Shown: one piece after another, positions 1 to 38,215 of the stretch
Position numbering within the stretch: position 1 is the first letter of the stretch
Layout: the number at the start of each line of letters is the position of its first letter
From: a virus
Strand: one strand, 5' to 3'
DNA: 38,215 nucleotides
IMG/VR virus record: IMGVR_UViG_3300010151_000043
Span: 1 to 38,215 of that record
Notes under the pieces: model-generated
Told to the model about the DNA's origin: nothing
What the model saw: the letters and a program-made list of their open reading frames with translations, nothing else
The model's database searches: none
Position numbers and translations under genes: made by a program

Positions 1-2
1 AC

Positions 3-74
3 AGCCCATACCTCGCACAGGTGTCGTCCTGCAGGGTGACCCGAGACGACTGCCGGTTGGGAATCAGTTCATGA
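3..74 (+). CDS. C-terminal end of an upstream virion-region gene (5' truncated)
   Basis: An open frame enters from the left edge and ends at a TGA at 72-74, giving the last 23 residues (ending RLGISS). The stop overlaps the ATG at 71 in an ATGA arrangement, the same coupling used by many genes in this window, which is the main reason to believe it. Too little is left to identify the protein. By position it should belong to the plus-strand structural operon. Confidence 0.5.
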   Translation, partial: SPYLAQVSSCRVTRDDCRLGISS

Positions 75-286
75 TGGACATTGCCGAGGGGCTTTACCCC
101 CTGGGCGAGTCTCGCGAGCCCATCCGGCGACCTGAGGGGGCTGAGACAGGGGCAGAGTATCTAGAGCGGCTCCGGGGCATGGGCCTGTCGGATGAAGATG
201 TGCAGCGCCAGTTCGAGAGGTACATAAGACTCCGAAGTCCGCTCGGACCACGGCCTTCAACACTCGGACCACGGAGAGGGCGCTGA
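71..286 (+). CDS. small hypothetical protein, structural operon
   Basis: A 71-residue charged protein with an acidic N-terminal half (LSDEDVQRQFERYIRL looks helical) and a Pro/Arg-rich tail. The tail is encoded by a short direct repeat (CTCGGACCACGG twice near 240-275). The start is coupled to the upstream stop by ATGA; a second ATG lies directly after it. The next gene begins 2 nt downstream. No family is recognised. It could be a small chaperone or connector for the ejection proteins that follow, but nothing in the sequence proves this. Confidence 0.6.
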   Translation: MMDIAEGLYPLGESREPIRRPEGAETGAEYLERLRGMGLSDEDVQRQFERYIRLRSPLGPRPSTLGPRRGR

Positions 287-287
287 G

Positions 288-938
288 ATGGGAGCATTTA
301 CAATACCGGCGATTATCGCAGGAATCGCGGCGGCAGGGACGGCCGCTGCTCAGGGCATTGGGACAGCCGTCGAGGCAAACCGCCCAGAGAACCGGCTTGA
401 CGAGCGTGGGTGGCTCCAGCGGATGGGCATCGACGAGGCGAGGCGCGAGGCCCAGCGCAAGGCGCAAGGCACAATGGGGGCAATGAGGCGCGGTGTGCAG
501 CGGGTTGACCTGGGCCCAAGGGCGGGGTACCTGGTTGGCGATGTCGGGGCGGAGGCTGCAGAGGAGAGCATGCTCCCAGACTTCCGCCGGTTGATGGCGG
601 GCGAAGATCTGCGTGCGCGCCAGAAGCTTGGTGCAGCCGCTGGCTCTATGCTCGAGGAGCGGGGCGGCCTCCAGGCGGCTTCGGCCGGGCGATTGGGCGC
701 TGCTGGTAATGTTATGGCCGCGATTAACAAGGCGGCCGGTGGGTTTGCCAAGAAGGGGCTGGAGGGGACGGACCTTGAGGGCTTCCCCCTCGGGGAGGTC
801 TTGGCCGGAGTGTCTGGCGCCGGGTCCGCAGCGGGCCAGGGGGTCTTGGGAGGCCAGCGCCGTCGAGGCGCCCGGCGATTTAGCGACCAACCGCTCTTTG
901 GCGGCTCTAACTACGGCCTCTATGGCGGTGGGTACTAA
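288..938 (+). CDS. putative internal virion / DNA-ejection protein, small
   Basis: 216 residues. The first ~25 residues form an Ala/Gly/Ile hydrophobic stretch (PAIIAGIAAAGTAAAQGIG) typical of small phage ejection proteins that cross or line a membrane. It is followed by a basic helical region, another Gly/Ala-rich stretch (about 155-185) and a Gly/Tyr-rich tail ending YGLYGGGY. The family assignment is by composition and by position ahead of two much larger internal proteins, not by a diagnostic motif. It begins just after the preceding stop. Confidence 0.6.
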   Translation: MGAFTIPAIIAGIAAAGTAAAQGIGTAVEANRPENRLDERGWLQRMGIDEARREAQRKAQGTMGAMRRGVQRVDLGPRAGYLVGDVGAEAAEESMLPDFRRLMAGEDLRARQKLGAAAGSMLEERGGLQAASAGRLGAAGNVMAAINKAAGGFAKKGLEGTDLEGFPLGEVLAGVSGAGSAAGQGVLGGQRRRGARRFSDQPLFGGSNYGLYGGGY

Positions 939-958
939 CCTTTATCTAGGGGCTTGCT

Positions 959-3202
959 GTGGCTTGGGATGATGGACGACAGAGAAGGCGTGGCGGCTAT
1001 GAGGCTTACGCTGGCAGTTCTATGGCCCCCGAGCTCATCGAGGCTCAGGGGGTCGCGCCGCTGCTTAAGATCCCAGGGCAGATGGTGGAGCACGAGCGGA
1101 TGGCTCGAGGCCTTGCTCTTGATGAGGCGAAGTTCCGCGAAGACAAACTTCAGTCTGACAGAGAGTCCCTAGAGGCCCTCAGGGAGCTTGGCCTGTTTGG
1201 AGCTGGCGGGGCCGCTGCGGGAGCGCCCGGAACAGCGGGGGGCAGCGGCAGGCCAGCCATTGTTTCTCCCGGCCAAGTCTCTGGTCTTGGGCAGGGGATT
1301 GGGATGACCCGGCCCGAGGACCTCTCCGTCGAGCAGTTCGCACAAGACCCGGCCACTGTCGCGCGGGAGATGGAGCTCCAGAGGTCCTACGCCGACCTGC
1401 ACGCCCTGGAGCAGGCCAAGCTAGCTGACGTCGCCCGGCTTGAGGGGGGGGGCCCCTGGGGCACGGCGGACACAACGCAGGCTCTCATTCAGCAACTCGG
1501 CTTTTCCCCAGAGCGGGCCGCTAGGGCGGCGGCTCAGGTGACGGCAGGGGGGGAGACTCCTGCCCTAAGGGCGGCGAAGCGCCGGGCGAAGGCGAGGGGC
1601 GTAGAGGTTGGGCCAACGGCCTATAGGCGCGGACTTGGGGCTGAGGCAGAGAAGGCTGCTGCCCAACGAGGCGTTGTTGCCGAGGAGCTTCGACGGCTTG
1701 GGGTTGACATCCCGGAGGAGGACGCTGACGCCATTGCCAAGCAACTGGAGAGGTGGGGGATGCTCCCCGAGAGCCCCTACGCGGCCCTCCCAGAAGGAGG
1801 AAGACCCTCAACGTACGCGCAGGCCCTTGCAGTCGAGCAGACCCGTCCGATGGCGACTCTCCTGGAGGGCGGCTGGATGGGCAAGGAGGCCATGGAGCGC
1901 CTCCAGAAAATGCGGGCATACGAGCAAACGCTGCGGGCTCGCGGCGACGAGGCTGCGGCAAGAGAGTTCGAGGAGGTCCGAAAGGCTGCGACCGAGATGG
2001 AGGCCCGCGAGTACGAGATCTTCCGGAAGGGCATGTACAACACGGTCAAGGACTCCGTGGGCAAGCGGTGGGGCGACGAGAAGATCAACGACTTCATCGC
2101 TACCTACTGGGACAACGAGGACGCGGCGCAGGCGCAGCACGCGAAGTTGGCGGAGATCATCAAGCAAAGGATCGCAGTCAGCGCACACCACAGGCAGATC
2201 ACAGAAAATCAGAAAAACCAGCGAATCCTCGCAGATAGCCGTGCAAAGCAGCACCGGGAAATCGCGAACCGGAACTTCAACGAGAGGCTTGATTTTGCGA
2301 GTGCAGAGTTGGCCAAACAGAAGGAGGCCTACAAGGTCGCGGAGGAGGCGCACTTCGTCAAATTTGACAAGACTTGGGACTACACCGAAGCAGAGACGGC
2401 AGAGGAAGACGCGCTCTTTGCTCACGGAGAAGCGTTGGATGCCGCCGAAAGGGCGATTGATATTTACAGGGCAATGGCGATCTCGCCCGAGGGGACCATA
2501 ACGGGCCCCGCCGAACTGCCACCCCCCGAGGGCGGGAAGGGCAGGGAGGGGGCCCAGGCCCGAAAGAGCCTGGACAAGGCCCTTCAGGAGGTTGAGATCG
2601 TCTTTGAGGGCAGGACGACAAGTGTCCTGGGCATGATTCGTCCCGACGATTGGGTGGGAAAGATAGAGACTTCCGTTCCGGTCGCTGATGGTGAGGCCGC
2701 CCTCCGGAGCCTGGGCGGGAAGATTGACCCGCTTGCGCCCACAACCTCCAAGGTCCCAGCTGGGGGCACAGCCAGGCTGGGAACAAGGGACATTGAGACT
2801 GTTGCCGGATGGGCCCATCAAAACGGATTGTTCGACACCCCGGAAGGCGCCAAGGACTACATCAAAAGGCTATCTGCGGAAGATCAGCGCAAATTTGCCG
2901 CCGACCAGCAGAAGAACCTCGGGAGAAAAGACCTTGAACACACAAAAGGTCAGTACAAGGGGCCCAGGGGGAGCAAGAGAACGGGCGGGAAAGCCATCCC
3001 AGACGCCCCTGGCGGGAGGAGGGATTGGGAGAAGGCTCCGGACGAATACACCAGCAAGGCCGAGGCGAAGGCTTGGGCGGCTGGCTGGGAGAAGACGGTG
3101 GTTCAGGGTCAGCCTGGGCCTGAATCGACCACATGGAAGCGCGGCGATGGCATCTCGGACCACGCAACCATAATTGACATCTACGAGAACGCGCCGGATT
3201 AG
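959..3202 (+). CDS. putative internal virion protein with long coiled-coil section
   Basis: 747 residues starting at a GTG with a GGGG element a few bases upstream. The N-terminal ~120 residues are Gly/Ala rich. The central part (roughly residues 290-520) is a highly charged, Ala/Glu/Lys/Arg-rich helical region that looks like coiled coil. The C-terminus is Lys/Gly rich. No catalytic motif was found. Length, helical character and position between a small hydrophobic protein and a giant membrane-active protein fit the second of a set of podovirus-type ejection proteins. This is inference from context. Codon use matches the neighbours. Confidence 0.6.
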   Translation: MAWDDGRQRRRGGYEAYAGSSMAPELIEAQGVAPLLKIPGQMVEHERMARGLALDEAKFREDKLQSDRESLEALRELGLFGAGGAAAGAPGTAGGSGRPAIVSPGQVSGLGQGIGMTRPEDLSVEQFAQDPATVAREMELQRSYADLHALEQAKLADVARLEGGGPWGTADTTQALIQQLGFSPERAARAAAQVTAGGETPALRAAKRRAKARGVEVGPTAYRRGLGAEAEKAAAQRGVVAEELRRLGVDIPEEDADAIAKQLERWGMLPESPYAALPEGGRPSTYAQALAVEQTRPMATLLEGGWMGKEAMERLQKMRAYEQTLRARGDEAAAREFEEVRKAATEMEAREYEIFRKGMYNTVKDSVGKRWGDEKINDFIATYWDNEDAAQAQHAKLAEIIKQRIAVSAHHRQITENQKNQRILADSRAKQHREIANRNFNERLDFASAELAKQKEAYKVAEEAHFVKFDKTWDYTEAETAEEDALFAHGEALDAAERAIDIYRAMAISPEGTITGPAELPPPEGGKGREGAQARKSLDKALQEVEIVFEGRTTSVLGMIRPDDWVGKIETSVPVADGEAALRSLGGKIDPLAPTTSKVPAGGTARLGTRDIETVAGWAHQNGLFDTPEGAKDYIKRLSAEDQRKFAADQQKNLGRKDLEHTKGQYKGPRGSKRTGGKAIPDAPGGRRDWEKAPDEYTSKAEAKAWAAGWEKTVVQGQPGPESTTWKRGDGISDHATIIDIYENAPD

Positions 3203-3205
3203 CCC

Positions 3206-6200
3206 GTGGCTAGGTTCCTGACAAGAGAGGAGATCCTTGAGGAGGACCGCCTCAGGGGCGAAGAGGAGTGGGAGGAAGCCTCGCCGCTTGAGGAGGCTAC
3301 CTACCTCAGCAAGGAGGAGATCCTCGCTGAGGACGAGGCGCGTCAGACCAGGGAGTTTAAGCAGGCGTGGGCCAGGGGTTTTGTCTCCGAAGAGGGCGAG
3401 GTTGAGGCTGGCGTTGGGGGCGAGCCGCTCACAAGGGAGCAGATCCTTTACGAGGACAAGCTGAGCTCCGTCAAGCAGGACTACGAGGACTGGGATCGCC
3501 TCCGGGAAGAGCACAAGTACGCTGCAGAAGACGCGGCCTATGCCCAGGACCCCGCAAAGAAGTGGGAAGCCTACTCGAAAGCAAAGTACCTCGAGGACCG
3601 GATGGTTGGACTGGTCCCCAGCGGCGAGGACATCAACTACTTCCTCAAGACCAGGGGCGACCTCCCTGGCCACATGCCGGGAGAGAAGACCCCGTTCTAC
3701 AAGGGCGTCGACTGGGTGGACATGAGCACGTCCCCGGTCTCGAGGCCCGTCTTCTCCAAGATGCGAGCCGACGCTGACATCGACTACATGATTGGCATGG
3801 AGCCAGACGACAGAAAGGAGTGGCTCGACAACCTGCACCTCGACGACCCGCGACGGGATGTCATGTGGAGTATCCATGAGTCAATTGAGGCGACGGGGGA
3901 CGACAGAAGCCCGTACCTCACCGGAGGCGCATCCTTCAAGGCCAACGCCCTCCTCCTGGCTGGCCTTTACGAGACCCCCAACGCAGCAGACCCGTACGGT
4001 TACGGGGTGGCCAGTCCGTGGCAGCAGATCGCGCCGGGTGGGCAGATTGTTGGTGGCGGCGGGGCCACCAGCATGGACATCATCGCGAGGTATAACCGAG
4101 CTCGGATCAACCAATCGCTCGAGGAGCAGTTCAAGGATACGATTTTTGGGGTCAGCACAAGGCTCCCTACCAGCGTGGGGGACCTACTGGACCCCTCCTA
4201 CTACGAGGGGCTTGGGCTGTCGGCGCTCGCGGGGTGGGACAGAAAGTCCGTCCTAGACGCTGTCCACGAGTCCAGAAGCAAGGACTACCTCATTCCGATT
4301 GGCGAGTGGGCGGGGCTTGACGAGTCGATGGCCCAATTGAGCGAGCAGTACGGCTCCCCAATGGAGATGGGCAGGATTCCTGGGCAACTCTGGGGCCTGG
4401 GGGTTGAGTCCGCGTTCCAGGTGCCCGGTGCCCTCATTCCGGGGGGGAAGAACCCGGTGGAGATGTGGGAGCACAAGAAGGAGCAGTTTGCTGATGTCTG
4501 GTCTGGCGAAGCAGACCCCAGCGTAGGCTCCCTCTGGCCCACACTCTTCGCCACGATTGGCCCGGACTTGATCGTCCCGGTCTCGGGCATAGCGAGGACG
4601 CCAGGCGCCGTCGGCCGACTGACGAGGGCTGGGACTAGGTCCCTCGACGCCACAGCGACAGCAACCAGCAAACGACTCCTTCTAGACGCGGAGAAGTTGT
4701 CTGGCCCATCCGGCCTCAGTGATGAGGCGGTTGGGTACATCGTCGACATGACGAGGAACCACACTGAGACCGCCTATGATGTGATTGGCGGAAAGGCCCG
4801 AATGGGCCTTAGGGTTGACGAGGTTGTCGAGGTGGCTGAGGGTCGGAGGGCCCTTGGCGCTGGCGACTTGGCCTCGGTACGTGGAGCTGCAGCGGCAGAG
4901 GAGAAGGCCGCGAGGGCGGCCGGGCGTGTCCCCCTGACGGCGGATGAGGCGGTTGAGGAGGTCGTTCTGTCCTTCGGCAGGCCCGGGAAGCCGAAGCTTG
5001 GGCCACGAGTCAGGCTCCCGCCGCAGAAGACTCCGCTCGTCCCAGTCCACATCAGCCTGGACGAAGCCCTGACCGTCACGAAGGGGGACGGTGGGAAGTT
5101 CGTCGTCCGTTTCCACCCGGAGAAGGCGGACGTCCTCTACGCCTCAGACAAGGCAGCCAGGGCGGCGACCGCGAAGGCGGTGACGGCGAAACTCACAAAG
5201 GGCGGGAAGAAGCAGGTCGACGGGGCCCTGGCGTCCTGGTCGAAGAAAACCGGACAAGCCGCTGGAAAGGTCCCCGAGGCGCGGTTGTTTGCGGAACTAG
5301 CGGACAGCGGTGTCGGCCTAAAGGTTGCCCTCGCTGGGGCCCTCATTGGTGGCGGGTCGGGCTACTTCTCTGCCCCGGATGACCCTGAGCTCACGTCGAA
5401 GTGGAAGCGGGCAATGGTTGGCATGGCTGCCGGTGCTGGGATCTTCGGCGGGGTGAGGCAGATTCCGAATGTCCTCGACCGGACGGGTCGTGGCGTTGCC
5501 CATGTCAGTTTCAAGCTTGGCTTTGGTAGCCCCATTCGGTACGCGGAGGGCTTCCGGAGGGCGATGCCTGGGTTCAAGAACATGAGGCCCTGGGCAAAGA
5601 ACATCGGGAGTGCTGAGGCGGAGAACTGGGTTCCCCTGACCCTGAAGGATGCGATGGGGATCACAGCCTGGGAGCGCTTCCGCTTCCTGAACAGGAAGAA
5701 GGGCTGGACCGAAGCAAGGCTAATGTCAGAAGCCCAAGAGGCTGTCGGCAAGGCTTTTGCCCGTTGGGGTGGCGGTGGCAGTTCCGAGGAGCGAAAGATC
5801 CTCACCGACCTCCTTGAGGTGATGGGGCACTCGTCAAAGTCTGCGGACGACGCCATGGAACTCATGGAGGCGCTCATGGCACATGTCGGGCGCATCATGC
5901 ACTACACGTCAAGGTCTCCCCGTGGGGTCGCGCCAACCATGGCTCGGGCGAGAAGAACTGCGGCAGGCAAGACGGAGGGTGAGAAGCTTGTCGCTGGACA
6001 GAAGGCCAGACGGGCTGTGGGCAGGAGGGCCCGCCTTGACAAGCAAACGCAGGCTGCGTCGGACGCCCTGCGGCGGGCGCTTAACATGGCGTCAGAAAAG
6101 CCGAACTGGAAGCTTCTTGAGGAGGGCACGGCTTACGACACGGTGACGGACGCCCTGAGGAAGGCAGACGCCATCCGAGCCCTCCTTCGTCAGGTCCTCG

Positions 6201-9200
6201 GGGCGGCAGACCCAGCTGAGTTGAGTGCGCTGAGGAAGTTGACTAGGGACTTTGACCACATGACCTCCAAGCTGAGGTCGCTGTGGCAAGAGCCGTCGTT
6301 CAAGAACGACCTGAACCTCCTGACTCCCGCAGAAGCAAGGAATGCGGCCCGGCTGTGGAGGGATGGGGTTCGTGGGTTTGACGACCCAGGGTTTGCCAAA
6401 CTGAGCAAAAAGGCACAGCGGTCGTTCATGGCGATCCGGTCGTTCTTTGATGACCTGTACGAGCGGCTTGTTGCCCACGGGGCGTTTGGCCCCGGTGGGC
6501 GGACCCGTCAGCAGTTCCTCGAGGAGATGGGCCTCGGCGGTTACGTCCACCACATGCTCTCAAAGAGGGGCATCAAAGCTGTCGACGAATTCAAGAAGAT
6601 GCTGGTTAGGGACTTTGGGGGCATAGACATCGACAGCGTCTTGCCCGCGGCAATGAGGCGAGCGATGACCGGCTCGGTCAAGCACGCCAACGCCTCCTTC
6701 CGAAACGAGCTCGCCCTGATGGGGCTCAACGCGGAGCGGACGAAGGCGAAGATGCTCCCGTTTGATGACGTCGAAAGCGCAATGAAGGAACTTGGTGAGG
6801 GTGCCTTCGCGGAATTCAGAAAGGCCCATGGCCTTGACGATGTCATGTATTTCGAGGCGGACGCGGCGAAGATCATGACCCGCTACTCGGACAAGGTGAA
6901 CCACTGGGCCTCGAACATGCGCTGGCTCGAGACCATCAAGGAGATATTCCCCGAGGGCGAGCGGCTCGCGGGCCTGGCTGCCAGGGGGGGGCTGGACCCG
7001 GCCACGAAGCTCCCGTGGCGGGTGGTTGCGGACCAGAGGGCCGCAGAGCTCGGGTTCAGGCGAGTTGACGGTGTTCGCTATCTCCGCTCCGTGTTTGGCG
7101 ATGAGCACACCGCAGTCTTTGCGAAGCACCACGAGGAGATCCGGAAAGTTCTTGAGACGGCTGATCCGAGCGCCCGCGGGGCAGCTCTGCAGAAGTTGCT
7201 CCTAAAGCTTGGCCTGAACCTCGATGATGCGATTGTCGAGGGTGGCCAGAAGTTGCTTGCCAGGGACCTCTACCTGCCCCACGTCCACGCAGACACCCTT
7301 GAGTACCTTGGCAAGAGCACCCTGAGGGAGTGGGCAAACGGGAGCCCTGCCTTTGAGGCCGTTCTGGGCAGTTACGACGCGGTCACGAACCTATTCAAAG
7401 TGGCAACGACTTTGTGGGCTCCAGCCTTCCACGGGAGGAATTTCATCAGCAACGTGGTCACAAACACGATGACCCATGGGATGGCTGCTGTTGCCCCAGC
7501 GAATCAAATCGACTCCCTATACATCATGAGGGCCCCAGACTACGCGCCGTACACCCTGGTTAAGCGAGACCCGGTGACCGGGAACACAACGGAGGTCACA
7601 AAGACGGTTGGTGCTTGGAAAGACGAGATGCGGGCGAAGGGTATCGTGATGGACAACCTGGACCTCTCGGACCAGGTCAAGGCCACCGGGAAGTCTAACT
7701 ACCTGCGATTTAGCCTACTCGAGCGCGTGGCCGAAGAGGGCCCGCGTCCGATGGTGGAGTCTGCTGCCGGGAGGCGGCGGGTTGCCGTGTTTGGCCAGGG
7801 CTTGCATGGGCTTAGGCTCAGGACTCCGGCGTATACGGCCGGCGCGGGCACCGCTTTGGGGGGAATTGCCGGTTACTCGATGTCCGACCCAGGAGACCGG
7901 CTGACTGGTACTTTTGCCGGGATGTTCCTCGGTGGGATTGGCGGGGTTGGCGTTGGCGGCATCACAGAGATGTTTGTGAAGGGCCCAGCCGCTGCCGCCA
8001 AGTTCGCGGTTGGTCAGGCTGATGCCGCGAAAAAGGGGTTGGTCTACGCCCCGGAGGCCATGCCCGTTGGGTTCAGTCAGTATCGGGCAAACGCTAAGCT
8101 CGCTATGTCTGCTGCCTTTGACGAGTGGCTCGACATCGTTGGGGGGACCAAGGCGAACGGCTTCATGGGGGCGATGACCTCCGGGCTGGCCGCCATCGCG
8201 AAGTCCGAGACCGGTCGGGTGGGCGTTGTTGGTGGCATCGCTGGTGCGCTTGGTGGGGAGTGGCTATCTACGGCTGACGAGAACAGGCATCTCAACGCGC
8301 TCAAGTGGGGCATGGTGGGGGCCCTTGGAATGGGTGGGTTACGGGTCCTTGGAGACCCCGCCTTTGTCATCGCTGGCGGGATGGGCCGGAAGATCGAAGA
8401 GCAGGCGAAGGTCGTGAACTACCTCGCCGGGCTGAAGAAGGGGATGAGTTCGGACGAGGCTGCCAAGATCGTCCACAAGACCCTGTTCGACTACAACGAC
8501 TTGACCCACTTTGAGCGACACGTCCTTCGTCGCGTCTTCCCCTTCTATACCTGGTCGTCAAAGAACGCGACGGAGCTTCAGCCTTTCCTGCTTACCGAGC
8601 GCCCCCTCTCATACTCCGTGCTGGCCAAGGTCCTCGACGCGGCGGATGGCGACTTCAGTGCCAAGCAGGACGTGAACATGCTCCAGGACCACATGAGGTA
8701 CCGAGTGGTGCTGAATGCGGGCCTTGGGCGGATCGTCGCGGGTATCGGGCTCCCGATGGAAGATGCGATGGAGTTGCTGAAGTTCCGGGAGACCGAGTTG
8801 ACCGGGGACAAGATCGTTCCCACCGGCCTAATCGGCCGGATGCACCCTGGGATAGGCCTCCTCTACAAGTTCATCTCAGGCACAGACCCCTACTACAACG
8901 TCGAGCTCGACCGGGTCCGGTCCGCTCGAGATGTTCGGTTCTTGCCGCCGTGGATCCAGAGGTGGGTTGGGTATGCGGAGATCGAAGACGTTGACCCCGA
9001 CGGGAACAAGTTCATCCGATACGAGGTCGGGCACTTCCCCACCAAGAGTCTGCGGCCGGGGCAGGGAGCGAACATTGGCGCGCGAAAGCTTGCGCTGCTC
9101 CGGGCCTTCCCGGCCTGGAGAATCGTGTCAGAGTGGACGAAGCTCGTCACCGACACCTTCATGACGGGGGTTCGGGGCGAGTCTGGTGTGGAGGCTACTG

Positions 9201-9433
9201 GGACCGAGAGGTTCTTTGCCCTGACCACGGGCACGAAGCCATACGCGGTTGACTGGGACCGCCTTGAGCGCTGGGCTTACTATGAGTTCGACGAGCGCCT
9301 CGGGGCAGAACTCAACCGCGACCGAAAGCAGATAGACATCAGCGTACTGCTGAAGACGCCATACAATCGCGAAGACACTCAGATGCTTATCGACATGGGC
9401 ATGATCGAAGAGCCAGAGGATTGGTATCCCTGA
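3206..9433 (+). CDS. giant (2075 aa) internal virion / polyvalent-type protein with glycine-zipper membrane hairpins
   Basis: Starts at GTG 3206, 3 nt after the previous stop and without a clear Shine-Dalgarno, so probably translationally coupled. The N-terminus has three copies of an L[TS]xE(E/Q)ILxED motif at residues ~5-14, 34-43 and 75-84, which could be repeated docking peptides. Three Gly/Ala-rich double segments, each joined by a short polar linker, lie near residues 706-750, 1540-1590 and 1670-1712. They look like glycine-zipper membrane hairpins. A late motif (FDYNDLTHFERHVLRRVFPF then YTW, ~1761-1787) is of the type seen near the C-terminus of large polyvalent phage proteins, preceded by WAPAFHGRNFISN. 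It is probably ejected with the DNA to form a channel across the host envelope. No transglycosylase or polymerase motif was recognised. Confidence 0.7.
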   Translation: MARFLTREEILEEDRLRGEEEWEEASPLEEATYLSKEEILAEDEARQTREFKQAWARGFVSEEGEVEAGVGGEPLTREQILYEDKLSSVKQDYEDWDRLREEHKYAAEDAAYAQDPAKKWEAYSKAKYLEDRMVGLVPSGEDINYFLKTRGDLPGHMPGEKTPFYKGVDWVDMSTSPVSRPVFSKMRADADIDYMIGMEPDDRKEWLDNLHLDDPRRDVMWSIHESIEATGDDRSPYLTGGASFKANALLLAGLYETPNAADPYGYGVASPWQQIAPGGQIVGGGGATSMDIIARYNRARINQSLEEQFKDTIFGVSTRLPTSVGDLLDPSYYEGLGLSALAGWDRKSVLDAVHESRSKDYLIPIGEWAGLDESMAQLSEQYGSPMEMGRIPGQLWGLGVESAFQVPGALIPGGKNPVEMWEHKKEQFADVWSGEADPSVGSLWPTLFATIGPDLIVPVSGIARTPGAVGRLTRAGTRSLDATATATSKRLLLDAEKLSGPSGLSDEAVGYIVDMTRNHTETAYDVIGGKARMGLRVDEVVEVAEGRRALGAGDLASVRGAAAAEEKAARAAGRVPLTADEAVEEVVLSFGRPGKPKLGPRVRLPPQKTPLVPVHISLDEALTVTKGDGGKFVVRFHPEKADVLYASDKAARAATAKAVTAKLTKGGKKQVDGALASWSKKTGQAAGKVPEARLFAELADSGVGLKVALAGALIGGGSGYFSAPDDPELTSKWKRAMVGMAAGAGIFGGVRQIPNVLDRTGRGVAHVSFKLGFGSPIRYAEGFRRAMPGFKNMRPWAKNIGSAEAENWVPLTLKDAMGITAWERFRFLNRKKGWTEARLMSEAQEAVGKAFARWGGGGSSEERKILTDLLEVMGHSSKSADDAMELMEALMAHVGRIMHYTSRSPRGVAPTMARARRTAAGKTEGEKLVAGQKARRAVGRRARLDKQTQAASDALRRALNMASEKPNWKLLEEGTAYDTVTDALRKADAIRALLRQVLGAADPAELSALRKLTRDFDHMTSKLRSLWQEPSFKNDLNLLTPAEARNAARLWRDGVRGFDDPGFAKLSKKAQRSFMAIRSFFDDLYERLVAHGAFGPGGRTRQQFLEEMGLGGYVHHMLSKRGIKAVDEFKKMLVRDFGGIDIDSVLPAAMRRAMTGSVKHANASFRNELALMGLNAERTKAKMLPFDDVESAMKELGEGAFAEFRKAHGLDDVMYFEADAAKIMTRYSDKVNHWASNMRWLETIKEIFPEGERLAGLAARGGLDPATKLPWRVVADQRAAELGFRRVDGVRYLRSVFGDEHTAVFAKHHEEIRKVLETADPSARGAALQKLLLKLGLNLDDAIVEGGQKLLARDLYLPHVHADTLEYLGKSTLREWANGSPAFEAVLGSYDAVTNLFKVATTLWAPAFHGRNFISNVVTNTMTHGMAAVAPANQIDSLYIMRAPDYAPYTLVKRDPVTGNTTEVTKTVGAWKDEMRAKGIVMDNLDLSDQVKATGKSNYLRFSLLERVAEEGPRPMVESAAGRRRVAVFGQGLHGLRLRTPAYTAGAGTALGGIAGYSMSDPGDRLTGTFAGMFLGGIGGVGVGGITEMFVKGPAAAAKFAVGQADAAKKGLVYAPEAMPVGFSQYRANAKLAMSAAFDEWLDIVGGTKANGFMGAMTSGLAAIAKSETGRVGVVGGIAGALGGEWLSTADENRHLNALKWGMVGALGMGGLRVLGDPAFVIAGGMGRKIEEQAKVVNYLAGLKKGMSSDEAAKIVHKTLFDYNDLTHFERHVLRRVFPFYTWSSKNATELQPFLLTERPLSYSVLAKVLDAADGDFSAKQDVNMLQDHMRYRVVLNAGLGRIVAGIGLPMEDAMELLKFRETELTGDKIVPTGLIGRMHPGIGLLYKFISGTDPYYNVELDRVRSARDVRFLPPWIQRWVGYAEIEDVDPDGNKFIRYEVGHFPTKSLRPGQGANIGARKLALLRAFPAWRIVSEWTKLVTDTFMTGVRGESGVEATGTERFFALTTGTKPYAVDWDRLERWAYYEFDERLGAELNRDRKQIDISVLLKTPYNREDTQMLIDMGMIEEPEDWYP

Positions 9434-9744
9434 TGCCCACAGACCACAAGAGATTCAAGCGGAGGCGGCCCCAGGACAGCAAGAGCCCCGAGCCAACGAT
9501 TATCCAGGGGATCTCACCGAACATTTCGGTTGGAGTAACTGGAGACATTGAGGCGGAAGATCCGGACGGTAACCGGTCCAAGCTATCCACAGCTCGCCTC
9601 AAAGAGGACGGCCTACTTACCTCGGACCTATCAGCGCAAGACTTGCTAAAAGAAGTCCTGTATGAATTGAAACACATCCGATTGCACCTCGAGGCGCTTT
9701 CGGGGGAAGATCTCAGAGGAGACGTTGACTATGCAGATCAATGA
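9433..9744 (+). CDS. small hypothetical virion-region protein
   Basis: 103 residues from ATG 9433, whose A is shared with the stop of the giant gene (TGATG). Basic N-terminus (HKRFKRRRPQ), then a polar middle and a helical C-terminus (SAQDLLKEVLYELKHIRLHLEAL) that could form a coiled coil. An in-frame earlier start lies inside the giant gene and is less likely. It overlaps the next gene by 14 nt. No family recognised. A small adaptor or assembly factor would fit the position. Confidence 0.6.
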   Translation: MPTDHKRFKRRRPQDSKSPEPTIIQGISPNISVGVTGDIEAEDPDGNRSKLSTARLKEDGLLTSDLSAQDLLKEVLYELKHIRLHLEALSGEDLRGDVDYADQ

Positions 9745-10312
9745 TGGAACAGGTCGGGGCTACGTTGCCGAAGTAACCTCTGACAACCGCCTTGCGGTGG
9801 AGTCGTCCGGGCTTTCGGAGGCTGCGTCTGCCGCCCGGAAGGGCGTCTGCTACGTCTCGACGACAGGGGTCACGGCTGACACCCTTACGGTGACCGCGAC
9901 CGGCGGCACCATGATCATTATCAAGAACAACTCGACAACGGAGTCGATCATCATCGATCAAGTGACCCTTTCCACGGACAACGTGAAGGCTCGCTACAAA
10001 GAGATCGTTGACATGGCTATTGGCACGATTGCCGATGCAACCACCGGGAAGGCGATCAGCACCCAGACCTCGTCGGGAAAGAAGGCCCCAGTCACCGTCT
10101 ACGCCTGGGACGAGACGAACAACGGTGTCGGCGGGTTGAGTGCCGGGACTGACCTGATCGTGGCTTATGCGACCACAGGCGTCACCGTGTTTGACCACGA
10201 CGGCTCCACGGTCATCTCTCCCGGTAGCAACTTCGCTGTTGGCCTGAAAAACATTTCCGGCGGCGCGATGGAAGCGGCTGTTTCTGTCCGCTACTACGTC
10301 ACAACCCTCTAA
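9731..10312 (+). CDS. putative virion surface / decoration protein
   Basis: 193 residues. I chose ATG 9731 rather than TTG 9725 because AGAGGAG sits about 10 nt upstream. The N-terminus (INDGTGRGYVAEVTSDNRLAV) has the DGTGxGYxAxVxxxNRL pattern common at the start of phage head or tail-fibre accessory proteins. The remainder is Thr/Val/Gly-rich beta-type sequence without cysteine clusters or enzyme motifs. It heads a run of similar small beta-rich proteins, so a capsid decoration or tail accessory role is likely but not proven. Confidence 0.65.
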   Translation: MQINDGTGRGYVAEVTSDNRLAVESSGLSEAASAARKGVCYVSTTGVTADTLTVTATGGTMIIIKNNSTTESIIIDQVTLSTDNVKARYKEIVDMAIGTIADATTGKAISTQTSSGKKAPVTVYAWDETNNGVGGLSAGTDLIVAYATTGVTVFDHDGSTVISPGSNFAVGLKNISGGAMEAAVSVRYYVTTL

Positions 10313-10362
10313 CCAACAACCACTGCCCCTAACGAGCGGGGCTGAAAGCCAGGAGACTCGTA

Positions 10363-10779
10363 ATGGCAATTACACTTCCCGTATACACAGAGACCGCGCG
10401 CCAAGACGTGGGCGACCCCGGCGGAACAGCCGAGTTCCCAGCCGGTGGCGGCGGAGCTATCAAGATCCGCGTGGTTGGCGACGGCGCAGCCGAGGCGGAC
10501 TCACCCGGCATCGCCCGCGGGCTGATTGTCGGCGTCCGAGCTACCTGCTCTGCAGACGCCGGCACCGTGACCATCCGGGTCTACAACGACGACGCCAAGA
10601 CGGACGAGCTCTGGAACGTGGGGCTCGCCCTCTCGGCCTCTCCGTTCAAGTCGTCGAACATACTGGCCCAGGGCATTCCGTTTTTCGACCCTCCCCACTT
10701 CACGATCCAGTGTTCGACAGACCCTAACGCAAACGTCTTCGTCACCTTCTATATCAAGTCTATTGCCGGAAACGGGTAA
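10363..10779 (+). CDS. small beta-rich putative structural protein
   Basis: 138 residues with a good ribosome-binding site (CAGGAG, 8 nt before ATG). It is rich in Gly, Val, Thr and Ala with alternating hydrophobic residues (GTVTIRVYNDDAKTDELWNV; FVTFYIKSIAGNG), suggesting a beta-sandwich. It ends in TAATG with the next gene starting on the same A. No enzymatic motif. Probably a virion surface protein, from company and composition only. Confidence 0.6.
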   Translation: MAITLPVYTETARQDVGDPGGTAEFPAGGGGAIKIRVVGDGAAEADSPGIARGLIVGVRATCSADAGTVTIRVYNDDAKTDELWNVGLALSASPFKSSNILAQGIPFFDPPHFTIQCSTDPNANVFVTFYIKSIAGNG

Positions 10780-11633
10780 TGCCCAACCACCCCGGAACAG
10801 GCTTTGGCACCAGGGGCCATCCGCCTAGCCTGACGGCTGGTGGTGGGGACCTCAAGTGGCAGGAAGCCGTTAGCGTTGACTGGACCGGAGTGTCCCACGA
10901 TTTCGAGACCACGGCGGCGGCGACGATTGGTGGCATTGAGTGGAAGTGCCTCAACAATGGGGCTGACATCCAGACAGGTGGCCTCAAGTCTGGCGACTCT
11001 GGGACCGGGCTGAGGATTTGGCCGGATGGCGCGGAGAGGATCTGGGACGGGCGCATCGATGCTCCGATGGTGACGGTCCTCGTCAAGGATGCTGTCGGCG
11101 TCAAAACGACCTACGACATGAACAAGCACGCTGTGTGCTTCCAATGCACCTACACAGCCGCCCAGGACATCTACAACAACTACGACGCCATCGGCGCGAT
11201 TGCGATGAACTCTCTGGTGGGAACCGGCCCAACTGACCCAAGGTATCTGACTGCCCGCTGTATGAGTTCAGGCAGCACCGAGATGCGGAGCATTCAGTAC
11301 AGGTCCGCAGATGAGCACAGGGAATGGCGGCCCACGGATAACACGGTCGTTGGAGACAGGGACCTCTTTCAGGTAATCATCTGGCCGGGGCAGGATTATA
11401 TCGGGGCCATCGTTGGCTCTATCGGCGTAATGCCTGGTGGTGGCTTCCCAGACCCCAACGACTTCACGCCTGGGTTGACCGGGTCTATGAACCTCTCATC
11501 GAAGGATGATGGGTCCGCGTTCACGCTTGCGAACCTCCGCGTTGGGATGTTTGCGGTGGCCGAGCGCGGCTCTGCCCCAGACCCCAACCCGGTCTTCACA
11601 AAGTGCCGGGTCATGTACACGGAGATGTTCTGA
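10779..11633 (+). CDS. putative structural protein, lectin-like beta sandwich possible
   Basis: 284 residues, with the start overlapping the previous stop (TAATG). Trp/Asp/Gly-rich beta-type sequence throughout (WKCLNNGADIQTGGL, GTGLRIWPDG, FQVIIWPGQDYIG). The overall pattern resembles concanavalin/LamG-like virion proteins, though I cannot show the fold. Its first six residues, MPNHPG, recur at the start of the 33-codon gene immediately downstream. It ends TGATG, coupled to that small gene. Confidence 0.55.
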   Translation: MPNHPGTGFGTRGHPPSLTAGGGDLKWQEAVSVDWTGVSHDFETTAAATIGGIEWKCLNNGADIQTGGLKSGDSGTGLRIWPDGAERIWDGRIDAPMVTVLVKDAVGVKTTYDMNKHAVCFQCTYTAAQDIYNNYDAIGAIAMNSLVGTGPTDPRYLTARCMSSGSTEMRSIQYRSADEHREWRPTDNTVVGDRDLFQVIIWPGQDYIGAIVGSIGVMPGGGFPDPNDFTPGLTGSMNLSSKDDGSAFTLANLRVGMFAVAERGSAPDPNPVFTKCRVMYTEMF

Positions 11634-11734
11634 TGCCTAATCACCCCGGGCTTGTCCTCAAGAGTGTTGACGGAGTCTTGTTAGCCACCTACTTGGTTGC
11701 TCTCGATGGCGAATTGACGAGGTTGGGAGATTAA
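11633..11734 (+). CDS. 33-residue peptide sharing the MPNHPG start of the upstream gene
   Basis: A short frame begins at ATG 11633 (TGATG overlap with the preceding stop) and ends at TAA 11732-11734. It encodes 33 residues starting MPNHPGLVLKSVDG. The first 18 nt are nearly identical to the start of the 284-residue gene upstream (MPNHPG in both). The tight fit between two coupled genes supports it as expressed. It may be the remnant of a duplicated gene or a small virion peptide. Function unknown. Confidence 0.45.
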   Translation: MPNHPGLVLKSVDGVLLATYLVALDGELTRLGD

Positions 11735-11735
11735 G

Positions 11736-12074
11736 GTGGAAGAGCTAGGCGGTCTAGGTGGGCTAAGCGCGGCGGGGATCTTCATCCTCATCATCCTGCG
11801 TGAAGTCTTCTCCTTCCTTAAGGAGAAGGAGGACGACAGGCCATCTGCGCCAGACCCTGACCCTGACTGCGTCAAAGAAATCGACGAGCAGCTGAAGCTG
11901 ATTAGAGAGGCCCAGGTCAGGACCGCAGCCAACTGCGAGAAGATGGCAGAGGTTATGAGCGCAAAGGATGTAGACGGGCTCCCTTTAGTCTACACCCCAC
12001 GGTCTCTGGGGAAGTCGATAGAGAGCCTGAGCATCTCGATCACGAAGCTCGCGGACGACGTTCGGGGAAACTAG
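11736..12074 (+). CDS. one-helix membrane protein upstream of the endolysin (holin or spanin candidate)
   Basis: 112 residues from GTG 11736. One hydrophobic segment near the N-terminus (about residues 8-28, LGGLSAAGIFILIILREVF) is followed by a charged, soluble helical domain with a short Pro/Asp stretch. The stop TAG shares its G with the GTG of the endolysin gene, so the two are translationally coupled. Single N-terminal helix plus cytoplasmic or periplasmic coiled region is compatible with a holin of the one-helix kind or with an inner-membrane spanin. Sequence alone does not decide. Confidence 0.55.
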   Translation: MEELGGLGGLSAAGIFILIILREVFSFLKEKEDDRPSAPDPDPDCVKEIDEQLKLIREAQVRTAANCEKMAEVMSAKDVDGLPLVYTPRSLGKSIESLSISITKLADDVRGN

Positions 12075-12823
12075 TGACCATCCGCAGCGGCTCTCGAGGT
12101 GATGAGGTCAAGTCCTTCCAGGAGTTCCTGATTGGCATGGGCTTCCTCCCTGAGGGGGAGGCAGACGGGGTGGCGGGTCCGCGCACCGCCGGGGCGATCA
12201 AATCCTACCAGGCAGCGTCTGGACTTGGGCAGGATGGAGTCGCCGGCAAGAACACCCTCAGGGCGGCTCGAGACGACGGGTGGGTCTACGACGACGGCCC
12301 GTCTCAGCCACAGATTGACGCGGCGAACGAGCTCGGGATTCCCGTTGATGTAATCCAAACTATCGAAGCCGTAGAATCAGGGGGCAAACCTAGGGCACTT
12401 AGGTTCGAGGCTCATGTTTTTCTGCGGACGAGGCCTGACCTCAAGGAGCAGATCCCCTTCACCCCCGGTCCCCGCGGATACAGCGTGACGCGCTCAGAGA
12501 GCGATAAGGACGCCTTTGAGCACGCATTCACCCTCGACCCCAAGGCAGCGACCGAAAGCACCTCCTTCGGCCTCTACCAGGTCCTGGGCGGGCACCTGAT
12601 CAAGCTGTACGGGAGCCCGGAGTCCGGGGTAGACCACTTCTATGCCTCCCCGACCGAAGTCTCGTACAAGTTGCTGGTGTCTTGGTTCAAGGCTTCCAGT
12701 CGAGCTCTCAGGGCAGCTCGTGAGAAGGACTGGAAGAGGCTTGCTCGTTATTACAACGGCCCTGGTCAGGTGGAGCATTACGGAGCGGCCCTAGAGCGCG
12801 AGTATGCAAAGGTCACTTCTTAG
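12074..12823 (+). CDS. endolysin: peptidoglycan-binding domain + N-acetylmuramidase-type domain
   Basis: 249 residues from a coupled GTG. Residues ~3-65 form a PG_binding_1 repeat (SRGDEVKSFQEFL, GVAGPRTAGAIKSYQ, DGVAGKNTL). The rest matches the phage N-acetylmuramidase (DUF3380-type) layout: IEAVESGGK followed by ALRFEAHVFL, where the Glu of RFEAH is the expected catalytic acid. Then come a SFGLYQVLGGH segment and a C-terminal YYNGPGQV. It would cleave the glycan backbone of peptidoglycan at lysis. Domain order with the binding domain first is common in phages of Gram-negative hosts. No signal peptide is seen, so it needs a holin. Confidence 0.85.
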   Translation: MTIRSGSRGDEVKSFQEFLIGMGFLPEGEADGVAGPRTAGAIKSYQAASGLGQDGVAGKNTLRAARDDGWVYDDGPSQPQIDAANELGIPVDVIQTIEAVESGGKPRALRFEAHVFLRTRPDLKEQIPFTPGPRGYSVTRSESDKDAFEHAFTLDPKAATESTSFGLYQVLGGHLIKLYGSPESGVDHFYASPTEVSYKLLVSWFKASSRALRAAREKDWKRLARYYNGPGQVEHYGAALEREYAKVTS

Positions 12824-12972
12824 TGGACTGGGGACCAAGAGACGACACGATTGCGCTACTCTGCATCGCGGTGCTGGTTGTTGTGTTGCTGGTAATCCGT
12901 GCATGTATCCCGCCTGAGTGGCAGCATCCAGCCGAAATTCCCGAAACACCCCCTGAAAGTTTCTACCGATAG
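12823..12972 (+). CDS. 49-residue single-pass membrane protein in the lysis segment
   Basis: A short frame from GTG 12823 (sharing G with the endolysin stop, TAGTG) to TAG 12972. It encodes a short acidic/basic head (DWGPRDD), one long hydrophobic helix (TIALLCIAVLVVVLLVIRAC) and a Pro/Glu-rich tail of ~20 residues. The coupling to the endolysin gene and the topology make it a good lysis-accessory candidate (holin/antiholin or small spanin subunit). It is distinct from the larger frames around it and easy to miss. Confidence 0.6.
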   Translation: MDWGPRDDTIALLCIAVLVVVLLVIRACIPPEWQHPAEIPETPPESFYR

Positions 12973-12984
12973 ACTGGAGTCACT

Positions 12985-13176
12985 ATGACACCCGCACTCA
13001 GACGGTCCCTCATTGCCGTGTTCACGGCCATCCTCGCTGCCATCGGCGTCTGGCTCGGCGGTGGTGATGATCCTGCCCCCGTAGTTGACGCCGACCCACC
13101 GGCTCATGACGACGATGACTCGGCGGGAGATGATGATGATTCAGCGGGAGATGACGATGACTCCGGTCAAGACTGA
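12985..13176 (+). CDS. membrane-anchored acidic protein with DDDDSAG repeats
   Basis: 63 residues with GGAG upstream of the ATG. A basic start (TPALRRS) and one hydrophobic helix (LIAVFTAILAAIGVWLGG) are followed by a Pro/Asp-rich linker and nearly three tandem DDDDSAG units at the C-terminus. No lipobox cysteine is present, so it is probably a helix-anchored rather than a lipid-anchored protein. The Asp-rich repeats could bind calcium. Placed in the lysis segment, it may act at the membrane, but the function is not known. Confidence 0.6.
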   Translation: MTPALRRSLIAVFTAILAAIGVWLGGGDDPAPVVDADPPAHDDDDSAGDDDDSAGDDDDSGQD

Positions 13177-13196
13177 GTCGATTAAGGAGCAAGGCA

Positions 13197-13613
13197 ATGC
13201 CGACGAATCGTGAGAAGAGGCTAGCTAGAGAGAGGCAAGCCGCCGCCTTTGTTGAGCAGCACCATGGCCCAATGGCTGCCCTCCTCCAGGAGGTCACCGA
13301 GGACATTGGGGCAGAACTCACATCTCTGTCTCAGATCCAACGCGATAGCCGGCTGGCAGCCGAGATGGCCTTCCGCCTCGATAACGCTATTGATGTTCCA
13401 AACGAACTGATCGAAGCATTGGATTGGTTTGGCTTCTACCTTGGTAGTCTGATTGTAATCGGGATCTACCGAGCCATCGAGCGAGCCATGAAGCGCAAGA
13501 AAGAGAAGGCAGAGAAACTTAAAAGACGCCTTGAGGAACGCGGCCCTCGCATGGCGAAGGCTGCTAGGCGTAGAATCGAGCGGCGAATCGCCAGGCTCGA
13601 GAGAGCCACGTAG
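13197..13613 (+). CDS. membrane protein with basic flanks (possible holin)
   Basis: 138 residues, AAGGAG eight nt before ATG. The N-terminal half is a soluble helical region; one hydrophobic segment lies near residues 77-95 (WFGFYLGSLIVIGIYRAI). It is followed by a very basic, probably helical tail (KRKKEKAEKLKRRLEERG and RRRIERRIARLERAT). A single transmembrane helix with a strongly charged C-terminus beside the endolysin fits a holin or a membrane-attached regulator of lysis. No specific family recognised. Confidence 0.6.
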   Translation: MPTNREKRLARERQAAAFVEQHHGPMAALLQEVTEDIGAELTSLSQIQRDSRLAAEMAFRLDNAIDVPNELIEALDWFGFYLGSLIVIGIYRAIERAMKRKKEKAEKLKRRLEERGPRMAKAARRRIERRIARLERAT

Positions 13614-13631
13614 AATTGGCTGGGAGTGAGT

Positions 13632-13760
13632 ATGCCGATCAAGTACAAGAAGACCACACCCAAGTCCGCTTACGGGAAGAAGAACGTGAAGAAGAAGAAG
13701 AAGGTCAGCCGACGCGGTCGTCGCCCAGCTCCTCCTTCAAGCAGAACTCGGAGTAGGTAA
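13632..13760 (+). CDS. 42-residue Lys/Arg-rich peptide
   Basis: The frame runs from ATG 13632 (GGGAG 6-10 nt upstream) to TAA 13758-13760 and encodes MPIKYKKTTPKSAYGKK followed by five consecutive lysines and an Arg/Pro/Ser-rich end. The stop and the next ATG share an A (TAATG), which supports translation. More than a third of residues are basic, as in small virion nucleic-acid-condensing peptides. DNA binding or packaging is a guess from composition. Confidence 0.5.
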   Translation: MPIKYKKTTPKSAYGKKNVKKKKKVSRRGRRPAPPSSRTRSR

Positions 13761-14161
13761 TGGCAACATCAAGCACAACAAAACAGGGAGATCCGATTGG
13801 CTCTGCCCTGTTCACCCTCACCGAGACCGGGGTCAATGGCGGCGTTGCTGCTGGGATCGCCACCGCAGTGAACATGGACTCTGGGTCGTCGAGCGGCGGG
13901 GCGGGGATCCACCTCATCGAGATCGACAACACGGGGAACTCCGTGGCGTCCTATCTGAACCTGTATGACGCGGGAAGCGCCAACCCAGGTACGACCGATG
14001 AGAGCTTTGTGTTCATGGCTCCCGCGTCAACCCGAATCACCTACGCCTGCCCAGAGGGCGCGTCCTACGTGACGGGGTTGACGGGCGCCATTGTCTCCAC
14101 CCCGGGGGCAGCCACCGCACCGAGCTCGACCGTCACCGCATACATCCTCGTCAGCACCTAG
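13760..14161 (+). CDS. small beta-rich virion protein, paralogue A
   Basis: 133 residues, coupled by TAATG to the basic peptide gene. The sequence is Ser/Thr/Gly-rich with IEIDNTGNSVASYLNLYDAG, then GTTDESFVFMAPASTRITYACPEG and a TGLTGAIVSTPGAA segment. The same succession of motifs occurs in the next gene (LDLDNSANG, KLYDSTG, GTTEPSLMIQVAASTRQVW, LSGLSVMASTVDG). The two are therefore tandem diverged paralogues. This is likely a capsid decoration or tail accessory protein. Confidence 0.65.
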   Translation: MATSSTTKQGDPIGSALFTLTETGVNGGVAAGIATAVNMDSGSSSGGAGIHLIEIDNTGNSVASYLNLYDAGSANPGTTDESFVFMAPASTRITYACPEGASYVTGLTGAIVSTPGAATAPSSTVTAYILVST

Positions 14162-14170
14162 GGAGAAGAC

Positions 14171-14542
14171 ATGGCAATCGCAGTCAAGAGCTCAGGAGTA
14201 AGCAGCCCGTTTTCTGCCCGTGGGGTGGAAATCACCGACCTCGAGAACACCGGGCTGAACGACTTCATCAGCTCAGCCACATCGGTCTACACGCTGGACC
14301 TAGACAACTCGGCCAACGGGGCACTCACGTTCTTCAAACTGTACGACAGCACCGGCCCCACCTACGGGACCACAGAGCCGAGTTTGATGATCCAGGTTGC
14401 TGCGTCCACTAGGCAGGTCTGGTCGATTGCTCAGGGGCTACAGTTGCTCTCCGGGCTCTCCGTCATGGCCTCCACCGTTGACGGCCCTGACTCCGGCAGC
14501 TCTCCCGGCTCCAACTTCAACTGCAGCATGGTCGTCTCCTAG
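14171..14542 (+). CDS. small beta-rich virion protein, paralogue B
   Basis: 123 residues, GGGAGAAG before the ATG. It is homologous along its length to the gene just upstream by shared motif order (TGLND / DLDNSANG / FFKLYDSTGPTYGTTEP / ASTRQVWSIAQG / LSGLSVMASTVDG). It is the last plus-strand gene of the late region. Its TAG overlaps the TAG of the convergent minus-strand gene within a shared CTAG at 14539-14542. Confidence 0.65.
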   Translation: MAIAVKSSGVSSPFSARGVEITDLENTGLNDFISSATSVYTLDLDNSANGALTFFKLYDSTGPTYGTTEPSLMIQVAASTRQVWSIAQGLQLLSGLSVMASTVDGPDSGSSPGSNFNCSMVVS

Positions 14543-14754
14543 GCTTTTCCGACCTCAGTAAAGCCAGTAGACAGGAGCAGCCTGGCGAGCTCCTCTACGG
14601 CCGCGTCCTCTGAGCAGACCTCGTCCCACTCGATCTCTTGATTGTTGACTGCCCGGACGGGGTCGAACATCAGACGCCTCCAGGCCTGGTCAAAAGCCTC
14701 GTCTTCGTCGCCCCCGAACCCAACGACCGGGAACCTGAAGCAGTACATCTTCAT
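14539..14754 (-). CDS. small hypothetical protein, end of recombination operon
   Basis: 71 residues. ATG 14754 is preferred over the longer frame because it forms an ATGA overlap with the upstream stop and has GGAGAG upstream. The protein is acidic, with GFGGDEDEAFDQAWRRLMFDPVRAVN and IEWDEVCSEDAAVEELARLLL. It looks like a small all-helical protein. No family recognised. It is the last gene of the leftward operon and converges on the late genes with overlapping stops. Confidence 0.6.
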   Translation of the reverse strand: MKMYCFRFPVVGFGGDEDEAFDQAWRRLMFDPVRAVNNQEIEWDEVCSEDAAVEELARLLLSTGFTEVGKA

Positions 14755-14987
14755 TGGTTCAGTGCTCTCCTTGAGTTGATGACAGCATCGATAGCAAGGT
14801 AGCAGTCCTCGCAACAGACCTGGTATCTGACCTCAAGGGAGAGCGCGTCCTTCCACTCCCTCGGGAGGAGTTGCGCTGGGGCGCAGTACTTCTCCCCAAT
14901 GGGGTCGCCGCAAAGCTCACAGTCCCCGCTTGACAGCTCGACAATCAGCTTTGCTGCCTTTCGCACATCGCGTAGCCCCCTAATCAT
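14751..14987 (-). CDS. small cysteine-rich (zinc-binding) protein
   Basis: 78 residues from ATG 14987, which overlaps the upstream stop (ATGA) and has GGAGAAGG in front. It contains CELCGD in the middle and CCEDCYLAIDAVIN near the end, a two-knuckle CxxC...CxxC arrangement that should bind one zinc ion. A basic helix precedes it (RDVRKAAKLIVEL). A DNA- or protein-binding accessory of the recombination operon is possible. The function is unknown. Confidence 0.6.
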   Translation of the reverse strand: MIRGLRDVRKAAKLIVELSSGDCELCGDPIGEKYCAPAQLLPREWKDALSLEVRYQVCCEDCYLAIDAVINSRRALNQ

Positions 14988-15178
14988 TCCGCCTTCTCCA
15001 GGATGTTCCGCATTCTCAGCGGGATGTGAAGCCATGCTCGGTACTCAGGGTCTACCTGCGCCCGGCTGAGCTGATCTACGGCCGAGTTTATCCTCTCGCG
15101 CTCCTCAGTGGTCAGTCTCTGTTCCCTGAACAGGGTGAGGATCTTGAGGGCTGCGTCGATTGGGATGAGGTCATTCAT
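14984..15178 (-). CDS. small helical hypothetical protein
   Basis: 64 residues, mostly predicted helix (IDAALKILTLFREQRLTTEERERINSAVDQL in pattern). The start overlaps the resolvase stop by 4 nt (ATGA) and the end overlaps the zinc protein gene in the same way. Unrecognised. Its fixed place downstream of a RuvC-like gene suggests a replication or recombination accessory. Confidence 0.6.
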   Translation of the reverse strand: MNDLIPIDAALKILTLFREQRLTTEERERINSAVDQLSRAQVDPEYRAWLHIPLRMRNILEKAE

Positions 15179-15699
15179 TGGCCACTCCTTCCTAGTGTCC
15201 TTCGGCAGTACTCTGCGATATTGCAGGCGTCTGCCAATCCGTCATCTGGTTTTGTCTTGCGGCCTGGTGTGAGATCCAAAGCAGGAACGAGCCGTTTGCA
15301 TGCGGCGATGCTCCTTGGCTTAGGGTCACCGGACCCCGGGCACACTTCGGACTGCCATCGCTTAGGCTGGACGATGTCGTATCGACATCCCAACCCGGAC
15401 AGCCACCCGTCCAGTCGTCCCCAGTTCTTTCCCATGGTGATGGCTGAGCTCGCTCCCATCTTAGGAGCTGGGCGACTCCCAAGAGCCTCGACAACAGCAC
15501 TGATGCTGTCTGACGAGCAGCCCTCATCCCAACACGCGCTCTCGAGCCAGTCACTTAACGCCCTCAGGTCTAGGTCCTTCCCTGTGTGGGGGAGTTTAGT
15601 GGATGAGACAAGAGAGCCGTCCCCCCGAAGGAGGACGGCCGCGCCTTGTTTCCCTGGGTCCATGCCCAGGTACAGTTTAGAAGGGGATGTTGTCGTCAT
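15175..15699 (-). CDS. RuvC-like Holliday junction resolvase
   Basis: 174 residues, the usual size for RuvC-fold resolvases. The RNase-H-fold acidic residues are visible: Asp14 in LYLGMDPGKQGA, Glu71 in AVVEALGS, and the C-terminal pair in KPDDGLADACNIAEY (Asp152/153 and Asp157). A conserved KRWQ...K segment sits between them. It would cut four-way or branched DNA during phage recombination and packaging. The gene overlaps the ssDNA-binding protein gene upstream by 23 nt and is coupled to the small helical gene downstream. Confidence 0.85.
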   Translation of the reverse strand: MTTTSPSKLYLGMDPGKQGAAVLLRGDGSLVSSTKLPHTGKDLDLRALSDWLESACWDEGCSSDSISAVVEALGSRPAPKMGASSAITMGKNWGRLDGWLSGLGCRYDIVQPKRWQSEVCPGSGDPKPRSIAACKRLVPALDLTPGRKTKPDDGLADACNIAEYCRRTLGRSGQ

Positions 15700-16165
15700 C
15701 GGTCAGCTCTGCTGCTGGCGCACCACTGAACTCGTCATCAACGACCTCGTTGAAGTAGAAGTTCGGGTATCCACTGGCTGAGGTCTTCTGGCGCATCCGG
15801 ATCTTCTTCCCCACAAGGGAGGAAACGATTGAGCCGGCGTGGTTCGTTCCCTTGTCGTAGACCGTCTCCACCGAGGGCATCTCCCCCGTGAGGAGCATGA
15901 GGTCTTCGGCCAAGATCTTCAGGCCGACCTCACTCGCAGTCTGGAACTTCTCCACGTACTTGCCCTTACACAGGCCATCGACGACCTCGAGGCCCCACTT
16001 GTAACGCTCCTTGGTCTGCTTCCCGTCGTCGTAGAACCAGTAGTCGAACGAGGTCACCGTCACGACGTACTCGCCGTCCTGGATCTCATCCCGGTCTCGC
16101 CTTCCACCACCGCTAGATTTGGGGGGTCTTGGGGTGATGGTGTTCCACATGTCTGTAATGCTCAT
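15677..16165 (-). CDS. single-stranded DNA-binding protein (DUF669-like) with SSB-type acidic tail
   Basis: 162 residues. The core (DGEYVVTVTSFDYWF, KERYKWGLEVVDG, GKYVEKFQTAS) resembles the DUF669/OB-fold ssDNA-binding proteins that often accompany Sak4 recombinases. The protein ends in TDDDNIPF, the classic acidic SSB tail with terminal IPF that recruits replication and repair partners. It starts at ATG 16165, overlapping the Sak4 stop by 4 nt. It should coat ssDNA for the ATPase and nuclease encoded in the same operon. Confidence 0.75.
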   Translation of the reverse strand: MSITDMWNTITPRPPKSSGGGRRDRDEIQDGEYVVTVTSFDYWFYDDGKQTKERYKWGLEVVDGLCKGKYVEKFQTASEVGLKILAEDLMLLTGEMPSVETVYDKGTNHAGSIVSSLVGKKIRMRQKTSASGYPNFYFNEVVDDEFSGAPAAELTDDDNIPF

Positions 16166-16911
16166 TCTTCAGTCTCCTTAGTCTTGGCCTCAAAGGCCTT
16201 CTCAAACGCGACCTCAAGGGCCTCGTAGTTCAGTTCAAGTAGTTGGGGAAGGGGTCGTCCGAGTTCGCCCCGAGAGCCGCACTCGATCTGAACCTTCCCG
16301 TCTCGGTGGGGGGCCGTACGAAGGGTCCGGTTTCCCTCCTCGTCCATCTCCGCTCGGAAGATGAAGTCAACCACCCCGTGGAGCACCTTCCTGGCGCTGC
16401 CCGGGAGGGCCGAAGTCACGAGGACCTCGCCGCTTCTCTTCCCCTGCTCGTCTACCTCAATCTCCCTTCGCTCGTGGCTGATGAAGATGACCGACATGCC
16501 AAGGCCGCGAACGGTGGCAATCGCGTTGGTCAGCTTCCTTCGGGCGAGTTTGTAGCCCTTCCCGTAGCCGGCGTCACCGAGGTCATCCCAGCCGTTGGCA
16601 CGGCAGACATCGTCCACGAGGAACTCGTAGAGGTTGTCAACCGTGTCGATGACGAGGGTTTCCCAGCGGTGCTTTTCTTTGCTCTTCTTGAGCTCCATCA
16701 CGACGTTCCGGAAGTCTGTCCAGTTGGCAATCTGCATGTCCGCGGCTTCCATGGCTGCGGTTCCGGGCTCGGTTGCGAGGAAGAGGGCCATTGGCCACCC
16801 GTTTGCCCAAGTGGTCTTCCCAATCTTCGGTGGTCCGTAGATCATCCAGAGGTAGGACGATTTCGTCCTGTGTGGCTTGTGTCTCTCAGTCGGTATCTGA
16901 ACAGCGCTCAT
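16162..16911 (-). CDS. Sak4-like RecA-fold ATPase (single-strand annealing recombinase)
   Basis: 249 residues. Walker A is GPPKIGKT (residues 25-32) and Walker B is TLVIDTVDN (residues 84-92), followed by LGMSVIFISHER, a sensor-like strand. The size, the lack of RecA C-terminal domains and the position beside an SSB, a RuvC-like resolvase and a RecB-like nuclease fit the Sak4/AAA_24 group of phage single-strand annealing proteins. It starts at ATG 16911 with overlap to the small gene upstream. Confidence 0.8.
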   Translation of the reverse strand: MSAVQIPTERHKPHRTKSSYLWMIYGPPKIGKTTWANGWPMALFLATEPGTAAMEAADMQIANWTDFRNVVMELKKSKEKHRWETLVIDTVDNLYEFLVDDVCRANGWDDLGDAGYGKGYKLARRKLTNAIATVRGLGMSVIFISHERREIEVDEQGKRSGEVLVTSALPGSARKVLHGVVDFIFRAEMDEEGNRTLRTAPHRDGKVQIECGSRGELGRPLPQLLELNYEALEVAFEKAFEAKTKETEE

Positions 16912-17135
16912 GCCTTCTCCTCTGTGCCCTGGCCCAGATCCTCTATCACCTCGAGAAACTCTGCCGTAGCAAGCGGATCTCCGACGGAGGCCCTCTTCTG
17001 TCGGTAGGTCCAGAGTTGTCTGGCCGCTCGCTGTCTTACCTTTTCGAGCTGGCCCTTGGGCCCAGTTGCCCAGGCCCTTGTCGCCCCGTCGGGGCCTTGG
17101 TGCATGACTATGATTTGTTTCGCTGCCGTGTTCAT
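16908..17135 (-). CDS. small hypothetical protein between nuclease and Sak4 genes
   Basis: 75 residues, coupled by 4-nt overlaps on both sides. Basic and helical (GQLEKVRQRAARQLWTYRQKR), ending in an acidic GTEEKA tail encoded across the downstream ribosome-binding site. No family recognised. Its invariant-looking position within a recombination operon suggests a helper of the nuclease or annealing protein. Confidence 0.6.
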   Translation of the reverse strand: MNTAAKQIIVMHQGPDGATRAWATGPKGQLEKVRQRAARQLWTYRQKRASVGDPLATAEFLEVIEDLGQGTEEKA

Positions 17136-18010
17136 TGAGTCGCTCCTTCCGTTCTCAGTTCTTGGTGCGGTCTGTCGACCGTCTCGTATGCGTCACGGGT
17201 AACTGCCCCGCAACAAAGGTCAAGGAAAGCGCAGCGACCGTATCGGCCGACGCAGCTCTCCGTGTTTCTGATGGCAAAGCCACCGTTGTCTATCTCGAGG
17301 ATTCGCTTGTGGATCTCCCAAGCCTCTTGCCTCCAGAGTTCCATCTGCTCCTCCGTCCTAGTAACCATCTCGTGGTGGAAGTAAAAGTCAGGTCTGTCTA
17401 GGTAGTCCTCCTTCATTCGTTCGATGTACTGCTCCGGGGTTTCGCCCTTCCTCTGCTTGCTTCCAGGCCACTTGGCTACGGCGTAGAACACCTTCCGGAC
17501 CTCCCACCCAAGCAGCCTTGAAGCAGCCTCTAGGTACGCCGAGACCTGGAAGTCGATGTCGAGCCTGTCGATGTAACTGGCGTCGAGCCTCGAGGTCGTC
17601 TTGAACTCGTAGACAGCCGTCGCGTCGAGCCCATCAAGCACCCCAGAGAAGCGGTGCTTCCTTGAGGGTCGGCCCGTCTTCGGGTTGATGAGGGGGAGGG
17701 TGAACTGAACCTCCCGCCGCGCCGGCCAGTAACTCCAGCGCTCTAGGGCTCCAGACACCAGGGCCTCGGCAACGCCTGCGGCCATGGCAAGCTCGTCCCG
17801 AGCCTCTTGCCCGAACACCTTGTCTTGAAAGGAGAGGATGTAGTCCGAGGCTGCCTTCGGGTCTCGGTGTTCAATCCCCAGGTGGGCGGCCGTCCCCCGC
17901 CTCATGGCCCTCGACTTTGCCGGAGGCCGCAGCAACTCCACGTATTTGTACTTGTGTAGCCTCTGGCACTTCCCGTAAGTCACCAGTTCTGATTGTGTAA
18001 TCGGTCGCAT
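17132..18010 (-). CDS. PD-(D/E)XK nuclease, Cas4/RecB-like, with probable Fe-S cluster
   Basis: 292 residues. The catalytic core shows GVLDGLDATAVYEFKTT: an Asp followed by E-F-K, as in the RecB/Cas4 nuclease family. Cys15 (YGKCQRLHKY) at the N-terminus and three cysteines near the C-terminus (SCVGRYGRCAFLDLC) reproduce the one-plus-three layout of the 4Fe-4S cluster in AddB/Cas4 nucleases. It would resect DNA ends to give ssDNA for the annealing pathway encoded downstream. The start at 18010 lies inside the upstream zinc-ribbon frame. Confidence 0.8.
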   Translation of the reverse strand: MRPITQSELVTYGKCQRLHKYKYVELLRPPAKSRAMRRGTAAHLGIEHRDPKAASDYILSFQDKVFGQEARDELAMAAGVAEALVSGALERWSYWPARREVQFTLPLINPKTGRPSRKHRFSGVLDGLDATAVYEFKTTSRLDASYIDRLDIDFQVSAYLEAASRLLGWEVRKVFYAVAKWPGSKQRKGETPEQYIERMKEDYLDRPDFYFHHEMVTRTEEQMELWRQEAWEIHKRILEIDNGGFAIRNTESCVGRYGRCAFLDLCCGAVTRDAYETVDRPHQELRTEGATQ

Positions 18011-18128
18011 AGTCTTCCCAGCCCTGGAGCAGATGTTCTGCCCCGCAGTATTCGCAGGTAAAGGTCCCGTCCAAGCGGACAGACACCGTCTCGTGGTCGC
18101 AAAAGTCGCAGTAAGTGGGCGTCCTCAT
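17871..18128 (-). CDS. zinc-ribbon protein, first gene of the recombination operon
   Basis: 85 residues. ATG 18128 is chosen because AGGAAGGAGG lies 6 nt upstream and because a strong -35/-10 pair ends just ahead of it. CDFCDHETVSVRLDGTFTCEYCGAEHL is a clear CxxC-x15-CxxC zinc ribbon. The last ~45 residues overlap the nuclease gene in another frame for 140 nt, which is unusual. Either the overlap is real or the tail is unimportant. A DNA- or RNA-binding regulatory role is possible. Confidence 0.6.
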   Translation of the reverse strand: MRTPTYCDFCDHETVSVRLDGTFTCEYCGAEHLLQGWEDYATDYTIRTGDLREVPEATQVQIRGVAAASGKVEGHEAGDGRPPGD

Positions 18129-18159
18129 CGCGCGCCTCCTTCCTAAGAGGGCCACCCGG

Positions 18160-18188
18160 ATAATACATTTGCCTGTAAATGAAGTCAA
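18160..18188 (-). promoter_or_regulatory. sigma70-type promoter for the leftward recombination operon
   Basis: Read on the minus strand, TTGACT (18188-18183) and TATTAT (18165-18160) are separated by exactly 17 nt. The expected start of transcription near 18153 leaves a short leader with a strong ribosome-binding site before ATG 18128. It is back to back with the rightward promoter. Confidence 0.65.
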
Positions 18189-18192
18189 GCTG

Positions 18193-18221
18193 TTGTCTTA
18201 CATCTGTCATGCCCCTATAGT
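18193..18221 (+). promoter_or_regulatory. sigma70-type promoter for the HTH-initiator-helicase operon
   Basis: TTGTCT (18193-18198) and TATAGT (18216-18221) are spaced by 17 nt. The predicted start of transcription falls ~12 nt before ATG 18240, with GGAGG in between. Its -35 is only 5 bp from the -35 of the leftward promoter, so one regulator could control both. Confidence 0.6.
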
Positions 18222-18239
18222 CCTTGTCTGGAGGTCATA

Positions 18240-18488
18240 ATGACAATAATTAAAGTAACTGGAACCGGACTTTTGCGAGAGTGGACCTCTCGTGAGGACA
18301 TTACAAGGCGAGAGGCTGCAGACCGCCTTCAGGTGGGGGTAGCCACCCTAGACTCTTGGCTGCAGGGGAACCGGCGCCCCGGGCTTGCTGCTGCTCGGGT
18401 TATCGAGGAAGCCACCAACGGTCTTGTGAAGACCGACGACTGGCTTACTGAGGAGGAACTCGCGACCGTCCGGTCGGCTCGTCCTTAG
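18240..18488 (+). CDS. HTH (XRE/Cro-like) DNA-binding protein
   Basis: 82 residues with GGAGG before ATG. SREDITRREAADRLQVGVATLDSWLQGN followed by RRPGLAAARVIEEATNG is a typical Cro/CI-type helix-turn-helix (recognition helix around VATLDSWLQG). It is the first gene of the rightward operon, directly beside a divergent promoter pair. It is therefore the best candidate in the window for an early transcription regulator and could also act at the palindromes of the 30.8-36.4 kb region (inference). Confidence 0.75.
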   Translation: MTIIKVTGTGLLREWTSREDITRREAADRLQVGVATLDSWLQGNRRPGLAAARVIEEATNGLVKTDDWLTEEELATVRSARP

Positions 18489-18505
18489 CGCTGCGGGGGG
18501 TAGGG

Positions 18506-19405
18506 ATGGCGCGAATCCGATCAATCAAGCCCGAGTTCTTCCACCATGAGGGCCTCGCTTCATGCACTCCGCATGCTCGCCTGCTGTTCGTTGCGATGCT
18601 GCAGCTCGCGGACAGGTCGGGGCGTTTCCGGTGGATCCCAATGCAGGTCCATGCCCACGCCTTCCCCCATGAGCGCGAGCTCGACATCCCGGCCCTGGCC
18701 GCGGAACTCGAGGGGATCGGGTGCATTCGGACCTACACCGTGGGCGGCAAGCGTTTTGTAGATGTAGAAAACTTCACCAAGCACCAGAAAGTGCCTAATT
18801 CTGAAAGGAAATCCGTACTTCCGCAGGTGTCCCAAGAAACTTTGACAACTTTTGTTGGACACGATGTCAAACAAAGTAGGCATTGGAGGGATGGAGGTAT
18901 GGAGGGAGACAGTGTCTCTAGTGGTCTGAATGGTAAGGATGTAGACCTTGGTACTTCTGTTAGCAGAATCTGGAATACATATAAAAAGTATCACCCTAGA
19001 AGTAGGCACGCTCCTCCCAAGAGTTGGCGAGAGATGGTGGAGGATGCTCTCGGGGAGTACAGCGCTGACGAGCTTTGTCTTGTTGTCCGCTGGGCGAAGG
19101 AGAGCAGGGACTACTCGTTCCAGCGAAGTAAGAAGCTCGACAAGCTCAACAACATCCTCGCCTTCACAAAACTGCCGGGCAGGATCGAGTCTGCCCTGGA
19201 GTGGGCCGGGGTGGCGACTTCCCTGGAGTCGTACCTTGAGGCGAATGCTCAGGCTGCCATCAGGTACAAGGATGAGTTCGAGCAGGGGGGCAGGGCCATG
19301 GACCCGGGCACCCTCACCCACTACATGCAGGAGTATGGCCTTCCGGTTCCGTCTCCTGACATCGAGGCGAAGGTGATCAAATGGTTGATGAAGAGGAAGG
19401 TGTAG
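18506..19405 (+). CDS. phage replisome-organiser-like protein (replication initiator candidate)
   Basis: 299 residues. The N-terminus (MARIRSIKPEFFHHEGLAS, then ARLLFVAMLQLADRSGRF) is the hallmark of the phage winged-helix replisome-organiser group that precedes a DnaB or DnaC gene. Residues ~105-165 are a polar, AT-rich-encoded linker, followed by a helical C-terminal domain (REMVEDALGEYSADELCLVV). It probably binds the origin and loads the helicase encoded next. The linker DNA (about 18780-19010) is markedly more AT-rich than its surroundings. Confidence 0.7.
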   Translation: MARIRSIKPEFFHHEGLASCTPHARLLFVAMLQLADRSGRFRWIPMQVHAHAFPHERELDIPALAAELEGIGCIRTYTVGGKRFVDVENFTKHQKVPNSERKSVLPQVSQETLTTFVGHDVKQSRHWRDGGMEGDSVSSGLNGKDVDLGTSVSRIWNTYKKYHPRSRHAPPKSWREMVEDALGEYSADELCLVVRWAKESRDYSFQRSKKLDKLNNILAFTKLPGRIESALEWAGVATSLESYLEANAQAAIRYKDEFEQGGRAMDPGTLTHYMQEYGLPVPSPDIEAKVIKWLMKRKV

Positions 19406-20721
19406 GAGAGATGTTTTCATTCAGTACTGAGTCTTCAGAGCGGGCTCTTGTTGGTGCGGTGTTCCTTGGCGGTGAGCGTGTTTTCTACGAAGCGGAGTCC
19501 CTTGGGTTGAGGGAGGACCACTTCTCGAAGCCGGGTAACAGGCTGCTCTGGGCGGTCTTTCGTGACGGCCTTGAGGGTGGGGTCAAGCCAGACGTCGGGA
19601 TGATCTACGAGCGACACGAGCGGGACATCGTCAAGTTCGGAGGCTTCTCCTGGTTGAGCAGTTTCAGTGGTGCCTGTGGCTCCATCCACCATGTCCCCAG
19701 TTACGTGGACCGGGTGATCGCCGGCCACCGCCGGGCGAAGATCCTCCACGCAGCTCGGCTGGCCCTCGAGGCCGGCAAGTCACCAGACAACACGGCGGCA
19801 GACATTCACGCCCTCCTAGAGGGGGCTCTGAGTGACTCTGCGGGTGAGGTTGGCGTTGGGTCCGAACTAGAAACAGCAGAGAGCCTCGTCATGGACTGGG
19901 CGGCGAGGAGACAGTCTGTCCTCGACGGTGAGACTGAGTCCGATGAGTTGACGTGGGACATCCATGCGCTTGATCGGTTCGTGGCAGCGGGCCCAGGTCA
20001 CTTGGTTGTTATCGGGGGTCGCCCGAAGATGGGGAAGAGCCAGCTCGCCCTCTCCATCATGGCGAACATCTCTAGGAAGTACGGCCCGACCCTCTTCTGT
20101 TCTGCGGAGATGGGGAGGGATGCCCTCGCCAGGCGGATCCTCTCCTCAAGCGCAGACATCAAGACAACAGACCCCAGGGCCTTCGCGGAGGGTACTGCTC
20201 GGGTGTTCAGGGAGTGGCTCGATGTCCCGATGTTCTTCGACTACAAGGCGCGTTCCTTCCAAAACGTCTCGGCCTCCATCCGCTTCGCCCACCGCAAGCA
20301 CGGCATCAGGGCTGCGGCGATTGACTACCTGCAGTTGCTCGAGATGGCCGGCGCGAGGACCGAGGAGGAGGAGATCGGACGAGCCTCTAAGGGTTTCAAG
20401 AATCTTGCGGAGGACCTCGGCATCCCCATCGTCCTTCTCGTCCAGGTGAACCGTCGTTGCGAGGAGAGGGCGGACAAGCGTCCGGTCATGTCCGACATCC
20501 GCGGGTCTGGCCGTGTCGAGCAGGATGCAGACGCTGTCGTCTTCGTCTACCGGGAGTCCTACTACAACGAGCGGTTCGCTCGCCCCAGCCAAGTGGAGCT
20601 CCTCGTCCGAGCTAACCGGCACGGTCCCGCCGGAACGGGCATCGCCTTCTGGCGTCCGGGTGGTGGGTGGTTCCGCGACCCGACCCCCTGGGAGTCCCTA
20701 GGCAAGAAGGACCTCGACTAG
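19381..20721 (+). CDS. dnaB: DnaB-like replicative helicase
   Basis: 446 residues, the normal length for DnaB. The N-terminal domain is seen in SSERALVGAVFLGG. Walker A is GGRPKMGKS around residues 212-220, Walker B IDYLQLLEM near 313, and the conserved RGSGRVEQDADAVVFVYRE motif follows. It unwinds the phage replication fork. The start is uncertain: ATG 19381 overlaps the previous gene by 25 nt, while ATG 19411 follows an AGGAG element at very short spacing and would remove ten acidic residues. The last codons lie in a 13-bp hairpin. Confidence 0.9.
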   Translation: MVDEEEGVGEMFSFSTESSERALVGAVFLGGERVFYEAESLGLREDHFSKPGNRLLWAVFRDGLEGGVKPDVGMIYERHERDIVKFGGFSWLSSFSGACGSIHHVPSYVDRVIAGHRRAKILHAARLALEAGKSPDNTAADIHALLEGALSDSAGEVGVGSELETAESLVMDWAARRQSVLDGETESDELTWDIHALDRFVAAGPGHLVVIGGRPKMGKSQLALSIMANISRKYGPTLFCSAEMGRDALARRILSSSADIKTTDPRAFAEGTARVFREWLDVPMFFDYKARSFQNVSASIRFAHRKHGIRAAAIDYLQLLEMAGARTEEEEIGRASKGFKNLAEDLGIPIVLLVQVNRRCEERADKRPVMSDIRGSGRVEQDADAVVFVYRESYYNERFARPSQVELLVRANRHGPAGTGIAFWRPGGGWFRDPTPWESLGKKDLD

Positions 20722-20742
20722 ACAAAGCCAGTCGAGGTCCTT
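20707..20742. terminator. 13-bp perfect hairpin across the dnaB stop codon
   Basis: AAGGACCTCGACT (20707-20719) and AGTCGAGGTCCTT (20730-20742) are perfect inverted repeats with a 10-nt loop, at the convergent junction between the helicase operon and the minus-strand modification genes. The T run after the stem is short, so it may be a weak intrinsic terminator in either direction or an mRNA-stabilising hairpin. Confidence 0.5.
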
Positions 20743-20800
20743 CTGCGGTGGCGCGGTGGCTTGGGGGGTGGGGGGGCGACCTCGCCTTCGGGGCCACAGT

Positions 20801-21133
20801 CTAGTCTTTGCTCTTCCCACTGTCATCCCATACCGTTTTTGTGTGCGGAGGGATGCCCCTCCGGGTCCTGGCCGTAGACACCGCTTGGTGGCTTATGCCG
20901 AGGTCCTTCGCGACTTTCCGGTCAGACCACTTCCCGAGCATGGGGTGGTAGTCGTCCCGCTTTGGCGGCCCCCCCTTTCTCTCGCTGTGGACGCCAAGCC
21001 TGCTTAGCGTCTTGTGTGCCGTTCTCCAGTGGATGCCCCACTTGTCGGCAAGCCCTCGGATTGACCGGAGACTCTGGTAGTCCCTGACAAAATCCAACTC
21101 GTCCTCTTCGCCAATAGATCTCTTCCTAGGCAT
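20801..21133 (-). CDS. small protein with two helix-turn-helix segments
   Basis: 110 residues from ATG 21133 (GGAGGG upstream; the longer frame runs into the methyltransferase). Two similar HTH-like stretches are visible: SIRGLADKWGIHWRTAHKTL and SDRKVAKDLGISHQAVSTAR, each followed by a basic turn. It overlaps the methyltransferase stop by 8 nt and is last in the modification operon. It may regulate the cassette or act as a small DNA-binding accessory of it. Resembles homeodomain-like resolvase/transposase HTHs but has no catalytic domain. Confidence 0.65.
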   Translation of the reverse strand: MPRKRSIGEEDELDFVRDYQSLRSIRGLADKWGIHWRTAHKTLSRLGVHSERKGGPPKRDDYHPMLGKWSDRKVAKDLGISHQAVSTARTRRGIPPHTKTVWDDSGKSKD

Positions 21134-22337
21134 TGTGCCCTCCGTCGCTCTTCGTGATTTGTTCTGCGAGCCGCTGGGCCACAATTGGCGTAACGGCATT
21201 CCCTACCTGTCGGTACTGGCTGGCCTTCGTTCCCTTGAGGGGGTGGTCGTCAGGAAAGTCCATGAGGCGAGCACACTCGGCCACTGACAGCCTTCTGCGC
21301 CCAGTTGCGAGCCAGAGTGTGTCCGAGGCCCTTGCCGGCCCTCCCTGGGCCGTCCAGCCCGTGCTCTCTTTCCCGTTGGTCCCCTTGTACTCGGTCGCAC
21401 TGACGAGAGCACTGGGCCTGTCCAAGAGTTCGGGGTGCTCGCCCTTTCTCCACCTAGACTCGACCCACGGGCCAGCGTTCCCGATTTGCGCGGCTGGGAT
21501 CGTGGTACACGGCTCGTCCGTCAGGTCCCGGTAGTTCCTCTTGTGTGCGAGCTCGGGTGTCTGCGGGTTCCTTCCGCCCCCGATGACCCGAAGCATCTGG
21601 TTCCCCTTTCCTCCGATGGTAGGTGCCGGCTCCTCCGTGCTAGCTGGCCTCTCTTGTCTCGGGTTGTTGCTCGAGTTCCTGCTACCGCTGAGCTCGCCGG
21701 TCAGCCCGAGGGCGTGGCCCACGGTGTTCCAGGGCAGGAGGTTCTTGTCGAAGAGCTCCCGCTCCTTCCCCGGGTCGCTGTGTGTCGGCTCGGGCCACTC
21801 GATGGGGTGGGGGCCGGCGACGATGAACACCCTGCGCCTCCGCTGGGGAACCCCGAAGTTTGCACTGTCCAAGACCTTCCAGTCAACCCACCTGAAGTGG
21901 CGACGGAGGTCTTGGAGGATCACCTGGTCGAAGTAGGCATTCGGGCAGAGGGGTGTCCCGATGCAGCACTTCCCCTGCTTGCAGGCGCCCTTGTGGTTGG
22001 TGAGTCCGACCACGTTCTCTCCCACGAACCAAGTGGGCCGGAGGAAATCAACCACCTCAACGGTGGCGGGCCACATGTTCCTGTCGTCCTGAGCCCCCTT
22101 CCTTTTGCCGGCGGTAGACCACGCTTGGCAGGGGAAGGACGACCACAGGAGGTCTGGTGCCATGCCCTCGTACAAGGACAGGTCACGAACATCCCCCTGG
22201 ACAGCAGGGAGCCCCGCAGCCCGCAGCGTGGAGCAGGCGTCTTCGTCCCACTCCACGCAGGCGAGGTGTTCACACCCCGCAGCCTCGAGTCCGAGGGCAG
22301 CGCCCCCAGCTCCGGCGAACAGTTCAAGTACTTTCAT
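21126..22337 (-). CDS. DNA (cytosine-C5) methyltransferase
   Basis: 403 residues with all main C5-MTase motifs: motif I LELFAGAGGAALG (residues 4-16), the PCQ catalytic loop with Cys70, ENV at 107-109, QRRRRVFIVA near 165-174 and the C-terminal QVGNAVTP. The target-recognition region (~230-330) is variable. A Cys-rich insert (GACKQGKCCIGTPLC) follows motif VI and is shared by some phage enzymes. It makes 5-methylcytosine, most likely to protect phage DNA from restriction. No cognate restriction endonuclease is adjacent. The ATG lies in a GGAAGGAGAAGAGAG leader. Confidence 0.9.
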   Translation of the reverse strand: MKVLELFAGAGGAALGLEAAGCEHLACVEWDEDACSTLRAAGLPAVQGDVRDLSLYEGMAPDLLWSSFPCQAWSTAGKRKGAQDDRNMWPATVEVVDFLRPTWFVGENVVGLTNHKGACKQGKCCIGTPLCPNAYFDQVILQDLRRHFRWVDWKVLDSANFGVPQRRRRVFIVAGPHPIEWPEPTHSDPGKERELFDKNLLPWNTVGHALGLTGELSGSRNSSNNPRQERPASTEEPAPTIGGKGNQMLRVIGGGRNPQTPELAHKRNYRDLTDEPCTTIPAAQIGNAGPWVESRWRKGEHPELLDRPSALVSATEYKGTNGKESTGWTAQGGPARASDTLWLATGRRRLSVAECARLMDFPDDHPLKGTKASQYRQVGNAVTPIVAQRLAEQITKSDGGHNA

Positions 22338-22488
22338 CTCTCTTCTCCTTCCTTGCTATGTCACAGTCGCCAGGCCTGACGACCTCCTGGTACTCGTACT
22401 CAATGCACCCTTCACACTCGTCGGGGTGTGTTGTGTAGTACTCGGCGCCGCACCCCTTGCAGCGCCTCGCTTCGGTTGAATTTCTCAC
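22324..22488 (-). CDS. 54-residue zinc-ribbon protein between dpdA and the methyltransferase
   Basis: A frame too short for routine calling. GTG 22488 overlaps the dpdA stop (GTGA) and has AGGAAGGAG 9 nt upstream. It ends at TGA 22324-22326, 14 nt into the methyltransferase gene. It encodes RRCKGCGAEYYTTHPDECEGC, i.e. Cys10, Cys13, Cys25 and Cys28 in a CxxC-x11-CxxC ribbon, then an acidic/basic tail. Placement inside the modification cassette suggests a helper for substrate or DNA recognition. The function is unproven. Confidence 0.65.
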   Translation of the reverse strand: MRNSTEARRCKGCGAEYYTTHPDECEGCIEYEYQEVVRPGDCDIARKEKRDEST

Positions 22489-23111
22489 GCACCGCTCCTT
22501 CCTGGGAACATGTGACCCTGCCTCCGGGCAAGGTCGAGTTTTCTTAGTGTCTTTCTAAACCTCGTCGGGCTGGACCCGTCGAAGCTGTCTGCCCCTGCGT
22601 CTCGGCACAGGTTGATCCTTTTGATGCTGTTCACTCGGGCTACGTGAAACAGGCAGTCACGCTTCTTAGCGAGCTCGCCCCACGCCCCCATTGTCTCCAA
22701 CTTCCAGTCGGTTGAGCCGCCGAGGAAGATGCCAATCTGCGGTGAGAGTGTCGACCTCACGCCCTCCACGGTCATCCCATCCTGGACGGGGAGGAGGAGT
22801 TGGCGACCGAACTGCTCCAGCCGGGGCACCCACGACATCGACATCCTGAGTGACTCGAGGCCCCCACCAACAATGTCGGGGAGGACGATCCAGTCCGCGT
22901 TTGCGCCGTGGTCCCGAAGGACCCGCTCAAAACCCTCCACATTGAAAGGGAGACCTCTGGTGTGGCAACCCCAAGCCCCGTTGTCGAGCCCGTATGGGAG
23001 GGGTGACGGGGTCCGGTAGTTCTGACTCGGTTCGATGATGAACCTCCACTCGGCATCTCGAAGCGCGTCGAGGGTAAGGCCCGAGCATCGGGACGTGTAT
23101 GCCCGCATCAT
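22485..23111 (-). CDS. dpdA: DpdA-like DNA guanine transglycosylase (7-deazaguanine insertion)
   Basis: 208 residues with the TGT/DpdA-type barrel signatures: GLDNGAWG, WIVLPDIVGGGLES (first catalytic-type Asp), LLLPVQDGMT, IGIFLGGSTDWKLE, HVARVNS, and GADSFDGSS with the second Asp where the TGT nucleophile lies. It lacks the zinc-binding C-terminus of tRNA TGT, as DpdA proteins can. It would exchange guanine in DNA for preQ0 (or a derivative) made by the QueC next door. It starts at ATG 23111 overlapping the cupin stop. I am fairly sure of the family, less so of the subgroup. Confidence 0.75.
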   Translation of the reverse strand: MMRAYTSRCSGLTLDALRDAEWRFIIEPSQNYRTPSPLPYGLDNGAWGCHTRGLPFNVEGFERVLRDHGANADWIVLPDIVGGGLESLRMSMSWVPRLEQFGRQLLLPVQDGMTVEGVRSTLSPQIGIFLGGSTDWKLETMGAWGELAKKRDCLFHVARVNSIKRINLCRDAGADSFDGSSPTRFRKTLRKLDLARRQGHMFPGRSGA

Positions 23112-23458
23112 GGGAGCCTCCGCCAGGACCAGTCCTGTCGCTTTGGCCCGCGGATGCAGAGGGTCAGTGCCCCCTCGGGGAAAACTCGAATCTTGTGGAC
23201 AGTCTTGTGTCCCCTAAAGGACACGGACCATCGGCGCCTGGGCTTACCCGCACCGACACACCGAATCTCGTCGTACCCACCACGAAGGACCACCGTGACA
23301 AACGACCATGGGTGGTCATGGGCTCCGATGATCGGGCGGTGCCTAGAGGCGGGGAAGCGGTGCAAGTACAGGCCAACCAGCCGGGTTTCGAGGAGGTAAA
23401 GCCTCTCCATGACGGGCCGCTTCGACTCCTCGTTGGGGAAGATTGGAAGCCACCTCAT
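23108..23458 (-). CDS. small metal-binding cupin in the modification cassette
   Basis: 116 residues from ATG 23458, which overlaps the queC stop (ATGA). GLYLHRFPASRHRP then AHDHPWSFVTVVLRGGYDE carries the His-x-His and acidic ligands of a cupin barrel. GHKTVHKIRVF supplies a later His, and PKRQDWSW ends the domain. This family of small cupins is common in phages without a known reaction. Coupled between queC and dpdA, it may act on preQ0 or on the modified base, but that is inference from context. Confidence 0.65.
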   Translation of the reverse strand: MRWLPIFPNEESKRPVMERLYLLETRLVGLYLHRFPASRHRPIIGAHDHPWSFVTVVLRGGYDEIRCVGAGKPRRRWSVSFRGHKTVHKIRVFPEGALTLCIRGPKRQDWSWRRLP

Positions 23459-24081
23459 GGGCTGAGCCCCTTCGCTCGGGCAAGGCAGGCGCCGCACTCC
23501 TTGCACGGGGTGTCGCCCCCGGCGTAGCAGGACCAGGACATGACGATGAGGTTCGTTGCTCCGAGGGTTCTGGCGAGCGACACGACCTCCTCCTTCGTCT
23601 TGTCGATGAGCGGCGTGTAGACCGGGATACGCAGCTCCGCCTCAACCGACCGGAAGAACTCAGGACGACAGTCCTCAAAGACCTCTTGGTCGTCCGCGCA
23701 GGCACCGAACACGAGGGCGTCGGGAAGCTCCGGATCGTGCAGGAGGGCCGCCGCAACGATAAGCGCGCGGTTTCTCCCGGGAACAACAACGTCCGAGCCA
23801 AACAGGTCTCCGCCATCGGAGACAAGAGAGCCGCCGGAGGGGTACCAGTCCCCGATGCCGTCGCCAACAAGGTAGATGGTCAGCGGCACCCGGGCGGTCG
23901 ATGCGATCCTCTTCGCAGCCTCGAGTTCCTTGGCCGCATGCCGCTGGCCGTAGTCAAAGCAGACGGCGTCAACGATGTCGTCGTAGTGCCCGTGGTGCTT
24001 GATTGCCCAAGCGAGGCAGACTGCGGAGTCCATCCCACCGGACAGCAGGACGCGGGTTCTCTTCGGGTAGATTCTCCTCAT
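23455..24081 (-). CDS. queC: QueC, 7-cyano-7-deazaguanine (preQ0) synthase
   Basis: 208 residues from ATG 24081 (AGGAAGGAGAAGAGAG leader; the longer upstream frame is not needed). The PP-loop ATP motif SGGMDS is at residues 14-19, and FDYGQRH and VPGRNRALIVAAAL are QueC-specific segments. The zinc-binding cysteines are Cys185, 193, 196 and 199 (SCYAGGDTPCKECGAC). It converts 7-carboxy-7-deazaguanine to preQ0 with ATP and ammonia. FolE, QueD and QueE are not in the window and must come from the host or the missing part of the genome. Confidence 0.92.
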   Translation of the reverse strand: MRRIYPKRTRVLLSGGMDSAVCLAWAIKHHGHYDDIVDAVCFDYGQRHAAKELEAAKRIASTARVPLTIYLVGDGIGDWYPSGGSLVSDGGDLFGSDVVVPGRNRALIVAAALLHDPELPDALVFGACADDQEVFEDCRPEFFRSVEAELRIPVYTPLIDKTKEEVVSLARTLGATNLIVMSWSCYAGGDTPCKECGACLARAKGLSP

Positions 24082-24095
24082 CTCTCTTCTCCTTC

Positions 24096-24344
24096 CTAAA
24101 GCCACTCGACATTGCCGAATGGCATCTCTATTACGGACATGCACGCATACTCTGCGTACTCGGGGAACGAACTGAGTTCGCCGCGTTCGTTGCGGGGTCC
24201 TCCGCGGGCCTTCCGCCCCGCGAGGTACTCCTTCCTCATCGCCTTGACGGCCTCTTCCTTTGTCTCACCAATGACGGTGAGCTCGTAGCCGAAGACGCCC
24301 AGTTGGGCGAGGTAGACTGACTTGGGCTCATTCTTCTTGCTCAT
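24096..24344 (-). CDS. small hypothetical phage protein
   Basis: 82 residues with AGGAGGA before the ATG. VYLAQLGVFGYELTVIGETKEEAVKAMRKEY is a beta-beta-alpha pattern seen in small phage proteins of unknown function; the C-terminal part (ECACMSVIEMPFGNV-like, FPEYAEYACMSVIEMPF) is also conserved-looking. It lies 15 nt upstream of queC in the same direction and could be co-transcribed, but no link to the modification is visible. Confidence 0.6.
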   Translation of the reverse strand: MSKKNEPKSVYLAQLGVFGYELTVIGETKEEAVKAMRKEYLAGRKARGGPRNERGELSSFPEYAEYACMSVIEMPFGNVEWL

Positions 24345-24352
24345 GCTTCCTC

Positions 24353-24814
24353 CTAATAGTCCGCGCTTTTGAATGGCGCGGATGGGTCGTTCCAGGCGTA
24401 GTCAAGCTGGTCCTTCGGGGCGTCTTCGTCGGCCCACCGGTCGGTGTCGGAGTCCTCCTGGATCCCAGCACACCCGTCGCAGACTCGCTCCTCGGGGAAC
24501 TCGTCGCCGCACTCCTCGGGGGACATGACCCGACCGCAACAACGACAAACGGGGACGGCGAGGTCTTCCTCTTCCGGGCGGCGGATGACGGAGACCTCGT
24601 TCTGGGTTTCAATCCAGACGTGGGCCCCACAGGACAGGGGCTTGTTCGGTCGGTAGATGACCCGAGCGACCTCCCCTCCCTCCCTGTCGTAGATGACGGC
24701 CTCGTGGCCGTAGTCGTTTGACTTGTAGGTCTTCACGGTCAGGACCGGGTCGGCCTTGCCGTGCTTCCGGTTCGCCTTAATGACGTGTTGGTTGACGTGG
24801 ATGATGGTTTTCAT
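24353..24814 (-). CDS. hypothetical protein with a CxxC zinc knuckle
   Basis: 153 residues with a GAAGGAGAAGAGG leader. The N-terminal half is beta-rich and basic (KADPVLTVKTYKSNDYGHEAVIYDREG). The C-terminal half has VCRCCGRVMSPEECGDEFPEERVCDGCAG, four cysteines set as a zinc knuckle, then an acidic tail. No family recognised. The structured region upstream (24815-24975) makes it the first gene of the segment leading into queC. Confidence 0.65.
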   Translation of the reverse strand: MKTIIHVNQHVIKANRKHGKADPVLTVKTYKSNDYGHEAVIYDREGGEVARVIYRPNKPLSCGAHVWIETQNEVSVIRRPEEEDLAVPVCRCCGRVMSPEECGDEFPEERVCDGCAGIQEDSDTDRWADEDAPKDQLDYAWNDPSAPFKSADY

Positions 24815-24975
24815 TCCTCTTCTCCTTCGTTGTTAGGTGCCGGTTTGACCACCTTCAATCAGGCGTCCGTTCACCACGTTGGCTGGCTTAATAACCAACA
24901 CCGGCAGGCATACCAGTCATCACCTTGAGTTATGATCGGCGGCTCAGGTGACGGCTGGCGGAGGGAGTGAGCCGC
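24815..24975. other. structured intergenic region on the minus-strand transcript
   Basis: 160 nt without a gene. A 9-bp perfect stem (GGCGGCTCA at 24949-24957 with TGAGCCGCC at 24968-24976, shorter loop than its arms suggest in some folds) lies at the end of the gene upstream in transcription and may act as a terminator. A second possible stem pairs GTGCCGGTTTG near 24838 with CAACACCGGCA near 24899. It could be a leader with regulatory RNA structure. No known riboswitch is recognised by eye. Confidence 0.35.
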
Positions 24976-25389
24976 CTAGCCGTTGCTTTGCCTCTGGAGT
25001 CCGGTCTTCACCGAGTCCAAGTGGAACTTGTAGATCTTGCCGTTGATGATGCTCTCACCCAACACGGGGTACTTCCTCGCCTTCGGCTTGATGCCGCAGA
25101 CCCGGAACACGCCATTGAACGTCCTGAACTTCTTCCCGTAGTCATCCGGCTCGAGGCCGAAGCGAGGCGCGAGCTTCCGGAACTCAGTCTCCTTCGGGTC
25201 GATAGCCTCGCCGTCCTCGGTCCTCTCGGGGACGACGAACTTGAATGCCACTGGGATCTCAGTGCTGGAGTACGTGCAGTGCTTCCTAGACACGACGATG
25301 CCGTGCCTCATGGCGATTTGGCCCAGAGCCTCCTCCGCCTCATCAAGGAGCATCTTCACAGTGCTTCGGTCAACAGAGTTAATAGTCAT
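24976..25389 (-). CDS. conserved phage protein of unknown function
   Basis: 137 residues from ATG 25389 (AAGGAAGG upstream). The pattern (helical LLDEAEEALGQIAMRHGIVV, then KFRTFNGVFRVCGIKPKARKYPVLGE and IYKFHLDSVKTGL) matches a small protein I have seen in many phages and never with a function. The KxRKYPVL motif is the recognisable part. It overlaps the GTG-started gene upstream by 11 nt. Confidence 0.65.
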   Translation of the reverse strand: MTINSVDRSTVKMLLDEAEEALGQIAMRHGIVVSRKHCTYSSTEIPVAFKFVVPERTEDGEAIDPKETEFRKLAPRFGLEPDDYGKKFRTFNGVFRVCGIKPKARKYPVLGESIINGKIYKFHLDSVKTGLQRQSNG

Positions 25390-25621
25390 CAGTCTTTCCT
25401 TCCTTTGCCCTCTCTGGGCGGTTGTTGGCGGCGGTTTCTCGAACGACAAACCGTCCGCCTTTGCACCTGACATGCGTCATCGCAACTTGGTGTTTCGTCA
25501 TAAACTTTCCAAACATGGTGACCAGTCCACCCGAGTCGTATGAGACCGAGTAGCCAGACTGCAGCAGCAACAGCAGTTCCCCGATGGGAATGCGAGTCCT
25601 CTTATCAACGATCTTTCCCAC
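25379..25621 (-). CDS. small hypothetical protein
   Basis: 80 residues from GTG 25621, with GGGAGA about 8 nt upstream and the G shared with the previous stop (TAGTG). A basic N-terminus, a short hydrophobic patch (IGELLLLLQSGYSVSYD) and a basic middle precede an acidic end. No family recognised. Position in a chain of overlapping genes supports expression. Confidence 0.55.
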   Translation of the reverse strand: MGKIVDKRTRIPIGELLLLLQSGYSVSYDSGGLVTMFGKFMTKHQVAMTHVRCKGGRFVVRETAANNRPERAKEGKTDDY

Positions 25622-25905
25622 TACATTCTCCCTGGCCCATGGTCGGCCTCGTGTTGTCGTTGCAACTCAAGGTCGACCTCGGGCCCACAGGCAACGCAAA
25701 GCCCGTCATCCCGCATGGTTGCCTCGGGCACCCGACAGCTCGGGCAGAGGCACTCGCACTGGCAAGCAGTGCAGCCTCCACACGCGCTGCACCAGGTCTC
25801 GGGTGGTCGTCCTTTTCTCTCTTCATGAGTACTCCCTGGGGGCCATCCGCCCCCCTCTACTAGGTTGAAGATTCCTTCGGCTTGTTTCCTGCCTTCCCCG
25901 GTCAC
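25621..25905 (-). CDS. cysteine-rich zinc-binding protein
   Basis: 94 residues from GTG 25905 (AGGAGGAGGAAG leader; GTGA overlap with the upstream stop). The centre is packed with cysteines: WCSACGGCTACQCECLCPSC and later LCVACG, enough for at least two zinc sites. Ends HGPGRM. One of several small zinc-knuckle proteins in this region. No function can be given. Confidence 0.6.
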   Translation of the reverse strand: MTGEGRKQAEGIFNLVEGGGWPPGSTHEERKGRPPETWCSACGGCTACQCECLCPSCRVPEATMRDDGLCVACGPEVDLELQRQHEADHGPGRM

Positions 25906-26117
25906 GCTTCCTCCTCCTGTATGCGGCGGGCAATCGCCCGCTCTACAGTCTCTTCGTTAAATGTGTCTCCGGTTAGGCTGAAAAGGGATTCGGTTACGTC
26001 GCACAGAAGCCCGTACAAAAGGCGTATCTCTGCGTGCATAGACGCAGCAAGCCCGCTGTCGATAGCGTGGAATGGGACAGGTGGCTTGTCGCTGTTTCTG
26101 TAGTTGCGGTCGTTCAT
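25902..26117 (-). CDS. small helical hypothetical protein
   Basis: 71 residues from ATG 26117, which carries the full AAGGAGAAGAGAC leader. Mostly helical with a hydrophobic stretch (SMHAEIRLLYGLLCDVTESLF) and an acidic, Glu-rich end (ARRIQEEEA) formed over the ribosome-binding site of the next gene. Coupled to that gene by GTGA. No family recognised. Confidence 0.6.
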   Translation of the reverse strand: MNDRNYRNSDKPPVPFHAIDSGLAASMHAEIRLLYGLLCDVTESLFSLTGDTFNEETVERAIARRIQEEEA

Positions 26118-26131
26118 GTCTCTTCTCCTTC

Positions 26132-26953
26132 TTATGCGACACGCCGGACAAATCCGGTGGTGTCCTTGGTTGCGGGACCTTTTGCGTACAAGGCGATCCA
26201 ATGCCCCGGCGGATCGTCAAACCTAATGTCGTCGTTGTCGCCGGAGATGACGGGGTAACCCATCCACCCGCCGGCATCGAGCAGCCGCTGAACAGCCGCC
26301 TTCGCCGCCGCCCTGGTCGTACCACCCTCGGACGAAAACACCGCCGCAGCGTTGTACCCAGCCCTCAGGTACTGGAGGGCGTGCTGCATGGACGACTCGC
26401 CCTCGCTCAGGCTGTAGGTGAGGTGGTAGTTCGACGACACCTTCCTGTATTCAAGCGGCCACTTCGAGTAGTCGTAGAAGGTCAGGTTGGGGAACTCGTC
26501 CACAATCCCAGACCTCTCCCACGGAACGTCGCTCGTCCCGTTCAACCGAACCGCGGGCTTCATCCCCTTGACCCCAGCCAGATAGATGTGCTGGTTCAAC
26601 TCCATGCGGAGCTGGTCAAGGAACGCATCGGGGAACAACTTCCACAGGGCGGTCTTCGATACCCGACAGACGTAAGCCGTGTTGGTAACTAGTTGTCCGG
26701 TCTTGTTGATACAGACCGAGGCACAGTTCGTGGCGAACGGACAGGTATTGAACCCCGACTCGTAGGCCGGGGCCAGGTGCATGATCGCAGTCAGCACCCC
26801 CTCCTTGTTTCCTTTCTCCACCTTCAAGTTCGAGCCCAACAGCTTTCGCAGTCGGCCCGACTTCGTGAACTGAAGCTGGTGTTGTAGGTTGCTTGCATCT
26901 ACGTCGACCCCGATGGGGCCGAGCACGTCTCTCGCTCTGTCAGTAATCCTCAT
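26132..26953 (-). CDS. conserved phage cysteine-motif protein (gp88/DUF7227-like)
   Basis: 273 residues from ATG 26953 (AGGAAGGAGAAAG leader). The signature is MHLAPAYESGFNTCPFATNC then ASVCINKTG, with RLNGTSDVPWER, FPNLTFYDYSK, NYHLTYSLSEG, GYPVISGDNDDIRF and a terminal KDTTGFVRR. I know this as a widespread phage family with a Cys cluster near the N-terminus and no proven activity. The three cysteines (CPFATNCASVC) might hold a metal or Fe-S cluster. The family name is from memory and should be treated as approximate. Confidence 0.65.
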   Translation of the reverse strand: MRITDRARDVLGPIGVDVDASNLQHQLQFTKSGRLRKLLGSNLKVEKGNKEGVLTAIMHLAPAYESGFNTCPFATNCASVCINKTGQLVTNTAYVCRVSKTALWKLFPDAFLDQLRMELNQHIYLAGVKGMKPAVRLNGTSDVPWERSGIVDEFPNLTFYDYSKWPLEYRKVSSNYHLTYSLSEGESSMQHALQYLRAGYNAAAVFSSEGGTTRAAAKAAVQRLLDAGGWMGYPVISGDNDDIRFDDPPGHWIALYAKGPATKDTTGFVRRVA

Positions 26954-26978
26954 GGCTTTCTCCTTCCTGAGGTGTTGT

Positions 26979-27284
26979 CTAGCTAGATGCCCATCCAAAG
27001 AACAGGTACTTCCCTTCGCCTCCCTTCTCCATGCCGTACATGATGCAGCCGGCGGGGCCCCACTTGTCTTCGACGCGGGGGTCGTCGCTATTGACTAGGT
27101 CTTCCGCGTACTTGACCGGGTCTGTGTCGATGGGGAGGCCGATGAGTACAAACCCCTCCTTCTCGGCAATCGTCCCTGTGTACCCGGCGTGACCGTAGTC
27201 GTACCGAGCTCGCTCGACAGCATCGTCGAATGCCTCCTTGGCGGTCTTTCCGACCGATTCCGTTATGAACATGTTCGCACCCAT
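26979..27284 (-). CDS. conserved small phage protein, first gene after the 27.3 kb promoter
   Basis: 101 residues with TAGGAGA upstream. The N-terminus MGANMFITESVGKTAKEAFD, a Tyr-rich helix (DDAVERARYDYGHAGYTGTI) and a C-terminal GPAGCIMYGMEKGGEG form a pattern met in small phage accessory proteins. Its start resembles that of the gene at 28100-28435 (MGADMLIT). It is directly downstream of a sigma70-type promoter with an overlapping palindrome. Function unknown. Confidence 0.65.
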   Translation of the reverse strand: MGANMFITESVGKTAKEAFDDAVERARYDYGHAGYTGTIAEKEGFVLIGLPIDTDPVKYAEDLVNSDDPRVEDKWGPAGCIMYGMEKGGEGKYLFFGWASS

Positions 27285-27308
27285 ATCTAATCTCCTATCC
27301 TAGGCAAT

Positions 27309-27339
27309 ACTGTACCATAAAGGTTGACACTTGTCAACC
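27309..27339 (-). promoter_or_regulatory. promoter with an embedded 18-bp operator-like palindrome
   Basis: On the minus strand a perfect -35 TTGACA (27337-27332) is followed after exactly 17 nt by TACAGT (27314-27309). The -35 lies within the palindrome GGTTGACA-CT-TGTCAACC (27322-27339), so a bound dimeric regulator would block polymerase. Transcription would start near 27302 and run into the gene at 27284. Confidence 0.65.
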
Positions 27340-27365
27340 CGTATGAGCACAATGGTTGTTGGTGT

Positions 27366-27836
27366 TTAGCTGGGCTCGGGCCAGGTGAGCTCGGGGTAGA
27401 TCTCGTAGCACTTGCCATTGCGGAAGAGCCACCTCCACTGGCACCCGTCTTCCCCGTGCATCTCAATGAAGGACCCCGACTCAACGAACGGGGCAATCGC
27501 GTCGAAGAGGACCTCCTCGTTCCCAATCTTCTCGCCGTCGAACGCAATGTGATCAACGTCCTCGGTTGGCTCGACCCCCTGCGGGTCTGACGGCCACCGC
27601 CAAGCCCTCAGGGCATCCTCAAGGGTCTCGGCATCCTGGTACTCCTTCGTGTCAACCCAGGAGAACCACCGCTCAACCTTCGCCTGCTTCTCTCCGTCCC
27701 ATCGCCCCCCTTGGAGTCGCGCGCTCGACGAGTCGGTGCCGTTGGGGTCGAGCCCCTTGATGGCGGCGAGGGCTCCGGCCTTGTTCTTCCCCCTGATGAG
27801 GAATTCCTGGTCTTCAATGTACATGCAGTAACCCAT
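27366..27836 (-). CDS. conserved phage protein (MGYCMYIED family), function unknown
   Basis: 156 residues. MGYCMYIEDQEFLIRGKNKA, a mid-section WFSWVDTKEY, and a C-terminal GSFIEMHGEDGCQWRWLFRNG match a small protein found in many phages and actinobacterial elements. The EMHGEDGxxWRW motif is the most distinctive part. No catalytic role is known to me. It lies upstream of the 27.3 kb promoter, with a Shine-Dalgarno leader of the common type. Ends in PEPS. Confidence 0.7.
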   Translation of the reverse strand: MGYCMYIEDQEFLIRGKNKAGALAAIKGLDPNGTDSSSARLQGGRWDGEKQAKVERWFSWVDTKEYQDAETLEDALRAWRWPSDPQGVEPTEDVDHIAFDGEKIGNEEVLFDAIAPFVESGSFIEMHGEDGCQWRWLFRNGKCYEIYPELTWPEPS

Positions 27837-27837
27837 G

Positions 27838-28098
27838 TCAGTTCTCCTTCCTTGAGTACTGTTGGTAGTTCCGGACAGGAGTCACCTCCTTGTAGATCTC
27901 CACGAACTCGGGACGCTTGCCGTGCCTCTTCGTGTAGGCCTTGAAGAAGGTGCCCGCATCACAGTCTTCCTCAAGGAAGACGGACTCAGCAGCCTGATAT
28001 GAGTAGCCAGTGATCTCGCCGTCGATCCCCAACTCGGTGAGCATCTTCCTGGGGACCTCGAGCCACCCGTGTCCTGGGTCTGTGTGAAACGTAAACAT
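27838..28098 (-). CDS. conserved small protein (HTDPGHGWLEV family)
   Basis: 86 residues. FTFHTDPGHGWLEVPRKML, ITGYSYQAAESVFLEEDCDA and TPVRNYQQY are the blocks of a small family common in phages and plasmids, without known activity. The start at 28098 has GGAAGGAGACTGAC in front. It ends in RKEN across the leader of the next gene, 2 nt before it. Confidence 0.7.
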   Translation of the reverse strand: MFTFHTDPGHGWLEVPRKMLTELGIDGEITGYSYQAAESVFLEEDCDAGTFFKAYTKRHGKRPEFVEIYKEVTPVRNYQQYSRKEN

Positions 28099-28099
28099 G

Positions 28100-28435
28100 T
28101 CAGTCTCCTTCCGTGACTAGGTGAATTAGGCTCAGGCTTTGGAATATCTCCGTTGGGAGGTCTCCCCAAGAGAGCCCTCCGGTGACTAGATACCTCTTGC
28201 CGTCGATGTGAACGTCGGCCAGCTCCCTGGAGGGGGAACAGAAGACCTCGTCAATGGCGTCCTTGAGCAGCTCCACGGGATCTTGGCCCGACCGCTCGTC
28301 GTCGCTACAGAAGTCAAGCGTCTCAAGCACGTAGAGGCGTTCATCCTCCGATATCGACTCGGCCCGTCCTTTCAGTAGGTCGATGTCCACGTTCTCTGGG
28401 ACTCTTGCGAATGTGATCAGCATGTCGGCACCCAT
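28100..28435 (-). CDS. small hypothetical protein (MGADMLIT start)
   Basis: 111 residues, ATG 28435 preceded by GGAGG. MGADMLITFARVPEN at the N-terminus, then an acidic helical middle (DERLYVLETLDFCSDDERSG) and VHIDGKRYLVTGGLSWGDLP, a beta-turn block that looks conserved. The start resembles that of the gene at 26979-27284. Function unknown. Confidence 0.65.
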   Translation of the reverse strand: MGADMLITFARVPENVDIDLLKGRAESISEDERLYVLETLDFCSDDERSGQDPVELLKDAIDEVFCSPSRELADVHIDGKRYLVTGGLSWGDLPTEIFQSLSLIHLVTEGD

Positions 28436-28436
28436 C

Positions 28437-28703
28437 TCAGCCTCCGTTCACGGGGAAGGTGAGGTCCTCGTGGCCTGCCGACTGGCCGAACAGAGCCCCG
28501 CCGTCGTTACCCTCGTCGTCCGCAGAGGGGAAGATCATCGACCCGTCAGTGAACTCAATGACGACGGGTCGACTGTACTCCCAGCCCAGGTGTACAGCCT
28601 CGTCCCCGGTCATCCAACTGACAGCCTTGATCGTCTTTCCGACGAGGTGCTTCTTGGCGTAGTCCATCCAGTACTTCGTTTGTTCCTTCTTGTTCTTGAA
28701 CAT
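28437..28703 (-). CDS. conserved small phage/plasmid protein (PSADDEGND family)
   Basis: 88 residues. VGKTIKAVSWMTGDEAVHLG, RPVVIEFTDGSMIFPSADDE and GALFGQSAGHEDLTFPV form a familiar small protein of phages and plasmids that may fold as a short beta domain. No reaction is known. GGAAGGAGAACAGAG leader before ATG 28703. Confidence 0.7.
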   Translation of the reverse strand: MFKNKKEQTKYWMDYAKKHLVGKTIKAVSWMTGDEAVHLGWEYSRPVVIEFTDGSMIFPSADDEGNDGGALFGQSAGHEDLTFPVNGG

Positions 28704-28733
28704 CTCTGTTCTCCTTCCTATTGGTTGTGCCCG

Positions 28734-29087
28734 TTACTTGGGCGAGAAGCCGCTCTTCAGGCGCTTATGCACCGTCTTGAGTGCGGCTATTAGCAACTCA
28801 ACCCTGTGCATGACTTCCGTCTCGCCCAGGTCTGAGTCGTATGCGTCGTCAGTCCACTGGTGCAGGCTGACGAGGTGGTTGTCGAGCTCGGTTCCATCCC
28901 AAGCCCACAGGCAGGACCCGACACATGACACACAGGTGTCGTCCTCCATCTTGTCCGGTGGGTTCGCGTCTCCGCATGTCCCGCACACTTCGCAGTCACA
29001 CGTTGTCGTCCCGCTTGCGTGGAACTGCTTCCCGCAGGCGCCGCATGTGTGCCAGTAGCAGTCCCAGTCGTCAGGTACGTTTCTCAT
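28734..29087 (-). CDS. multi-cysteine zinc-binding protein
   Basis: 117 residues. The N-terminal half contains YWHTCGACGKQFHASG, CDCEVCGTCGD and DDTCVSCVGSC, i.e. at least five CxxC pairs, suggesting two or three zinc sites. The C-terminal half is helical (ETEVMHRVELLIAALKTVHK). A rubredoxin-like or double zinc-ribbon fold is possible. It carries the full GGAAGGAGAAGAGG leader and overlaps the gene upstream by 4 nt. Confidence 0.65.
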   Translation of the reverse strand: MRNVPDDWDCYWHTCGACGKQFHASGTTTCDCEVCGTCGDANPPDKMEDDTCVSCVGSCLWAWDGTELDNHLVSLHQWTDDAYDSDLGETEVMHRVELLIAALKTVHKRLKSGFSPK

Positions 29088-29281
29088 TCCTCTTCTCCTT
29101 CCTTGTCGCCAACCAGGGATCTGGCAGCGTCAACAGCCCCCCGGAGGTTCGATACAAAGCTGAGCGTGTCTGGGTTGTGCGGCGGGGCGTGGGGCAGTAG
29201 CAGCACAGCCGCTTCCAGCCAATTACACAGGCCAAGGATGGTTGCCATTGTCTCCCCTTCCTGGGTTAGTTCACTACTCAT
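29084..29281 (-). CDS. small hypothetical protein with RBS-encoded EGEEE tail
   Basis: 65 residues. A mostly hydrophobic helical middle (ATILGLCNWLEAAVLLLPHA; FVSNLRGAVDAARSLVG) ends in DKEGEEE, which is the in-frame reading of the GGAAGGAGAAGAGGA leader of the next gene. Its start is coupled by ATGA to the gene upstream. No family recognised. Confidence 0.6.
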   Translation of the reverse strand: MSSELTQEGETMATILGLCNWLEAAVLLLPHAPPHNPDTLSFVSNLRGAVDAARSLVGDKEGEEE

Positions 29282-29502
29282 GTCTCTTCTCCTTCCTCTT
29301 CGGCGGCGATGAACTCGGCCGGCTCAATGACGACCCGGTATCCCGGGCCGTATGTGTCGATGTCTGCTTTGAGTCGTTCGTGGGCAGCGGTGATGCCCGT
29401 GACTGCCGTGCGAGACTCCAGCACGGGGAGCCCGCTCCGGTGCCCTCCGCGCTCCCTTACGAGCACGTAGAACTTGGTCTTGCTTTGTCTTAGGGTCGTC
29501 AT
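29278..29502 (-). CDS. small hypothetical protein with EGEET tail
   Basis: 74 residues from ATG 29502, the start that sits behind the GAAGGAGAAGAGG leader (the longer upstream frame ignores this). KFYVLVRERGGHRSGLPVLE and YGPGYRVVIEPAEFIAAEE suggest a small beta/alpha protein. The end EEEGEET comes from the next ribosome-binding site. Function unknown. Confidence 0.6.
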   Translation of the reverse strand: MTTLRQSKTKFYVLVRERGGHRSGLPVLESRTAVTGITAAHERLKADIDTYGPGYRVVIEPAEFIAAEEEGEET

Positions 29503-29849
29503 TCCTCTTCTCCTTCCGTTGCGTTGTCGATGGCTGCCTGTGCGTCCCTTGCCCACGGGAAGTCCCTGCACTCGGCAGGGGAAACTCCACGGGCATCAGC
29601 GGCGTGACCAATAGCCATCGAGAGGGTTCGCTTCAGCGCAGCCAACAGACCAGGCGCAGCGGCGATGAGGCGGGCGTTGTCGTATTGGCGGACTGCTGTG
29701 ACGTAAGTGTAAGACTGGACACCATCGTCGTCGTCGCTCCAGAAGACCTCATACCGCTCGCCTTGGGGTGCATCGAAGTCTCCGCCGAGCATGCGGTGGA
29801 TTCTCCACGGTGAACTCGGCGGTCCAGGTGTGTGTTCGTTGTTACTCAT
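29499..29849 (-). CDS. HTPGP / NARLIAAAP phage-domain protein
   Basis: 116 residues from ATG 29849 (leader AGGAGAAGAGAC). It begins MSNNEHTPGP and later has YDNARLIAAAPGLLAALKRTL, the two blocks of a small domain widespread in phages and never assigned a function. FWSDDDDGVQSYTYVT is an acidic loop. Its end TEGEEE is encoded by the ribosome-binding site of the next gene, with which it overlaps (ATGA). Confidence 0.7.
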   Translation of the reverse strand: MSNNEHTPGPPSSPWRIHRMLGGDFDAPQGERYEVFWSDDDDGVQSYTYVTAVRQYDNARLIAAAPGLLAALKRTLSMAIGHAADARGVSPAECRDFPWARDAQAAIDNATEGEEE

Positions 29850-29859
29850 GTCTCTTCTC

Positions 29860-30087
29860 CTATCCTGTGTGAATGAGGTCGCCACAGATGGAACAATCCC
29901 ACCCGTGATACCTCCGTCCGTCTTCCCAGAATTCGTAGAACTCGGGGGTCTCGCTGCAGTCGTGTCCCTTGCGCTTGATCTTCTCCTTCAGTTCGCGCTC
30001 GCCCTTGATGCGGTCCTTCTCCACCTCTTCGGGGGTCATCTCTACAAAGTTCCCGTCGGCGTCCATCTTGTAGTGGGTGACAGTCAT
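29860..30087 (-). CDS. small hypothetical protein with CxxC
   Basis: 75 residues from ATG 30087 (GGAAGGAGAGTGAG leader). A charged helix (EEVEKDRIKGERELKEKIKR) is followed by HDCSETPEFYEFWEDGRRYH and WDCSICGD. One CxxC and one further Cys/His set could bind zinc. Start coupled to the gene upstream. No family recognised. Confidence 0.6.
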   Translation of the reverse strand: MTVTHYKMDADGNFVEMTPEEVEKDRIKGERELKEKIKRKGHDCSETPEFYEFWEDGRRYHGWDCSICGDLIHTG

Positions 30088-30305
30088 CTCACTCTCCTTC
30101 CCCACAGTCGGGTTGTTTTCGAACACCCCGCCGTCAGGGTCGGCAAGAAAACCTCACCGGACCCGCCGCAGTCTGGGCATTCGTTGCCACGACCCAAGAC
30201 CCTCATTCGGCCTCGGTCTGCAACGCTCTTCGGCAGCCGCCGACCCCACCCCCTACATGGCCGGCAGGCTGAGCCTCTCCATTCGATCTCGGTACGACCC
30301 ACCAT
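30084..30305 (-). CDS. small protein with DnaJ-like CxxCxGxG zinc motifs
   Basis: 73 residues from ATG 30305 (GAGGAG upstream, 2 nt after the previous stop). SACRPCRGWGRR and NECPDCGGSGEVFL are two CxxCxGxG-type knuckles as in the DnaJ cysteine-rich domain, likely binding one zinc ion. The basic spacer is short. It might be a chaperone-like or nucleic-acid-binding accessory. Confidence 0.6.
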   Translation of the reverse strand: MVGRTEIEWRGSACRPCRGWGRRLPKSVADRGRMRVLGRGNECPDCGGSGEVFLPTLTAGCSKTTRLWGRRVR

Positions 30306-30307
30306 CT

Positions 30308-30610
30308 CTAGTACTCCTCTGGCAGGAGGAAGGTCGTTGCTGACCTGTTCCATTCGGTTATGACCCACAGCTTGGTCCCGTCATCGAGGTCGTAGACCGA
30401 CATGATTCGCTCGTCCTGGTGCTCAGGCTTGAGCGACAATCGCTGTGTCTCTGCATCCTCGGGGTGCAGTGACCCCCAGTCGCCTGTCATGTGCCGCAAC
30501 AGCAGCTTGAGCGAGCTCCTCTCGTTGCGCTCGAGGGCTTGGGTTGCACCAGGGGTGGACACAACCATCCCCGGTGTGAATAGCGTTCCTGTAATCGTTC
30601 CTTCACTCAT
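30308..30610 (-). CDS. conserved plasmid/phage protein (TPGA...HMTGDWG family)
   Basis: 100 residues. VVSTPGATQALERNERSSLK, LLRHMTGDWGSLHPED, MSVYDLDDGTKLWVITEWNR and the end TTFLLPEEY are the blocks of a small protein common to plasmids and phages. No function is known to me. GGAAGGAGAGTGAG leader. Confidence 0.75.
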   Translation of the reverse strand: MSEGTITGTLFTPGMVVSTPGATQALERNERSSLKLLLRHMTGDWGSLHPEDAETQRLSLKPEHQDERIMSVYDLDDGTKLWVITEWNRSATTFLLPEEY

Positions 30611-30611
30611 C

Positions 30612-30836
30612 TCACTCTCCTTCCATGGTCAGGTGGCGAATAGCCGCGTTCAGGTGCTCGCAAGCATGCGCCGCCCACTTGTCTGTTTCGGATAGAAGCG
30701 CGTCCTCTGGGTGCGGGCCAGGGAGTTCCTCGGGGTACATGTTGAGTGCCGACATGGCGCTGATGATTTCTCCTACAGCGCGGTGTGCTGCGTTGTTTGG
30801 GGTTGTCTTGCTGTCGTATTCGGTTGGCTTGCTCAT
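30612..30836 (-). CDS. small hypothetical protein, palindrome-proximal
   Basis: 74 residues, starting 15 nt from a CTTACCA-N4-TGGTAAG palindrome that abuts its GGAAGGAGAAGAGAG leader. NNAAHRAVGEIISAMSALNM and TDKWAAHACEHLNAAIRHL make it a helical protein. Ends MEGE over the next ribosome-binding site. The palindrome position suggests that this gene begins a transcription or translation unit that can be regulated separately. Confidence 0.6.
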   Translation of the reverse strand: MSKPTEYDSKTTPNNAAHRAVGEIISAMSALNMYPEELPGPHPEDALLSETDKWAAHACEHLNAAIRHLTMEGE

Positions 30837-30850
30837 CTCTCTTCTCCTTC

Positions 30851-30868
30851 CTTACCAACGCTGGTAAG
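30851..30868. repeat. palindrome family copy 1 (CTTACCA-ACGC-TGGTAAG)
   Basis: An 18-bp perfect inverted repeat with a 4-nt centre, immediately upstream of the ribosome-binding site of the gene starting at 30836. As DNA it looks like a dimer operator; as RNA it would form a 7-bp hairpin beside the Shine-Dalgarno. Confidence 0.75.
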
Positions 30869-30872
30869 CGGG

Positions 30873-31301
30873 TTAAATCATCCCGAGTTGAATCAGCCAG
30901 CTCGGGGCTCCGTGTGGACACGTTCCATCAGGCTCGACCCGACACCCATCGATGGCCTCAGCGGTGTCGAAGAGCATGTTCTCGACCTGCGCGGCGGACG
31001 GGCGGGCATACTCCTCCCCGTTCCAGGTCACAGTCGGGCCGCCCCTCGGCTTGGCCTTGGGCTTAGGCTCGGGGATCTCCGCCTTGAACAGGACGTACCC
31101 GGTATCTTCCAGCCTGTTGAACCGGACTCGGATGCGCTCCAGGTGGGGGTACATCTTCGCCAGGTCAGACTTGTTGGTGTACGGCCCACTGGGGGTCCGA
31201 AAGTCTAGGTTCTTGCTGAAGTCGGCTTGCGCCTCCTCCGGCGTCTCGTAATCCCGGCCATACGCCGGCATCAAAGGTTCGATTCCAAACAGTCCACTCA
31301 T
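30873..31301 (-). CDS. conserved small phage protein (AYGRDY...CPHGAPSW)
   Basis: 142 residues. LMPAYGRDYETPEEAQADFS with LDFRTPSGPYTNKSD is the first block, RIRVRFNRLEDTGYVLFK the second. A Pro/Lys linker leads to VTWNGEEYARPSAAQVENML and CPHGAPSWLIQLGMI. Both halves look like separate small domains that occur in other phage and plasmid proteins, so this may be a fusion. Function unknown. GGAAGGAGAGAAGAG leader. Confidence 0.65.
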   Translation of the reverse strand: MSGLFGIEPLMPAYGRDYETPEEAQADFSKNLDFRTPSGPYTNKSDLAKMYPHLERIRVRFNRLEDTGYVLFKAEIPEPKPKAKPRGGPTVTWNGEEYARPSAAQVENMLFDTAEAIDGCRVEPDGTCPHGAPSWLIQLGMI

Positions 31302-31858
31302 CTCTTCTCTCCTTCCGGGCAGTTAGCCCTCTTTCTCCACTCAAGAAACTTGAACCAAGCGAGCCGAACCCTCTGCCACAGGGTGAGCTGCCCAACGATG
31401 ATCACCTCGTCCAAGTCGTAGTTGTATTCCCGCTTCCTTACGTCGAGCTCGTTGCTCGCGGCGAAGTCGAGGAACTCGAGGACCTCCTCGGGGCTCAGCC
31501 ATCCGCGGACCTGGCCGCCGCAGTTTTCGTCGAACGAGTGCCACATAACGTCGTCGGCCTTCATCATGTTGGGGGTTTCACCTTCACGGATGTCGCGCCA
31601 AGCTGCGATCTCTGCCGTGGTTGCGGTCCACTCCTCGCTCCGCTCCGCCGCGTTCAGTGAGGCCCTGATCGGGAGGTCCCTGTTCGACGAGTAGTTCCCG
31701 GGCCCCCACTGAACGCTGACGGTGTTCCCGTTGGGGAGCTTCACGTGGAACCCGTGAACACTAGGGGTTGATAGGGGTTGGTAATGAACGGTCCACCGGG
31801 CCGAGCCCCGGATGCCCGACGATCGGTCGTACCTCTTGCCGAATGCGCAAAATGTCAT
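31298..31858 (-). CDS. hypothetical protein, 186 aa
   Basis: GGAAGGAGAAGTGAG leader before ATG 31858. Beta-rich N-terminus (GFHVKLPNGNTVSVQWGPGN; YSSNRDLPIRASLNAAERSE), then VMWHSFDENCGGQVRGWLSP and a helical FLDFAASNELDVRKREYNYD. It ends in a Lys-rich NCPEGEKR partly encoded by the next leader. The middle (ITAWRDIREGETPNM-like) suggests a protein with a small phage-specific alpha/beta fold. No family recognised. Confidence 0.6.
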   Translation of the reverse strand: MTFCAFGKRYDRSSGIRGSARWTVHYQPLSTPSVHGFHVKLPNGNTVSVQWGPGNYSSNRDLPIRASLNAAERSEEWTATTAEIAAWRDIREGETPNMMKADDVMWHSFDENCGGQVRGWLSPEEVLEFLDFAASNELDVRKREYNYDLDEVIIVGQLTLWQRVRLAWFKFLEWRKRANCPEGEKR

Positions 31859-31879
31859 CTCACTTCTCCTTCCGGGCAG

Positions 31880-32095
31880 TTAGCCCTCTTCATCTGTTGT
31901 TGTTGGTGGCTCTGGCTGCGCCAACGGCAGCCAGTAAATGTCGTGGGGCCAGTAGCAGCGGTCCATACAGCAGCCGCCGCCGCCGTAAACCCAGACGCCA
32001 GCCTTCGGCACCCTTACGGGGATCGTTTCATCGTAGGCCGGGTCGAACATCCAGTACCAGCCAACCTCAGTCGGCCAAGTTGTTGTCCATTTCAT
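31880..32095 (-). CDS. small Trp/Tyr-rich hypothetical protein
   Basis: 71 residues from ATG 32095 (GGAAGGAGAGAAGG leader). MKWTTTWPTEVGWYWMFDPA and WVYGGGGCCMDRCYWPHDIY, then WLPLAQPEPPTTTDEEG. Many aromatic residues and three cysteines. The opening WPTEVGWYWM is typical of short phage proteins of unknown function. The end lies over the next leader. Confidence 0.65.
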   Translation of the reverse strand: MKWTTTWPTEVGWYWMFDPAYDETIPVRVPKAGVWVYGGGGCCMDRCYWPHDIYWLPLAQPEPPTTTDEEG

Positions 32096-32415
32096 TCCTT
32101 CTCTCCTTCCCGCCAACTAGGTGGCAGACGCTCGCCTTCGGCCAGCGCTTCTCGATACCCCGCCAACTCCGCTAGGAGCGGACGAAGCCAGTTCCAACCT
32201 GCGACATTGCAGGTCACCCTTCCTTCGTGTGGTGTGAACAGTTGAGCCCCGTTCCCCAAGCCGGCGTCCTGGACACCGAAGGGGCGCAGCAGCTCCATGT
32301 CTCTGTCCGCTAGGGCCTTGATCGCATCAGGGCCAAGCCTGGCCGCGGCATCCATGTACTCGTCTCGCCACGCGAGCAGGACACTCTCGTCACGTTGGTT
32401 CTCAGAATCACTCAT
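32092..32415 (-). CDS. small hypothetical protein with EGEKE tail
   Basis: 107 residues, GGAAGGAGAGAAGG leader. Helical (LAWRDEYMDAAARLGPDAIK; NWLRPLLAELAGYREALAEG), ending PPSWREGEKE, where EGEKE is the reading of the downstream ribosome-binding site. ATGA coupling to the next gene. No family recognised. Confidence 0.6.
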   Translation of the reverse strand: MSDSENQRDESVLLAWRDEYMDAAARLGPDAIKALADRDMELLRPFGVQDAGLGNGAQLFTPHEGRVTCNVAGWNWLRPLLAELAGYREALAEGERLPPSWREGEKE

Positions 32416-32882
32416 TCCTTCTCTCCTTCCTTTAGGTACTGGCAGATCTCATCCAGCAGCTCGCTCATCTCAGGCCACGGACAGGCCTCACCGAAGAGAC
32501 CCTCGATGACATCGATGCACCGCAGCAACAGGTCACGGGCGAGCGGGTGCCCAGTCATCTGGCGCAGGGTGTCGACCACCTCGGTCTTGATGTCCTCTTC
32601 GTCCCAACGACTCGCCGCCTCAATGTCCGCCTTGCTGACCTTGTCGCCCTCTAGGTAGAGGAAGTCGTCCCTGAGGAGGTCAGCCGTCTCCGACAGTTCG
32701 GTGGCAACGTCCTCGAGGTCGCCCTCGCAGTAGGACGCACGCACCAGGTAGTACGCCGCAGACTCCCTGATGGAGACCCCGGTGAGGCTGTTGCCTGTGT
32801 CATGGATGTTGTCGCATGTGTTTCCGACCATCGACTCGATACAGTCGCGCCGGAACGTTGCGATTCGTTCTTCTTTACTCAT
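32412..32882 (-). CDS. hypothetical acidic helical protein with EGEKE tail
   Basis: 156 residues. Strongly acidic and helical throughout (VASELSETADLLRDDF-like, DIEAASRWDEEDIKTEVVDT), with four scattered cysteines. Ends in QYLKEGEKE from the next leader. GGAAGGAGAGAGGG upstream of ATG 32882. No family recognised. A DNA-mimic or inhibitor role could be imagined from the charge but there is no specific evidence. Confidence 0.6.
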   Translation of the reverse strand: MSKEERIATFRRDCIESMVGNTCDNIHDTGNSLTGVSIRESAAYYLVRASYCEGDLEDVATELSETADLLRDDFLYLEGDKVSKADIEAASRWDEEDIKTEVVDTLRQMTGHPLARDLLLRCIDVIEGLFGEACPWPEMSELLDEICQYLKEGEKE

Positions 32883-33097
32883 TCCCTCTCTCCTTCCTCG
32901 TAAGCCCGCAATGTCTCAGCCAGCCGGATAGCCTGAGCGAAGTCCCTAGCGACCTGTTCGTCTTGCCAACTCGGCGGGATTCCGGCTCCCGGGGGGGCGT
33001 GGCGACGTCCGTCCAGGTACCACCTGAGCACCAGGAAGACCGACTCGAGTGTCTCCGGTGAGACGGCCGACAGTGGGCCGACGGCTATGTTCTTCAT
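32879..33097 (-). CDS. small hypothetical protein with EGERE tail
   Basis: 72 residues from ATG 33097 (TGATG with the previous stop); GTG 33100 is an alternative start. ETLESVFLVLRWYLDGRRHA and ARDFAQAIRLAETLRAYEEG; the end EGERE is encoded by the next ribosome-binding site. A palindrome of the TTACCA family lies ~23 bp upstream, inside the preceding gene. Unrecognised. Confidence 0.55.
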   Translation of the reverse strand: MKNIAVGPLSAVSPETLESVFLVLRWYLDGRRHAPPGAGIPPSWQDEQVARDFAQAIRLAETLRAYEEGERE

Positions 33098-33249
33098 CAC
33101 AGTCCCTTCTCGCCGTCCCTACCACCACTGGTAAACGGCAACTTCAGTGGAGCCATCTTTCGACGGTCCCGGTTAATGTCCGCGCTCATCTGCCTGAACA
33201 GACGGCGCTCTCTCCTGTCTCTCAGCCACCGCATGAATCGGTGCAACAT
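33097..33249 (-). CDS. 50-residue Arg-rich peptide, first gene of the small-gene operon
   Basis: ATG 33249 is chosen for the AGAGAGGAGG element 6 nt upstream; the longer frame would run through simple repeats. MLHRFMRWLRDRRERRLFRQ is a basic amphipathic helix, followed by a polar end. Two palindromes (33284-33301, 33311-33328) stand in its leader and one inside its 3' end. A small nucleic-acid- or membrane-binding peptide is possible. Confidence 0.5.
   Translation of the reverse strand: MLHRFMRWLRDRRERRLFRQMSADINRDRRKMAPLKLPFTSGGRDGEKGL
33120..33133. repeat. palindrome family copy 2 (TACCA-CCAC-TGGTA)
   Basis: A 14-bp version of the repeat; the outer base pair is lost. It lies ~23 bp before the ATG at 33097, within the upstream 50-codon gene. 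Confidence 0.7.
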
Positions 33250-33283
33250 CACTCGCCTCCTCTCTTTAATTGACGCGCATCGC

Positions 33284-33301
33284 CTTACCAGCACTGGTAA
33301 G
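33284..33301. repeat. palindrome family copy 3 (CTTACCA-GCAC-TGGTAAG)
   Basis: A perfect 18-bp inverted repeat, 35 bp upstream of the ATG at 33249, and 27 bp (start to start) from copy 4, with the same centre GCAC. Confidence 0.8.
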
Positions 33302-33310
33302 CAACATCGC

Positions 33311-33328
33311 TTTACCAGCACTGGTAAA
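33311..33328. repeat. palindrome family copy 4 (TTTACCA-GCAC-TGGTAAA)
   Basis: A perfect 18-bp inverted repeat with the same centre as copy 3. The pair would place two bound dimers about two and a half helical turns apart. Confidence 0.8.
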
Positions 33329-33420
33329 CGGCTCGCGCGAGACGCACGTATGCCTATGCCTATGCCTATGGGTATGGGGGGGGGGCTACTCCCACTGGGG
33401 CGGGTAGCACCAGGACTGCC

Positions 33421-33434
33421 TACCTGTCTTGGTA
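33421..33434. repeat. palindrome family copy 5, degenerate (TACC-N6-GGTA)
   Basis: Only one half (CTTACCA on the minus strand) fits the consensus well. It stands 17 bp past the 3' end of the tRNA-like gene. It is listed as a probable decayed member. Confidence 0.35.
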
Positions 33435-33451
33435 AGTCAGTCCGAAAGAGG

Positions 33452-33649
33452 TGGGACGCCCGGGACTCGAACCCGGAACCGTTCGGCAATAAAGCCTACT
33501 CCGCCTCGCATTTACACCGTGTGATCGGCACGGCGTGTCGGCCTTTTGTCGGGGGGATCAGCCCCAAGCCAGCGCCCTTTCGGTCGCTGTCCCTGATTAA
33601 GGGGAAAGCCAGCAGCGAGGAGCCGCTCTACCAATTGAGCTAGCGACCC
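33452..33649 (-). tRNA. tRNA-like gene with ~125 extra nt in the anticodon/variable region
   Basis: On the minus strand the 5' end reads GGGTCGC-TA-GCTC-AATTGGTA-GAGC-G, i.e. acceptor strand, D stem and a normal 8-nt D loop. The 3' end has CCGGG-TTCGAGT-CCCGG (a perfect T arm) and GCGTCCC, which pairs with the acceptor 5' strand at six of seven positions (one U-U). Between them lie 147 nt instead of ~22. GCTCC (33623-33619) can pair with GGAGT near the 3' side as an anticodon-type stem, enclosing several hairpins including CAGCG-ACC-GAAA-GG-GCGCTG with a GNRA loop. No CCA is fully encoded (A then CCTC). It could be an intron-containing tRNA or a tRNA-like RNA. The amino-acid identity cannot be read. 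Confidence 0.55.
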
Positions 33650-33760
33650 TCTTCTAGATCATTACTAGTTCCTACACGAGCTCTCCGCTTGGTTGTAGGC
33701 GTGGATGGACGCCTCGTTACTTGTATCCCGCTGCTCGTGCCCAGCGGCGTTGTCGTTTTG

Positions 33761-33776
33761 CTTACCACCATTGGTA
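33761..33776. repeat. palindrome family copy 6 (TTACCA-CCAT-TGGTAg)
   Basis: A TACCA-CCAT-TGGTA core with one half extended to CTTACCA. It lies 112 bp upstream of the tRNA-like gene and 17 bp outside the left arm of the 17-bp inverted repeat. Confidence 0.7.
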
Positions 33777-33793
33777 GGCGGCGCGTTCAGAAG

Positions 33794-33810
33794 CCAAGGG
33801 AGTCTGTGGA
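33794..33810 (+). repeat. left arm of 17-bp inverted repeat
   Basis: CCAAGGGAGTCTGTGGA matches exactly, in inverse orientation, the arm at 34024-34040; similarity continues inward as nGAGCC. Together with palindrome copies 6 and 7 on the outer sides it forms a mirror-symmetric 300-bp unit. Confidence 0.7.
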
Positions 33811-34023
33811 AGAGCCCCGAGACGGTGGTGCTGGCTCGTCCTCGGTCATTGCGGAGGGGGGCGGCAATGGACGATGGCCCGGCGTGCTCTGGCGGGGACT
33901 CGGCCCCGTACCGCGGCGCGCTTGCGCGCCTCCTTATCGCAGCAGCATCCAGTTCGACACCTCCATCCCGCGCCCCTTCAAGTTGGCGCGGTTTGACGAG
34001 AGCACCAAAGCGCCCGCGGCTCG

Positions 34024-34040
34024 TCCACAGACTCCCTTGG
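34024..34040 (-). repeat. right arm of 17-bp inverted repeat
   Basis: The reverse complement of the left arm (33794-33810), perfect over 17 bp and 213 bp away. The palindrome copy 7 follows after 10 bp, mirroring the left side. Confidence 0.7.
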
Positions 34041-34050
34041 TCTTGGTGGT

Positions 34051-34066
34051 TTACCACCATTGGTAA
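34051..34066. repeat. palindrome family copy 7 (TTACCA-CCAT-TGGTAA)
   Basis: A perfect 16-bp inverted repeat with the same centre (CCAT) as copy 6, placed symmetrically to it outside the right arm of the 17-bp inverted repeat. Confidence 0.8.
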
Positions 34067-34175
34067 TCGTCGTTTTTCGGGGCCAAAGGCATTGGGTAGC
34101 GCCCATTGGGTGGCTACCCCCCGCGGCTGTACCGCTCCTGGTCAGTCCATAACACTCCCTTCGGTTCAGATTGGC

Positions 34176-34191
34176 TTACCATCAGTGGTAA
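34176..34191. repeat. palindrome family copy 8 (TTACCA-TCAG-TGGTAA)
   Basis: A perfect 16-bp inverted repeat. Read on the minus strand, an AAGGGAGTGTTATGGA segment related to the 17-bp inverted-repeat arm follows within ~15 bp. Confidence 0.8.
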
Positions 34192-34281
34192 ACACCTCCG
34201 GTACCCACGACACCGTTGGTCGTGAGCACCGGAGGTGGGTCGGGAGGGACGATGCCCCCCCCCGACTCACCCGATGCGCGA

Positions 34282-35199
34282 TTAAACTGCCTGAGCCTTG
34301 TCCTCGGCTCGGATGACACCCTCTGCCAGCGCCGCGGCGTAGAATTCGCAAGCCGCGCTCACGAACTCCACGACCTCTTCCGCGTTCAGGGGAGGAGTCC
34401 CGTTCGCAATCACGAAGGACTCGATGACCCGCTTGCCAAAGGCTGCCTCAAGGCTGCCAGCGTCACCGTCGACCGCTTCGTTGGAGGAGTCGCCAGCCTC
34501 GCCAGCCTTCGCCTCGCCAGCCTTCGCCTTGCCATCCTTCGACGCCTTGGACCGCTTCTTGGTGTCCTTTGCGATGTTCTCGACGAGAATCTTCGCGTAC
34601 TCACCAATCCCGATCTCCTTGCCGTTCTCGTCCAGCATGGTCAACCCATGACAGGCCTGCCGAATGGCATCGAGACGCTGTGCAGCCAAGGTGATGTGAG
34701 GGCACCCAGGGTCGAGGGGAACGAACCCCACAACCTGAGATGCCTTGTTCGTTCGGACTGCATAGCCCAAGCGCTCCAGAGTGGCCCCAAGACCCTTCTG
34801 GGCACGGGGAATCCCGTTCCGACACTTGCTCGGAGCGATGGCACCCTCGCTGTGCAGCGCGGTAAGGCCCGCACCACAGAAATCGAGGGTAGCCACGACA
34901 CCCTTGCTCGTCAGATTCAGGTCCTTGCTCTTGGCGATGGGGAGGGTCCTCGGATCCATCTGGACCCGATTCACCACCGTACCATCGGCCAAGACCAGCG
35001 GCGAACCGCAGTTCCCAGCACTGACGGACCAGAAGATGGGGAGTCCCGCAGGACCCTGAGAGGCCAGCGTGTAGTCAACCCCAGTGGGCTCCTCGCGCAG
35101 ACCAATCGCCAACTCGTCCATCGTGAACTGGAAGGCCACGTTCGCGTCATGGATGTTCCGAATCACAAACTCGACGTCTTCAATTTTACCTTTACCCAT
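34282..35199 (-). CDS. hypothetical protein, 305 aa, palindrome-controlled
   Basis: Starts at ATG 35199 (GAGGAG 8 nt upstream; the longer frame begins in the repeat-bearing leader). The N-terminal ~200 residues are a compact alpha/beta-type sequence (VEFVIRNIHDANVAFQFTMD; VSAGNCGSPLVLADGTVVNR; ATLDFCGAGLTALHSEGAIA). An Ala/Lys/Gly/Glu-rich linker (KAKAGEAKAGEAG) is followed by a helical C-terminal segment (EEVVEFVSAACEFYAAALAE). Palindrome copy 9 lies 38 bp upstream. It is by far the largest gene in the right-hand regulatory region. I do not recognise it. A structural or nucleic-acid-binding role is equally possible. Confidence 0.7.
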   Translation of the reverse strand: MGKGKIEDVEFVIRNIHDANVAFQFTMDELAIGLREEPTGVDYTLASQGPAGLPIFWSVSAGNCGSPLVLADGTVVNRVQMDPRTLPIAKSKDLNLTSKGVVATLDFCGAGLTALHSEGAIAPSKCRNGIPRAQKGLGATLERLGYAVRTNKASQVVGFVPLDPGCPHITLAAQRLDAIRQACHGLTMLDENGKEIGIGEYAKILVENIAKDTKKRSKASKDGKAKAGEAKAGEAGDSSNEAVDGDAGSLEAAFGKRVIESFVIANGTPPLNAEEVVEFVSAACEFYAAALAEGVIRAEDKAQAV

Positions 35200-35236
35200 A
35201 CTCACTCCTCGCGGCACAGGGCCGCTTGGTTATCGC

Positions 35237-35252
35237 TTACCACCACTGGTAA
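35237..35252. repeat. palindrome family copy 9 (TTACCA-CCAC-TGGTAA)
   Basis: A perfect 16-bp inverted repeat, 38 bp upstream of the ATG at 35199 and positioned to control it. Centre CCAC as in copy 2. Confidence 0.8.
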
Positions 35253-35326
35253 ACGGTTCGTACAGGTAACCGGTTCTCAACTGTCCTCTTTTGAGCCCGC
35301 GAAGGCTCAGGCCTTTCGGCCTTGGG

Positions 35327-35509
35327 TCATGGCTCGCTCCGGAGGATGTAGGGCTTCTCCGACTTCGCCCCCTTGGGCGGGTGGTACAAGTACCAAATGG
35401 TACGCCGACGAACACCGCTCGTTTTTGTGGCGACCACAGGACCCTTCTCGACTCCGACCACGGGCATGTGCGGGTAGTTCTCCCGAGCAAAAGTAAGCAT
35501 GTCCATCAT
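35327..35509 (-). CDS. small basic hypothetical protein
   Basis: 60 residues with AGGAGGG before ATGATG at 35509. MMDMLTFARENYPHMPVVGV then KGPVVATKTSGVRRRTIWYL and YHPPKGAKSEKPYILRSEP: a compact, basic beta-type protein. The competing frame on the same strand (35307-35543) lacks a ribosome-binding site. No family recognised. Confidence 0.6.
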   Translation of the reverse strand: MMDMLTFARENYPHMPVVGVEKGPVVATKTSGVRRRTIWYLYHPPKGAKSEKPYILRSEP

Positions 35510-35592
35510 TCCCTCCTAGGTTAGTGGTCTCCCACGGGTTCAAAGGAGGACAGTCAAGAGCGCGATTACCTGCATTGAGCCCACCGGTCTGA

Positions 35593-35934
35593 TTAAAGGA
35601 CAGTCAAGGTAGGGGCGGAAAGGTCCGTCCCGTCGGTGACATAGGTGGTTCGTGTTTCGTGAGCAACGGAGCGGGGAGCCCCACGGCGCACACGGTCAGA
35701 CCCTTCGTTAGGTTCTTGGGGGAGACGTCCAGCAGCAGGAATCCTACTTTTGGACTTGCCCGCAGTCTTCGCGTTCCGCTTGCTGTTGGTCGCGTTCCCT
35801 TCCGCAGTGTGGGCCCGGCACTGAAAGTAGAGTGCAATGGCCCGTTCCTCGGGAGTCTTGGCAACCTTGGCAGACGCTACGGGCGTAGACTTGCGGGCCC
35901 TCACCTTGATTCGATTACGTTTGGCATTTCGCAT
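35593..35934 (-). CDS. Lys/Arg/Ala-rich hypothetical protein
   Basis: 113 residues, start 15 bp after palindrome copy 10. MRNAKRNRIKVRARKSTPVA, a helical VAKTPEERAIALYFQCRAHT and a basic, low-complexity middle. Weak ribosome-binding site. Overall highly basic, as in small DNA-binding proteins. It is accepted mainly because the palindrome sits at its start as with other genes of the region. Confidence 0.45.
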   Translation of the reverse strand: MRNAKRNRIKVRARKSTPVASAKVAKTPEERAIALYFQCRAHTAEGNATNSKRNAKTAGKSKSRIPAAGRLPQEPNEGSDRVRRGAPRSVAHETRTTYVTDGTDLSAPTLTVL

Positions 35935-35948
35935 AGCAGACCCCGTTC

Positions 35949-35964
35949 TTACCAGTGCTGGTAA
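35949..35964. repeat. palindrome family copy 10 (TTACCA-GTGC-TGGTAA)
   Basis: A perfect 16-bp inverted repeat ending 15 bp before the ATG at 35934. The centre is the reverse complement of that in copies 3 and 4. Confidence 0.8.
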
Positions 35965-36382
35965 ATGAGGACCAATGGACTCAATGCAAGTAATCGCGCA
36001 TCTATTGGTCGTTCGTGAACTAACCCGGGTTCGCTGGCTCGCCCTTTCGGGGTCGTGGCTCGTTTCCCCTTTCGGGGCGTCATGGCTCCCAGCGTTAGCC
36101 GGGCGGGACGTTCGTTTTTATTCGATTGTGCTGTCGTCGGTTTCAGTCCATCGCGCTCCGTTCGTTGTGTTCGTGTTCCGTTGACACCCAAAATCTAGGA
36201 CAGGACGAACGGGACCACAAGCAGCCTGGTGACAACTAAACTAGGCAGAATCAAAAGACCAACAAAATCAGGTACTTGCACGGTTTTCTGATTTGAATCG
36301 ATTTTTCGAGGGACCCTTAATCGGTACCCTGTAAGGTCACAGTGTCGGATTTCCTAGCAAAACCAGGCACTTAGACGTGACG

Positions 36383-36400
36383 CTTACCAGCGGTGGTAAG
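36383..36400. repeat. palindrome family copy 11 (CTTACCA-GCGG-TGGTAAG)
   Basis: A perfect 18-bp inverted repeat between two TCAGGCACTT-like boxes; no gene starts next to it. It is the last copy before the right-hand structural operon. Confidence 0.8.
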
Positions 36401-36500
36401 GTCCAGAATCAGGCACTTTTCAATAGTTTCTGTCAAGTTGCCGGAATCATTAGGGAATCCGGCGATGTGGCCCGATTCGGTGCCTCGCGTGTACATGGTC

Positions 36501-36566
36501 CGCGCGGCTGTAGACCGTGCCCGGATGGGAGGTTTCGCGTCTTAGGTGTCGCGCGGCTGTAGACCG
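36501..36566 (+). repeat. two direct copies of CGCGCGGCTGTAGACCG
   Basis: Identical 17-mers at 36501-36517 and 36550-36566, 49 bp apart. The first 12 bases recur in inverse orientation at 36604-36617 and 36685-36700. Confidence 0.7.
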
Positions 36567-36603
36567 CGCGTAGAGACTCGGGAGACCTAGGTTTGGCGAG
36601 GCC

Positions 36604-36700
36604 CTTACAGCCGTGCGGCGCTGTGATACGGGCGCAGCTGCGTCACTGGGACCGCGCGTCGGACCGCGAGAAAGTTTCGTCGCGCCCTTACAGCCGCGCG
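36604..36700 (-). repeat. two inverted copies of the CGCGCGGCTGTA motif
   Basis: CTTACAGCCGTGCG at 36604-36617 and CCCTTACAGCCGCGCG at 36685-36700 are, on the minus strand, CGCrCGGCTGTAAGGG, facing the two direct copies upstream and spaced ~81 bp. Confidence 0.7.
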
Positions 36701-36763
36701 TACCATATAGGCGCGTTGGGCCGCAACCCTGCCCCCCGGGGTGCCTTTATCGAATGTATATTA

Positions 36764-36985
36764 TTACCTTACATTTCGACATGCTGAGTATGCGGCTCGA
36801 GGGGGGGGGTACTTTTTAGAAGTACCCGGGGTACTTTTTCCCGCCCGGGGATTTTTGGCAGGCCATCCACAGTCAACGCAGTCTAGTTCGGCGGTATGGA
36901 CGTCGTGGCTGAGCTCGTGGGAGCCGCAGTAGGCACAGTAGCTAGAGGCCCTTAGGCTTTGTGTTTTTGTCTTTGTAGTCTTCAT
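36764..36985 (-). CDS. small zinc-ribbon protein
   Basis: 73 residues. A basic start (MKTTKTKTQSLRASS) precedes YCAYCGSHELSHDVHTAELD and CVDCGWPAKNP, a CxxC...CxxC zinc ribbon. The C-terminal 25 residues are Pro/Lys-rich and read through the GTACTTTTT repeats, so the functional part may end earlier. The ribosome-binding site is weak (GGTAG). It is isolated from other genes. A regulator of the adjacent repeats would fit but is not shown. Confidence 0.5.
   Translation of the reverse strand: MKTTKTKTQSLRASSYCAYCGSHELSHDVHTAELDCVDCGWPAKNPRAGKSTPGTSKKYPPPRAAYSACRNVR
36820..36839 (+). terminator. possible intrinsic terminator
   Basis: AAGTACCC-G-GGGTACTT is an 8-bp perfect inverted repeat followed by TTT, making a plus-strand stem with a U-rich end. 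It could separate the repeat region from the downstream operon. It lies inside the 3' part of the minus-strand zinc-ribbon frame. The twin GGGGTACTTTTT direct repeats may matter instead. Confidence 0.35.
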
Positions 36986-37110
36986 GGTCTTTGTCTCTAG
37001 ACACTACCTTTAGTCCCCCCTCCTTTCCCCCCTTACAGTGGGTAGTTTTCCTCCCCCCGTGGTTGGAGTCAAGGGGGGTTTATTCTTTCGTTGTTGTGTA
37101 AGGTGTTTTC

Positions 37111-37428
37111 ATGCCTGGACCTCTTATCCCTGGCGTGGGTCCTTTTTCTGCTTCTGACTTCCTTCGTTTCCTGGGGAAGACTTCTCCTCGGTACATGGGT
37201 CGAGATTTGGGAGTTGAGCAGTCTTACTCGCGCCCGCGTGCTCTTCCTATGGATGAGCCGTATTCTTACGACCAGCTTTTGGAGCAGATGAAGACTCTGC
37301 CTGTTCGGGTGGAGGGCGATCCAAGAAGCCCCTCCGTCATAGCCAACATCCCCCTGTCTGAAGGACTTCAACTCCTCCTTGAGGGGAGAGAAGGCCGAGG
37401 GATGGGGACTCTGACCGGGAAGTTCTGA
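37111..37428 (+). CDS. hypothetical protein, first gene of the right structural operon
   Basis: 105 residues. MPGPLIPGVGPFSASDFLRF and MDEPYSYDQLLEQMKTLPVR, then VIANIPLSEGLQLLLEGREG. Pro/Gly-rich N-terminus and a helical end. The plus strand here switches from the regulatory region to coupled genes: the stop TGA shares bases with the ATG of the next gene (TGATG). AAGGTG stands 6 nt before the start. No family recognised. Confidence 0.65.
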   Translation: MPGPLIPGVGPFSASDFLRFLGKTSPRYMGRDLGVEQSYSRPRALPMDEPYSYDQLLEQMKTLPVRVEGDPRSPSVIANIPLSEGLQLLLEGREGRGMGTLTGKF

Positions 37429-38215
37429 TGCCTGATGGTCCTCTTTATCCGTCACCTCTCGAGTTGGGGCGTCAGCGTCTCCTGGACCGTGAGTTGGGTG
37501 GTTGGTCCCAGACTCCTGGTGTTGGTGTGGACTGGAACCCCCTCCCTCCTGCGCCTATTCTCGAGGAGAGGCCCCAACGCCTGTCTGACATCTTCTTGGA
37601 GGGAGCTCAGAGGGGTTCTATGGGAGCGACCGTGGGTGGGGCTGGAACCAGGGCCCTTCCCGAGTACGGGAATTGGGTCGAGGAGTTCGAGAGTCGTCCT
37701 CTTGTCTTCCGTGGTCTTCCTGGTGATCAAGGGAGGCCTGTGAAGGACCCCCTGGGGATGGCGCCGGGGAAGACCGCGGCTTTTGGGTCTGTAAACCCCC
37801 TCGTCGCGGCTTCTTACGCGGGGGCGTCTCCGGGCTCTGACCTCTACCCACTGAGGCTCAATGTGGCCCCGGGGAATCTTTCGGAGTATCCGTGGAGGGA
37901 GATACCCACCCACGCTCCAGGCCAAGTCTTCCCGACTATTCCCAATGCCGATGCGGCAATGAAGACCCCGGAATGGTTCAAGGCAACCTACGGAGACCTT
38001 GGTCCCAGGGAGTCCCTGGTTGCGACGGGGGTTATAGACCCGGGTCAGCATTTCGGTCTCAATACGACCTACCCGTCACTGCCCGCACGCTACCATGGCC
38101 GACGCGGGCCGGGACGGCTCGCCGGCAGTGTCACCGGCCTGTCGAAAGCAGACGAGTACGCATGGGGGGCGGGGAAGGGGATGGCCTCGCTGGCGGGAGA
38201 GCCGATGGTCTACGG
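37428..38215 (+). CDS. virion-type protein with ADP-ribosyltransferase-like N-terminal domain (3' truncated)
   Basis: Starts at ATG 37428 (TGATG coupling) and stays open for 262 codons to the window end, so the product is longer. It has a Pro-rich start, then PLVFRGLPGDQGRPVKDPLG and KTAAFGSVNPLVAASYAGAS with a hydrophobic LYPLRLNVAPGNLSEYP strand. The VFRG...(A)FxS...VAxxYA...LRLNV order resembles ART-fold domains found in large phage polyvalent proteins (Arg and Ser landmarks present; the catalytic Glu cannot be assigned). The region after ~200 (LPARYHGRRGPGRL) begins another segment. The family is a moderate-confidence inference. The open frame itself is certain. Confidence 0.6.
   Translation, partial: MPDGPLYPSPLELGRQRLLDRELGGWSQTPGVGVDWNPLPPAPILEERPQRLSDIFLEGAQRGSMGATVGGAGTRALPEYGNWVEEFESRPLVFRGLPGDQGRPVKDPLGMAPGKTAAFGSVNPLVAASYAGASPGSDLYPLRLNVAPGNLSEYPWREIPTHAPGQVFPTIPNADAAMKTPEWFKATYGDLGPRESLVATGVIDPGQHFGLNTTYPSLPARYHGRRGPGRLAGSVTGLSKADEYAWGAGKGMASLAGEPMVY

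Follow-up and report, generated by a model that had tools for sequence, protein, structure and literature searches.

Phage tRNAs are usually seen as translation helpers or as substitutes for tRNAs cut by host defences. Among tRNAs, tRNA-Lys is the target of the defence nuclease PrrC (PMC10264068). An RNA without an anticodon loop would not be a substrate for PrrC. Non-coding RNAs linked to tRNA genes have also been described in phages, namely GOLLD and ROOL (PMC12286853), and an engineered tRNA scaffold, in which the anticodon arm of a tRNA-Lys3 frame is replaced, is a stable RNA in E. coli (PMC3753655). In the literature searched, with few subscription papers covered, we found no description of expanded phage tRNA-like RNAs lacking the anticodon arm. 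Here we analyzed a tRNA-like element in IMGVR_UViG_3300010151_000043, a marine virus of bacteria, whose record (positions 1-38,215) is referred to below as the window. If a phage RNA keeps the tRNA frame without decoding, the tRNA shape would have another use, such as processing, stability or the occupation of tRNA-binding factors. We give about even odds to a phage-borne tRNA-Lys gene having been converted, at this locus, into a tRNA-like RNA that does not decode and that occupies a non-coding cassette of its own behind an operator; the main rival is a decayed relic.

Arms and parentage of the element

The element covers 33452-33649 (198 nt) and reads on the minus strand from G1 at 33649 to the discriminator A73 at 33452, as delimited by its letters and by the two-block tRNA score introduced below. 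The acceptor, D and T arms with the elbow residues of a functional tRNA are all present. The 5' half (33625-33649, minus strand) consists of the acceptor strand GGGTCGC, the dinucleotide TA and the D arm GCTCAATTGGTAGAGC, and the 3' half (33452-33481, minus strand) of the variable region CGGTT, the T arm CCGGG-TTCGAGT-CCCGG, the acceptor strand GCGTCCC and the discriminator A. Pairing is complete in the stems of the D arm (GCTC-AATTGGTA-GAGC, 4/4) and the T arm (5/5), and 6 of the 7 acceptor pairs form, with a T.T mismatch at 4-69. The full set of elbow residues can be assigned (T8, A14, A15, G18, G19, A21, T54, T55, C56 and A58), and A9 stands beside T8 between acceptor strand and D arm. The variable region gives an A15-U48 Levitt pair and is still readable beside the T arm, so that the loss is mainly that of the anticodon arm. 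The discriminator is followed by CCT, not CCA, leaving the CCA incomplete. The initial annotation had placed the three arms at exactly these coordinates, naming no strand; it gave 147 nt in place of the anticodon and variable region, and we count 148 nt between D stem and T stem.

The consensus patterns of the D arm and of the T arm have one exact match each in the 38 kb, both within 33452-33649. The two-block tRNA score, which combines a position profile of 423 tRNAs over both halves with acceptor pairing, reached 54.8 bits, against a maximum of 25.8 in 100 dinucleotide-shuffled windows and a median of 52 for true tRNAs. The tRNA frame is real, because its score lies far above the shuffles and its arm patterns are unique in the window. 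Chance assembly of tRNA-like motifs, in favor of which we see nothing except the absent conservation, is refuted by a two-block score that exceeds twice the best of the 100 shuffles, and its probability is negligible.

Judged by sequence similarity, both halves derive from a tRNA-Lys. An exact copy of the 25-nt 5' half, which is identical to tRNA-Lys 5' halves, turned up 13 times in the genome collection, 12 times in a tRNA-Lys gene called by ARAGORN and once in an interrupted tRNA-Lys copy. The 3' half is nearest to the same tRNA-Lys genes (4/30 mismatches); as the genes compared had been fetched by the 5' half, this agreement is only partly independent evidence for a single tRNA-Lys origin. 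A composite of two different tRNAs is disfavored because both halves match the same genes. We also rejected a class II (Ser/Leu/Tyr) reading with a variable arm GGC-TTTATT-GCC, since it would leave 8 nt between variable stem and T stem and since each half is that of a tRNA-Lys.

The inserted segment

The 18 nt found at positions 26-43 of a normal tRNA are replaced by 143 nt (33482-33624, minus strand), in which there is no U33 anticodon arm and for which no homologue was found. We removed every single contiguous stretch exhaustively, requiring a 5-bp stem and a 7-nt loop with U33. Excision left the anticodon stem fully paired in 13 candidates, of which none (0/13) had U33; the required arm was found in the element neither directly nor after one excision. 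With its decoding part replaced by about 140 unrelated bases, the RNA cannot act as a normal tRNA, and since no single excision restores both the paired stem and U33, the element is no recognizable intron-bearing tRNA. BLAST returned no homologue of the insert in phages, viral contigs did not contain an 18-mer taken from it, none of the genome contigs carried an expanded copy sharing the start of the element, and an arm search with a gap range admitting 148 nt gave 8 matches, none related.

Family searches were similarly empty. ARAGORN with default settings matched neither a tRNA nor a tmRNA at the element, and Rfam, searched at the gathering threshold and at E up to 10, gave nothing relevant: no match to intron families, tmRNA, GOLLD or ROOL, with matches to mascRNA and EBER1 dismissed as chance T-arm matches. 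The Infernal-type family check suggested by the initial annotation came back empty in Rfam for tmRNA and introns, in agreement with its remarks that the element does not look like tmRNA (no ARAGORN or Rfam tmRNA match) and lacks a visible group I intron core (no intron family match). Known group I introns exceed about 125 nt in size and the insert measures about 125-143 nt; neither a detectable catalytic core nor an anticodon-loop insertion, as in a tRNA containing such an intron, was detected.

The same annotation had proposed an unusual intron, and a translating tRNA with a protein-spliced or self-splicing intron in its anticodon region does find some echo in our results. With introns allowed, ARAGORN reported a tRNA-Ala(cgc) with a 105-nt C-loop intron, and the predicted fold contains a helix, GCUCC-UCGC / GCGA-GGC-GGAGU, similar to a relaxed form of the BHB motif (a 4-bp helix between two 3-nt bulges at the exon junctions); as drawn there, the motif has no inner helix and loop position 33 would be C. 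However, the ARAGORN product is a 95-nt, class II-shaped molecule that misfits the tRNA-Lys arms. A 5-bp stem with U33 results from no contiguous excision, no intron family matches and the archaeal splicing endonuclease is not known from bacteria. We regard an intron-bearing tRNA as improbable.

The insert had also been described as structured. The hairpins named at the time (GAAA tetraloop, GGGG/CCCC and ACAC/GTGT) are present in the predicted minimum-energy fold, but excess structure is not borne out: against dinucleotide shuffles, z was -0.72 for the whole RNA and -0.51 for the insert alone, and because folding is no better than that of shuffles of the same composition, the structure of the insert is not established. 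Within this minimum-energy fold, itself not above shuffles, a possible closing helix joins GCTCCTCGC with GCGAGGCGGAGT, with a 3-nt bulge, at the place of the anticodon stem (33498-33623, minus strand), and kissing of the predicted insert loops CUGAUCC, CCGAUCA and UUAAUCA is plausible by eye. More speculatively, comparison by eye with tRNA-Lys suggests a possible degenerate anticodon arm, GTAGG-CTTTATTG-CCGAA, with 3/5 pairs and an 8-nt loop (33482-33499, minus strand).

These observations bear on what kind of RNA this is. The initial suggestions of a tRNA mimic and of a tRNA which captured another RNA both survive, given the intact frame, the missing anticodon and the tRNA-Lys character of both halves; with no relative found for the insert and no excess structure in it, capture of another RNA stays a conjecture. 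The mimic or scaffold reading has the strongest support, yet it is unproven because a single sequence of the RNA is known. The decayed relic, that is, a functionless phage tRNA-Lys gene recently broken by insertion into its anticodon part or replacement of that part, is a serious possibility, if one to which we assign less than an even chance. A single occurrence not seen in relatives, an insert not structured beyond chance, the acceptor mismatch, the incomplete CCA and the possible degenerate anticodon arm are all consistent with it. Yet the damage is limited to the anticodon arm, the D and T arms being unchanged at invariant sites, and a clean insertion should leave matching anticodon-stem halves, of which none match with U33.

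Genomic setting and relatives

Related contigs were located with two proteins, and two of them (L124 and L125) stop short of the locus. Contig L126 has the downstream 73-aa gene in common with the window, and no arms were found in the 2.8 kb upstream of this gene. L123 has a 156-aa gene in common with the window; no arms were found there. Synteny at this point is poor or absent in the available relatives, which leaves little scope for the conservation test proposed in the initial annotation. The 311-aa gene upstream of the element has no homologue in L126 or L123, so synteny is one-sided. Overall, the tRNA-like RNA was represented by one sequence only in the searched data.

Across 33100-34280, codon scores were about zero or negative for all open reading frames tested, compared with 0.17 to 0.42 for the tested genes. 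Ten copies of the palindrome TTACCA-N4-TGGTAA are present in 30852-36399, where 0 are expected, and several of them lie 15-120 nt ahead of an open reading frame led by a ribosome site. Two others, at 34051 and 33762, stand instead ahead of non-coding sequence, namely a 255-nt stretch and the tRNA-like RNA. The second of these copies, TTACCA-N4-TGGTAG (33762-33777), lies about 112 nt upstream of the element on the minus strand and is the candidate operator of its cassette. As far as motif positions can tell, this placement supports transcription of the folded stretch and the tRNA-like RNA from the same kind of cassette; a sigma-70-like promoter was not found. The relatives carry other palindromes, ACTGCCACCTAGGTGGCAGT and TGTCGATTAATCGACA, at the same position ahead of small genes. 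Such dispersed small-gene palindromes span 30852-36399 in the window, 1049-2977 in L126 and 1181-3757 in L123, differ in sequence per phage and look like co-evolving repressor operators.

The 255-nt stretch (33790-34044) is likely a second structured RNA. It has no coding signal and folds markedly on the minus strand (z -5.68), and the plus strand also folds (z -4.71); the predicted fold of -140.8 kcal/mol has a closing helix of some 26 bp, and two copies of TTACCACCATTGGTA flank the stretch. Neither an Rfam match nor a phage homologue was found. From its modeled fold, either a structured RNA or a mobile element with inverted repeats is conceivable, and the stretch may be the more robust RNA when set against the tRNA-like element. 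In L126, very strong hairpins of the form CAGAGC...CTGTGTTCACTGAGAACA follow small genes at 2001-2200 and in several nearby windows (z down to -10); these are probably terminators.

We also considered whether the element is an attachment site that the phage formed from a tRNA-Lys gene of its host. The attP sites of phages usually hold a 3' tRNA piece and not also a separated 5' half, which counts against such an origin. In its favor, tRNA-Lys genes serve as sites of integration, and a tRNA-Lys carried by a phage can be of importance for lysogeny (PMC10865867). The record, which may be a fragment, showed no domain of a tyrosine or serine recombinase (integrase), and we regard an attachment site as very improbable.

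Similar architectures and comparison with known systems

A first survey for the same architecture gave 120 matches, mostly tandem tRNAs. The two-block scan, run over all fetched loci (1.35 Mb, 1221 ARAGORN tRNAs) with known tRNAs left out, returned five cases beyond the window (the L007/L089/L148 family, L034, L040, L088 and the chromosomal L143), a count that is not a frequency because the loci had been fetched for tRNA-like arms; one shuffled pass returned 0. Two more, in L129 and L132/L133, were found by eye. Expanded or interrupted tRNA-like elements are thus seen in phage contigs L034 (6814-6952, minus strand), L040 (8133-8242), L088 (3182-3362, minus strand), L129 (about 278-460) and L132/L133 (the second tRNA of a pair). 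They are mutually unrelated, save L132 with L133, and some, e.g. L040, may be interrupted ordinary tRNAs. In the actinobacterial Allokutzneria (L143, 4128-4257), an extra tRNA-Lys copy is interrupted in its anticodon loop by about 57 nt and retains both anticodon-stem halves (GTCGA/TCGAC); that interrupted tRNA-Lys copies exist speaks for the decayed relic. This GC-rich chromosome gave other tRNA-Lys-like matches elsewhere in the genome.

The L007-type family is present in eight contigs with three distinct sequences (L007 7426-7612, L089 1854-2039, L148 2635-2832, plus L149-L153). Its RNA, about 186-200 nt long, has full acceptor, D and T arms and no anticodon arm, and that of L007/L089 has no Rfam match. 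The RNA is more conserved than its flanks, and a hairpin GATTAG...CTAATC varies from 6-nt or 7-nt loops to an extended helix while its stem stays paired. Given conservation above the flanks and a stem kept despite length change, selection appears to act on at least one expanded tRNA-like RNA that lacks the anticodon. No insert homology was found between this family and the window RNA; the layout is common, the sequence is not. Because they escape tRNA and Rfam scans run with default settings, expanded tRNA-like genes are perhaps under-counted, and a family conserved over eight contigs renders the question testable. We tentatively suggest, at somewhat better than one chance in three, that tRNAs without an anticodon have evolved independently in unrelated phage lineages and serve there as natural scaffolds for small non-coding RNAs, the window RNA being one and L007/L089/L148 a conserved one.

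RNase P, the tRNA 3' enzymes and CCA addition all act on a tRNA through its acceptor/T/D half, and the window RNA should therefore be matured and stable. As a non-decoding tRNA-like RNA, it would be transcribed from the palindrome-led cassette, have its ends trimmed by RNase P and the tRNA 3' enzymes, and persist as a stable product whose 143-nt insert would be the working part; alternatively, the whole RNA would occupy tRNA-binding factors. In infection, its likeliest tasks would be to keep host factors that bind or target tRNAs occupied, or to display the insert as a small RNA. We prefer this reading because the frame is far beyond chance and both halves are tRNA-Lys, because the anticodon arm is gone while the other arms keep all invariant residues, because the stretch is non-coding and lies in an operator-led cassette array, because unrelated phages have the same architecture, with the L007 family conserved above its flanks, and because replacing the anticodon arm in an acceptor/D/T frame gives a stable RNA in E. 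coli (PMC3753655). Against it stand the single sequence, carried by no relative, an insert with neither excess folding nor relatives, the missing sigma-70-like promoter, the acceptor T.T mismatch and the incomplete CCA, as well as an architecture common with other phages yet without insert homology.

Compared with bacterial and phage tRNA-Lys, the window RNA has an exact 5' half, a near-identical T arm and variable region and the same acceptor length, but has no anticodon arm, carries 143 nt instead of 18 and shows the acceptor T.T mismatch. Like tmRNA, it has tRNA-like ends joined by a long insert; unlike tmRNA, it has a full D stem and gives no ARAGORN or Rfam match. GOLLD and ROOL are far larger and have no Rfam match in the window. 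The other phage elements (the L007/L089/L148 family, L034, L040, L088, L129 and L132/L133) similarly hold a long segment, framed by the acceptor, D and T arms, in place of the ordinary anticodon arm, but they have different tRNA parents and unrelated inserts, and only the L007 family and L132/L133 occur in more than one genome. Finally, the engineered tRNA scaffold is man-made for stable RNA production, whereas the window RNA is natural, known from sequence alone, and has an insert without excess folding. In both, the acceptor, D and T arms are retained and the anticodon arm is replaced by other sequence, and by this analogy a non-decoding tRNA-like RNA would be the natural counterpart of the engineered scaffold.
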